DNA from: Gymnopilus junonius
Taxonomy: Eukaryota; Basidiomycota; Agaricomycetes; Agaricales; Galerinaceae
Length of the DNA stretch: 64,000 nt
Assembly: GCA_015501075.1 (NCBI GenBank)
Contig: JADNYJ010000082.1
Coordinates: 62,001-126,000, forward strand
Direction: 5' to 3'
The position numbers and the translations under genes are program-made. The notes under the pieces are model-generated. The model was not told where the DNA came from. It was given only the letters and a program-made list of their open reading frames with translations, and did no database searches. This document shows, piece after piece, positions 1 through 64,000 of the stretch; the first letter of the stretch is position 1; every line of letters begins with the position of its first letter.

Positions 1-14
1 TGCCACCACCTTCA

Positions 15-703
15 ATGGATCCTCCGTCATCACCCGTCTCTCCCATTACTTGCATAGAGCCTGCTTCTTTGTCAACGGCAGCATCTTTGAACGACTTGCT
101 CATAAACGACGGCAATGGCATGCCGGACTTTCTCAAACCTGCCATCATTCAATATCTGCGTAACGTTTCTGATGTACCTGCTTGGCAGAACTTGATCACA
201 GCTTACTTTGGCTTCGAAAAAGCGAGGCCTGCTGCTGGAGTGAGTTTTTTCACTTCTAATCCCTAAATATATTCCTATCTTACTTATTTCAGAAATTCCC
301 AATTGAATCTCGGCCGGAAGAAGTTACAACGTGGTTTAAGCGCAACATCGCGAAAAGGCATGAACTGGTCGAGGTCAATCCAGAGACGTATGGCCCTCGA
401 TTCCTCATTTGGTACAAGACATTGCAGCCAGCATGGCGGATCTTAGCGGATGGAACATTCAGTAGGAAGGTCGTTTCTCAGGAAACCTGGACTTCGCTCC
501 GCAAAGGCGGCTCGGCTGGTATCATTGTGATTGTTATGGCGCTCTCTTGGTGGGTTCTTGCGACTGGTAAGGGCTCTGGCGACACTGCCGCGTGGCACAT
601 AGTAGATGATCTACACTGGGTTCTCCAGCAAGTGTCAAGCTCTCCAGTACTTGGAAAGCGCTCTCGGACAGAAGACGGCAAGGCTGGCAAGGGAAAGCGG
701 TGA
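15..703 (+). CDS. Fungal hypothetical protein, two exons, multi-copy type
   Basis: Exon 1 runs from the ATG at 15 to about 239. A short GT-AG intron follows (gtgagt at about 240, ending in ttatttcag near 292). Exon 2 runs to the TGA at 701-703, giving roughly 210 residues. Exon 2 has a Trp-rich block (RPEEVTTWFKRN, then LIWYKTLQPAWR), a hydrophobic stretch (IIVIVMALSWWVLATG) and a basic C-terminus with KRSRTED and GKGKR. This pattern recalls small unnamed proteins that recur near transposons in Agaricomycete genomes; I know no function for them. The gene could start upstream of the window, although the ATG lies in a reasonable context. It precedes the AATGAT-rich block and keeps an intact frame. 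Confidence 0.55.
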
Positions 704-1140
704 GACATTCCTTCTTGGCTATCAGGACAATCACTCACCTTTGCTCTTGCACATAGCTCCCGTTCAGGAAAAGGACCTAGCGAGCAGCAGTGAGTGAATG
801 CGCTCTATCCGTGATGACCTATATCCCTGACGCAGACAATAACCAGATTTGAGGAAGACGGTGCAGGTCGAAAGACACGGTATGTGCTTTTCCCTCGTGA
901 TTGCAGACATGGCAAGCTCATAACTTTCTTAGTTCGGGGAAATGAGCCCCAGTAAATAGATTCAGTACATGTGAAATGACGTCAACGCAACAAGCCTTCC
1001 AGGCTAATTATTAATTCGTTCACTGGTATTTTTGATCTTCACTACCATACACTCCATCTTATTTTTGTAGCCGATCACTTTAATAGATGCATCAATTGTC
1101 ATTCCTGCATCCGCTAATGGCTATGCCCAGTATACACTAA
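704..1140. other. Intergenic stretch, no gene seen
   Basis: This is ordinary AT-moderate sequence between the first gene and the AATGAT-rich block. Short open frames are present, but none has a recognisable motif or credible splice partners. Confidence 0.4.
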
Positions 1141-1200
1141 CTTTGACTTGATCTTCACTGACATTATTGTTATCAATCTAGGTTCAAAGGCTAGTCATAA

Positions 1201-2121
1201 ATCATTGTCATCTGGAAGGTATCATTCATTGCTTCGAATCATTGTTGACAGGCTAATGAAAAGTCCAGACAGAGAAGATGGCTCAGGCACCACCGAGAAG
1301 CTAATGATTGGAAACGCGAAGGTAAGGAAACAGTTAAAATCGTCGCTTCTAAGCCAAGAAAATAGCTAATGATTTCACCAGCAATTCTATGAAACCATCC
1401 ACAGACATTGTCACCGGCGTCTGAATGATACGGCCGCAATGATACAGGTAGGTAAATTCTCGTAAAACGTGGCCATTATAATTTCTAATCATTCAAATGA
1501 GATTGGAATGATATACGCTATCCAGCCATTTGACATGTCCCCAATCATTTGCTTGAGTATATCATATGGTAACGAAATCGCTATGAATCTCCGTTCACGA
1601 GCTAATGATATTCCAATGATTTATTATGATTTCACCCTGCAGGCATATAATGAAAGGCCAATGATTTGGTGCCCAAAGAGCGCCATATCATTTCTCACCA
1701 TGACCTAATGTTATGGCTTATCATTGCCCTAGGTACCAAAGGCACCACTCGCTTCCTAATGATACAGCCAATCATGCAGGTAAATGAAATCATTTTGACT
1801 TTCCCTGACGTGCGAGCTAATCATAAAGAAATGCCGAATCATTAAGCGCCTTTCACAATGATGTCACTCAAGGCACTATTTACGGCCCCGGAATGATAGC
1901 CCAATGATAGCCCAATGATACCGGCATAGTGACTAAAGAAAGCACCTCCTCCCTTGACAGTTATGATAAGTCCAATCATTTCAATTGTGAGCTATTGAAA
2001 GACTCAATGATTTGGTGCTAGGGGCCAATGATATGAGCCAACTCAGAAGAGAGGTTATGATAGGAGTCTCCGTAGGTCTCAATGATATGAGTATGTAATT
2101 ATGAAATGAAATACATATCAT
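1201..2121. repeat. Dense cluster of AATGAT/ATCATT hexamers
   Basis: By eye I count 27 exact hexamers in about 920 bases, 16 as AATGAT and 11 as ATCATT; about one would be expected by chance. Spacing is irregular (about 10 to 50 bases). The exception is near 1891-1920, where three copies lie 11 bases apart (AATGATAGCCC unit). Flanking bases are biased to CTAATGAT, CCAATGAT and CAATCATT, while the DNA between hexamers has no obvious similarity between intervals. The cluster ends just before an Spt5/KOW-like fragment. It might be an array of protein-binding sites, a remnant of a minisatellite or a promoter-like region; I do not know a described counterpart. Confidence 0.75.
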
Positions 2122-2213
2122 TTGCAAGATAGGTAAGCTAACAGAAATTCATGCTGGCACTTACCTAAGTCATATCATAAAAGTGGAAGCTACCAGTTGG
2201 CAAGCAGATAATA

Positions 2214-2819
2214 GTGCATGGTACTCATCGACTCAAGGGATACCGCGGCCTAATTCGAGCCACAACACCAAATGGTGTTGCTTCTGTGGAGGTCGATGCC
2301 ACACATACATTTGTAACCACCATCTGTCCGGACAGTACTAGTCCTGCCTGGGATCCATCTTCTCATACACCGGGGCCTCGAGAGCTCTCACCTCTTGCAC
2401 CAGAACCTCGACCCCCCACACTGCTTCTGCTGTATTCTACCACATCTGTCAGTGATTGGTTGAATATGATAACTTTGAAAGGTTTGTTATTAAAGGTTCG
2501 TATTCGAGACAGAGGAAGGGAAGGCTATCCTGTGGATGTTTGCTCTGTAGAGGGTTCCCAAGTGCAAGTGTTTGATCGCTTCATGCAAGAACTGATTTGG
2601 TTAGATGTCGAGAGTCTCGTTCCTGTGCACCCTTCCAGAGTGAAGGAAATGGTTACTCTGCTTACAGGAGACTTGATAGGACAAAGATTTATCATCAAAG
2701 AATACAATATTGACAAATGCATTATTCATGTGCCAGGGGTATGTCTCCGAAAAGGGCAGCAAGATCCAGCTGTAGCTACACTCGAGCTTGCGCGAATTGA
2801 CCCAGGGTCTCACTGATAC
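2214..2819 (+). pseudogene. Spt5/KOW-like protein, C-terminal fragment
   Basis: The open frame of about 200 residues ends with TGA. It contains GYRGLIRATTP followed by GVASVEVDATHTF, a Pro-rich linker, then LLLKVRIRDRGREG, LVPVHPSRVKEMV and LTGDLIGQRFIIKEY. These blocks look like the KOW-type segments found in Spt5-like transcription elongation proteins, which occur in extra, apparently mobile copies in basidiomycetes. The frame opens at a GTG rather than an ATG, so the N-terminal half (NGN and first KOW modules) is missing or lies in upstream exons inside the AATGAT-rich block. Family assignment rests on recall of motif style, not on a search. Confidence 0.4.
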
Positions 2820-2993
2820 ATATTAATCTTCGAAGTTTCATTCTATGAATCATGTATCCATATACATTCCCATGTAGTATAATTGCAGTCTTTGCCCTTT
2901 TTTTATTTTAATTCTTTTGTGATGACTCTACATGATATGATGCTCAGTGGCAGGCCACATGATCTGCGATGTGCAGTCACTTGCATACTTGAC

Positions 2994-3027
2994 TTATATA
3001 AGCGGCGTCCCTCCGCCGATTATATAA
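2994..3027 (+). repeat. Imperfect palindrome H1 of the TATATAA hairpin family
   Basis: Two 14-base arms (TTATATAAGCGGCG and CGCCGATTATATAA) enclose a TCCCTC loop. Related hairpins occur at 6176-6207 (inverted), 26542-26575, 26639-26672 and 53437-53468. Confidence 0.75.
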
Positions 3028-3090
3028 TACTATCGCTTATTGGATTGTCCTGACATAGTCTGGTCAACCTTGCTCTTCACCGTCGAAGAC

Positions 3091-3458
3091 ATGCTATCTC
3101 TCCCATATTATTTGATATCTTTCCTGCTTCTTGCCGACTTCTCTTTTCTTGAACTAGGTATCTGGGTGAGTATATATATCACCGAGATCAGGTCTGATGT
3201 CATCTTAATTATGTTTTTTTTCTAGGTACACCAGGAGGTCCAAACTGTGACTGTCTTGAACATGGTACAGTCAATGCATGCTATTCGCATTGCCGTATAC
3301 TCACCCATAACTGGGCCATCTGTTACATACAACTTTCTGGAGCTGGTACTTTCCTCTGCTCCCGATGTTTCAACTTTGCCCGCTGTGAACTCAGCAGTGC
3401 CATCTTTTTTGTCAGGTTATTTACACCCCATGCAGATTACTTGTGTGCCATTGTATGA
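3091..3458 (+). CDS. Candidate small secreted Cys-rich protein, two exons
   Basis: Exon 1 (3091-3157) encodes a signal-peptide-like start (MLSLPYYLISFLLLADFS). A GT-AG intron spans 3158-3225, ending in tttttttctag. Exon 2 (3226-3458) continues in frame to TGA, for 99 residues in total. The mature part is short and rich in cysteine: blocks such as NCDCLEHG, ACYSHCRIL, FLCSRCFNF and ARCELSS give about ten Cys. That is the usual profile of a fungal small secreted protein. The start lies about 65 bases downstream of hairpin H1, which contains TATATAA. The surroundings are repeat debris, so this could be a chance frame; splicing is predicted by eye only. A 296-codon open frame overlaps it in another frame and is less convincing. 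Confidence 0.33.
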
Positions 3459-4187
3459 CATATATATTGATGATTGCACCAATTTTGAGCATCCTTTTGT
3501 CAGAAATATTGAATACCATTTTTGTTCTGCTGTCAATATGTCCTTCATATATATCCAACCACTGTTGTCTTTTTTTTGCCAGTGTATTACCAGGATTGTG
3601 CAGCTTGAATTATATGATGTAAAACTATTTTGTCTCCAGTCTAGAATGCCAGATAGAATATTGTTCATTATATCACATATCAAACTTTTCTTGTCAAGGT
3701 ATGTTACACTTCGACATGATTTTTATGCTAAAGTAACATACATGTGGCTTGGACAACATGGACATATCTGGGACACATCCAGATATAATTCTAATATGTG
3801 TGAGTCATATGCTCATCTGCCTAGCACATCTAGATGTAAGTCTGTGCCTTTTGTCAGTAGCCGCCGATCATACTGTCATAATTTATCAGGAACACAGCTT
3901 GCCCCCTATGTTATGTCTCCTTCTGATGGATTTGATATTGAGTTATCATATAGATTCCATTCACACACAAATATAAATAAATTTAATACACTTCAGACCA
4001 AGGGCAATCGCTACATCATGGCTTTCATGAATTTGTTTGACCTTGCAGATTTTCTTCCAGAGGGTCAATTAGCTGAGGTGGCAAGTAAGCATGGGATCAA
4101 GATATCAGTGATGAGACTGTTACATGGTTATGTGTGAAAACAGGCCATCCCCATTATTTTCGACCATCTCTATAAATTAATATAGGT
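3459..4187. other. Repeat-flanking region without a supported gene
   Basis: A long uninterrupted frame (about 3247-4137, plus strand) covers this stretch, but its translation has no motif, biased composition or family resemblance. It overlaps the better-structured small gene at 3091-3458. Confidence 0.35.
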
Positions 4188-5448
4188 TGTTGATAGCCTT
4201 CCCGAGCTTAAACATCCCGAATATACTCGAGAAAACCACATTTAAACATTAAAAGCTTAATATCAAAAGATATAATGATTATGATCACCTAGTAATCATT
4301 AATCATTTATTATAAGATACACAAGCGAATTACTACAGTCCTTACACACTAGTAGGGGCCTCGAGTTTATTTAAAATAACTACCAAGGGAGCGCGGAAAC
4401 ACGCACAGACAATGGGAACGACCTTTGACCCGATATAGACATGCGGAGCGACAGCCCAAACAAGTCAATTACCCTGAAGCCAGTGTAATCTATTTTTATC
4501 ATCCGGAGGAATGTAACCAGAAAAGGAATAATCCATGATGATCGACGTCGGAGCGGGTGCTATTTTTGGTAATATGAAGACGCGACGCAAGGATGCTCGT
4601 CCCCTCGTGTTCCCTCATAGAACTAATAAATATACACCTATCCTAGACACATTAGCAAGCCCCTGAGGACGTAGACAAAATCCTCTGTGAGGTAGACAAA
4701 TATTAAAGACGCTATAATGAACCAGCCGTTGCACGATCGCAACAGCAGGAATATTAATCCGATAAAATGCCTTATATGGCAATGAGATAAATATTCGGCG
4801 CTTGATGAATATGCCCAACCAATGGCATAATTCCCCTCACTCCGAATCGGACTAATGACGAGATAATTAATTACACAGCGCTTATCAAATTAGCTTAGTA
4901 AGATGCCCAGTAAAATAGTATAAAAACCCAGTAGAATTAGTGTAGAAAAGCAAGCAGACAGCACCCCTCGAGTCGTAGCAATACAATCGAGCGTCTGGCT
5001 TCTAAACTAGATAATAGAAAGACAATTGATTGATATAAAAGCGAGATAAGCTTCAGACAAACTTAGAATTGAGCTCAAATAAGAGATAGATTAAGCAAAG
5101 GCTTATTATTCAAGTCAGGACCTAGTTGAGTAGTTGGGAGTAGACAGAGCGTCACTCAGCTACAAAAGTACGAAGTCTTTTAGTTCAAAAGCATAGCCAG
5201 AGCCTAGTTTATCTCAAGAAGAGATCAGTCAAGTTTAGAGAAAGTTTCCAAGCCAGAAGTCAATTAAAAGCGATCCATTATCCAAAGAACCCCTACAACC
5301 CATTGTAAAACCCCATAAAAGCGAACTTAATTAAAAGACATTGATACTTACACTCCCCAGAACTTACACAAGTCAAGGGATATTTGTTGGGTTCAATAAA
5401 AGCGATCTATTTCGTTTTTTCATACCTACAAACTACCTAAACTTATCA
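4188..5448. mobile_element. Possible solo LTR (Gypsy-like)
   Basis: The block starts TGTTGATAGCC and ends ACTTATCA, so short inverted ends TGATA/TATCA are present. It has no coding capacity, a distinct base composition and a CCCGAGCTTAAACATCCCG opening of the kind seen in basidiomycete Gypsy LTRs. I see no clean 5-bp target duplication and no second copy in the window, so the call is tentative. Confidence 0.3.
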
Positions 5449-5462
5449 CCGTGATGTGTGAC

Positions 5463-6132
5463 GGGCCTGCCAAAATTTTGGTTTCAGCAGTCTGCTGGAT
5501 GGCCCATGACAGCCAAAAAATTTTGGCAGGTAGGGGAGGGGCCAAAAAATTTGAACCAGTCAAATGATATCTAGAGATTCCAATACCAAAAAATTCTGAG
5601 TTTGGCTATAGAATTGAGTGAGGAAACACCTGAACAGTTCTCGAAAGAGAGAATGTCACCCTAGACTGGTCATTAAGTAACCGGCCTGATTAGATTATCA
5701 CAACATCAACTAAATTTGCACCTCCTCCTCCTTGCTTGAAATGGCGGACAGGCTTCCAGCAATTCCTCCCAACATAAAGAGGACAATCTTACCTCAGAAT
5801 GATCTATCTGTCTTGGAACTCTTGAAATTCCCCCTCCCTATCACAGCCTGAGAACTTGCTTTACTCAATGCAAACCAAACATTCTTTTCGGCACTTGAGC
5901 CAACTACAACAGATATCAAAATGATTTGAGGGACACTTATGCCACCTCCTCCAATAGTGGAACAGCTGGTGGCTAGGATAAACCATGCAGTAAATAGCAT
6001 TGGGAATTTTTTTGGAATTTTTTGAAGATTTTTGACCGATTTATAAGCATATTTTCACTTCCTTAAATGGTTTCGGCACCTTGGCAAAATCACCATGACA
6101 ACCGTGACATTTCGGTGATTTTGGAAGGTCCA
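5463..6132. mobile_element. Non-autonomous TIR element with 11-bp direct flanks
   Basis: TGATGTGTGAC occurs at 5452-5462 and again at 6133-6143, directly flanking a 670-bp segment. Its ends resemble each other in inverted orientation (GGGCCTGCCAAAAT against GGACCTTCCAAAAT). No credible gene lies inside. An 11-bp duplication would suit a Mutator-like element. A related but diverged sequence occurs near 61150-61370. There the flank after the right end is also similar, so the direct repeat might be part of the family rather than a target duplication. Confidence 0.45.
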
Positions 6133-6164
6133 TGATGTGTGACTGCCGAATTGATTGGAATAGT

Positions 6165-6570
6165 ACAGTATTATATTATATAAGCAGTGGAGGGACACTG
6201 CTTATATCAGCAGATAAGATACAGCATTTAAAAATAATCTGAATCTAAATATAACTGCCTTGCACTAGGGATCCATTCACAGCCATCTTGCAAAAACAAA
6301 TTGCCACCAAACAAGCCCATTAATATTTATACATACAAAATAAGTTTCACAGCAGTAAAATTTAACAACAAACAGAGAATACCACCATGACAAGAACCAA
6401 TGGTTTGTTGAAGAAAAAGACAACATGGCAGAAGAATATGCCAGATAAAGCTGAACAAGCAAGCCATCAGCTTGACTGCAGAGCTGGACCAAGCCAAACA
6501 AGCACACCATCATCCTGATTGTGGACATGTTGAGATGCTGCAGGATCACAGAGCATTACAAGAATGTCCT
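6165..6570 (-). repeat. Repeat A, copy 1 (Helitron-end-like), minus orientation
   Basis: This segment matches 53083-53475 in opposite orientation. Both include a TATATAA hairpin (6176-6207 here) and a 90-codon open frame (6277-6549, minus) whose counterpart at 53096-53368 is clearly similar. Shared peptide blocks include YSSAMLSFSSTNHW and CININGLVWW. The hairpin at one end suggests the 3' end of a Helitron-type element. Whether the open frame is translated is unknown. Confidence 0.6.
6176..6207 (-). repeat. Imperfect palindrome H2 of the TATATAA hairpin family
   Basis: Arms TTATATAAGCAGTG and CACTGCTTATAT enclose a GAGGGA loop, so the conserved TCCCTC loop is on the minus strand. Confidence 0.75.
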
Positions 6571-6690
6571 CTAAAAGAACGATGTGTTACTTACGTAAAA
6601 GCATCATAAATGGACAAGGTTAAATTAGATTTGAGCATTCTGTGTTGTAGTGGTATAACATGAAAAGAGAGATCATCATCCGAGGATGAG

Positions 6691-7371
6691 GTGGAAGAAC
6701 TTAATGGACCTGTATTAGCACAGGACTGTAGACACATTTGTGCCCATTGCGAAGATGCTTTACAAAAAAATAAGATCCCCATATCATCTTTAGCTAACGG
6801 GATGTGGATAGGCAATGTGCCAAAGCAGCTTCAACATCTTACATTCACTGAGCAGATGCTGATAGCCCGTATACATCATAATAGATGTCTCGTCCGTGTG
6901 TTGTCGGGTCGGGCGAAAATGATCACAAACTGCATCATGTTTGCAAATCCTATGGCAAAAGTCTACACCCATCTACCACTGAGTAAGGAAGAAATTAGCG
7001 AGGTCTTAGCATTTGTATTTATCGGTCCTGCCAGACCTACTGAAGATGAATACAAGCACACTCCGCTATTTGTACAGTGGAATAAAGTGGCTGACGCCTT
7101 GGAATGGCTCAAACTGAATCACTCTGATTATGCTGACTTAGTTATATCACAAGAAAATCTTGATTCATACCCATTGGCTGGAGTACCAGTTATGGTGGAT
7201 TACAGGCACAATGATTCTGGATCAAATAAAATTGCCTCTGCCATGAGTAAGTTTGACAATGAGATCAAAGATGGCACTGAAAGCGGCGCTTGCCCTTTTA
7301 CTGTACATGGTCTGACCAGTGAAGAATATGAGAAAATAGATATGAAGGAGATTAAAATCAGAGCACTGTGA
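6691..7371 (+). pseudogene. Helitron polyprotein, N-terminal DUF6570-like part
   Basis: An open segment of 226 codons begins with a Cys-His cluster (QDCRHICAHCEDAL). It continues through PISSLANGMWIGNVP, LTFTEQMLIARIHHNR, AKMITNCIMFANP, and then EVLAFVFIGPARPTEDE with LEWLKLNHSDYAD. This is the layout of the DUF6570 domain at the start of fungal Helitron Rep-helicases. The frame ends at a TGA at 7369-7371, where the family reads on, so the break is mutational. The following segments in neighbouring frames continue the same protein. CpG is scarce here, in line with an old, mutated copy. Confidence 0.75.
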
Positions 7372-9170
7372 CATCTTGAGGATGGAGGGCTAGCATTGGC
7401 CATGGGGCATGAAGAGCATCCTCAGCTGATCTACGGCAACCCTCAGATATATCCTCAGATGTTCCCTTGGTTGTTTCCATTCAGGAAAAGTGGATTGGGG
7501 CAGGAACGACATACTCAAAAGTTGTCAGAAGCTGAACACAAGAAAAACCTATTGCTGTACTATGATAAATGTTTTCAGACTGATTTATACTTTCCTATCA
7601 TAGCCTTCAATCATGAACAGATAAAGGATTGTTCAACAGGCAGTTTTTTGATGGCCAAGCAACAGAAATTTGATGATGTATCCAGAAGGCTGCTTGAAAT
7701 TAACCCTCACGTGCTGGATTCAATATCAAAGAGGATGAAAGATGGTGAACACATCATCCATCGACTGATGATGAAAAGGCTTGTTTCAAACTCCTTGACA
7801 ACTTGGATCATGTAGGAGGCAGCGTTAAGAGTTCACTCACCAGCAAGAAGTATATGAGAAATGAGATATGGTCTCTGGTGGCCTTCAGAGGTGCTCCTTC
7901 GTGTTCATTACATTTTCACCAGCTGATAATAAGCATCCTTTGTGTTTATATTATGCGGACAAGGATATTGCATTCAAGCCAGAGCTTAGGACATCAGATG
8001 AAAGAGATTTGTTAATTCTTCACAATCCTGTTGCTGCTGCCAAGTTTTTGACATGATGGTAAGGCTCATTATCAAACATGTACTTGGCATGGGCAAAGAT
8101 CATCCTGGTCTTTACGGTAAGACAGGTGCTTATTATGGAACAGTTGAACAACAGGGCGCTTGACTTTGCATTTACATATGCTGTTATGGATAAAGGGTGC
8201 ACTTTCACCTCAGGAGATCAGAGACAGAATTATGGCATCAGATTCAGATTTCCAGAAGGCATTGATAGAATACTTAGAAAGTGCATACAGAGGAGAGCTT
8301 CTGACCAGTACATTAGATGAAGTGCAGGCAAGAAGGCCTGACAATGGAATTGTAGGTAAGGGGATACACTTGATTAAGGTTAAGTCTGCCAAGCAAGATA
8401 AGAGTGGAGCATATGAGGATCCAACTCAAACATTACCTGTTCCTCCTCCTAAACAGATTTGCAAGATAGTTCACGATGATCAATTTCCAAGCAGCGATTG
8501 CAATGAATACAGGTCGTTTACTGCTTGGTGGTCAGGATATGAGCATGTGGTGGATGATATTTTGACTAGATCAAATGTGCATACCTGTAAGTCTTCAAAG
8601 CTGAAAAAGGATGAGCCGGGCTCTGGTGGTTCTACTGGAGATGATACCCCTATAGCAAAGGCAGCTCATAGTGGTCCAAAAGGGTGTCTGAACAAAGAGG
8701 GTGTCTGCATGGTGCAATTTCCCAGAGAAATCAGACTTAAAATGGAAGTTGATGAGACAGACGGACATATTTTTATGAAGAAGCTTGAACCCATGATGAA
8801 TACCTTGTCACCGTGCCTGACATATCTATTGTGATGCAACAGCGATGTCACCAGTTTACAATTGGGTACTTCCTTGAAGGCAACGGTCAAGTATATCACT
8901 GATTACATCACCAAGCCTATGCTCAAGACTCACCAGGTATTTTCTTCTGCATTTGATGTCTTCTCAAAAAACTCGGAATTGATTGGTGAGGATATAAAAG
9001 CTGGTGAAGCTGCTAGAAAACTGATACTGAAGATTGTTAATGCACTGACTTCAAAGCTCGAAATTGGTAGTCCAATGGCCTGCATGTATCTCCTCAGTAA
9101 TCCTGACCACTACACAAGTCATGAGTTTATACTATTCTGGTGGAAGAGTTACGTAGGTGATGTTAGGTGA
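7372..9170 (+). pseudogene. Helitron Rep (Helitron_like_N, HUH/Y2), frameshifted
   Basis: Several open pieces in shifting frames together give a Helitron replication initiator. QIYPQMFPWLFPF and the peptide LYYDKCFQTDLYFPIIAFNHEQ lie at 7396-7815. SPADNKHPLCLYYADKD at about 7915-7970 is followed by an HUH-type motif HLHMLLWIKG near 8165-8195. The Rep tyrosine motif VKYITDYITKPM is at about 8890-8925. In Helitrons the HUH histidines bind the metal ion and the two tyrosines cut and join DNA during rolling-circle transposition. At least four frameshifts or stops break the reading frame, so this copy cannot make the intact protein. Confidence 0.82.
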
Positions 9171-10467
9171 TTCTGGGCAACTGACATAGAAGACAAGAAG
9201 GGTGAGAGTGCCGAAGTACTGCACGAGATTAATGATAATTCAGCTGCTTTGATAAATTCTAATCAGGTTAAAAAGGAATACATAGATACATTACAGGATG
9301 AGCTATGTGAAAAGGTCATTATAGGATGGGAAGAAGGGTCATATATCATCAGATCAAATGTCGATGACTACAAATATTGACCAGATGTGTATTCTGACTT
9401 GAATTTATTTCAATGGATTCAGACATACACAAAAAGGAGGCAGCCCAAAAAAAGAGCCAAAAAGCTTAATGCTGGATCTAATCATGGCCATGAATGTAAA
9501 TCCTGGAGTATGACACATCATAAGTTTTTACCTGAACATCCTCTACATAATTTGCATGAGGTGGTGTGTGACATGAGCAGGTTGGATACTATGGTGCCCA
9601 ATTTTGTAGGTGGAAGCCTTGCTCGCTCTGATCAAGGTGACAGAGAGTATTATTGCATGACAATGCTTATGCTATTCAAACCATGGAGGGATGGAATATC
9701 TCTGAAGAAAATTGGAGAGACATGGGATGAAGCTTTTCTGGCATATAATTTTACTCCTCGTGATAGAAAGTATATGGCCAATTTCAATTTGAAATATGAG
9801 TGTTTGGATGAGAGAGATGATTATCATGCCCAGCTTCAAAAAACTATAAAAAAGGCTAGCATGCCCAACAGCTTTCGATATGATTCTGACAGATCTGATG
9901 ATGAGAATGACGGTTCATATATGGATGGTGGTGTGTATGAATATGTAGATGGTGATGATCCAGACCAGTACTCTCTGTCACCACAAGCAAGACTGAGAGC
10001 AAGGCAAAAGGAAGAAGCAAATAGGATATTACAGAATTCAGGCTGGGCCAAGTTGTGTCCAATGGTGGAGGAGAATATTGATAAGTTGAAGGATCTACCA
10101 ACAACAAAACTTTCATCAGGTGCATGGAAAAACATAGTGAGAGATTGCAGAGACTCTATACTGAAAGAAAGACAATGTAATTTAGCAGGCACCAGTAAAC
10201 AGCATGAAGCAGGAAATTCATCTCAATCTGATGGTTATACATTCAATCAAGTTAATATTGTAAACGCTGAATATCTTAGGCACAACTTCAAATCTGAAAA
10301 AGAACACAGTAATGTTATTATAAATGACATCATTGCGGATTTCATTTGAATAAAGAGCAAGAGCATGCATTCAGAATCATAGCAAACCATGCAGCCTCCG
10401 CGGCCCAGAACAGCTTAGAATGAAATTAGGGGTATGGGGGGTACTGGAAAATCCCAGGTCATCAAAG
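9171..10467 (+). pseudogene. Helitron linker and start of Pif1-like helicase
   Basis: An open segment of about 320 codons (9387-10349) holds a linker with an acidic region near its middle. After a stop it is followed by LNKEQEHAFRIIANHA and the Walker A motif GGTGKSQVIK (about 10437-10467). This is the N-terminal edge of the Helitron Pif1/RecD-like superfamily 1 helicase. The segment stops abruptly at 10467, where the KDZ transposon is inserted. The rest of the helicase resumes at 23924 with the duplicated ATCAAAG and then AVIEMFN in frame. Confidence 0.83.
10461..10467 (+). repeat. Left target-site duplication (ATCAAAG) of the KDZ element
   Basis: ATCAAAG directly precedes the inverted repeat starting CACATACAATAG. 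The same seven bases directly follow the right end at 23924-23930. Joining the flanks across one copy restores the helicase codons for QVIKAVIEM. Confidence 0.9.
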
Positions 10468-10827
10468 CACATACAATAGTGACCATCATCTGTGACACAC
10501 GGTTGCCCGGGGAAGTAAGACATCACAAACCCACAGCGCCAGCCGAAGCGAGTCAGATTTGATGGTCATCTATTTTGTGTGGTACGGCCGGAAAAGGTAA
10601 GACGTAGACACACAGCATGGTTCAGCCTGATCTGGTGGCTGAAATAGGTACAAATACGGCAACCGGATGGAAATATGATTGGGACCCGGAGCGCCGATGC
10701 TGTATTTATCTACAGGGCGAGTTAACTCAGCAACTGGATGGAAATCAGACACGGGCCCGGGGTGCTGATGATAGTATATTTCAATTATTTAGGTAGTGTA
10801 GTGATTCGGATGTCCGTTTTTCTTCAC
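10468..10827 (+). repeat. Left terminal inverted repeat of the KDZ element
   Basis: It begins CACATACAATAGTGACC and matches the reverse complement of about 23566-23923 with only scattered differences and small indels. It contains subterminal copies of a GGATGGAAAT plus GGGCCCGGGG-type motif, followed by GATGCTGTATTT or GATGATAGTA. Such repeats are often transposase binding sites. Confidence 0.9.
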
Positions 10828-10935
10828 CACGAAGATTTAATTTGACGCCCGACCATCATAGGGATCAAGGTCACCTAATCGTGTGAAAAATACAAAGTGG
10901 GGAAAATTTTTTGAACTTTCTGATTAGTACCCATC

Positions 10936-12176
10936 ATGGTTAATGTCAGTAAGCTCGCACTTGAGTTGACAGAGACCATCGCCATGTATATGCATGCCCA
11001 ATTCAAACAAAAAGTAGGTCCACATCTGGGCCATGTAAAAACACCATGCGATTTGGATCCTGGGGTGTTGCTAGAATGCGACTTGGCTGTTGCCATCCTC
11101 AGAGAAGCATATAACAACTGCAGTACATGACCACCCAGTATTCTAATTTAAGATACTCAATATTCTTCAGAAGCGACAGAATGGAACACCGAAAATTATG
11201 TCCAGGAACTCACGTCAAGGTGTACAGGATGTAACACCAAAGTGGAAGAGCAACTATGATGGAAATTTCCTCCCATTCATACCCCATCAGCATATGAACT
11301 TCAACCATGTATAGTCACTGATGTGGCGGAACATATTCTGGCATGGTATTTGCCAGGGTGTTAACACCACGACGTTTGGTCAGTCAAGCTATTTAAGATT
11401 CAGAGGCCGAATTTTATTTAAGCACTAGGAACAAATGTGGAAAGACCTTCAGTATTTGGAACGGTCCTTGAAAGTAAATGCAAGTACGAGTTGGAGAACA
11501 GGACTGACGTACTATAGAGGACAGGAAGGTTGGTTAAAGCAAGGAAGTGCAAGTCTAGCACCAGCATGGTTTCAGCAGGTGCATGAGGTATGGCCTCCGA
11601 TTTTTTGGAAGACCAACTAAAGATAAAATTACTCAATAGAAATCCAATGCCATGGAGGTGTCCTGTGAATTAAGGAAGCCTCATGCACTTGAATGGGTCA
11701 GAAGGAACATGGTAGGATCGGCCTTAATAGGGGGAATACTCAGCATCATCCATCCTGAACTTTACTGAGTTGGAGTTTGTGCTTGAGAAGAATTGATGAA
11801 TGCCCGGAGTCCATTACTCATGGGGTACATCTAGCTCATGTGCTCGGGTATGGACTTCACCATTCAGTGTGTTGACAGTCATTAGCAATCGAGAAATGCC
11901 CTTCCATCATGACAATGGATCAGCTCACCCATGGTTCGACATGTTAGTACCACTAGGTGCATATCAGCATGGCAGGATTGAATTGCCAGGAATCGGAATG
12001 AGGTTCAAATATGACCAAGGAACAGTCTTTGCACATTTAGGAAGACTTCTTCAGCATGGTGCGAATTGCTCGGAGACCGAGCTTGTATAGCATACTACAT
12101 GCGCGAGACTGTGATCAAAGAACTCAGACTAGATATGCCGTCATGGATGAATGTATCTTATTATCAGACGGAATGA
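10936..12176 (+). pseudogene. TET/JBP-type 2-oxoglutarate dioxygenase, decayed
   Basis: Enzymes of this family oxidise 5-methylcytosine or thymine in DNA, using Fe(II) and 2-oxoglutarate. The conserved C-terminal half is clear. LIGGILSIIHPELY (about 11728-11766) is followed by VISNREMPFHHDNG with the HxD metal ligands (near 11880-11925). Next come WFDMLVPLGAY, then YDQGTVFAHLGRLLQHG with the distal His. A shifted frame then gives GDRACIAYYMRE with the Arg expected for 2-oxoglutarate binding, ending WMNVSYYQTE and TGA at 12174-12176. Two in-frame TGA codons follow HPELY, at the second of which family members often have Arg, so CGA-to-TGA change is likely. At least two frameshifts add to the damage. 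The N-terminal part (10936-11620) is less certain. Confidence 0.8.
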
Positions 12177-12212
12177 TCATCTAAATTTATTTTGGCCCCT
12201 AAATACTTAAAC

Positions 12213-13330
12213 TACAGCCAATTCGTCGATATCTTCATTATCATCCTGGTCCGAGTTATCATCACCATATTCCTCACCATCACCGTCTTCTTCATCTTCC
12301 ATGTCCTTGTCTTCAAATAGTGACCTAGCAGACTGATCAGATCCAGAACTTTCATCAGAACTTCCAGGGTGAAAATCATCGGGCACCGACGTAGGTCGCT
12401 ACCACTGTCCTCGGAGCCCGAATCAGGTGGCGGAGTGCCAGAGTTCACTTGGTCTGGATGTACATACGAATGTTGTAAATGCGACGCTTGGGTCTTGGTT
12501 TCATTTCGATCCCACTGGACGTAATTTCGAGCATTTCTGGCGATGGCTTTCAAAATCCCATCATGAGCATCATGTCTAGGAATGCGACCGCGATATTCTT
12601 CTGGGAGGTGTTCGGTGTCCTGGAAAGGAATCCCATGCTTTGAATGAACTGAAACTCATAGAAGTGATTAATGTATGTTGGCGAGTCACCTGCAGAAGCA
12701 TGGGGGTGTCTGCATTTTCTCCAGCCACCAATAACAGTACTCGTTGGTAGAATCCAACAGTTCCTGGTCTTCACGTGCATTGAATTCAGAATTGACGGTG
12801 CCCGGGACCATATTATTTTCAGGTCCACAAGCTGGGTCCGTAGAGAATATATTGCAAAGATCTTGCAGTAGGTATGGGACTCGGACATGAAATCCATTGA
12901 TGGTGCAATATCCAATGTGAGCCAATGCTTGCTCCTACCCATTGTTAGTGTAAGCTATCCAAAGTAAGAAATTTTAGCACTCACAACTTCATCTTGCATA
13001 TTGAGCTGCCAGTTATAAAGTTTGTAACCCAAGTTTGCAGTCATGATAACATGCAAGGCTGTTCGGATGCGAGTCATATGAACATGAAGCTTGAGTTTGG
13101 CCTCTGCCTCTTGTATTTCATAGGATGAAGGATACTTGTCATCAGGCAATGAAGCAAAGAGAGAATGGGAGGCATAGTGGGATGGGGAAAGATAGATTTA
13201 CAGCATTATCAGTTCCAATCTCATCAGATTGGTCATGTGGATGTACAGTCCCAGATGCCGTGTATTGGACAGAAGGATTTCAAGCTTTTTAGTGCAATTG
13301 TCAATTGCATATTTTCAGCAGGTAATTTAC
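12213..13330 (-). pseudogene. Minus-strand gene or C-terminal region downstream of KDZ transposase
   Basis: Reading leftwards, segments include KLKLHVHMTRIRTAL with LGYKLYNWQLNMQDEV, then an intron with gtgagtgct. Next come ALAHIGYCTINGFHV and VPYLLQDLCNIFSTD, then GIPFQDTEHLPEEYRGR, and a last exon with NARNYVQWDRNE. A strongly acidic tail (EDKDMEDEEDGDGEEY) ends at a stop near 12213-12215. It could be the C-terminal tail of the KDZ transposase or a separate accessory gene; I do not recognise it. Frame changes between segments show damage or unresolved introns. Confidence 0.5.
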
Positions 13331-16300
13331 CGTACAAGATTCCACGTAGATGTAAATGCAGTATTTAAACGTTTGAACATTGCTTCCGAGACATGCCCAA
13401 GCTCATTCCACATATCAATTTGTTTCTCTGCATATGCACGGTGGCCGGATGATAGCTGAGTTGCAGAGTCCCGACGACTTTGCCATGTTGTGGCCATGTA
13501 CATGTAAAATCTTACGGTCCACTCCATTTCATGTTTGGTGAGTTCCAACTCTTCGGCCTATCTATTTTTCTGAGCTCGTGCATGCAGCCAATTCAAGCGA
13601 AGAACTATAAATCGGAGTGAGTGCTGGAACCATAATTTTATTTGCACTTACACTCTGTAGAATAGAGGTCATCGTCTGCAGTGTTGGGTGACAAACGGGT
13701 GTTACTCCATAACCAAGACAACCAGTCTGAACTCTGTCCGCTACTGTTGGGAGCACTTACAGCAGTACTCACTCGGCAGTCGTCCTTAGTAAGTAATGGG
13801 TATTGAAGCTCTAGCTCCGTCCGGGGGCCGAGAGTGTATAACACTTGGCAATTCTGATTGTAAAGCCTCCTCTGTAGTGTGCATACTTTTTCCAAAATGT
13901 TTGCACCTTCCCAGGCTCTTGTTTTCTGAGCGATTCCTTCAGCTGGCCAGACTCTGTTCTTGAATTGCCAAGAAAGTTGGATCATGGCACCCTGAACAGT
14001 TTCTAAGCAATCTTCGGCATGCCCTTTGCGTATATCCAGCTCTTTCTCTCTCAGGGCAATAATGCTAGCTCGATGCTCCATGGTGAGCAATGAAAGAAAT
14101 TCATCCGGAATTTGAGATGGGAAAGGAAGAACTTGTCCATCGGGGTCCGCTTTTGAAATCGACGGAGCTCCAGGTTCGCCCTTATCTCCATCTTGAGGAT
14201 CAAGATCATCAGTTATGACTGAATCCTGGTCATAAATACTGTTCACTAAGTCCTCCTCGATAAATTCCATTGCTGTATTGGTGAAAGCTTCAATTGTTTT
14301 TCGCAAATGCCTTCGGCGATTGACTAAATCAAGCTTCTGGGATGTAGTCGGCTGCTGACCTAAAGATCTCGCAAATGATCACACTTCAAGTCTAGTTATA
14401 TATGTTAACTGTTATACTCAAAAAGAAGGAACACAAATTTCATACTGGGTCTCTTCAATCTTTAACCCTTTCGATAGCCAAGCAGCCTGACCAGTCTTTC
14501 CTTTCTGCTTCAATTCAGCCTCCGATAGCTTCAACTCAATTTCACGGCGTGACAAGGCTTCCGTAAATAGCTTCAATGTCAATTTTGACAACTAGAAAGA
14601 AATGGCTTACATTTGACCACCTTGCTCTGCATTACATCCATATGGGTAACATCTTCATGTCGCTTAGCCTCGGCATCTTGGATTTCCTTTTCCCACTCAG
14701 GAAGAAGATGTTGCAGAGATAACTGATGTACACCATCATAATATTCCAGGCTGGCCTTTTGTTCAGTGACTGCACGACCAAATTTCTTACAGATGGTAGC
14801 AGCTAGTCCACATTAAAAATTGTAAATGCACAAAAACAAATAAGTATCACATACCCGTATTAATGATTTTCTTCCAGTTAGAATCACCCATATGGTCATC
14901 CAGTATCTCAGTTCGGTGCGCCATTGTTGCACCATGGGTACTCCTAGATGTTTCATTCAGAACAGCCCAAAGCATCTCGAGAATCTCCCCATCTATTATT
15001 CCTACCCCGGGAATGTAGGTAGTTGCAAAGCGGTAAAGACACTCTTCTTTATGACCATGGACATGAAATAAACCTATAGCAAATATAATTGTTAGTCCGT
15101 CACGCTTTGACAATCATTTGTGGTCTTTGAATCGTTGAGCGAACTTGACACAATATTGACAGTTAACATCGTAAATGTCGAGCAGTTCATCTATTTCTTC
15201 CATATGAGTTGTCTTCATTGCCTGGCTGTTGGAGTAGAACAGTAGGCTACAAGTCTTCAGCTCTCCGACACTTTGTCAAACAAATCAGTGATCCGAAGTA
15301 TACTTCTAAATAAATCGGTAGACCGAAGGACGTTGTGAGAGATGTCGGCGATCCGAATCGTGTGGTGGAAATGTCAGTAATCCGAGACATGTGTATATAT
15401 CTGGGTGTCAGAATTATGAAGAAAAGTGGGGCTTACCTGGGCATAACGTGGTGCCAGGCTAATTGCCTCCTTCAGATGCTCAGAATAGTCTGCCTGCCGT
15501 GTCATGAATGCCTCCCCATCTGTGAGGTGCACATCGTCTTCCGCATTTCTTGGCGCCAAGTGATCGGCTTTGAAATTTCCATCTGCTATGAAACTCCGGC
15601 GGTACAGTATGCTATTCAACATCAGTGACTTGGTCTTTCAAGACTTTATTGCATACCGGTTGGTATCCTCCTTCCAATTGTCGGGAAGGTTAATCCCTGG
15701 CTGGGGACAAGCAGCGCAGAAAAGTGCTAATTTACCGAGATGCTGAAGTTCCTCGGCCCCCACATGGGGTTTCAAAATTGATTCCTGATCTGTTACTGCA
15801 TTGGGCTCATCGTGTGCTTGGCCGTGCATCTTGTAAAGTTTGATATTTCGGTATTCCCTACTTAATCGTCAGAGCTCCGCATATCTGTTCAGCACCGACT
15901 TCGGGAGTGCAGGACATGTTATCCGTCGCAACTTCTGGTAATACTGGTAGGCGATGTTTTACATTCTAGGTTAGAGAGCCGAAAGTCTGTGAGGACATTG
16001 AAAGTAAAGACAGTCCTGATTCTGTCGAAGCTGGCAGGAAAGAGACCCATCTCGAGGAACAATATATCATCTTGGCCCTCCGACATGTGCAATGTACCAC
16101 AGGTAAATGATGGACACCGAAACATCGATAATTGCAATGAATGGATTTCCACTTTGATCTCTGGAACTTGGTTGCGAACCAGATTTGTTTGTGAATTCTT
16201 GAGATCCTCTAAGCTGTCTTCTTCTTCATTGCCTTCATCCTCGGCATCCGGGCCAACCTCTTCAAATGCGGTGGCATAGAAGGAATCCTCAAAGGTGGTT

Positions 16301-17049
16301 GGAGGATTGGGACCTAAATCATATCCTTCTAATGGCTGCGTCCCACCTCTGACATCATCATTCAAAGGTAGTCCAGCATTTGATGTTGACTCTGGACAAG
16401 GCAATCCATTATGCCCAAGATAGAGCTTGACACCAGTTTCCCATAGGGCTCCGGAGTGATAGTATTGACCATTCCATCATTCCACACGATGGTAAATGAG
16501 CAGAGCGTGCCTGTTCTGGCAACATAGGCCACATAGCAATTGAGAGCCCACACAGTCTCGACAGCGCCATTTACCTGGGGAGCTTTTGCAAGACTGACAC
16601 TTTGCATCCGTAGTAGTTGGAGCTGCCATTTCCAAGATAGTTTTGAGGTACTCTGGTCGACGAGGTAACCACTCGCGCAAGTAGTCATTTTGCATCTGCC
16701 TCATTATCAGCAATCCTTTCATAGGTCCTGGATAGATAGAACATACTTTTGTGCCCTGTACATTTGGAAGGTTCTGCAGGTAACCAATAACATCATCTTC
16801 TGTTGGATCGCCAGTGTAGTCTGCAGGCTCTGGAACAATGTATTCCAGATGTTGAACTTGATGCTGCACTGCATGAGTAACCCTGTCCTTCTTCTTTACC
16901 TTCACCTCCTCAAACCATCCACTAGACACTGGGTCATCATCTGAGTCAGAGTCGACTACTCGAACACACCTGCTCATCGATGAATTTGGGAGGACGTCAG
17001 AGTACAGTGGTAAAAACAGATACCCTATATTCAATCTGAATGTTTTCAC
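13331..17049 (-). pseudogene. KDZ transposase with CxC2 cysteine cluster
   Basis: The N-terminal exon has the CxC2 cluster (CQSC, then KWRCRDC, LLCGLCCQNRH). It is followed by WNGQYYHSGALWETG and LYLGHNGLPCPES. The KDZ core follows: LFPASFDRIRTVFTF (about 16000), ADGNFKADHL with the first catalytic Asp (about 15575), IYDVNCQYCVKF with the second (about 15150), and GEILEMLWAVLN with the catalytic Glu (about 14950). Helical C-terminal segments include ALREKELDIRKGHAED and HEMEWTVRFYMYMATTW. The protein would cut and paste the surrounding element. An in-frame TGA at 16477-16479, just before WNG, breaks this copy unless recoded; other exon joins were not fully resolved. Start is at 17049 or the downstream Met near 16977. 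Confidence 0.88.
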
Positions 17050-17630
17050 TGATTAAATGATAAGGAGAAGGCATCCATAAATGTACTTGCATCTGTCAAG
17101 GGGTCAGAAGTTCAGATTGGATGATTTGGATAATCTAAAATGTCTTTAACTAACCACTGAGAGAAAGTTTGCTATTTTCAGAAGCTTCATCTACTTTATC
17201 TACGTATTTAAGCTCAGATTCTGCATGGTGATAATTTCACTGCTGCTCATGTTGATAGCACTTGAAATTGGTAAGAGACTGCATAAATAGTATTCAAATA
17301 ATGTAAGAAGCATATGTGAAAAGTATTGAGCGTATTGAAGAATATTTGGACCCATGAGAGTACTTTCTTCTGCTCATCATTAATGATGATGACGAGACAC
17401 TTTCCACAATGGTTACCTCCAAAAGGAAGTTATGGTGATGATGTATGATGTCAATGCTTGATTTAGGCTTGCCGACTGCGGGTGTCGATCAGAGTCTCAA
17501 AATCTGGATCCATGTGTAACCGAAATTAAAAATAAGTTAATTTCCCCACAGTGATCAGGCATTGATCCGAGCAATATCAGATCGACATTAAAAAGGGGAA
17601 TCGACATGCAGATAGGTGTTAGCAACCATG
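17050..17630. promoter_or_regulatory. Divergent intergenic region of the KDZ element
   Basis: About 580 bases lie between the start of the minus-strand transposase and the plus-strand homeodomain-like gene. No gene is seen. It may hold both promoters; no specific motif is conserved enough to name. Confidence 0.4.
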
Positions 17631-19584
17631 GTTGAGTCTGCAACAAATTCCCCAGCATCTGGTGTCAATGAAATATTATCAAACATACCAGCACATCCGT
17701 CGAACGGTGAACATGTGCCATCTACATCGCCAGATAATCAGGGAAGCCCTCCGTCAAATGAGCAGGACACGGAGGCGGGCGCTGAAGGAAATGAAGGGGT
17801 GGAAGCTGAGGGAGATGATGGGGAGGAACTAGAACCTGACCCCTGACTTTGACGATGCACGACCCCAAGGACAGATTTGGACAGCCAAGGAAAAAAAGGT
17901 ATTGGAAGATTGCCTGCCAATATACAGAGCAACTCCCCGACTCAAGAAAGGAAAGTACATTGCCACGGAAGTCACGAAGGCCATCAAGAAGACGTGGTCG
18001 GGACGATACGGGGCAAAAACATTGAGGAAAGACCAGGTTCGGTTGGAAGAGTGGAAAAAGAAGAAACAGGTGAGTGCGGTGGCCATATTAAACGTTCTCG
18101 GCTGACCGATGGTAGCAAATTTTCAACTGGTTTTCGAATCATGGGGGAAGTGGACGCAATTTAAAAATTCCCAGATTCACTTTGAAGGTTACATTTGACA
18201 GTGTCCTGAAGGAGCTGAAGCAGAGTGAAATTATCGCAGTTGCAAAGAGTTTGGCTGGAACGGAGTCCGCAGATAGCAAAATTTACATTCCATTTTATTC
18301 AGCAGCAAAGCAGGCCGTAAAGGAATCATTGACGGAGGCCGAAATAGAGCAAATAAACAATGAAGTTGAACGGCAGCAAAAAGAAGGTGTACCAAAGAAA
18401 AAGCAGGCTGAGTAAGCAACATGCTTCAACTGTCATTCATAATGATCAAAGATACTGCAGAAATGCCAAACGTTATGGGAAGAGAATACTCTGATCAATG
18501 GACACCTTGCGATTTCGGAGCATGAGAATGAGAATGCTCGGATTTGAGTGCCACCATGACACAAAGGGAAAGATGTCATACTCGGTGTCCGTCATCCAAT
18601 ATTCTGCATTGCTGCGAAGGGTCTTCTAATCATTTGCATCAGGTACAACACAAATAGTCTCCAGGGAACAAGTGGGAATATTCCTTCATTTGGCCAGTAC
18701 AATCCTAAGGCTTTGAAGGAGTTCACCAAGTGCTGGATTAAGTACATAAAACATGTTGCTGCCTTGGAGAACAGGACTAAACAGTCGGAGAAAAAAACCA
18801 CGTTCTCAGACGCCGACATCGAATTTTCGAAAGGCGGATTGCCTTTGGTTCCGAAGCCCATTTGCAATGAAAATGGATTGGAAACTAATGTGATTCAAAT
18901 AGACATCATTTGGGGTTATGTCAGGAAACACTATGGTACACTCCAGTCCGTATTCAGAGATGCAATTGCTTAGTTTGAGTTTCAGAACTTGCGCGTGGAA
19001 TTCCGGGCCCCATACCATTCAAGCAAATAATCCCCGAATGGATAGAATTTGTGTCCGCTACTGATCTCCCTCCAAATGTCCCCTTCAAAGAAATCAGTCG
19101 CTATTCGGCTGCTGAAACACATAATATTCTCAAGCTTTGGTGCCATTGCCAGGGGCGCTCCGAAATTCCATTCAGATGGAAGAACGTGGTGGACTCCAAG
19201 AAGATAACTATTTCAGCAGAATATCCAGATGGCATATTCAATGGTTGGAAGGAACCTGAAAAAATACTGTCGAAAAAGGTTGTTCCAGAGGAACCAAGTG
19301 ATGATGGTCAGGATTCGGACCCCAGCATAACCGAAGAATCACAGCCTCCGACGCCAATTCAAAACACTGCCAAGAATGCGGACACTGTGTCTCGTAGAAC
19401 ACCATTTGACACCGATCCGGAGACCCACGTTGATCAGATGTCCAGTCCAACTGTACTAAATACCAGTCCAGACAAGGGACCAGGCAGAATTCGGCCTAGA
19501 GCAAAGGGAGCCTATGTAACTCCAGCTCAGAGTACAGACACCTCTCCAGCACCCATGGATGAGACAGAGAGCCAGCAATTGTGA
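17628..19584 (+). pseudogene. Homeodomain-like DNA-binding accessory protein of KDZ element
   Basis: Exon 1 starts at the ATG near 17628 and has an acidic, low-complexity N-terminus. It is followed by QIWTAKEKKVLEDCLPIY, SGRYGAKTLRKDQ and WKKKKQ. An intron (gtgagtgcgg to ggtag, about 18069-18115) leads to QIFNWFSNHGGSGRN, which resembles the WF-N recognition helix of a homeodomain-like fold. KELKQSEIIAVAKS and an Arg/Lys-rich stretch follow. After a second intron (18413-18459) the frame meets a TGA at about 18489. Later open blocks (for example WIEFVSATDLPPN with SRYSAAETHNILKLW at about 19037-19150) belong to the C-terminal part, ending at TGA 19582-19584. I infer DNA binding; the family name is not known to me. 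Confidence 0.6.
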
Positions 19585-19831
19585 TCACAAACAAAGCCAC
19601 CACCCCCAAAGAAAGGTCCTGGTTGACCGAGAGCTAAAAAGACTTAATGTTCTCAAACCAAAATCCTGGCACTCCGAAACCTCAACGATAATGAAATTTA
19701 AATAAAATATATATACACAAAAGTAATTAAATCGAGATGTATATATATTTATGCGGTGGAGAAGGAAGAACATTGTGCAAATGACCAGAGCTAAGATGAA
19801 AGAAAAAAAAGCGGCACCCCAAGAACAAAAT
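19585..19831. other. Short convergent intergenic gap, AT-rich
   Basis: It separates the ends of two convergent genes and contains runs such as ATATATATACAC; no gene seen. Confidence 0.5.
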
Positions 19832-21974
19832 CTACCAACGCATCTTTCCTCCCTTAGCAGCCTTACCTTCCCCATGCTTCTTCTTGGGTGAAGGTGCGGC
19901 CTCCGCAACAGGGCTCAACTTTCTCTTCTTCGCGCCCTCCTCATTTTCATTGCCGGCATGCTCTGATGTGCCCACTTGTTGCACCTTCCTTCCATTCCTT
20001 GTTCGATTTGCAGCAGTGGACGCGACGGGGTCTTCTGGCGAAACAGACCAATGTGAAGCACTGGATGGCACAGGGGACGGCGCAGGTGATGCCTGGGGGA
20101 TAGTGGGGGGTGAATGGGGGGCTGCAGGAGGGACGGGCACCGGACTTGCACTCCTCGACATCTCTGACTCAGAAGTGGCCTCCGAGTCACTTAGATCCAA
20201 AGTCTTCATTGCGCGATGAGGGGGGGGTGGACCTAGAGACCATTCACGACTTGAGGCTGGCAACTGATGGGGCAATGGCTGGGGTGACATTGAGGGAAGA
20301 GATGGAGCGGTCGCCAACGATTGCTCCTCAAGGCGCTTAGCCATCTCCAGGAGTGGGGCCAGCTGTTGGTCGAGGTAAGGGGGGATTACCTCAAGATGCT
20401 CAAGGAGCAGATGCTTGTCCTCCACCCTCCTCGCTATCTCCGATTCCATTATTGCCTGCATTGACTTGAGCTCTCGGTGCAGTTCAATGTTCTCCTCCTT
20501 CATCTGGCAAATGCCAAGTATGAGCTCAGCGATGACATCGCCGAAGGTGATGGGAGCTGCGGCTTCTGACAGACTTCCAGGGGCGGGGACCAACGTCAGG
20601 CTTGCCTTGACTTCCAGGATCCTTTCGAGGGCATTTCCGAGGGGAGCATGGAGAGAGATGGGGACTGGGTCATTGAGGTTGCATTTGGTCTTCCTCTTGA
20701 AACAATACCAGCATGAGGCGCCAGTACCCCCTTGCTTGACAGTTGACTTCTTGACGTAGCAAGATCGTCGACCCTTTTCGCAAGGACCGCACTTCTCCTC
20801 CACATCCGCATATTCGTTGAGGTCAGGCGGCTCCAATGGCTTGGTCTTCGGCTTCGGCCCATCCGCTTTTTTTCCTTTCACTCACGCTCGACCAACTTCC
20901 AAGGGCTTGGCATCGTCTTCTCCATCCAAGCCCTCCCCTTCACCATCATCATCGCCCACCCCTTCACTAACATCATCGTCGTCACTGATGATTGGTTTTG
21001 ACTTGGGAGGCGGCTTACTGTGGATGCCTGGCTGCATCCGAGCTGTGCGGCTGACTCGTGGTTTTGCTGGGGCCTTCGTCGCCTTAGTTGGACCGGCCTC
21101 CGGAACTGGTGACTGCTCTCCCTTGCCCTTTGATCCCTCGGCCTCCATTGTCCCCTTCGTCTTGCCCTGCCCAGCGTCTTTGCCCTTCCCTGCATTGGCC
21201 TCCAATTTCTTTCTTGCTATCGCGGCCTCCGATTTCTTCCCTTGGCCTGTCTCTGATTCCTTCGACTTCGACTTCGATCTCCTCTCGCCTTCCCCACTTC
21301 TGCCTTCGGCCTCCGCTCACTTCCTAGGCTCTCCACCTGTCTCTGATTCTTTCGACTGCGACTTCGATCTCCTCTTGCCTTCCATACTTCCTCCTTCGGC
21401 CTCCGCTCACTTCCTAGGCTCTCCACCTGTCTCTGATTCTTTTGACTGCGACTTCGATCTCCTCTTGCCTTCCATACTTCCTCCTTCAGCCTCCGCTCGC
21501 TTCCTGGTCTCCCCACCTGCTGATTCTTTTCCAACATTCGCGTCCACTTTCTTCATCCCTTCAACTTCTGACCCGGTGCCATGTTTCTTATCATAAGAGT
21601 ACACTGTCTTCTGAATGGAGGAGAAGTTGGGTTTGAGGGTGGTGGTCCCATCGGCGTTTGTCATCTGGCCGTCCTCGAAAGCTTGGATCAGGTAGTCGAA
21701 GAGACGGAAGTGGTCGTCTGCCGGGATTTGCTCGGCCACCTTCGATGTTTTTTCCTGTACAATTGTAAAGTGAATAATAAAATAAGTAATAAAAATGATG
21801 TTTAGAAAAGAAATTTACCATGTCCCGGTACAATGCCTTCTTGTTTTTGTTGAACTCCTCCTCGGAGTGCACAAATTGGCACAGCTTTGCCTCCCAGGCA
21901 TCCATCATCTGGTTGGCCTTCATTCGGAGAGCGGCCATCTCCTGTTCTGTGGCATTCTTCATGTCTGTGGCCAT
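19832..21974 (-). pseudogene. Cys-cluster, coiled-coil protein with 30-residue repeats
   Basis: The gene starts at the ATG ending at 21974 (MATDMKNATEQEM). It splices out an intron (about 21752-21819) and continues AEQIPADDHFRLFDYL. A Lys/Arg/Glu-rich region follows, built on a 90-base tandem repeat (about 21219-21510). The last 349 codons (20881-19832) contain CGPCEKGRRSC and CWYCFKRKTKC, a Zn-cluster-like pair. A coiled coil (MKEENIELHRELKSMQ), a Pro/Ser-rich linker and a basic tail (KKRKLSPVAEAA, SPKKKHGEGK) follow, as in nuclear proteins. Stops inside the repeats and a frame change near 20880 break continuity. I infer a DNA-binding accessory protein of the element; the family is not named here. 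Confidence 0.6.
21219..21510 (-). repeat. 90-bp tandem repeat, about three copies
   Basis: The string GCCTCCGCTC starts at 21309, 21399 and 21489, exactly 90 bases apart, with a diverged copy before. On the minus strand each unit encodes a 30-residue block containing SKSQSKESETGGEPRK. Unit ends carry in-frame stops in two copies. Confidence 0.85.
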
Positions 21975-22440
21975 GGTTGGTATAAGTGAACATGAAGACA
22001 GTATGAGAGATGGAAGACAAGAAGGAAGAGCGCGTCGTACTGGTTCAACCATGTGCCAAACAGGAACAATCGGTCATGTGATGCCGAAGTCTGAACTTCA
22101 AAGTATTTTGATCATCGACTAGATAATGATCCCTGTTTCCTTTCATTATGCTTCGGTCACTGCTCAATTTTGGAGAGCGTTCAAATTCCAAGATGAGTGA
22201 TGATCTCGAGAATGCAGTACATGGTGAGGTACATATACTGTATATAAATTCATTTAAGCAGAGCTACATCAGCTGCTCATATAGTGATGCCCATTGCGGG
22301 ACTTAACATGCAATTGTTTACCTACAAGATCGTCCTTTTAAGCTTACCAGTAAGCAAGGTGTACGATTTGCCACCCTCAAACTAGGTAAATAGAAGTGAC
22401 AGAAAGCTATTCCAACTGACATTCATGCCATTTACAATTA
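21975..22440. other. Intergenic stretch inside the KDZ element
   Basis: This lies between the divergent starts of the Cys-cluster gene and the acidic gene. No coding signal was recognised. Confidence 0.4.
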
Positions 22441-23430
22441 GATGAAGATCCACAACCCGTCCTGGTCTCTAATATTGCTGACAGCCCCAATAAATTTTCA
22501 GTCGCAGCCTCTGCCAATATTCAGAAAGAGCCTGCTTCAGAACGGCGCCACCAACGATTGACAAAGGATGACGTTAAATCATTGTTGGAGGATCCCACAC
22601 CACCTCCACAACGTCGAAAACATTTAACCAAGGAGGACATTCTGGAATTATGGGAAGATCCTATTTCAGAGGAGGATCATTTGACCGAAGACCATAAGTT
22701 AGCAATGGGTGGGTGAATAGTTGGTTGACAGGGGCTGAACTGACTTGCGCTTACCAGAGCCAGAGATGGAGGCTGACAGTAGTGCAAATAAGAGCCTCTC
22801 CGAATCGAACTTTGATGTCGGCCTCCGCAATTCTCACTCTGAGACAGTAAATCATGGCCTCCACGAATTTCGATCTGAGCCAATCTCAATAAATCATGGC
22901 CTCCCTAAGCACCTTCCCAATTTGCCTGGTCTTGTGAATATATGCTGGAGGACCACAGTCCACCAATCTCCAACTCAAACCACTGCATGCCTCCTCCCGA
23001 AGCAAGGCTTACTTCTAATTGCAACTATTCCTCTCTCCCATTGCCGCTAAAGCCTGAAGCACCTCACGAAGCAGCCTGTCAAGCCAGCGACATTGAATTA
23101 GACTCCACTAATTGCATGTCAAACTTTGATCCTCCCTTTACATTTGTGAGTATTTTTCTCCGAGATGTCTATCACCATCTTAAAGGTATTTGATAGGCCT
23201 ACACAGAGCAGCAATTGCATAATGTGCACCTTGGGGTTTTGGACTCTGATTTGGATAACCCCACCTATGAAAACAAATTGCATGTCCTATCCAGTGCTCG
23301 CCGAAATCAACTGCACCTGGAATTACATAAGTCAAGGTACTTTCTGATGTTCATGGAGACCTTGACATGCTGGAGGCCCTTCTACGCCCCTATGTTTGAT
23401 TTTGCAGGACAGATAGTGGTTTTCTAATCC
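22441..23430 (+). pseudogene. Unrecognised acidic gene next to right inverted repeat
   Basis: An exon (about 22441-22716) opens after an acceptor ttacaattag. It carries two similar blocks, RLTKDDVKSLLEDPTPPP and HLTKEDILELWEDPISEE, suggesting an internal duplication. A second exon after cgcttaccag (about 22758 on) encodes EPEMEADSSANKSLSES and further Ser/His/Pro-rich text, and fragments continue to about 23430. No known domain is visible. Its position beside the terminal repeat and between element borders marks it as part of the transposon. Confidence 0.4.
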
Positions 23431-23565
23431 GGTTGAAGCTCATAATACATTGTAAATACATTTTCGAATAAATGAGCTGCCTATAATCTGCATTGAATGG
23501 CACCCGAGAGCCAGCCAGCCCTGCACCTAAATACAGCATCGGCGCCCCGGGCCCGTGTCTGAGGT

Positions 23566-23923
23566 GAAGAAAAACGGACATCCGAATCACTACTCTAAAT
23601 AATTGAAATGTACTATCATCGGCGCCCTGGGCCCATGTCTGATTTCCATCCGGTTGCCTGAGTTAACTCGCCCTGTAGATAAATACAGCATCGGCGCTCC
23701 AGGTCCCAATCATATTTCCATCCGGTTGCCGTATTTGTACCTATTTCAGCCACCCAGATCAGGCTGAACCATGCTGTGTGTCTACGTCTTACCTTTTCCA
23801 GCCGTACCACACAAAAATAGACGACCATCAAATCTGACTCGCTTCGGCTGGCGCTGTGGGTTTCGTGATGTCTTACTTCCCCGGGCAACCATGTGTCACA
23901 GATGATGGTCACTATTGTATGTG
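23566..23923 (-). repeat. Right terminal inverted repeat of the KDZ element
   Basis: This is the reverse complement of 10468-10827, ending CTATTGTATGTG. Beyond its inner edge (about 23500-23570) another copy of the GGGCCCGGGG-GCCGATGCTGTATTT motif lies in the same sense, so motif repeats extend inward on this side. Confidence 0.9.
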
Positions 23924-25656
23924 ATCAAAGCTGTGATAGAAATGTTTAATAGAAGAAAAGAATCCCATAGATTTACAGTTGTGGCTCCTACCAGCATGGC
24001 TGCTGCTCTATTGGGTGGTTCCACTTATCACTCCTTGCTCGGAATTCGCATGGCAGATGGGAAAGAAGGTTCTGTCTTGAAAGTCAATGCCAACACTATT
24101 AATGAATTGCGTTCCAAATTAGCTGGTGTAGAGTACATATTTTAGATGAAGTTTCAATGGTTGGCTGTAATGAGCTATATGCGATAAGCGCCAGACTTGC
24201 TGATTTGACTAATGAGCATGACAAACCATTTGGAGGAATGAATATTATATTTGCTGGGGATTTTGCTCAGCTTCCACCTGTCGGAAAGCCTGCTCTCTAC
24301 AGTAATGTCTCTGTACAGGATCTCACTGATATGTCCCTAGAGATCAGGAGATTATGATTGGGAAGTTATTGTGGCACCAAGTCACAACTGTGGTAATATT
24401 GAAACAGAATATGAGACAACGAAGTCAGACAGAGGATGATGCAAAGTTCAAACAGCCTAGAGAACATGCAGTATGCATCTTGTACAGAATCCAATATTGA
24501 GTCTTATGATCACATATCGTTACATGCTGCAGGGTGAATCATCCTAAAAATAAAACTTTAGAAATGTTCCATCATTACTGCATGGAATATACAGAAGGAT
24601 GAGATTAACAATGTGGATGTGTACGCTTTGCCGACGATATAGGTGAAGACCTGAAGGAATTTTATTCTAACAATTCGCTAGGGAAGATCCAGATGATATA
24701 TCACATCAAGGAAAGAAGAAACAACAAAACCAAGAAGAAGTCTATCAGATTGCTCTCAGATAGGACAAAAGATATACTGTGGAAGTCAGACCCTTCTGTC
24801 AGTGATCATATAGCAGGGAAACTATCTTTGTGTATTGGAATGCCAGTAATGATACGTTACAATGATGCTACTGAGTTATGTATAACAAAAGGCCAGGAAG
24901 GCCATGTATGCAGATGGGACAGTTCAGTCGGTCTGACGGAAAGGAACATCTTGACACCCTGTTTGTAAAGCTTCAGAATCCACCTAAGGATGTTAATATA
25001 CCTGGTCTACCATGTAACATTGTGCCTATACCAAAACGACCGTCTCCATTAAATGCAGTATGCCAGATGGCAGTACTTTATTGATCAAGCACACACAAGT
25101 GCAAGTACTCCCGAATTTCTCAATGACGGACATTGCTAGTCAAGGAAAAACTCGACCATACAATGTAGTTGATCTAGGTCACTGTAAGACATTTCAATCC
25201 TATTATACATCCCTATCGCAGAGTGCTACAGCAGCGGGCACTCTGATAATGCAGGGTTTTGATGCAGAAAAGATTACTCAAGGTTTGCAAAAAAAAAATG
25301 GATATCTGCACCAAGAGTTTAGAGAATTAGAGATACTGAACGAAATTACATTACTCAGGTACAAGAATAAATTACCCAGACATGTTTTGGGATTAATAAG
25401 GAATCCCCTGATAAGGAAATTTCAGGAGTGGAAAGGGATGGACTGCCAAGGACAGGATTGGCATATGCATCTGAGGTGGGATGATGCTGAGCCAAAACTT
25501 TGTACTCCATCAGACAATGCATTGTGGAACGAAAAGGATAACATGACTGCAACACTGATGGCCGTTGACTTTGATAAGAAAAAGAAGAAGCATAAAAAAA
25601 CTTGCACAGAATACAGAAGAAAAAATACAAGTGACCAAGCATGTGAGACAGACTAA
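23924..25656 (+). pseudogene. Helitron Pif1-like helicase, continuation after insertion
   Basis: The segment starts with the duplicated target ATCAAAG. It continues AVIEMFNRRKESHRF, VVAPTSMAAALLGGSTYHSLLG (about 23960-24045), Walker B DEVSMVGCNEL (about 24148) and GDFAQLPPVGKPAL (about 24258-24300). A C-terminal part holds GMPVMIRYNDATE and KGQEGHV (about 24840-24910). The last open block (25060-25656) ends with Lys-rich sequence and TAA. Several frameshifts occur between 24145 and 25060. In the intact protein this helicase unwinds DNA during rolling-circle transposition. Confidence 0.85.
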
Positions 25657-25661
25657 TGTAT

Positions 25662-26424
25662 CTATTGATGTCTGCCCCAGAGGTCTGGTCTGGGACAACG
25701 TGAACTACAGCTGTCCATATAATACTCTATTCATGATTTTATTTAATGTCTGGAATCAGTGTCCGCACAGCTGGACTGCATGCTTGTTAATGTATAGCAA
25801 ATATATGGATAAACTATGTGAAAAATTCAAAATGGTCACGAGTCGAGCCATTATGCTGGAGCAGGCTCGAGATTTGGTGAGAAAAGATTTACATATTGAT
25901 GACCAGGTTAGCTTTCCTATGGGTGCAGAATATGGTGACATAAGTTCTTTGATAACATCTATGTTTGGAAGAAATGTTCATGGTATATGCACAGAAAAAT
26001 GTCTCCATTGTGGGCATCAATGAGACCCATCTGCATTTTTCAGAAACTTCATGTTGATGCTACATATAGAAAGATTGTACAACAGTTCCAGTGTTGCAGA
26101 TGCTATTCCCCTAATAATCGACTGGGACACTGATAAAAAGTGCCTACAATGTGAATCAGACAGAGCTACACAAACACTTCATAGGCATGTAAGTGTGGAA
26201 AATGTCCCGAGATGATGGTTGTGCAGGTAAACCCAGATGGCCAAATGTTGCCTAGCTTAGAACTTAAGCTAACAACAAATACAGGTGTACTGGAGACTCT
26301 GGGACTATCTGGAATTATATATTCAGGAGGGGGACATTTTACTGTGAGATTGCTCAATTGTACTGGGACAGTATGGTTCCATGATGGCATTCAGACAAAA
26401 TCGACGTGCAGAGAGGAAGGATGA
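25662..26424 (+). pseudogene. Helitron C-terminal Cys-peptidase-like domain
   Basis: PRGLVWDNVNYSCPYNTLF (from about 25678) resembles the start of the ubiquitin-peptidase-like domain carried by many fungal Helitrons, with a candidate catalytic Cys in NYSCPYN. EYGDISSLITSMFG, CLHCGHQ and, after a stop, GGGHFTVRLLNCTGTVWFHDG (partial His region) follow, ending near 26424. The His-bearing end is in a different frame from the Cys part, so this copy is inactive. Substrate and role are not known. Confidence 0.55.
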
Positions 26425-26541
26425 GTGCACCTCCTTTCAGACCTTACTTGGCTGAAAACACAAGAAGATAGAAATTTGATATACTGTATATACCACCTAA
26501 AGAGGATTTACTATGCAGAAGATAATGAAGATGATCATTGA

Positions 26542-26575
26542 TTATATAAGCAGTGTTCCTCCGCCACTTATATAA
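26542..26575 (+). repeat. Hairpin H3, possible Helitron 3' terminus
   Basis: The palindrome TTATATAAGCAGTG...CACTTATATAA is followed by TA, then CTAA before a T. That fits the Helitron rule of a hairpin near a CTRR end inserted at T. The same hairpin type ends repeat A. Confidence 0.55.
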
Positions 26576-26638
26576 TACTAATTAACTGAAATAACTAAAA
26601 ATAATTTACAGTTAATTTAGTTGTACAGAAATTATTTC

Positions 26639-26672
26639 TTATATAAGCAGCATCTCTCCGCCACTTATGTAA
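26639..26672 (+). repeat. Hairpin H4 of the TATATAA family
   Basis: TTATATAAGCAGCATCTCTC precedes CGCCACTTATGTAA, a slightly decayed copy 97 bases after H3. Confidence 0.65.
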
Positions 26673-27095
26673 CAATTAACATTGGGCATCTATCCATATT
26701 TGTACAAGGTCTTTTTAGGTAAAGTCACCTACATAACAATTTCGGTCTGAACATTCAATGCAGGTCTAATTTTTTATTCTTAAAGTGAAATTTACTGTAC
26801 TTTATATATCAGGTGAACAGAGTAAACTACATGGGCGCCAATGTCTGTACACAGCTTGTTTTGGCAAAGTCAAATTGCAATGGAATTGCTTTTTTCCCGA
26901 ACTCCATTTGCTTATGCCACGGAATGCAAAAATGTGTCTCTACCAAACTCATTTTGTATGTCTGTCTTGATGATTTACGCCTGATTTGGTATTCAAACAC
27001 ACTGCAAATAGTCTCAATTTGTAAACTGCATTTTTTTGGGCGAATATGTCTACAATCTATGATACTGATTTATCTTAATGACCTGATACTGCTTA
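26673..27095. other. No supported gene between hairpin H4 and next gene
   Basis: AT-rich sequence with a 96-codon frame of no recognisable composition. Confidence 0.35.
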
Positions 27096-27101
27096 ATTTA
27101 T

Positions 27102-27661
27102 GATTTCCCTTATAATATTCTCAAGCTTTTCGATGTGGTTCTCAAGTGCTCTGATGTGCTTCTCAAGTTCGACTATTTGCCCTGACATATGTTGAATAGC
27201 ATCTTTAAATTATAAATGTTTTACAGACACATATCAATGCAATAGCAATACCAAGAAAGGATAGCATGATAAATTGCTTCATTAGAAAGATTACAATATG
27301 ATTGTGATAAAAAAACCTTACCATTGCCGACTCCATTGACCACAATATGGTTGTAAGTCATGTGGTTGTGCGATCCGACATCGCCGCCCCTTCCACCACT
27401 GCCTCCGTTTCCCAATCCTACTTTGCATCAAAAATTTGAAGAAAATTTAAAACACTAGAATATATGCTCATGAAAGAAGCCCGAATACTGTTGAAAGAAC
27501 CCTCTGGTCACCCCAGCCCTTCGAACATGGCTATCTTGATTCCCTATATAACGTGTGTTATTCCTCATCTAAAATACACCATCAAACTTACCAATGTAAC
27601 CAGCATATGCTAAAATACACAAAAGGGGCAAAGCAATGATAATTGTGAGCAAGGATGGCAT
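27102..27661 (-). CDS. Candidate small spliced gene: signal/TM start, Gly-rich, coiled coil
   Basis: The ATG ending at 27661 opens MPSLLTIIIALPLLCILAY, a strong signal peptide or membrane anchor. A donor (gtaagtttga) follows. A later exon (about 27420-27323) reads GNGGSGGRGGDVGSHN then YNHIVVNGVGNG and ends at gtaaggtttt. The next exon (after tttaaag, about 27210-27102) joins in frame and gives DAIQHMSGQIVELEKHIRAL, with further heptads and a TAA. The last two exons fit together well. The join from exon 1 to the Gly-rich exon needs a phase I could not find, so the middle is either mis-spliced in my model or broken. No known family. Confidence 0.42.
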
Positions 27662-27978
27662 AGTGTGGTGGAATGAAAGAATAGCTGGCACTGTTCCAAT
27701 CGGGAAGGTGATTGGGCACCAAATTCAGATGCACACCCAAGCTCATCAGAACCCACACACAATTCCCATGCACAATGATGACTGCAACATCCGACCTTGC
27801 TCAATCCAGTCTCCCTCCGCTCCAAACACCAGCCAATGACTGAATGAGCAGGTGGGTAGACACTGTACGAGGGCACAAGGTACTATTGGATTTGCCGTTC
27901 AAGGTGCATTCTATTTTATTCTGAAGGGCATATATTTAAACTTTACTTATCATCATATACAGGCAGTCTAATACTATT

Positions 27979-28526
27979 ATGGGCATTCTAATACTAGTCG
28001 CGAAGCTGGAAAAGCATCGTCCTGCCACACAAAGCAGTGGCCTGCTAAAACAAGTTTATCAGCAGATGATGGAAGACTTCACTCAGAAGAACTCAGTTCC
28101 AAATATGGAACTGAAAGACCTCTTCAATAGCATTTGCACCACATGGGCTGCCCAATTTGGGCACCTTAAGGGCATAAGCAACCCAAGTGTGGCATGTTCT
28201 ATGTGCCAAAGCAGCTCAACCCACCTAAGGATAGCTGGCCCAGAAACCAACAGGCTAGCAATGTGAATGCACAGCATAATACTGCAATCAAAGGGAAAGG
28301 TCCTGAACCCTGCCACTCTGATCAGCAGAATGCCAGAAGTAATTCTGGCAGTTTGCAGAGAAAGGAGTTTTCCAAGAGGAAAACCTGCTGTACCAGCCAA
28401 CAACCAAAGTCAGCATGCTTTGTTGAGGACTCTGATGACAAGCCCTTCATGCTCACATCATTGGCGCAACTGATGCCATTGATCCCTGCCCCCACTACTC
28501 AAAATGTCATTGACATTAGTGGGTGA
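27979..28526 (+). pseudogene. Copia gag remnant
   Basis: Open pieces (27979-28266 and 28194-28526, different frames) contain LLKQVYQQMMEDFTQ and LKDLFNSICTTWAAQFG, then ending text rich in Ser/Gln. A zinc knuckle is not clear. Position just before the protease and the overlap of frames suggest a decayed gag region of the element whose pol follows. Confidence 0.45.
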
Positions 28527-28586
28527 GGCACAATCACCACTTGCAAAGTCTGCAGAGGAGGTGCCTGGAAGAACCCCACTCAGGGA

Positions 28587-29575
28587 ATGGCACCATACCC
28601 CTCTTTCAGGAAATCCCAGGACCTGATGTCACGAATTGGGGTTACCCCAACAATTGCCACCTCGAGTAGATTCAAGGAAGTCACCCTTAATATGGGCACA
28701 AGTAGCATCAGTGAGAATGTTGCATTGGGGTTGTCAATGACAACTGAGATCTACCATGATCTCTTCAGTCCTGAGCCTGATTGGGCTCTGACCCCAGATC
28801 CTTCCCACATGGCAGTCAATTCTGAACTGCTTATGGTGGAAGATTGGAATCAGATGCATGGAGTAGTTTCACAAGGTGATCTTGCCTATGTGGATGATGA
28901 CGAGGAGTATATCTCCTTTGGGGAAGAAGACCTTCCACTGCCACTGCTGATCAGTGAGTCCCTACATCTTGGATCGCACTATATTGGTGCTGATGGAAAC
29001 ATTGTCAATAAAATGGATCAACAGACCCAGGATGACATGTACAAGATGATGCAGGATTCGGACCCAATCTCCTATGAGGACAAGATAGAGCAGAATCATG
29101 GTGATTTAGTGCTCCTCCCTCATCCGGACTGGCAAGTACCCTCTTGTTCACATGTTGACAAGATACTAACTGATCAACCCACAGGTATTAATACACTGTA
29201 TGGGGTAGATAGTAAAATAAATTTATTTACTATCTATAATATATATATTGATCACATTCTCTCTTGTGTGAACTGTAAGGGAAAGGAACATGAGAAGATG
29301 TTTGAGGAATGGCTTGTAGATTCTGGAGCATCCATCCACTTTTCCAGACACATCTCTGATTTCTTGGAACTTACCATGTTTCCAAACAAAGATAGACCAA
29401 AGGTCCAAACTGACAATGGCATCACCTTTGTCACTGGATATGGTACTGTTTTCATAGAAATGGAAGTACTGATAAAAATAAATGGCATAGCCTTTGTCAA
29501 TGGATTTGGTACTGTTTTTATTAAAACAGAAGTTACCAATAAAGATAATACTGTAATGCATGAAACATTGTGACT
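28587..29575 (+). pseudogene. Copia protease region
   Basis: An open frame of 328 codons contains the retroviral-type aspartic protease motif WLVDSGASIHFSRH (about 29310-29350), preceded by acidic linker sequence. After it lies an imperfect 66-base tandem duplication (about 29415-29545), in which NGITFVTGYGTVFIE is repeated as NGIAFVNGFGTVFIK. The duplication inserts about 22 residues into the protease-to-integrase region. Confidence 0.78.
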
Positions 29576-30628
29576 TCATCCAGTATTCTACATGCCTGAT
29601 GTGACTGTATGACTTCTGTCAATGGGTCAAATCCTCAGCACAAACAATGTTGTATTAGGTGATTCACAATCACTTAACTTCAAATCCAAAGAGAATAGCC
29701 GCACCATTTTAAATGTGTTGCCTAAGTATTCTCATCATGACACTATGTTTTGGGTTAAGTCACAGATCATCTCTGGAAAGAACTTGATCACAATGGAATC
29801 AGTACATGCCGAAGATTATGATCTATGGCATAGATGACTTGGACACCCTTCCACTCAAGTGTTCAAGAAGTTTAAGGCTAATTCCAAAAACTTCCCATCT
29901 ATTAAAGTCCCGAAGGACACTGGCATATGCGAGGGTTGTGCAAAAGGAAAGATGCACTCACACTCTTTCTCAGACAATGTCAAACATGCAACCAAACCAT
30001 TCCAGCAGATCCATTCAGACCTTAAGGATATCCAATGACCTCGTATCACCAATACAGATATTTCATTTCCTTTATTGATGATCACACATCAAATACTTGG
30101 GTCATGCTCCTCAAACGAAAGATTGATGTGAAAGACACTACCAGGCAATTTTTAGCCATGGTAAAAACCAAGTATAATGCCAAAGTTGAAGAATGGATGA
30201 TTGACAATGGTGGTGAATACATTGATAAGGAATACATTGAAATCCTTAAGGATCTTGGGATCGAGATCCAAAGAAGTGTACCTCATCAGCCCCAAATGAA
30301 TGGTCAAGCTGAATGCTTCAATCAGACTCTAGATGAGAAAGCTGAGTCCATGTGCCTATTAGCCTGTCTTCCTGACAGCTGGTGGGAGTTTTGTGTCATA
30401 CACACAGTCTATTTATACAATAGAACTCCCATGCATCAACTCAACTGGAAATCTCCATTTGAATTAATCAATGGAGAAAAGCCTGATTTGTCACACCTAC
30501 AGGTGTTAGGATGTGGGGCATATGTGTTCCTTCCAAAGGATACATGGGCAAATAAACTTTTGCCCAAATCTGAGTTAATGATATTTCTCAGATATTGTGG
30601 ACATCCTTCTAATATGATGTTCATGTGA
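29576..30628 (+). pseudogene. Copia integrase
   Basis: The pre-integrase zinc finger region reads DLWHR, stop, LGHPSTQ and then CEGCAKGKMHSHSF across two frames (29805-29980). The core integrase follows (30035-30628) with FISFIDDHTSNTW, the second Asp in MIDNGGEYIDKEY, the Glu region PHQPQMNGQAECFNQTL, and ELINGEKPDLSHLQVLGC at the C-terminal side. The TGA at 29835-29837 replaces the Arg usual before LGHPS, which fits CGA to TGA. Confidence 0.88.
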
Positions 30629-30658
30629 AGCCCCAACAATGTTCTATTCATAGCTGCC

Positions 30659-31398
30659 ATGGCACTTTTTGATGAACACTTGTTTTCTAAATGCCAAAAG
30701 GCCAAAGTACCACTGCTTACCCAAATATGTAAGTGCACCTCCCCAGAGGAACCTGTTTTGGAAGTGGAGGATAGTGATTCTCATGATGGTGATGAACCAT
30801 CCTATAGACCACCCCCAAATAATCCATCAAGTGAGCCTGAGGGACCTCGTGATGACAAGCCACCCAGGACTCCACCTCCCGAGTCACCAGCAGTTACTGG
30901 TCCTAGTATGCCTTCTACTCCTAGGCAAGGACTGAGATCTAATCTCCCACCACCTGCACTGCGGAAACCCCATGCTGGTCCATCAGGGGGAGCTGCCAGT
31001 GATGCTCCAAGAAGGAGCACTTGTGAGAGTAAAAGTATGCAAAAAGAAGGGAAGTATACCCTCCTGGTACAGCCACCGATAGAGATCGCCAGCGTAAATT
31101 AGACATAACCGGATCTGCTCCAAATTTGTCTATGGCCTCTAGTGACCACGTGGCTGAGTACCCGTACAATCCTAATATGGGAGCAGAAGGGGGAGCACAT
31201 TGGCATGCCTATTTACTTTCTAAGGCAATTTCTGATAGTGCACTTCCAGATCCATTGAATGTCCATAATTGGACTAGTAAAGATCTTAGACAGCTACCTG
31301 CTGATCAACAACAGGAATGGCACAAGGCTCAATTCGAAGAATTAGAGGCCCTTCATAAACAAAAAGTTTATGAGCTTGCTGACCTACCTCCAGGCTGA
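30659..31398 (+). pseudogene. Copia integrase-RT linker and RT start
   Basis: A Pro/Ser-rich linker (EGPRDDKPPRTPPPESP, about 30840-30900) is followed by LNVHNWTSKDLRQLPADQ and QEWHKAQFEELEALHK, the usual opening of the Copia reverse transcriptase. The frame ends with TGA (31396-31398) where family members read on into KAIKN. Confidence 0.75.
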
Positions 31399-32216
31399 AA
31401 GGCCATCAAAAATTGTTAGGTTTTTGATATCAAGTCTGATGGACATAAAAAAGCCCATCTAGTTGCCAAGGGATTTTCCCAAATTGAAGGCCTAGACTAT
31501 GATGAGATCTTCTCACCAGTTGTCTGGTTTGAGTCAGTCTGTACAATCTTAGCCTTAGCAGCTCTTGAGAAATGGTGAATTGAGTCCCTTGATGTCAAAT
31601 CAGCCTTCCTATATGGGAAGCTTGACGAGGAGATATACATGGAACAGCCTGATGGCTTTACCATAAAGGGACAGGAGAAGAAAGTACTCTGCCTGCTCAA
31701 AGCTATCTATGGGCTTAAGCAAGCTGCATGTGATTGGTGGACTGAACTTGATCACTCCCTTAAAGAGCTCAGTTTCACATGCCTATATGCCATGCCAGCA
31801 TCTTTGTCACAAGACATAGCGATGGGACCCTTGTCATTATGTTGGCATATGTTGATGATATCATTGTCACAGGTCCCAGTGCTGAATTAGTCCAACAAAA
31901 GAAGCAGCTCTTCATGACTGCATGGGAATGTCGTGACTTAGGCATATGTCAGGAGTTTCTCTGCATGCAAATCAGGTACATAAAAGGCAAGACATATATT
32001 GATCAGATGCCATACCTTAATAAGATTCTCACTCGCTTCAGAATAATGAATGCAAAAGTGGCACAGACTCCACTACCCACTGGGTATAAGCCAGAACCCT
32101 TTACAGGGATGAGTTCGGCTTCACTTCAGTCAGAATATCAATCGGTGATCAGTTCCCTGCTATATTTAATACTAGAACACAACCGATATAGCCTTTGCTG
32201 TAACACAGATGGCTAA
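31399..32216 (+). pseudogene. Copia reverse transcriptase
   Basis: HLVAKGFSQIEGLDYDEIF, then IESLDVKSAFLYGKLDEEI, LLKAIYGLKQAACDWW and, in a shifted frame, LAYVDDIIVTGPS with the YVDD catalytic site (about 31845-31870). Stops at TGA after PPG and after EKW, and TAG before VFDIKSDG where Trp is expected, match C-to-T or G-to-A changes. A frameshift lies near 31790. Confidence 0.9.
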
Positions 32217-32812
32217 GTTCGCTGTGAACCCATCTGATGAACATCTGAACCATGCTAAATATATTATGTGCTATCTAGTCAGAACGCACAATTATGCACT
32301 TGTGTTCAATGGAAACAGTGATACAGGCCTTTATGCCTACTGTGATGCCTCATATGGTGATGACAGAACAGAGCCAGATCACAAATGCAGATCTATGCAG
32401 GGATTCTTCTTTTCCCTTGCGAGCAAGAGTATCAAATGGCACTCCAAGATGCAGACTCTAGTATTGATGTCTTCCACTATGGCAGAGTACATGGCACTCT
32501 CTGACTGTGCATGGACTGTGCATGGTTTAAGATTCTATTCCAAGAACTCAGGATGTCAATCCCATATGTTCCCTTATATGGAGATAGTCATGGGGCTATT
32601 TTTAACTCACAAAATCCCATTACTCAAAAAAGACAAAGCACATTGAAATATGCTACCACTATATCCGGGAACAAATAGAACTTGGGAACATTAAAATAGA
32701 ACATGTCCCTATGGACAAGAATGTTGCTGATATGTTCACCAAAAATCTAGGCCCTACCCTGTTCCTTAAACATAGACAGGCTCTAGGCATAGAGTTCTAT
32801 CCCTTAGAATAG
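32209..32812 (+). pseudogene. Copia RNase H and pol end
   Basis: MAKFAVNPSDEHLNHAKYI, LYAYCDASYGDD and FFFSLASKSIKWHSKMQ, then SSTMAEYMALSDC, mark the RNase H domain with its acidic residues. After a TGA (32644-32646) the frame-shifted tail reads ADMFTKNLGPTLF and ends near 32812 with TAG. The polypurine tract TTGAGGGGGAG lies at about 32864. Confidence 0.85.
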
Positions 32813-32874
32813 AATACTGACACATTGCATCAGAAACAAGTATGTGCACTAGCGCGGCACTACTTGAGGGGGAG

Positions 32875-33223
32875 TGTTGACACAATAAAGTGTCCACATG
32901 ACTACATCACATGACTCACATGACACATGTGATCAGACATCAGACATGTCTATATGCGACTAGATCCAGTGACTACAAAGTATCATAGTCATCTCATATG
33001 ACTAAATGTGTGATCACTTAGTGAGCATATTACTCATCCTATGAGTAGATATTAGTGATTACATAGTAATTAGCTGAGTAATTGCCTTATGCATTACTCA
33101 TACATAGTTAGTCACTGCATGTCCTGTAGGTATATAAGGGTGCTCTAAACAGTGTCCTAATCTAAGTCATTTGTACTTCTAAGTAGTAGCCTAAGTAGTC
33201 ACCTTAGCACTAGCCTCTAACAA
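32875..33223 (+). mobile_element. Copia 3' LTR (about 349 bp)
   Basis: It starts TGTTGACACAATAAAG immediately after the purine-rich tract and ends probably CTCTAACA, giving TGTT/AACA ends. The right edge is approximate. No matching 5' LTR was found upstream of 27979, so the element is truncated at its 5' side. Confidence 0.6.
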
Positions 33224-34019
33224 CCCAGGTAAGCTAGTAACTACATCGATACTATGCAGAGCACATCATGCATACAGTGGTTTGCCACTGTATGTACCAT
33301 TTGCTGCTCAATAGATCTGATTCTCCTCATTGGTCATAGCAAAACCAATGTCTTGATGCATGCAGGGAGTACAGTAGACATGAATCTTGTCCTTCACAGA
33401 ATTGGCCCAGACAATCAGTGGATGAAGATCCTTCCTCTGGTTTTTGATGTAGAGTGGATGGTCAGTAAAGTGTTGATGCCACCATTTGCAAGCCATGGTT
33501 ATGAGTAGCATGAACAGTTGCAATGGAGAATCTGTTTTGTGGCTTGTCAATTACTGTACTTCACCTTTTTATATCTGTCAATCTCCAGTAAACCAGAAAT
33601 TTTCATGGTTAAAAATGGTACTATATCAGCCAGGAAAAATTAAGGAAGAATATTGATCATTACTGGAAAATTCTCTATATGAGACCTGTTCTGAAGAGTG
33701 AGACTTGCGACATTGTGGTGAGCCATTGTATTTAGATGAGTGAACTTTGCATAAATTGAACTAAAAAAAAGCGGCCACGGCAGTTCACATTTTCTCAATA
33801 GTCCTATTGGATAAACTGAATCTCTATGGATAATATTTTCTACATCTATGGGTTTCAAGAGAGGAGGTTTGCGAGGTTGTGCTGAAGAACAAATTTAGGT
33901 GCTATCTTATCAGCCGCATATTAACCTGCGCTGAATGCAGCTGAGAGCTGTTCCATTTTTAACCATGTCAACATTTCTCTACTAAGTAAACATATGACAT
34001 ATGTAAAAAATATAGTCCT
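33224..34019. other. Repeat debris, no supported gene
   Basis: A minus-strand frame (33308-33550) contains NQRKDLHPLIVWANSVKD and DIGFAMTNEENQIY, which looks like a fragment of a once-coding repeat, but I could not assign it. The rest is non-coding. Confidence 0.35.
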
Positions 34020-35115
34020 CCGACCTGATCCCTAGGCTGGTTACCACCTGTATATGAAAGCGAGTGAGGCTTGTCATTATCGAGAGGCCCAGGCTCCTAG
34101 AAGCAGCACTCTTGGCTTTGCTTGCTGATTTCTAGAGGGGAGCACAGGTCAGGAGAACTCTGTGATGGCATCAGGGTACAAACAAATAGTTATAAGGTCT
34201 CGAGTGAAGTGAGAGAGCGGCTGCCACATTTTGGCATGGACTTCTGGGCATGCCTTTTGCAGTTTCCATATATCATTTCATATCATTTTTATCAATGCCA
34301 TTTTGTAATCACTTAAGCCACTTAGCAGATGCTCAGGTGACCACTAAGCATCATGACATTGTATAACTGTAAGATAAGATGATCGCCTCATCCTCGCAAG
34401 AATTCATTCAATGTCAGATCATATATAAGTTTTTGTCAAGCGATTAATTGATCACAATCAAAATGGACAGAATACTCAAGGCTTTCAAGCACAGCAACTA
34501 CTTGTTAGCTGATTTCTCAGTCAATTGCTCACTCTGCCAACATATAAAAACCAACACATCATGCAGTCAACATCGGAGAATGTTCAGGATCCCTTGAACA
34601 TCCTAATCTCATTGCAGAGCACATCTTCAGGTACCAGGAAATGGGGTCTTTCATATGCAAAATGTCTACACTTCTCAGATAGCCTTACTCTGCCATAAAG
34701 CCAGTGGATTCCACTTCAATGCAAAGAAGGTGACCGAAGAGCTTAGAGTGTATAAAAAATTCAGTATTGCAGATACAGTAGTGGTCACCTGAGCATCTGC
34801 TAAGTGGCTTAAGTGATTACAAAATGGCATTGATAAAAATGATATGAAATGATATATGGAAACTGCAAAAGGTATGCCCGAGAAGTCCGTGCCAAAATGT
34901 GGCAGCCGCTCTCTCGCTTCGCTCGAGACCTTATAACTATTTGTTTGTACCCTGATGCCATCACGGAGTTCTCCCGACCTGCGCTCCCCTCTAGAAATCA
35001 GCGAGCGAAGCCGAGAGCGCTGCTTCTAGGAGCCTGCGACAGGCCCTCCTTCATAGACAGATCGGCTTCCGGTCTACCTGATCCCGACCTTGATCCCAAT
35101 TGGGATCAAGGTCAC
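34020..35115. mobile_element. Non-autonomous element with ~265-bp inverted arms
   Basis: The left arm (about 34083-34346) is matched in reverse complement by the right arm (about 34779-35050). More diverged matches extend outward to about 34020 and 35115. The 430-bp centre has no gene. About ten right-arm CpGs are TpG or CpA in the left arm, and almost no other substitutions separate the arms. No target duplication was identified. Confidence 0.8.
35086..35113. repeat. Perfect 28-bp palindrome
   Basis: GACCTTGATCCCAA is followed directly by its own reverse complement TTGGGATCAAGGTC with no spacer. It lies at the outer edge of the right arm of the inverted-repeat element and may be part of its end. 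Confidence 0.85.
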
Positions 35116-35398
35116 GACCTAGTCTCAAGGTCCGGCAACCGACTAACGGCTATAGTCCCCGACCCGCACAACACTGGTTTCCAACCACATGGGCCAATTG
35201 TCATTGTAAATCGAAAAAAAAAGTTGGAAATGAGACTTGGTTGTACGCATTGGATGGAACAGAATACATACATACATGACACTTAACTGCACATTTAACG
35301 ACCGTAATCGACATATATATACGTAAGTTTAGAAAAACAAAATATAGGCATTGGTCCGCCCAAATGCCATAAAATTCGATAATCATCTGATAATTCAA

Positions 35399-38129
35399 CT
35401 AGCCCCCGGACGGTCGCACAGGCGTCGAGTCGACAGGTGAACTCGGTTCAGTGGCTGAAGCGCCGCAGACGATGACATTCAATAACCTCTGCATGGACCC
35501 ACTTCGCTTCTCCTTAGTATGAACCGGTTCGACGGCTATCTTTGACAAAATGTGCAAAGAGGGAGGGGTATCAGCATAAATGTGTTTCTCGGGCTCAAGA
35601 TCTCCAGTGACGCTCTTATCCAAGTTACCAGTGGTGGAATTAGTATGGCGTAGTTCGCCGCTAAGGAGTTGATCTTCAATTTGACTGATTTGAGGATTGG
35701 AATTGGGCTGCTGGAGGAACGTTAACGCAGGTGCGCTCTCCGCCACGTGGAGGTTAGGACTGGGGATGGGTATGACGATTAAGGTAACGGTGGTCGTAGC
35801 CGGTTCAGGGTTCAAGCTCAAGTCCAAGAGAGAAAATGTCGAAGTCGGGGTATGGATTCCTTCAGTATCCGCGGAATGATCTAAACTCTCCTGTCGGGGT
35901 TCCTCCTGGGTCGTATGACCAACGGGGTGGCTTTTATGGTTTGATTGTACTTCCAGTTCATCGTCTGCATCGTTCCCACTAGGGTCGGGGCTACACGTCG
36001 AAGGTGAACCATCATCATCAATTTCGAGTTCCGACTTATCATCCAGCTGGACTACATCCACGGCTAGGCCGACCGTTTCCCCATCAGCTGTAAGCCTCTC
36101 GTCCGCAGCGTCACCCACACCTCTCACCGTCTCTCCTTCAACTACTTTCGCCACGTCATCATCTTCAACCTCTCGGATACTATCCCCCTTCTCCTCTACG
36201 ACTCCACCGATTACCAAATCCGCTACAAGCTCCTCTCGATTGGGCCTAGCAACCGCTTTCCCTTTCCAACGCCAACTCCTGACACGTGATAATAGACCAG
36301 AAGCCGACTTGCGTCTCTTTAACGAACGCGAGTGGCTAACTTCTCTAGTCAATATATTATTGACAGGCAAAACATATTCTGGATCTTTGAAGGCCTGGAG
36401 ATCTTGTTGAGGCCGTTCAGCAGACGATGCCTTCTGCGGAGATATCTCTTCTTCACCCTGCATTCTAAAGGAGGATAATGACAACCCCGACATGGAAGTC
36501 GCTCTAGTGGAGGGCTGGAACGTAGGAAGATGAGGAGGAGAAGCCATAGAAGAAATGGAAGCCCTGACTGACTTCCAAGATCTAAGCGACACGGAAGAAG
36601 GAGCTGAGGAAAGCGGAGTGGACGCAGCAGTAGAAGTCGAAGATCGGCCCCTATCTCTATGCCCACTCCCCTCTGAAGACCGCAGACTGGACGTGGAGGA
36701 AGCAGCGCTGCCGACGGAAGATGTTGGTGATAGTCCATAGGATTTGGAGTGCAGGATGCCCTGACTCGCCTTGCTTGGGACTCGACTCTGACTCTGATTA
36801 TGCTGCCCACCACGTGCAAGTGGAGGTAGGCTCAACCATTCCGGCGCGGGCTTCTTATCGCCAGGAGTCGTGTTGGCTGATCCAGAAGCTAAAGCTGAGG
36901 TTCTAGAGGGAGAAGTCCTGCCTGTCGCTGTCGCCAGTGACGCCCGTCTGGCAACGTTCTTCCCAGCAAGCGCATTGGTCAATGAAGGCTGCTTCCCAGT
37001 TTTCAAAGAAGCGCCTCTCGATAGGCTGTTCTTTCTCTTGGCCATTTCCTTGGCAGAGATTGGCATTACCACTCCTGGAGCGGCCAGTCCGAGACGCGAG
37101 AACTTGGGAGTAGTTGCGTAGGGTGAAAATGTGTACCATGAGTTATCCATGTCCTTGAACGACCGAGAAAGCCTCGTGGTCACAGGCTTAGTAGAAGGTC
37201 CTGGTTCGGGTTGTGAAGATGTGGATTTTGCTGATGTCGGGGAAGAAGAGGTGGAGGCGGAAGGAGAAATGGATGGAGGGACAAAGCTGGAGCTGCTGCT
37301 CGGATGCTTGAGGATCGGCTTGGGAGTAGTTGTTGAATGATAACTTGAGCGCCATGACTGATGCATATCCGCCTCCACATCTGACTCGGCTCCGATAATA
37401 AAGCTCACTGGCCTATTACTAGGGCCAGCAGATGAAGATGCGTATGAATACCGGACGCGAGCAGAAGCACCCCCAGACGATTGCGCCAGTGAAACACGAT
37501 TTCCAGGCACCATAAGATTGTTGCCGGAAGGCGCAAGGCTGGCACGTTCTCGTTCAGGGCTATCAATGCTAAGCCCGACGCGGGGTGTGACGTCCGCATA
37601 TTGCACGACATCAGCCTCCTGAAGTGAAACCAGCACGGACGACGGTCGTTGAGGAACGTGGATATCGAAGAAAGGGCCCAGCGCGGGAGAAGTTAAAGAC
37701 AATCGTTTTCTCGAGGTGGTTACATCTGTATCCGGTCCGGGGGCCGTTGATGGACGTCTGCGATGTCCCGAACGCGAAGTGCCAGCTGAATGGTTGGATG
37801 AATAATTGGTGTATAAGGAGACAGGACGGGCGAGTGTTTGGGCGGATTTGGATTTGGAATGAAGATGTAAAGAAGGTGGGGGAGATAGGACGTCTGGGGC
37901 GAGCCTTGCGTATCAATGGGTGGGTCGTTGAGCGAGACCACAGCGGACCCGCTAAGGGAGAGGAGCGTAGTGGTTTCCTGCTATTGGCAGTGAGGGAACG
38001 ATGAAGTGTTTGGCGGCGGGTATGTCTAGGAGATGGTACTGCTGGCGCTGCGTCATTTGCGCCGGACTGAGTCTCAGTGGCGACACTCTGTTGAGGGTAC
38101 CGAAAGTTAATATGCGAATAACGAAACAA
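35399..38129 (-). CDS. Ser-rich low-complexity hypothetical protein
   Basis: The main exon runs from about 37916 down to TAG at 35399-35401 without a stop, over 800 codons. Its frame is open upstream of the TTG at 37702, so that codon is not the start. The protein is rich in Ser, Pro and Thr. It has a basic patch (SHSRSLKRRKSASGLLSRVRSWRWKGK, given here only by its ends) near the middle, and an acidic, Val-rich region after it. No enzymatic domain is visible; long disordered regions suggest a regulatory or scaffold protein. A 5' exon between about 38129 and 37916 is likely (for example the frame with SLPIAGNHYAPLPLSG), but the join and start Met were not resolved. It is the first gene of the CpG-rich island. 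Confidence 0.7.
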
Positions 38130-40085
38130 GGAGACTATGAACGCACTGCACTATCCATGATGAAGAAACGTTAAGCAGTATACACAGGTCGTCTATGAGG
38201 CGCAGGCTTATTGGCGTATGGCGTGGGGGTTGCGGTGCAGAAGCAACTCAAATTGAGGAAGAAGCGGTGCAGAAGCAATCTTTCCAACTCGCTCAGACTT
38301 TGATGTCAGGGCGAGGAGAGATGTTAGTTGTCGTTGACGAAGAGACGATCGTCGGGAAAAGGAACAAAGAGGGCGGGTGGGAGTCAGCACCTTATTTATG
38401 TATGAAGGGGGGGCAGTCGAATTATTCTCGTACCTATATTGCTTTCGGGAGTGATGGCAATTAAAATTATTTGATCGATGCTTGGGCGCTGCCTCAGTAC
38501 ACACCCCCTGCATAGCACATAGCCGAGAAGCGAATTTGACGGAATGGATCGCGATTGGAGGAGAGAAGCCGTGCTAAGAAATTTCGCCCAGGCACTTATC
38601 AAGTTGCCCTACAGTCGATAAGGACCGCTAGCGGTGACGTGAGCGATTGACCCTGCCTCCTTATCTTCACAAGTGTGGCGTCCAATTTGCTATTCCATAG
38701 CCTAAAAACTGAAGGAAAGGCTTTACTTGAGCAGGTGGCAACAACGCCTGTCCACAAGCTGAGTATCCTGGTCAGGAACTTCCAAGCTTAAGCCAGCAGA
38801 CGAATGTTATGTCGAATCATTCCGAAACATGAAAGAGCGGAAGCAAGATTGAAAATTAATTTAAAAAGCCGACTGATGTGCAGCTGCCTCGTGTCGGTCG
38901 TGCGAGCAAATCCTTTTGTCGAGATGTCAACAAGGTCGTACGTATAAATAACTTGAAGCTGGCTCGCCTGTCTATCGTCGTGTCCGTCCAATTTACTGCT
39001 AATAACTAGTCCACCTCTGAAATTCTGGAGCGCTACTACAAATTTTCAGCCTAACCAAGGATAAAGTACGCAAATTATTTGATTCTCGCCATTAGTCTTC
39101 AAGCTTCAAGTTGTACTCTATCAAGAGATCCCTTGCCATCATCCTCGCCTTCATCGCCCCAGACCGATTACACCATGATTAACCTCACCATTCGGATTTG
39201 CAGGGAAGGCCTTCTTCTCAGCGACGTCACACTACATAACTCATGGACCAGACGTCCATTTACCAACCAGGCATCCTGCCACGATGATTTAATCATTAAA
39301 CGAATTTGAAGCTTCGCAGTCGCGCTTCAAGCTCCATACCTAGTCCTATTTTTCCTTGCTAATTTTTCCAGCCCAGTGCACCGGCACTACGTCATTTCAA
39401 CTTCCACGAAACTGCTCACGTCGGCATCTAATAAATATTTGACTCATTTCTCATCCTGGGACTCATGATAAATTACTCACCACGAAGTTCAATATGCACC
39501 TCCGTGCCGAAAAAAATAGTGACTATACCTAAGAATTTGAAGAATTACCTGGAGGGACAAGGGCTTCAGATGATGTCGCTCTGGCTGTCCTGTTTGAGAC
39601 TTGGTCGTTAATTGCGAGTAGCAGTGGGTCCAGTCCAGAAGACTTGCCCAACGCGCTAGCTAACTAGTGTCCACATCACCCCACCCACTGTCTAAACTAG
39701 CCTGCGCGAGTGTATGATTAATCACGTCGCACTAGATTGCAAGCAATGACCTTCATAGCAAGTCATCTGAATCCGTATGTCGTTGTCATGCCCATGTCAG
39801 AAGAGACGTCATGTCATTTCCTGTCAGCTGTCAGTTCAATCGATTTCGACATACATACTACATACGCCAGACCTTGTTACCCCGCATTATATACACCGAG
39901 GCATATGTACATGTTTTGCCAGATCCGTATTCCATGGAAGGGCCAGATGTTTATTTTAAACTATAATGCAACTTGGAAGAGAAATGTCAGTGTGATACGC
40001 GTCTTCTAGAGTGGTTACTTAAGCTTACTTAGCTCGTTGTTGATCCTTTCTAGACCACCGCCTATAGGTTCTATATCCCTAAATA
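38130..40085. other. Intergenic region of the gene island
   Basis: About 2 kb with CpG-rich sequence and short unconvincing frames. It probably includes the promoter of the minus-strand Ser-rich gene. No repeat or RNA gene was recognised. Confidence 0.45.
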
Positions 40086-40505
40086 ATGTATAACATGGCA
40101 AACGTATCATTGCGACGAGCCAAGTGCAGCAGGATACCAGTGACCGCAAACTTCAGCTTCACTGAGCAAAATGACGTCAAGAACGAGAGCGAAGAGGCCG
40201 ACAGTAAGGAAGAGTTGCATTCGCTGGTCATAGTCGCAGACAAGGCAATGTCGTCGACAAGGACAAGAAAGAACAAAGAGAACAGGCAAGGCGAAGAACA
40301 CCAAGATGATGTTACAATATCTCAGACCAGAAATCGGGAATCAAAATTTCAGAAACACGCGATAGTTCGGAAAAAAATCCAAAAGAACATATCCCGTCTT
40401 ATAGGGGTCAAGCCCACAAAAAGCCATCGCCGGGTGTTTCCCTGCTGTAGATCGAAATATCAAATATCAACACGCAGCGCTGCACCTCGAAAGGTTAAAC
40501 CTTGA
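40086..40505 (+). CDS. Hypothetical small basic protein
   Basis: A single-exon frame of 139 codons starts MYNMANVSLRRAKC. It has an acidic middle (NESEEADSKEELH) and Lys/Arg-rich C-terminal half (SSTRTRKNKENRQG, RKKIQKNISRLIG). No homologous family is recalled. The length, CpG-rich composition and biased content make translation possible but not certain; an ending TGA is at 40503-40505. Confidence 0.3.
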   Translation: MYNMANVSLRRAKCSRIPVTANFSFTEQNDVKNESEEADSKEELHSLVIVADKAMSSTRTRKNKENRQGEEHQDDVTISQTRNRESKFQKHAIVRKKIQKNISRLIGVKPTKSHRRVFPCCRSKYQISTRSAAPRKVKP

Positions 40506-40897
40506 CATGAAAATGGTATCAAGGATCCAGACGGAAAGTGGAAGTGAACAGAGGTTGAAACCCAAAGTATCATAAAGGATCGATCGATGATGCACCCGTC
40601 CGCAGAGGATCTGAATCGGAAATGAAAATGCAGAAGGGAACGTGGAAGACGAAGGTAAGATTGGATTGACGAGGTTTTATAACGAGGCTTTGGCCAGTGA
40701 GGTGAGATAAGCATCCGGAAACACCTGAAGCCAGCATGCACGGTCAGGTTTAATAATGAAGCGGTAGGGCGCTGGCCGCTTGAGCCTTAAGTCTTGAGGT
40801 TCAAGGGTAAAGGGCAAGGGCAAGGACAAGGACAAGAGCGGTGCGCATGGATAATTATTGCTCTCGTAAATTACATGTGCCAGATGAGATCGGCCGT

Positions 40898-42076
<1,179 letters not shown>

Positions 42077-43210
42077 TGTCGGCTATTAACAACTCATAAA
42101 ATTCGATAATTTGAATCCTTTAAAGTTCTCAATATCAAAGCTGCAAATATTGGAGGCGCCCAAGAAGAAACTTACAAGAAATAGCTCTCTTAAGGGATGA
42201 AAAATACTTTTATGACGCGGTGGTCGAGGAGGAGAACGAGGGAATCATCGTCGGACGCGGAGAACCAGCAAAATCAGCTGACACACGTGCCAAATAACGA
42301 TCATCATGACGTTCGGTTTCTCGGCCGATGACCTCTGACTCACTGCATTCTTCACCAGCGTCCACTTGAAAACTTGGGATGTAAGAAGCTTATGGCAAGA
42401 ATGCTTTCTTTATTGTAATGAGGAGAGTTTGAGTTCGTGGTGGTGAAATATGCAGGAGCTTTTCCGCGTATGGTCCCTTGTGCTGAAAGTGTCACTAATC
42501 TCGATTTCATTTCTTTCGCCTTGCTCGCAATTCACTCGTCTCGTGTGCATATCCGTCTGCGAATCGCCTGTACATGGGACACCTATGCTGTACTCAGATT
42601 AATCATAGGAGTACGAGAACCTTGAAAGGCCATGGAAGGAAAGCTGGAGATCGCGTGCGGACTGCTGGTGAGTTTGCAATCAACGACGAGGATAAAGGTA
42701 TACTAACTTCGTGATGCGCTTGGCAAAGAAGGGACTTGCCATCACTAGAAAACAGACTACGGCGCCTGAAAGGGCAGAACGTGGTATTAGACGCGTTTTC
42801 TGGGGCGGAATCGTACCCGCTCACGCGCCTTTTCCCAGCTTCAAATTCGCTTGTTTCTGAAGAATTCAATACGCTGAAGGATGCATTTTATTTCTTGGAC
42901 ACTCATATATGCATAAAGCTACACAGTTGCAGAAGCGCAGAGACGCAGCCCGAAGATTCATGGCGGGCTCGCCTCCAGGCTCTGCCTCTGATTCTCTTTA
43001 CATAAAAACTATGATTCTCTGACGTACGTTCCCCAAACTTTCCATACAAAGGAGCTCAAATGCTAATACTAATTTCCCTTGTTCGATCAAGGTTCGCTTC
43101 TTTATTCGGTCCTCAAAGTTTCGTATAAATCAAACCCCGCACCGCTAACCTTTCTACTCTCCTCTTCTATCCCGTCGGTCTTCCTGCTCGGAAGAAACAC
43201 CGCCAACGGC
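42077..43210. promoter_or_regulatory. Divergent intergenic region, ferredoxin and protease
   Basis: About 1.1 kb separates the starts of two divergently transcribed genes. Short frames inside lack motifs. A TATA-like GTATAAATC lies at about 43123-43131, some 85 bases before the protease ATG. Confidence 0.45.
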
Positions 43211-45836
43211 ATGTTCTCCAAGTTTCTCGCACTGCTGTTGCTGGGCGTTGTGGCCCGTGCTCTTTCTCCTTACGTCCTGCATGAGAAACGGGCCGCTTTA
43301 CCCTCTGGATGGAATGTGGGTCGTCGATTCGACGCGGATGAAGTTCTGCCGCTGCGGTTTGGTCTCAGGCAATCCAATCTTAACAAGTTAGAAGACTGGC
43401 TTCTTGAGGTATCTCATCCTGAATCGTCGAAATATGGCAACCACTGGACAGCAGGTCAAGTCGCGGACGCATTTGCTCCTAGTCAGGCGTCCATTGACAC
43501 GGTTCACTCATGGCTTGCATCTCAAGGAGTTGATAAATCCCGCTTGCGAATTTCACCTACCAGGGGCTGGATCATGGTCAACGCTACTGTTAGGGAAGCG
43601 GAACGCCTTCTGAAAACCGAATACAACGTATACGAACACGCAGAGGGTGATCAACACATTGGTGCGTGCCTCTTTACTAATTGAATTCGCTGTCATGATT
43701 TACATTGGACTTTCAAAGGTTGCGAATCCTACCATCTTCCGGAGCATGTATCGCCTCATGTCGAGCTTGTCACTCCCTCACTCCACTTCGATACGATCCT
43801 CAAGAAACGGGGATCTTCCGTTCGCCCAGCGAAGAGGATCGGGCTTCCCGGAGTTGGTATCAAGCCAAAGACGACGGGCACCATTGACGGCATCTGGAAC
43901 GATTTGCAGAACTGCTCTAGTGTCATCACTCCCATGTGTCTGAGAGCGTTGTATCACTTCGTTTACGAGCCCGTCTCCGCAGATAGAAACTCTTTTGGAA
44001 TTGGTCAGTCTCTCCAGTTCCGTTCTTTTCGTAAACTGATGTACTTCACCACACAAGTCGAATACACCCCACAAGCGTATTCCCAGTCCGACCTCGATTC
44101 TTCAACCAACAGTATTCCAAGGACCTTGTTGGTAAATCACCTAAAATTGTCTCCGTTGACGGAGGTAAGCCGGACGACCAATTTATTCTAACGGACTAAT
44201 CCTGATGACGTTTCAACACGCCAGGATTTGTACAAACTCTGGACGCTGGGTTCGACTACAACGGCGAGTCGAATCTCGACCTTCAATACGGCCTTAATCT
44301 CGTCAACATGTTTGGGGCTCAACAAAACGTCACTCTGTATCAAGTCGGCGATCTCGTCCAAGGCGCGTTGAACTCTTTTATATTTCCTACGCGCGTTATG
44401 ATCATCCTCACAATGCAGGAGCTTCCTTCAACAATCTCCTGGATGCGTTGGATGGGAGCTACTGCACATTCCGCGGAGGAGATGATCCTAATGAGGAAGG
44501 CATTTATCCGGATAGCAACTATAACAGTAAGTTTATTCTTATTTCGATTTCGACATACTCTAAATTATGTTGTAAATCAAGGCAAGGATTGTGGGATTGT
44601 CAAACCAGCGAATGTTATTTCCACCTCGTATGGGTATAACGAAGCAGAACTGACCCCTTTCTACACTGCTCGCCAATGCGCGGAGTAAGTTTGACCGCTT
44701 CTAGCCTCCAACTTGTCTCATATGTGTATATCGTCGCAGATATGGCAAGCTCGGATTGATGGGCGTCACAGTTCTCTATTCTTCTGGTGATAATGGGGTT
44801 GCTGGTAGTTCATGCACACTCTTCGCATTTTTATATATCGTGACATATGAGTTTTTCTAGGGAACCAAGGTCTTTGCTTAAATCCGGACGGTATGTTCCA
44901 GACATTATTTTTGAAAATCGACTCGTTCTGACTCTGCTCACTTTCAGGACATGAATCTCCAAGCGCGCCCACGTTCAATCCAGGTAGCGTCTCTCATTTT
45001 GAGGGTGCCAGGAAACATTTTCAACGTTCATAGGCTTCCCCTCTTCTTGTCCATTCGTCACTTCCGTTGGAGCGACCCAGATCAATCCTGGAGCCAAGGT
45101 GACTGACCCAGAAAGCGCCTGTCAGCAGGTCATTTCCAGTGGTGGAGGGTTCAGTAATTACTTTTCGATGCCGCGATATCAAGAGCCGGCTGTGAAGAAC
45201 TATCTCAACAAATATAAGCCAGCGTACCCTGCTAGCATCTGGAATTCGACTGGTATTGTGAGTGACCGTACCTTATTATAACGTTCCAAAAATTTTAACG
45301 CAAATAAATTGCTTAAGAGCCGTGGTTATCCAGATATTTCTGCTAATGGGTAAATCTTCGTATTCATGTTCTCGGATGGTAACTGACCAACTGCTGTTGC
45401 GTCTCAAGTGCAAACTACGCTGTAGCCGTATGTCTTCATATTTTGCTCTGATATTTAAGGTCTAATATGACGGGCTTGCAATAGGTCGGTGGTCGGTTTT
45501 ATCAAGTATATGGTACATCGGCTGCTTCGCCCGTAGTCGGTGCGATCCTCACTATGGTCAACGATATTCGAATTACCGCCGGGAAAGGGCCGATTGGATT
45601 CATCAACCCCGCTGTAAGTTTCGTCCCTGATCATTATCTTTGACCAATCTTAATATGATCGCCCCGTTCAGATTTATTCTCATCTCTTTCAGGGTGCTTT
45701 CAACGACATCACCTCCGGCTCTAATCCAGGGTGTAATACAGATGGATTCACGGCCGTGCCAGGATGGGACCCTGTCACTGGGCTGGGAACGCCCAACTTT
45801 CCCGAGCTTGTTTCCAGGTGGCTCATGTTGCCGTGA
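43211..45836 (+). CDS. Secreted sedolisin-family (S53) tripeptidyl peptidase
   Basis: Exon 1 (43211-43661) encodes a signal peptide (MFSKFLALLLLGVVARA) and the start of the pro-domain (LPSGWNVGRRFDADEVLPL). Exon 2 is 43719-44003, and further short introns follow to the TGA at 45834-45836. Catalytic residues are visible: the Glu and Asp of GESNLDLQYG (about 44265-44295) and the Ser of YGTSAASPVVGA (about 45505). The oxyanion region SSGGGFSNYF is near 45135. The C-terminal Ca-binding segment reads NPGCNTDGF and GWDPVTGLGTPNFPEL. Sedolisins act outside the cell at acid pH, releasing tripeptides or cutting endoproteolytically, which suits saprotrophic or pathogenic nutrition. All family landmarks are present, so the gene looks functional. 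Some internal splice sites were not individually fixed. Confidence 0.93.
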
Positions 45837-46418
45837 AAAACTTTCCGCCCGAATGATCAAACCCTGCAGAGGGTCCAGACGGACTTTTAAGTTACATACC
45901 GTCGATGCACATCCGCTTGACATCGAACTCCTACTGAATACAAATCACGCTTTCCGCTTGTCGTAATTACCCAGTCGACATTCTCTTGTAACCCCCCCTC
46001 GCTCAATCTGATTTTCCATTCGTTCCTGGTCTTCAGATGTGTGGCTTCAGGGACCCCAAACCATGACGACAGGAACCAAACGAGAACGAGAAAAAAAAGT
46101 CCGAAATCTCAGGGCATTCTCATGGTCGATGTAATGCGTGGTAGGTGGATTTACATCCATAAACGACAATTTGCTTTCCATTGCAGGTAATATACTTTGA
46201 TCCAGATCGCGGATCGCGGCACACGATCCTTCTTCCCCATCGGCATGTTGTGGCGAGGGGTTGAGGTTTTGCTAAAGGCAAATCCTTTCTCTCCTGTCAA
46301 GGAGGCTATAAAGACGACCTCAGCGATGAAATAACGACATTCTAAACCATTTCTCCTTTCTTTCCAGCACGCTCTCCTTTGGCTTTCGTTCCCCTCTTTT
46401 TTAGACATCAAAGCTGCT
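45837..46418. promoter_or_regulatory. Intergenic, protease to desaturase
   Basis: About 580 bases with pyrimidine-rich stretches (CTCCTTTCTTTCC) just upstream of the desaturase ATG, common in fungal promoters. No gene seen. Confidence 0.45.
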
Positions 46419-48385
46419 ATGCCGTGGTTTCAGATTTTCCAAGACGGCCCTGAATACGAAGCCCGGAAAAGGCGGGGAAAATTTACGCCACCAGTCGTAT
46501 CACTAAAACAACTACGCGACGCTGTCCCTCACCACCTCTTCGAGCGGTCGACCACCAAAAGTCTTGCCCATATGTTCCGTCATTTTGTGATCATGTCATT
46601 TTTTACTACTTGGCTACGCGGATTGACGCGTTTACTGGGGTCGACTATCACGACCGCCGCCTCTTAACTCAATCTCTAACCCAAATCCTCTTCCGACGTG
46701 TGGTTCGGCCTAGCCTTTGGCTGCTGTATTGGGGATGGCAGGGTATTGCTTTTGCAGGTCTTGGACACTAGGTACGCAAGTGATATCGTGCTGCCGAATA
46801 TTGTCTTTCTCTAACTAGTATCCTGGACGTTTGTAGGCCACGAAGTACGTACTGAAGCGAAGTTATTAATGAAGGTCGTTTAATCTACTTATTCCAGGCT
46901 GGACACAATGCCTTGTCGTCCCATACCCTGGTTAACACCGCTATTGGGCTGACCGTTCACACCCTCGTCCTAACACCTTATTACTCATGGCGCGTTACTC
47001 ACAACACTCATCATGTATGTTTCTTTCTTCAAATACGGCCGTACCTTTTGACCCTCTTCCCTACCAGAAATCCACAAACAACATCGACCGCGACGAAACC
47101 TATGTTCCTCAGACGCGACAGGACTTCAAGCTCCCAGATGACAAAGTGACCGTCCGAATGGATTATGCTCATATTTTAGAAGAAACACCTGCCTACACAC
47201 TATTCAAACTATTCGTACGCCAGTTTTTGTGAGTCCTTGAAAATTTGAATCTCGCCTTCCTCCTGAATGCCTTGAAACGCAGCGGGTTCCAACTTTATCT
47301 TCTGTAAGATTGTTCACTTTATTTGTATGAGTATCGTTCACTCGTAAGCGAGAAGGCATAATCGGAAAGGAAATCCAAGATATCCACCAGGGACGAGTGT
47401 AAGTTCTAAAGTTCGTATTTATGAACGGAATTATCTTACCTGAGGATTTCCAGCATTACAAACCTTCATCAAAGCTATTCCGCCCAAAAGATCGTACGTG
47501 TGGCCCTAGAATGTGAATATCATCTTCTGACATTCATATAGGCCTTTCAATTTTGTTCTCGAACATCATTCTCCTCACGTTTTTAACTCTATTAATCCAT
47601 TTCAGCTATCTACACGGATGGTTTTTTCTATGGAATCACTACTTTCTACCTTGGCTTGTGAGTCTTTTTTTGGTTGAATTAATCAATAATTATTGTTGAC
47701 ACACTGGTAGTTTGCTCATAATTGGTAGGGATCGTGTATAGTCCATAGAGGGCGTTCATTAATTCCAATGCGATAGGATCGTACTTTTCACATATCTTCA
47801 ACATAGCGATCCGACAATTCCGTACTATCGAAAGGTGCGCCAGATTTTAATTAATCTGCGAAATGATGCCTAAGATCACAGAACTCCAGGACCAATGGAC
47901 CTTCGCTCGAGGTGCCCTGGCGACCGTCGATCGACCCTTATTTGGCTGGGTCGGCCGCTTCTTTCTTCATAATGTCAGTACCCCTTGAGCAGTAGATGCC
48001 TTGAGATCGCTGAAAAAGGTGCCGTAGATCAGCAGTGACCACGTCGCCCATCATTTCTTCCCAACTGTCCCATTCTGTAAGATTATCGGTCTATTAATAA
48101 CGTCAATGAAAAATAACCTGATCATCGGACATCCAACAGATAATCTGCCCGAGGTCACGAAAGCCATTAAACCCGTTCTTGGAGATTATTACAATTACGA
48201 CTCTACTGTAAGCCTCTCTCCATCACCGTCCTACCTACAATTTGTTCATACGTAAGATATAGCCAGCCTTATACGCTCTTTGGAGATCATTCACTCAATG
48301 TACATTTGTGGAACCTGAGGGCGACATTTTATTCTTCAAAAATCAATATGGTGAAGCGCTCGTCACCCCTAATTTTGAATCTTAG
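46419..48385 (+). CDS. Delta-12 (oleate) fatty acid desaturase, FAD2-like
   Basis: This membrane enzyme of the ER converts oleoyl to linoleoyl chains using a di-iron centre. The first exon starts MPWFQIFQDGPEYEARK and has LKQLRDAVPHHLFERS, typical of the family N-terminus. The histidine boxes are all present: VGHEAGHNALS (split by an intron), SWRVTHNTHH, LQHSDPTIPYYR and SDHVAHHFFPTVP. Hydrophobic spans include ILFSNIILLTFLTLLIHF. Around ten introns were followed in frame, ending LVTPNFES and TAG at 48383-48385. One break exists: the T-run at 46599-46604 has six T, while the conserved text FFYYLATRIDAF needs seven. This is either a pseudogene-making deletion or an assembly error; the rest looks intact. 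Confidence 0.88.
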
Positions 48386-48690
48386 ACGTCGATTCCGGGT
48401 TAATCCAAATGAACGTTTGGTTCTAACCTTGCCAGTAAAAGACTCGAGCCATTTCACTCGAAAAAGGGACTCTGAATGTCAAGATCCTTATAATTTCCCC
48501 AGATGTCGATGAAATGGCAACAGAAACCAGGGCTCAAGTACTCGAATACGATAAAGTCGCTCATCCCGGCCTGGCGGTATGCTATCATCGTTGTTCTTGT
48601 CGTCGTGGATATTGGCATTGCAACCTTAATTGATCCACCATCCGGCCTTCTGTGGTCCCTTCCACGATCGGGCAGAATGTGTCAATGCGT
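48386..48690. other. Downstream of desaturase, no gene seen
   Basis: Probable 3' region of the desaturase gene. A short frame (48503-48709) runs into the adjacent TIR element and has no recognised content. Confidence 0.35.
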
Positions 48691-48698
48691 CAAATACA

Positions 48699-49586
48699 AG
48701 GACCCCTGAAAGTACTCTGAAATGCCGTATCCGAAAATGACCAAAATTGCCCAGTTTTTATCCGGACAGTTTTTCCAAATTTCTATCCGGATGGCGGCTC
48801 GGGCCTTGGCCTTGGTCAATTTCTATCCGGACCCAACCTACGGCCTATCAAAAATTGCTAGTCTTTAAAAAATTTCGGTCAAAAATCGCAAAAATCGCCC
48901 TAGGGCCGCTTCTAAGTACATTAGCTATTCGTACTAGCATTAGTAGGATAGTAGAATACTGCTATGGAATGTTAAAATTGATATATGTACCTCAGAAGCA
49001 TCCTACTCATCATCACCCTCTGCAGGCGCCTTTTGTTTGAAGGCCCCTCTGACTTCATCAGGTATGGCAAGTAGACCACCGACATAGTAGCTCAACCCAA
49101 TCGGAACGTCGGCCGCTTTTTCTGGATAGGAACGACCCTTGCCAATCCATGCGTCTTTGTCGAATTCCGGAGGCCCAGAGTCACTAAGATAAATGACTTC
49201 TTCCTCCATGACTTATGGGCTGTGCGATAGAGATTCGAGAAGGGAGTCAATCAATGCCGCATCGGACCGTCTCATAAAACTTAAAGAGTAGAAAATTTAA
49301 TGGATTTGACATAATTCTGTCATTTACGAAAATAATCATGACAGTGCTGTGGTCTACTGGTTAGAATGTTGGGTACATCTACAGGTCTCTGAGTTCAATC
49401 CCTCAGTGACCCAAATTTTCATCCGGATCCGCCTCGGGGCTCCCCCGCCCAGGGTGATATCTATCCGGAATCCCGCCTCTGGGTTTTTGGCAAAAATTCA
49501 AAATTCCTATCCGGATAGCCCTATGGCATTCAAAATTTTTCTTCCAAAATCTGGTAACGGCATCTCAGAGTACTTTCAGGGGTCCT
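48699..49586. mobile_element. 888-bp TIR element with 8-bp target duplication
   Basis: The ends are inverted copies over about 29 bases, one mismatch (AGGACCCCTGAAAGTACTC at the left). CAAATACA flanks both sides (48691-48698 and 49587-49594). Interior motifs CTATCCGGA recur near both ends in inverted orientation. An 8-bp duplication suits hAT or related superfamilies, though the AGGACC end is not the usual hAT start. It contains a tRNA-like block at 49343-49413 and a minus-strand 68-codon frame (49209-49003, MEEEVIYLSDSGPPEFDK). No transposase is encoded. Confidence 0.9.
49343..49413 (+). repeat. tRNA-like block with A-box and B-box, SINE-like
   Basis: GTGGTCTACTGGTTAGAA matches the D-arm and A-box of a tRNA, and GAGTTCAATCCCTC matches a T-arm and B-box. 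A 5-bp T-stem (CTGAG/CTCAG) is visible. The acceptor stem does not pair well, so this is a tRNA-derived sequence or pseudogene rather than a working tRNA. Confidence 0.5.
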
Positions 49587-49594
49587 CAAATACA

Positions 49595-50490
49595 CCGGTA
49601 ATATCGTACTGACTATTAAAATTAAAAAAAATAGCCGGAAGTCGTTGTAATGAGGGGAGAAAGTGATATAATATAATAGCATTTTATAGCAGTCAGCGAG
49701 GTTCCTACATTGATGTACTAAAAATTTGGGGTCACAATTCAATCAGATGTTGTGCACTGTGCAGTTCGATTTGAATCGTGGATTCTCAGGCCAGTATGCC
49801 GAATGTGGGAACGTGTCCGCCACATGGGCAACCAACCCCAAAATTTCGGACTATTATACTACCATTCTCGTCATCTTCCCCTTGATCCAACCTCGTCTTC
49901 TATCTCGAAATCTGTGCGGCACTTACATTTGAGTGAACTGGTCACGATTTTGGGCTGCCGTTATTCAAAGCCAGTAAGTCCCTGCCTTTCTATTGTCGTT
50001 GTCCTTCTTAATACAGATTTCTGACATTAGGACCCCTTTCGTATAAGATATGTCTTGAAGGCAATCAGAAAGTGCCCATGTGCGGATAGGGTGTTCATAC
50101 CACCCGATCCGCAGGGCCATCTTCGATCTTGAGATAAGACCGGCTGTTTGAAGGGCTCGTCTCTCACCTTAGGGACAAAGTATTGGTCTGACCCCGACAT
50201 TTCTCCATTTCTGTTGCCAGGAATGTACGTGTCTCGAGCCTTGACAGGTATTGAATGGTCGAGGCGTTTTCATGCTCCATCTCTGGTTCTAGTTGGGGTT
50301 TACCCGTGTCAATGCGATACCATGAACATCACATTTGTCACTGACGACGTTGCTTCCGAATGAGTGCCAGATCCACCTAGATCGCCCATCGTCTAGACTG
50401 TAATCCGTGCAACCTTTTGCCTTATTTATATTCAAGGCAAGTCCTCTGATACGGACCAACAGATCTAGTCAGATCTAACCTTCCAACAGG
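49595..50490. other. Intergenic, no supported gene
   Basis: Between the TIR element and the thioesterase gene. Open frames at about 49726-50024 and 50148-50363 lack motifs. The right part probably holds the thioesterase promoter and 5' leader. Confidence 0.35.
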
Positions 50491-50759
50491 ATGGCAACAT
50501 GGGCACAATGCGTCACTTCTTTCCCAACGATCCGCAAAATGCCACTGTTTTCCTACGATGAACTTAAAAGAGTGCGCGGGATGTTTCCTTCGAATCCTAA
50601 AATACGGTTATATCCCACGTGGAAGCTGGAGAACTCCTGGCTCTCACAAGCTATCTTCGCCGAGTTAAGTTATCGAAGAATCCGTACACACGCTTCATTG
50701 TACAAGAACGCGGTCGTAGGCTCCTACATCAACTTTCTCCGTCTTCTCACACCACCCCA

Positions 50760-51661
50760 ATGTCCTCCACTAGACTGTCTGCTGCTGCCGCGACTTCATC
50801 GTTCTCGACGAGCATTGTGCCCCATGAATCTCTGCCTACTTCCTCCAGACCTCGGGCCCAATCAGGCAAAGCTTGGGTTGATCCGGCAACGCTTCCTCAC
50901 CATGATCACGAGTCGTATATAGCTGGCAACACTCCAGACTACGTCAAGCAGCTCAACTACAATACGTTCATGAATTACGGTGTTGGAGAAGAGGACTGCT
51001 TTGGTTATAAAGTTGGCAAGGCAGTCAGGTTTACGGAGGTTAGTGTGAATAGGAAGCTGGAGAGGCAAGGAAGGCTGGAGGCCACCACGGTTGCGGAGAT
51101 CGAGGTGACAAAACGTGAGTACATCTTCCTGGAATAGCTCGATATGACTTCTAATTCGGTGGAATTTGTCACAGAAATGCTTAACGGAGCCGGCATGTTA
51201 CATGGCGGTTGTGTCGCCTACCTGATCGACAAGTACGCATCGTACTAGTGCTATGTTTTTAGAGCACGCCTGACTGTCGATCGCTTCTAGCTGTTGCAGC
51301 ACACCATTGGTCGTCCTAGGCTTGGTCCAAAATGTCAACGGCGTTGGGGTTACACAATCTATGAACGTGCTCTTCCATGCCCCGGCCCCTCGGTAAGCCC
51401 CATTCCTCATCAAAGTTTTGACTACGTGCTGATAGATAATACTTCAAAACCAGGGGAACTTGTCTTCAGATTGTCAGCACATCAATCGCCCTCGGTGGAC
51501 GTGTCATGTCATCACGTTGCGAGGTCAATCACAGCTTTTCTATTTCAAGTACTTCGCACCGCCTAATTATCCCTTGCGTTTAGATACTTGATAAGGACAC
51601 GGGGCGTATGGTTGCTTCCGCGTTTCTCAGCAAAATGCAGCCTGCAGCATCTAAGCTTTGA
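50760..51661 (+). CDS. Hotdog-fold acyl-CoA thioesterase (4HBT/PaaI type)
   Basis: Five exons join in frame: 50760-51114, 51175-51232, 51291-51392, 51454-51523 and 51584-51661, giving 220 residues. Such enzymes hydrolyse acyl-CoA to free acid and CoA; small fungal members are often mitochondrial. The first ~30 residues (SSTRLSAAAATSSFSTS) are Ser/Ala-rich and could target mitochondria. The signature GAGMLHGGCVAYLID is followed by STPLVVLGLVQNVNGVG and TQSMNVLFHAPAP. After STSIALGGRVMSSRCE comes LDKDTGRMVASAF, then SKMQPAASKL. The start was chosen because upstream in-frame sequence lacks conserved text. Introns are 58-61 bases. The gene appears intact. Confidence 0.92.
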
Positions 51662-52735
51662 CCCATCTCCCTCGAAAAGTTCAAATAGGCATAATCTCAA
51701 TCACACTGTATATTAACGCACTAGACTATCATTACCGAGCATCCCCGTCATTGCCATAGAATTTCGACGGCGTCAAAAGAAAAAGTATCAAAACATCCTG
51801 GAAGCTTGATACCTTTGGACCGCGGACGTTCGTTCGAGCCCAGATGGGTGAGAAGTGTTGTGACCCAAGCAATTGTCGACTTGTCTCTGGCTTCTCATCT
51901 TCAATCACAGGCCTAAGTCCACTTATTAGTGGAATGGTCATCAATCGTTACCCTTCTCCTTCGCCTCTAGGATTCGAGAAGGAGCCTGCCACTGGTGCTC
52001 ATTACCACGGATTGACTTTTACCTCGTCCACCTCCCTACCTTGTGTCACATCTGACGGGTTTCCATGTGGATCATGCGTCGACGCGCTCTCTACGTGTAG
52101 TTAAGTTTACATTTGCATGCCAATCTTATCTGCAACATTGATTAACTCCGGTCGTTTAAACGCCTTTGCCTTCTCATAATACTCAAGAAATACTCAACAG
52201 AGCCCATTCGTAGACTTCAGTATCGGCCGGCATACACTCTAACTATCCATAACTTTAGGAAGAATTCTACCTGATTTCACCTTTAGCCTATTGCAAAATC
52301 TAAGAATACAAGAACGCGAACCCTTTGGGTCTAAGGGAAATCACACTCAAGGTGATTGAGGCAGATAAACCAGATCAGGTGATCCCAAAGGGAGTCCAGC
52401 TTGGCAACTCAAATTCCAAAGGAACAGGCCAAAAATAAGAGAAAGATAGGGAGCATAGATGTCAACCATATTGGGATTATTTAGGTGAATAGCATAGTAT
52501 TTTAGCTCCTACAGAGCTCTTATATATGTATCTATAATGTATCTACAATATTCCAGCATTAACTTCAGGAAAGGATTACTAAGAAGACTTGTTTTAGCAG
52601 GCCACTGCTAATGCATGGCAGGGATGATGCTTTTTCATTCTCCTCTGCCCACATAGACAAGCAGTGTACTGAGCCATATAATATTTAAATTTAATTTACC
52701 ATTCTCTTTGATTTATCTCTTTCATTATGTTTCTT
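51662..52735. other. Transition from gene island to repeats
   Basis: No supported gene. CpG becomes rarer rightwards; from about 52.1 kb the sequence is AT-rich repeat-like. Confidence 0.4.
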
Positions 52736-52745
52736 CAATGCTTAG

Positions 52746-53035
52746 GGAAAAGCATGGGTAACCCATGGGTATCTTGGCACTAACCCATACCTGTACCCGT
52801 CCTGACCCATACCCATAAACCCGCGGGTTTACCCTTCAAAACAAGACCAAGAACAGCCAAAACAGTTAAGAACTGAGGAAGATATGGCTGATTTAGCAAA
52901 AATTGCATATTTCAGCTATATCTCACTCAATTCTTATCCGTTTCAGATGTTCTTGGGCTTGTTTTAAAGGTCACGGGTATGGGAATCGTGACCTGTACCC
53001 GTACCCGCCAGTGCTGTACCCATGCTTTTCCCTAT
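52746..53035. mobile_element. 290-bp MITE with 10-bp direct flanks
   Basis: CAATGCTTAG flanks both sides (52736-52745 and 53036-53045). The ends pair as GGGAAAAGCATGGGTA with TACCCATGCTTTTCCC, the right end having four extra bases. The interior is rich in ACCCATACCC-type repeats. Similar GGGTATGGGT text near 53760-53830 is probably a decayed relative. Confidence 0.8.
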
Positions 53036-53082
53036 CAATGCTTAGTTACAATGCTTTTACACAAGTAAAACATCATTCTTGT

Positions 53083-53475
53083 AGAGGATGTTCTTGTGAT
53101 CCCACAGCATCTCAACATATCTGCAATCAGGATGATGGCATGCTCATTCAGCTTGGTCTGCCTCTGCAGTCAAGCTGATGGCATGCTTGTCTGGCTTTAT
53201 CCAGCATATTCTTCTGCCATGTTGTCTTTTTCTTCAACAAACCATTGGTTCTTGTTGTGGCAGTATTCTCTGTTTGTTGTTAAATTTTACTGCTTTGAAA
53301 CTTATTTTGCATGCATAAATATTAATGGGCTTGTATGGTGGAAATATGTTTTCGCAAGATGGCTGTGAATGGAGCCCTAGTGCAAGGTGGTTATATTTAG
53401 ATTCAGATTATTTTTAAATGCTGTATCTTATCCACTGATATAAGTGGCATCCCTCTGCTGCTTATATAATATAAT
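53083..53475 (+). repeat. Repeat A, copy 2 (Helitron-end-like), plus orientation
   Basis: It matches 6165-6570 in reverse complement, including the 90-codon frame (53096-53368) and hairpin H5 (53437-53468). The peptide block CININGLVWW and the final FARWL are shared by both copies. Confidence 0.65.
53437..53468 (+). repeat. Hairpin H5 of the TATATAA family
   Basis: ATATAAGTGGCATCCCTC precedes TGCTGCTTATAT; arms are partly decayed. Confidence 0.65.
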
Positions 53476-54305
53476 AAGTTGCAGGGCCACCAGACCCTTC
53501 AAGCTCTGGCACCTATTTATTTGATAGTTTTAGTACAGCTGTACCATTGTACCCCAAATCTCTTATCCTATGTATATACATGAACAACTATATCAATATC
53601 TGCATCAAAGGACCTGAACAATACTGTCATGAAAACTAGTGTTTAAAAGTCCAGTCTGGTCCAGTTTTTGGGTGCCTGAGGACCCTTAGTGATCATCACA
53701 GGTCACCCCTGGTCATTCAAGGCCTACCTGGACCATACCTAAGAAAAACCCTACCAGCTGCAAGGGTATGGGTTTTTAATGGGTATGGGTCTGGGTTAGC
53801 ATGGGTCCCATGGGTGCGAGAACCTGCAGGGGTCAGCAAGATGGGTAGTGGCAAATGAGAGGCTGTAACAGCCTCTCGAGTACTGGCGACAGGCAAAACT
53901 GCCTCACAAACCAAATGTCATACCTTACTGTTACCTTAAAAACTTATTTATAATATTACAAAGTTAGCCAGGTCCTGATGTTCAGTCAAACCTATTCAAT
54001 CAAAAAATAAAAATTGTCCAGATAGTGTTTGTCTCCCTTGACAGATGCATGGTGGTCATATTGAATGTTAATCATTGAACTTTCAATGTGATAGAAATAT
54101 GTTTGTAGGTTTAATGATGCCTGAAGTATGACTGCACTTAATTACTTGAATAGGCCTCATATATGCCATGCAGCACAATGGCCTGCACCACCAAGTCAGA
54201 TGCATTGCCTCTTCCCTCTTGATGCAATATTCCATGTAATCTATCCTCAATTTCCCTAAATCTCAATTATTTTGTTCTTGGACACATATCTTTGATTGTG
54301 AGTAC
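53476..54305. other. CpG-poor repeat debris before the helicase
   Basis: No gene recognised. It contains a GGGTATGGGT-rich piece near 53760-53830 resembling the interior of the 290-bp MITE. Confidence 0.4.
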
Positions 54306-54310
54306 CCAAA

Positions 54311-57202
54311 ATGGCTCAGAAACCACACTGGCAGGATCCTGAAGAACTCAATATGATCAATAACATCATCAAGAAAGTTATCCCAGCATGGACAGATGGT
54401 CTGCATGCAGTACAGCTAGAACTTATATCTGCTATTCTTGATGGGCAAGACATACTGTGCTGTATGGCAGCAGGTGATGGAAAATCTGCTGCTTTCTCTG
54501 TCCCAATCCTTGTGCTCTCTGAATACAACAGTCAACCTGGATTGTACTTGCATGGGCTTCTGATATGAGCTAGACCTACCAGAGTCTTGATCACACCAAC
54601 AAAAGGGCTGTCTGAGAATATAGTGTGCCTTCCTTACTACTTTCTAAACCTCTCAACTCAACTCATGTTCTTCTAGGTGGATGAGCTTTCAAAACTGAAT
54701 GTGATGGTGTTTTCATACTGCAAGGAGAATGTGACTGAAGCATGGAAGGCTGGGATTCATCTGGTAGCTCAGATCAAGGACTGCTTGAAATGGCAGGTGG
54801 TATGTGTTGACCCTGAGTATCTTCAGGATAAGGAGTAGAGAGAAATCATGGGTGATCCTGTATTCTGGACCAATGTCTTGTTCACCTACATAGATAAGGT
54901 TTGCCCAATCAATGAATGGGGACCTTCTTTCCAGCAAGCATTTGGGAACATTGGGACTTTCCTATGAGGATGCTTTCCCATGTCAATCTCTGTCATTGGC
55001 CTGCCTGCAACTCTGGAGCCTGGGATTCAGACTGTTTCTGTGTGTAAAAGTCTTGGCTTTTTTCAGGGTCACTTCAAGCTTATCCAGGGATCTAATGAGC
55101 ATCCAAATACTCAATTTAGCATTGAATTTCTTGCAAAGGGAGTCAATGGTGATACATTTCCCTATCTTCTGCCTTATCTAGCAAGCAGGCACAAAACTAT
55201 CATATACTGTTGAACTGTTGATCAGGTCTCATGCATCTTTACTTTATTATGGTGCCTTCAGCCAGCCAGAACTAATAAGCTTCATCAAGTTTATGTTTAC
55301 CACAGCATATGCCCACCAGAGTACAACAAGGAGACAATACAGCATCTAGACACTGATCCAGACTTGCAGATTGTTATTGCAACTGTGGCCTTCTCCAATG
55401 GTCTCAATGCAAAGTCTTTTCTTCATAGTCTTTTTTTTGGTTTTGGTATAACATTCAATGAGTCTTGGCAAGAGAAAGGCTGTGTTGGAAGGGATAAAGT
55501 CACTATTGAAAGAGGTGTAATTTTTGCTCCTCAGTGCATAATCAAAGAAGCTAAAAAGTACCTTTCATGTGAGGTTTGGTAATTTCTTGAATGAAAAGAT
55601 ACTCATTGACATTTAGCACTTGAATCTCCTCCTTCTGCTCAACCCAAATCTCTAAGTCATTCAAAGAAGAAACCAAAAACACCTTCTGTTCTTGACAAAT
55701 CCAAAACTTTTGTCATAATGGAAAAAATATGTTATATTTGCTGCATAAGTGATTGCTATGCCAATCCTTCATTGGATCCATCTCATCCTGGTCTTTCTGG
55801 TATGGACTGTATTGCTGCTGGCCATCACTTTCCCTGCTTGCTTTGCCTTTTGTGCCTAGAGAAAAATCTGCTTCTTTTTACTGCATCACTGTTGCCTGCT
55901 ACTGCTGAATTACCTGCCTTACTCTTGCATCCACCAGCCAAGAAAAAAATCAACATCTGAAAAGGACAAGTTAACAAAAAATGAACAGGAAACTGCAGAG
56001 GAAAAGCTTCTCAAGTTTGGCAAATCAGTCTGTCAAAGTAAATGTCATTCTGGAAGCCATGGGTATCATCCACACTCATCCTATTTCCCTTCCCACATTA
56101 TATCTTTAATTCTTGGAGCATTGCTCATTATTCATTTTCCTGCCAATCTTGAACAGATTCTGGACAATTCATGGGCACACAATTCTGGTCATAAAGTCAC
56201 TCTTTTAAATGCAGTCATTGAAATTCAAGCCTCCATTTAGTGTTTGAAGGTCTGGTTCTTTAACTGAAAATTAACTGAGACCTAACTGGACTGTAACTGC
56301 AAATAACTGGACCATGGTTAGCAGTTAGTGGGTTTTGTGACTTGACTAACCGGTTTTTGGGCAGTTAAAGGACCATATAGTGACAGGTTAGGACCGGTTA
56401 ACGCGTAGCCCTAATTATTAGCTTCAAAACGACCCCAAGATCATATTTTTAGGGTAAAAACTGACAAAGTTATGGTCAAAACCACCAAATGTTAGTCAAA
56501 ATGGTAGGTTGTATGTAATAAATTCATAACTCAGCCAATTCTTTATCAAAATTCATGATCTTTGGCTTGTTTTAATGCTTAAACGGATGCAAATAATTTA
56601 TTCTAAGTGTACAATACCAGTTACAAGTGGTTAATAGCCAGTTTAACTGAATTCAGTCCTAACCAGTTAGTAACCATGATTAACTGGTTTTGGGTGGTTA
56701 TTTGCAGTTCAGTTAGGTTATTTTGGAGAAAACCCCTAACCAGTCTTGGTCATGGTTAGAGCCTCCAGGACCCCAATAACTGGACCTAACCAGACTTTCA
56801 AACACTACCTCCATTGTTGCACAATGTCATCAATCAAAACAGCTTACTCTTGCCAAGTGATATAAAAAGTGCCAGAACATGACATTGCTCAATAATGAAG
56901 ACTCTGATAATTCTTCTTCTTCAGATGCTGATATGCCCATAGAAGCTTCAACTGAATTTACTCAACAACCATCAACCACATCCTCAAGCTGCAAGTGCCC
57001 AGCACTTGAACAAATTACCAACATGATGAAGTGTTATCAAGCTCCTTGGGCTGCTCAGCCTAGTGCAGAAGAGGTTCTACAAAGCTATAAACCACAATAT
57101 CAAACCCATTACTCTATGCATATTGATCAAGCTTTACCTGAAAGGACTGATGAAATGGAGAACAATAGTCAAAGGATGTCTCTGAGACTGAGAAATCATT
57201 GA
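54311..57202 (+). pseudogene. RecQ-like DEAD/DEAH helicase of mobile-element type, broken
   Basis: The start MAQKPHWQDPEELNMINN leads to a Q-motif-like region (WTDGLHAVQLELISAIL) and Walker A as AAGDGKSAAF (the usual T/S-GKS context). Later blocks include RVLITPTKGLSENIV, VVCVDPEYLQDKE (stop before REIMGDP), then VIGLPATLEPGIQTV and TDPDLQIVIATVAFSNGLN, which fits helicase motif V. The tail carries CCISDCYANPS, and a 3' block rich in Ser/Asp ends QRMSLRLRNH with TGA at 57200-57202. Many stops and frameshifts break it, and a 570-bp MITE interrupts it at 56238. It is convergent with the DUF6589 gene, a pairing I associate with large unclassified basidiomycete elements. Confidence 0.7.
56238..56807. 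mobile_element. 570-bp hAT-like MITE with 8-bp target duplication
   Basis: CCTCCATT flanks both sides (56230-56237 and 56808-56815). Ends TAGTGTTTGAAGGTCTGGTT and AACCAGACTTTCAAACACTA are inverted copies with one mismatch. The TAGTGTTTGAA end and 8-bp duplication suit hAT. Removing it restores NAVIEIQASIVAQCHQSKQ in the host helicase gene. The interior is rich in AACTGG and GGTTA repeats. Confidence 0.92.
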
Positions 57203-57217
57203 AGGGCTATCAACTTA

Positions 57218-60200
57218 CTTTAATCAGAATTGTATGAACTATCATCTTCAACAGCTACTCCATAAATGTCATCTAGTTCATCATCCTCAGCACTTGAGTT
57301 TCCCTCTTTCTTGCTATTTTCTTTCTCATCCCAGCTTGCATGCACCAAGAAGTTGTCAGTCAAGTAGATGTCATGGTTGGAGCCACTGACTAAATGATTG
57401 TCACTAGGATCATCCTTGTTGACTTCATCTTTCATGGCTGGATTACCATCTGACTTTGATGATTGGGAAGAAGAATTGGTGCTGTCAGTTTTGGAGGTGC
57501 CTGAGGTCATTCCATCACTAGACTGGGATGAGTTCTGCTCAGAGTCATCTTCTGCCTGTACTTGAGCTTGGATACCTGCAACAACATCTGCTTAGGCTGT
57601 GGATTTGTGGATAAAATCATTGACCTTGCCATCATCCAACTGCTTGTAACCTTCACTAATTGGTTGATTGCTGCATGATTTAAAGTTTGTCCAGAGCAGA
57701 ATAGATGCAAATTTTCTTCCTTATACAAAGTAAGGAGTACTCAGAGTTCATCACAAAGATGTGGGGATGAATGAGTTTTGCCATGATTTTTCAGAGAGAA
57801 TGCTGTTTCAATCTCTTTCTTGATTTACAAGAAATGATTGACATTTGGTGAGACTGTACTATGGTAAAAGTTGTCATTGAAATCACCACCTGCTCTCTTT
57901 ATCATATCCTCCAGCCAGCAATTATAATGCTCTTGAAGTAGGTCAGCTTTGATCCACTTACCAAGCTCTCCAGTAATGTTGACAAGCCAGTTGTTGAGTA
58001 CAGCATCTTGTAGATCTTTCAATGCTTCATATTTCAGAAGACAGTAAACTTCTAGAAGATAGTTCACATAGTTCTGATGAGATGATCCAGCAAAAACAAA
58101 AATCCAGATCTGCAATATTTTTCTGAGAATGCATAATGAATGGACTTGGCTCTTTTACCTTTATAATCTTGAAGACATGGTCAATGTCACCCTCTGGAAC
58201 TGCATATGTTAGTTCAATCCACCACCCAAAATCTGGAGAGAAAGAATACTATTTGCAAGAAAATGATCTCTATCAAAGTCATTAGCCTCCTTATGAATTT
58301 TTGGTACTTTTTCACTTGGAAGGGTCAGAGTCAGAGAATTGGAATTGTCTGTGACACCACCTGCTTCCACACCATAATTAACACCCATTGTATGGGCAGG
58401 ACCAAAGACAATCTTCATAGTAGCTGGTGCATTGTTTGATTCCACCAGAGATAGTGTCTGCTCATGTGTATCCTGGGATGCATACTGCTTGGCCAAATCA
58501 CTAGCTTGGCCCAGGAGTGAGTCAAGCAAAGGAAGTTGGCCTTCTTCCACCAGCTTACTGAAAAGTGAGAGAAGGTCTGGCTTGGCATCAAGTGACATCC
58601 TTTGAATGTTAAGGGTTAACTGGAATCATTTTATTGTAAGAGAATGACACAGAAACTTACCTCCAGCAGTCAAGAACCTGAGCCTCCCAGATCAAAGTCA
58701 TGCTTCTCACAGTGGTATAATAATTGCAACTGCTGAGGTTGGTAGGTCATTTAAAATCAACTGCATTTGAACTCTGAGAAAGTGATGATGGGTCCTTTGA
58801 GGTTGAAGGTCTATAATGGTTTGCAGTAATTAAGTTGATCATAGTTGCCTTCATATGCCAAATTTCAGGGGTTACAATGCAATTCTGGAAGGATTTGAGG
58901 TTATCAGGAATAGAGCATAGATACTTCTGGAGATGAAGCATGGTCAATAAGAGGTGCCATCTCCATGGACCAGGAAAGAAGTTTGTTGGCTGCCTTGGAG
59001 TCAACTCCTATTTGTTTGTCAAAGTCCTCAATTGCTCTCACCATTCCTTGAATCTTAGTCTCCCATTCAGCATTAGTTCCCAATGGTTGTACAACTGTCT
59101 TCTGGCCTTCATGCATATGGTGCTTAGCAATAGACTCAGAATGAAATTTGGTTGAGATTTCCTTGGATAAATAGTTAAGTTCTGGAATGTAATCAACAAG
59201 AATATGGACCCAATTTAACATCTGAACTGCATGAACATGCATCCAATCTATATCCATTCTGAGACTCTCAACAGTCATTGTTATCCATTTCTTCTGAGTG
59301 ACATATTGTAGATGGCTCTTCAAATCAAAAGTGCCAGGTTTGCAGTTGTTAAGGCAAATGGCTGTTCCAGCAGTACTGACCTTGAGGATGCTCTGACATG
59401 CAATGCCTCCTTCATAGACTAGGCAATATTCCTCCACATTGTTAAGGACTAGATTTTCACCTCAGCTAGTGGCATCCTTTACAGCATCTTATAAGATAGC
59501 AAGGCTGGACACTGTTATAGAATTGAGGGCCTTATGAACAGTTGCAGTATTTACAACATTGGCAAACCAGCTATAGATGCACTTGACATTGACATGAGAT
59601 TTTGCCACAAAATGCCATATGCCCAGTGCCATAGCTAGATCTCCATTGGCATAATGATTGCATGCAAATATAAAAGAACTGATGGTGCCAACTTGAACCT
59701 AGGCAACACACAGTCAATAAAAACTCATCTGCAAAGAAAGGAATACTTACAATTGGATGTGGGCATCACTTTTTGAGAATCACAACACCATTCTTTTGGT
59801 TCCCAGCCATAGCCTCCATCAGATGCCAAGTGACAGGTGCATGGTCTTTGTACTTCTCAGATAGTCCAGTGATGCTAAAACCTGCCAAAGCTTCCCAAGT
59901 AATAAGATTGGTACTTCCTGCAGGATGTCAGCCATTAGTTGAAGCATGAATATGACTATTACCCTCTTTCAGAGTCAATTTATGAATTTCTTGATGGACC
60001 TGATCAGTGACAAGGTTTGTTGCCCAGGTTAACAAAGAGGGGCAGGCTTGTGAAATATCAGCAGGAGATACAAAGGGTGAGAATGATGCATGACATTCAT
60101 GGTAATGCTCTGACCTTGAGGATGGTGCACTGTGCTTGTGTGAATAAATGAGGTCGATGATATCTGACATCTTGACCTTGGTCTTCCCTTGTAGAAACTG

Positions 60201-60491
60201 TGCTATAGCAAGACCATGATGAACACCATGCAGATCCTTTTCAGTTTAAGTGGGATTATAGAAAAGAACCTGTAAGAAGTCACCAATAGAAAAGCTCCAG
60301 TCTACTAAAAGCTCCTCCATTTGTTTGAACTTCTCCTCTAGCTTCTGCACTTCACTTTGTTGTGCTTGAATCAGCTGTGGTTGAGTGCTAGATTCACCTA
60401 AGTTGGAAACAAGTTCAAAGGGAGAGCCAAGAAGTAACAGTGAGCTAGTGGATGTTGTGGTTGCAGGGCTATATGGAGAACACAGGCTCAA
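57218..60491 (-). pseudogene. DUF6589-domain protein
   Basis: From the start at 60491 (MSLCSPYSPATTT) a coiled coil leads to WSFSIGDFLQVLFYNPT. After a TAA where CAA is likely, the text continues KVKMSDIIDLIYSHKHSAP, PSLLTWATNLVTDQVHQEI and, in later exons, KSHVNVKCIYSWFANVV. SLRMDIDWMHVHAVQM is near 59250. The conserved core includes MKIVFGPAHTMGVNYG (about 58420-58370), IHKEANDFDRDHFLANS, IWIFVFAGSSHQNYVNYLL and WIKADLLQEHYNCWLEDM (about 57920). An acidic tail ends at about 57220. DUF6589 proteins are abundant in mushroom genomes and suspected to be transposon-encoded; their activity is unknown. Stops and frame changes mark this copy as damaged. Confidence 0.82.
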
Positions 60492-61928
60492 CAGAGATTC
60501 AGCAGAAGTAGCTGAAGTAGGGGTTCTCTAGGATAAAAATGGCAGGGTATGTGTTGGTATTTCTAGGACCTAGATTGTGGGCATTTTCTTCCATAAAGTA
60601 TGATGTATTAATAAAGTAACAACAAGAATTTTGGTGATAGAAAGGAAGAAATGAGCATAAACATGTCAAGAGTAGCAGGAGGAAGAGGAATATTGACATA
60701 ACACATATTGAAACTCCAAAGATTACATAAACATTTTCCAGTGCAGTTTTGGGGGTGCAGTAAACAAAGGACTAGACAGGGAGTGCATGCAAGCTTCAAA
60801 TACATCAAAAAATGACTCATTAAAGATGACTCAATAATGGAATAAAGGCTTGAAGACTTGAAGATGAAAGACAACTTGATAAAGGCAGCTCAGAACCAGT
60901 TTGACAATGAATTAGTAAGCTGTTCATAAATGGGTACTCAGTACTGTGGCACAAGCTAGCCAGGAAGACATCAAAAGACAATGACAACTTGACAGGCAGC
61001 TCAGAAAACATTGAAAGATGATTCAATGATGGCATTCTCTAGTCTTTTGTCTTTATTACCCTCCTGTACAATGCTCAATTGACATGCTATGATATACCAA
61101 ATTCTTGTGCAGTTGCTTCACTGTCAGTATACAGTACTAAAATGCTCAATTTGTCACCCCCTCTGACCTGTGACTGACCAAACCACTTTTTCATTTCATC
61201 AAATTACCAAATTTGGATGTTTTTGATGGATTTGTAAGTGAATTTGGGCTCTGGAAGCCCATTCCAGGTGATTTTTTTGAGATTTTGGCATGACCACCAC
61301 CAAATTTCATCATTGTAGGGAGGCCTGTGACATGTGACTGATGAATTGAGTGTTTTAGTACAGTATCAATGGTAATTATGACTCATAATTGCTCTCTTTT
61401 TCCTTCACAGTGGTAATTATTCTCTTAGTTTCTTCTGACTGTAAGTGCACAATGAATGAATATGGCATAGAAAGGTCACTATGGTACAAGTAGTTGAAGA
61501 AATGTAGAGTAATAATCAAGAGCAGATGTTCAAACTGCACCTTGGTTTGGTGGGCTAATTCTTCCTTCAGTTTGCCAGCTGTCTGCTGTGGGGTCACCTC
61601 TTGTTAAATGAGGCTGTATCTTGTCACTTTAACTTGATCAGAGCACAGTGCATCACTGTGGTCAGCCTCATATGTACATATACAACTCATCAAGGAGATA
61701 ATGTATCAATGTATTGTTCTATTGTGGCTTGTCGGATACTGCAGATAAGCTAATCACTTCACAGAAAGAACTCACTTGTTCTCCCTGTGCCCATCCACCC
61801 CACTACCTGATCTGAGCAAGTGTCCACCTCTTGCTATCTAGAGCAAACATGAATCTGTGGTGAGCTCTGCCATAGTGATAGCAATGAGTTGTGAATTACT
61901 CAGCACCAGGGATCCCAGCAGTACTTTT
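60492..61928. other. CpG-poor repeat region, no supported gene
   Basis: The part near 61150-61370 is a diverged relative of the 5463-6132 element and its right flank (shared GTGACTG...AGTACAGTAT). No gene recognised elsewhere. Confidence 0.45.
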
Positions 61929-63538
61929 CAGTCCCCCTACCATTCCTATAGGACTGGCCTGAGTCCTATAGGATTCCTGTAGGATTGGGGCCAAAACAGA
62001 ATTCTGAGAGCAGTCCTACAGGAATCCTATAGGATTCCTGTAGGATTAGGCCCAAACCATATCAGAAACAGACTCCCAAGGGCAGTCCTATAGGAATCCT
62101 GTAGGAATGACCCTAGATTATCATATATGAAGAGAACTATACTTGTTATGACATATTTTTACACTAATATACACTTCTTTTATTACTATTCACCTGTTCC
62201 TATGACTACTCTTCATCAGATCCTTCTTCTTCCTCTGTTTCTGTCTCTTCATCACATCCAATATCACCATCTTCTGTCTCCTGGTTTGACTGCTTCTTCT
62301 GCTGCTTCTTGATGGTGTATTTAGTATGATAGAACAGCATAACATGAATAAACCAGTTGAAGTTTTCAGGAGTAATCCATTTGGCAATAGACTGATAGCC
62401 TCCAAGCCATGCATTGAGTTGTTTGCAGACTTGAGTATTGAAGGCCCAGTGACTGTAAGGTTGTCCATTTGAATCATATTCTACAATCACCAAGTTTGGG
62501 GCCACATTGTTTGCTGGAGCAGGATTGCAATAAGTCCAGCAGAGATAATCCTGAAGGTGATGATTGATATAATGGTAGGCATCCACAATAAACTGAGATG
62601 TATGCTTCCATACCTCCCAGCTTCCATTGATGACTGCAGTTGCAAGTACCTGACATGCTTTATCAATGCATATATAGTCAGGCCATGAGTCTTGGGTAGG
62701 ATAAACTGATGCAAGGAAGTTGAGAATGTTGGTTGTTGATTCTGAATGAGCAAATTTGGTCCAAGCAATAACAACACCACAGGGTGCGCAAATTGTTTCA
62801 ACACAGTAATAGCAGCCAGAGCTGAAGTAATTTGGTGGCAAAGAAGGATCGCTAGCAGGATCATCATGTCATTGAGGATTGGGGCCTCAGGATCTTGGTT
62901 ACCAAGCATAGCTTTCAGCTGGTCTCTGGAGAAGTCAGTGGATACCTGACCAGACATTGTGACAGGAGTACTTCCTGAAAGTGTTCCAATCTGTCTGATG
63001 ATCTTGGCAGGCAGAAGTTCCCTCAACACTTCAATTAGTGCAGTTATGCACCAAACACCATGATGCAAGAAGATGGTAGTGTTGATTGCTTAAAGGGCTT
63101 ACATAATATCAGAATAAACTGGTACTAGCTATAGTTAACTTAGTTATACCCTAAATACCCTTAAAATTGATTAAAAAACATCTAAATGGACTCAAAGTGT
63201 TCTAGTCCTATAGGACTAGCAGGGGTTTTTGCATTTGCACTTGTTTTCCATGTGTTTTTAGCTTACATAATATACAGAAAAGTCGGTATTACCTATATTT
63301 AGCTTAGTTATACCCTAAATAGCCATAAACATAGTTAAAACACATCAAAATAACCTAAATAATCCCAGTCCTATAGGGCTACCAGGACCAGTCCTCAGGA
63401 TTGGACCAATTTGGCCCAATCCTGGTCCAATCCTATAGGACTCTGGGCCTCAGCCATCTTAATATGGTGCACTATATGCCCAGTCCTACAGGAATCCTAC
63501 AGGAATGGGCCCCAATCCTACAGGAATTACAGGGGGAC
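61929..63538. mobile_element. CxC6/KDZ-associated element with palindromic subterminal repeats
   Basis: The ends pair imperfectly: GTCCCCCTACCATTCCTATA on the left and, reversed, GTCCCCCTGTAATTCCTGTA on the right. Both subterminal zones (61940-62115 and 63195-63535) hold many copies of TCCTATAGGA, TCCTGTAGGA and TCCTACAGGA palindromes. They frame one minus-strand gene. GATCCCAGC lies outside both ends (61911-61919 and 63551-63559) and could be a target duplication if the element extends about 10 bases further each side, but this is uncertain. Confidence 0.65.
62206..63068 (-). pseudogene. CxC5/CxC6-type cysteine-cluster protein (KDZ-associated)
   Basis: Reading from 63068, a segment with ALIEVLRELLPAKIIRQ is joined by a one-base frame change near 62840 to YFSSGCYYCVETICAPCGVV, whose CxxC pairs form the cysteine cluster. 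DYICIDKACQVLATAV, WKHTSQFIVDAYHYINHH, LCWTYCNPAP and QLNAWLGGYQSIAKWI, NFNWFIHVMLFYHT follow. A Lys-rich then acidic tail ends at 62206. This order matches proteins labelled CxC5/CxC6-like cluster associated with KDZ transposases; a role as a KDZ-linked nuclease-fold or DNA-binding protein is inference. Upstream family sequence is missing, so this is a truncated copy. Confidence 0.75.
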
Positions 63539-64000
63539 AATAAAGACCTCGATCCCAGCTCCTGTAGCCATAGCAAAGATTTGCTTTTGGACAACCTCTG
63601 CAGAGACTGAGTATCCAGGATAGATTGAGCTGCCAGCACTAAGTGTCAGGAAAAGATAATCATCAGGCTGTAAAGATCAGCCAAGCATTATCTCATAGAA
63701 ATTGAGCCATTGGAGGAGGTGAGTGTACATATCAATCTCCTCTTCTTCCTGAGGGTAGATGTTGTAGATGTACCCTATGAAACATTTCATGAAGAGGTGA
63801 ATGCTGAATTTCTTGGTAAGAAAGGAGATAAGAAGCTTACCATTAAGTTGGTGCTTATTGTTTCTCTCCCTTTTCTGTCAGTTCTTATGACTTCATAGAT
63901 TGATCTTGAAGTAATAATTCTTAGTAGGGTTGTCCACTGGTGGTCATAGCAAGCCTGCAGATATAAATTCAAGATTCTTATACTGCAAACTCATAGCTTC
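63539..64000. other. Right window edge, no supported gene
   Basis: A 62-codon plus-strand frame (63710-63898, PYETFHEEVNAEFLGKKG) could be an exon fragment of a gene continuing to the right, but nothing identifies it. Confidence 0.3.

What the first reader, a model, noticed from the sequence alone, without database searches (positions are those of the whole stretch)
10461..23930. Intact borders of a 13.5-kb KDZ transposon inserted in a Helitron helicase
About 360-bp inverted repeats, a 7-bp direct repeat ATCAAAG and exact restoration of the helicase text GTGKSQVIKAVIEM across the gap define the element to the base. Complete borders of large fungal KDZ elements with cargo are rarely laid out, and the nested order dates the insertion after the Helitron.
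Basis: seen in the sequence. Interest (0 to 1): 0.85.

Follow-up and report, generated by a model that had tools for sequence, protein, structure and literature searches.

The report
TET-carrying KDZ transposon inside a Helitron
In a mushroom genome, a 13.5-kb jumping gene that carries remains of its own DNA-demethylation enzyme sits, with base-exact borders, inside another jumping gene; it is a clear new example of a kind already described, and this copy looks broken.

Summary
Window 10468-23923 (13,456 bp) has 361-bp terminal inverted repeats (347 identical positions) flanked by ATCAAAG. Of seven related Helitron places, five span the site, and all five lack the element and carry ATCAAAG once. 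One of them, C18, reads a 739-aa PIF1-helicase frame across it. The host is Gymnopilus junonius.

This is a TET+ KDZ transposon, a kind delimited by Kojima 2025 (PMC12730594). Its 7-bp duplication and CA..TG ends match his Kyakuja; his two Laccaria families have no inverted repeats. Two further ORFs of unknown function travel with the family (ORF B: 14 contigs, 11 with its ends).

Limits: this copy lacks about 370 and 355 bp present in 6 of 6 compared copies, one loss inside the catalytic domain. Of three copies with both flanks readable, only this one has a target duplication. C591 carries the same insertion. Copies differ mainly by CpG transitions. New member of a known kind.

The parts
10461..10467 (.). 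target-site duplication, left copy (ATCAAAG)
   Evidence: sequence; present once in the 5 spanning empty Helitron sites
23924..23930 (.). target-site duplication, right copy (ATCAAAG)
10468..10828 (+). left terminal inverted repeat, 361 bp, begins CACATACAATAG; holds two 41-bp direct repeats at 76% identity (10659, 10730)
   Evidence: the left-type end recurs on 8 further contigs
23563..23923 (-). right terminal inverted repeat, 361 bp
   Evidence: right-type ends on 12 further contigs, those of C610 and C131 partial
10468..23923 (.). whole KDZ element, 13,456 bp
11839..12063 (+). TET/JBP dioxygenase fragment (PF12851 positions 70-142 of 164)
   Evidence: PF12851 E 2e-13; 10 other contigs over the cut-off, 9 of them with this family's ends
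12212..17052 (-). KDZ transposase gene region, several exons; about 370 bp missing at 12651/12652 and about 355 bp at 15237 relative to other copies; a stop splits the CxC2 stretch that is open in C212
   Evidence: ORFs; span inferred from C212 ORFs; deletions
14877..15275 (-). KDZ catalytic-domain match (PF18758 positions 88-217, one TGA inside)
   Evidence: E 8.7e-24; C212 matches from position 48
15946..16074 (-). CxC2 cysteine-cluster match
   Evidence: PF18803 E 1.9e-9
18600..22147 (.). 3.5-kb cargo segment, found in the opposite orientation with the same breakpoints in copies C108 and C610
18560..19584 (+). cargo ORFs A (18560-18973 and 18979-19584, different frames), no family match over a cut-off
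19832..20881 (-). cargo ORF B, 349 aa, with a C-x2-C-x6-C-x15-C-x2-C-x6-C cluster resembling Zn2Cys6
   Evidence: PF00172 only weak, E 0.018, 15.5 bits against a cut-off of 21
21246..21519 (.). 90-bp tandem repeat, 3 copies, inside the cargo segment
6664..10467 (+). 5' part of the host Helitron gene (DUF6570 in 6664-7371), left of the insertion
   Evidence: longer open reading in C18
23931..28055 (+). 3' part of the host Helitron, PIF1 helicase continued, to the likely Helitron 3' end at 28055

Best explanation
Window 10468-23923 is one copy of a TET-carrying KDZ cut-and-paste DNA transposon of the mushroom Gymnopilus junonius. A KDZ transposase with a CxC2 cysteine cluster would bind the 361-bp terminal repeats and cut at the CACATA ends. 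It joined the element into the PIF1-helicase part of an older Helitron, and repair of a 7-bp stagger left ATCAAAG on both sides. The family carries a TET/JBP dioxygenase, probably to oxidise 5-methylcytosine on its own DNA and escape silencing, plus two ORFs of unknown function, one of them a Zn2Cys6-like candidate DNA-binding protein. This copy is probably disabled by internal deletions and a stop. Shown: borders, duplication, empty sites, KDZ, CxC2 and TET homology, recurrence of the cargo, deletions, CpG-biased differences. Inferred: the transposition chemistry, the counter-silencing role, the role of the cargo.
For: TIR and TSD. Five spanning empty sites, 5 of 5 with one ATCAAAG. KDZ PF18758 E 8.7e-24, CxC2; in copy C212 KDZ E 1e-36 and CxC2 E 4.5e-21. 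TET/JBP in the window copy E 2e-13; in copy C92 a stop-free 151-aa stretch matches CcTET (7vpn) at E 3.7e-19 with the H-x-D and distal H kept. The ends occur on 18 contigs, and the 17 apart from C591 show different 20-bp flanks. Cargo ORF B occurs on 14 contigs, 11 with this family's ends. CpG C-to-T rate 0.235 against 0.0125 elsewhere among 7 copies. Literature: 7-bp TSD and CA..TG ends in TET+ Kyakuja (PMC12730594); mobile KDZ elements with 139-241 bp TIRs in Cryptococcus (PMC12810828, passages).
Against: Only 1 of 3 copies with both flanks readable has a target duplication; C108 and C92 have unlike flanks, their left flanks lying in a high-copy repeat that does not continue in their right flanks. 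14 of 18 end-bearing contigs show one end only, some cut by contig ends, others truncated. No copy's transposase was shown to be whole (stops counted may lie in introns; C212 has long open stretches but lacks the right part at its contig end), so present activity is unsupported. Kojima says his two Laccaria Kyakuja families have no TIRs. The clade (Kyakuja, Dileera or Zisupton) was not tested by a tree.
Confidence: 0.93

Rival explanations
1. The Helitron carries the KDZ element as passenger: after the insertion the composite Helitron moved by rolling circle, giving C801 and C591 as two loci.
For: C591 has the same insertion in the same Helitron, and its left part differs structurally from C801. 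Substitutions are about 1% in the Helitron part (51 over about 5,000 sites) and 0.38% in the KDZ part (13 of 3,439).
Against: C591 has no substitution against the window over 1,924 sites from 12000 to 13923, as expected of an allele or a duplicated contig. The stretches compared on both contigs are repeats, so the locus cannot be told, and C591 ends at window 13923.
Confidence: 0.2
2. The TIRs belong to two separate end fragments, and the stretch between them is a pile of unrelated repeats rather than one transposon.
For: 14 of 18 end-bearing contigs show one end only, and two of three copies with both flanks readable lack a duplication.
Against: The same inner parts recur between the same ends on C108, C610 and C92, with the 18600-22147 segment inverted in C108 and C610 and with inserts and a loss in C92. 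The 5 spanning empty sites lose the whole stretch at once and keep one TSD copy.
Confidence: 0.02
3. The two internal deletions are assembly drop-outs and this copy is complete.
For: The assembly has homopolymer-type indels, visible in C591. The two gaps are of similar size.
Against: C591 also lacks the first stretch, though it may be a duplicate of the same locus; it is too short to test the second.
Confidence: 0.1

Closest known systems
TET+ Kyakuja transposons of Agaricomycetes (Kyakuja-1_LB, Kyakuja-2_LB; Kojima 2025, PMC12730594; abstract, sections 18 and 34, part 1 of section 24, and passages seen)
   Same: KDZ transposase with a TET/JBP gene in one element; 7-bp TSD; 5'-CA..TG-3' ends; Agaricales host; the only PDB match of the TET stretch is CcTET, which Kojima places near the AG type
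   Different: 361-bp TIRs here, none in the two Laccaria families; two further ORFs; Gymnopilus is not named in the main text (Table S1 not seen)
KDZ1, KDZ2 and KDZ3 of Cryptococcus neoformans (PMC12810828, passages seen)
   Same: large (9-11 kb) KDZ elements with long TIRs (139-241 bp); cysteine cluster with KDZ
   Different: 8-bp TSD for KDZ1 and 4-8 bp for KDZ2 and KDZ3; CxC1 rather than CxC2; TET occurs there only in a reference title
Zisupton and TET+ Zisupton (as described in PMC12730594)
   Same: KDZ superfamily, TIRs, TET gene in some families
   Different: 8-bp TSD against 7 here

Membership tests
KDZ superfamily | KDZ catalytic domain (PF18758) in the transposase | tested here: met
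   window 14877-15275 (-) E 8.7e-24; C212 E 1e-36
KDZ superfamily | CxC-type cysteine cluster with KDZ (frequent, not universal; recalled) | tested here: met
   CxC2 E 1.9e-9 in the window, 4.5e-21 in C212
KDZ superfamily | complete catalytic residues and a working transposase | not tested
   the residues were not traced; the window copy has two deletions, one shortening the KDZ match
TET+ DNA transposon | TET/JBP gene between the transposon's ends, in several copies | tested here: met
   PF12851 over cut-off on 11 contigs, 10 of them with this family's ends, 4 of these with both ends
TET+ DNA transposon | iron-binding H-x-D...H retained | tested here: met
   copy C92 against CcTET; not checked in the window copy
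Kyakuja clade | 7-bp TSD | tested here: inconclusive
   exact in the window copy with 5 empty sites; absent in C108 and C92
Kyakuja clade | 5'-CA..TG-3' ends | tested here: met
   CACATACAATAG or CATATACAATAG at 21 of 21 ends printed
Kyakuja clade | no TIRs (stated for two Laccaria families; not a definition of the clade) | tested here: not met
   361-bp TIRs
Kyakuja clade | transposase groups with Kyakuja in a tree | not testable with these tools
   no labelled reference transposases at hand; supplements not available
Zisupton clade | 8-bp TSD | tested here: not met
   ATCAAAGC could be read as 8 bp at this site only by counting the element's first C as target; that C is present at 21 of 21 ends
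Helitron (host element) | pfam14214 plus pfam05970, the rule used in PMC8290104 | tested here: met
   C18 copy: PF14214 E 7.1e-12, PF05970 E 3.6e-30, in separate open frames

The most novel reading that the evidence does not exclude
The family has built a self-contained anti-silencing module: a TET dioxygenase plus a private Zn2Cys6-like protein that could bring it to the element's long repeats, with the cargo block able to invert and still be mobilised (C108 and C610 share one inversion at different sites).
Probability: 0.12. Interest if true: 0.65.

Novelty: new member of a known kind. Interest (0 to 1): 0.42.

Why it matters
It gives a base-exact TET+ KDZ element with five empty sites in one genome, so end recognition, target duplication and the fate of CpG sites can be compared copy by copy. 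It shows that a TET+ KDZ element with a 7-bp duplication can have long terminal repeats. Although the family encodes a TET enzyme, three of its four copies with both ends are CpG-poor (observed/expected 0.32-0.37, the value for C92 including foreign inserts; the window copy has 0.63 and the whole window 0.57). That is a handle on whether such enzymes really protect the transposon.

Tried and rejected
Chance inverted repeat: rejected. Two unrelated end fragments: rejected by the empty sites. Dating by TIR divergence: rejected, since left and right TIRs are told apart by nine alignment columns near the inner edge (a 4-5-bp indel and single bases), seven of them in 9 of 9 left against 11 of 11 right ends, the other two nearly so; part of the difference is therefore older than the insertion. 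Cargo identity: protein searches found no relative at E 0.001 for ORF B (capped to 7,999 candidates) or for 201 aa of ORF A, and Pfam only matches below cut-off; structure prediction was not run, because only near-identical copies were at hand. The 18600-22147 segment as a nested transposon with its own repeats: the best inverted match between its ends was 15 bp at E 0.36; its DNA was found on contigs with this family's ends except C444, C506 and C815 (C815 has a KDZ match). Empty sites for C108 and C92: none found; left flanks fall in a high-copy repeat, right flanks match only themselves, but only 40 of 139 and 40 of 75 candidates were scored. C479, which has a right end, showed no left end in the 4 kb fetched around its TET gene. 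My notes hold two slips that are corrected here: ORF A is on 13 contigs, not 12, and C591 can only be tested for the first deletion.
Full report
Observation. The element runs from 10468 to 23923 (13,456 bp). Its ends are 361-bp inverted repeats with 347 identical positions, 10 mismatches and 8 gap positions, flanked by ATCAAAG at 10461-10467 and 23924-23930. Similarity stops sharply inside the repeats (18 of 100 positions identical in the next 100 bp). In 197 random 400-bp pairs from the window the best inverted score was 28 against 630 here, and random 7-mers agreed in 16 of 200,000 draws.

Empty sites. A search of the window's own genome (58.0 Mb, 898 contigs) with the left flank gave seven other places. 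Five of them (C81, C175, C18, C519, C668) align across the junction over about 840 bp at 94.4-97.5% identity and contain ATCAAAG once. C391 ends at the site and says nothing. C591 carries the insertion. In C18 a 739-aa frame runs across the site and matches PIF1 at E 3.6e-30; upstream in C18, in other open frames, lie DUF6570 (E 1.1e-39) and Helitron_like_N (E 7.1e-12). The host element is therefore a Helitron, and the KDZ element came into this copy of it. Homology of C81, C175 and C519 to the window ends at base 28055, followed by unlike flanks, which marks the Helitron's likely 3' end.

Host. A protein search with a stop-free transposase stretch of copy C212 returned records named Gymnopilus junonius whose contig lengths (59134, 235068, 77229, 26969) equal those of C131, C479, C92 and C367. 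The species belongs to the Agaricales.

Contents. On the minus strand lies the transposase: CxC2 (E 1.9e-9) and KDZ (E 8.7e-24, one TGA inside, which may be in an intron). Copy C212 shows the same parts more clearly (CxC2 4.5e-21, KDZ 1e-36). On the plus strand at 11839-12063 lies a TET/JBP fragment, PF12851 E 2e-13. Of 20 PF12851 matches listed in the genome, 11 are over the cut-off; they lie on 11 contigs, 10 of which carry this family's ends. The stop-free stretch of copy C92 matches the solved Coprinopsis CcTET at E 3.7e-19 and keeps the H-x-D and the distal H. This TET gene was missing from the finding as given and decides what kind of element it is.

Cargo. The right half holds ORF A (plus strand, 18560-19584, two frames) and ORF B (minus strand, 349 aa at 19832-20881). 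ORF B has a C-x2-C-x6-C-x15-C-x2-C-x6-C cluster; Pfam's fungal Zn2Cys6 model scores it 15.5 bits against a cut-off of 21, so the label is a lead only. ORF B was found on 14 contigs, 11 with this family's ends; ORF A on 13 contigs, 10 with the ends. The exceptions in both cases are C444, C506 and C815, whose ends were not looked for by hand. Neither ORF has a relative at E 0.001 in the large protein search. The cargo is thus a regular part of this family.

Other copies. The ends occur on 18 contigs: 4 with both ends (C801, C108, C92, C610, the last cut by its contig end), 5 with the left only and 9 with the right only (the search calls its counts lower bounds). The window copy lacks about 370 bp at 12651/12652 and about 355 bp at 15237 that 6 of 6 compared copies have (C108, C92, C610, C674, C367, C212). 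The second loss shortens the KDZ match, which starts at model position 88 here and at 48 in C212. C591 shares the first deletion and ends before the second. Copies C108 and C610, at different sites by their left flanks, both carry the 18600-22147 segment inverted with the same breakpoints, while C801, C92, C674, C149, C540 and C68 have the tested junctions direct. C108 and C610 are each other's closest pair among the long ones (2.25% over 13,444 sites). The inverted form seems to have multiplied, or the copies recombined.

Results against the simple picture. Of three copies whose two ends and flanks could be read, only the window copy has a target duplication. In C108 and C92 the left flank lies in a high-copy repeat, by shared contigs the same one at different places, and the right flank does not continue it. 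Recombination between copies would explain this, but it was not shown. C591 holds the same insertion in the same Helitron but with a different left part; I read it as the other allele or a duplicated contig, and a Helitron-borne second copy is not excluded.

Decay. In 20 of 22 terminal repeats (C131 partial and the cut right end of C610 left out) departures from the majority are 315 transitions and 19 transversions. In the left 2.2 kb of 7 copies (C24 and C591 left out), 216 of 290 C-to-T changes fall in CpG, at a rate of 0.235 against 0.0125 elsewhere; there are 132 other changes, 121 of them reverse-direction transitions that may be misassigned; TCG is not favoured. This fits deamination of methylated CpG. 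Kojima notes hypermutation at TCG in Pucciniomycotina and none detected in Agaricomycotina; the present counts do not separate slow decay from hypermutation. The window copy is the CpG-richest of the four copies with both ends (0.63 against 0.32-0.37, the value for C92 including foreign inserts), which suggests that it is the least decayed of them.

How it works. By established knowledge of DDE transposons, the transposase would bind and cut the ends and join them to a staggered target, with 7-bp repair. That TET removes silencing marks from the element is Kojima's proposal, and he states that the function is not experimentally validated.

What is known. Iyer et al. 2014 (recalled; seen only as a reference in other papers) named KDZ and its link to TET/JBP. 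Kojima 2025 delimits TET+ Kyakuja elements with 7-bp TSDs and CA..TG ends but no TIRs in two Laccaria families. Long TIRs are known in Cryptococcus KDZ1-3 (139-241 bp), and TIR motifs of KDZ and Plavaka elements were characterised in Marasmius oreades (the supplementary figure was not seen). The listings of my searches on KDZ, Kyakuja, TIR and Gymnopilus showed no title or abstract that describes this family; they cover open-licence papers only, and the two listed papers that name G. junonius were not opened. I therefore file it as a new family of a known kind, probably Kyakuja by TSD and ends, clade not tested.

Noticed in passing
window ~4109-5451: End of a high-copy repeat (39 other matches listed apart from C591's Helitron part, 26 of them at 97-99% identity) that interrupts the left part of the Helitron; C591 has about 2.3 kb of other sequence at this place.
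   Followed up: partly
window 28055: Homology of three other Helitron copies ends at the same base after a CCAC...GTGG hairpin-like stretch, so this is probably the Helitron 3' end; it is followed by another repeat with 32 places listed.
   Followed up: partly
L013:3602-4054: In the C92 TET copy the residue aligned with CcTET Gly331, reported as important for 6mA recognition, reads S, while Asp337 is kept (alignment; numbering from PMC12730594 passages).
   Followed up: no
L042 and L051, C668:29481-31447: A right-end fragment of the same KDZ family lies directly beside the start of Helitron homology on C668, the contig of one of the five empty sites, so the two families meet at a second place.
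   Followed up: no
window 21246-21519: 90-bp tandem repeat inside the cargo segment; matches of other copies overlap there, which suggests varying copy number.
   Followed up: no
G000: 79 KDZ-domain matches listed in this genome, most on contigs without this family's ends.
   Followed up: no
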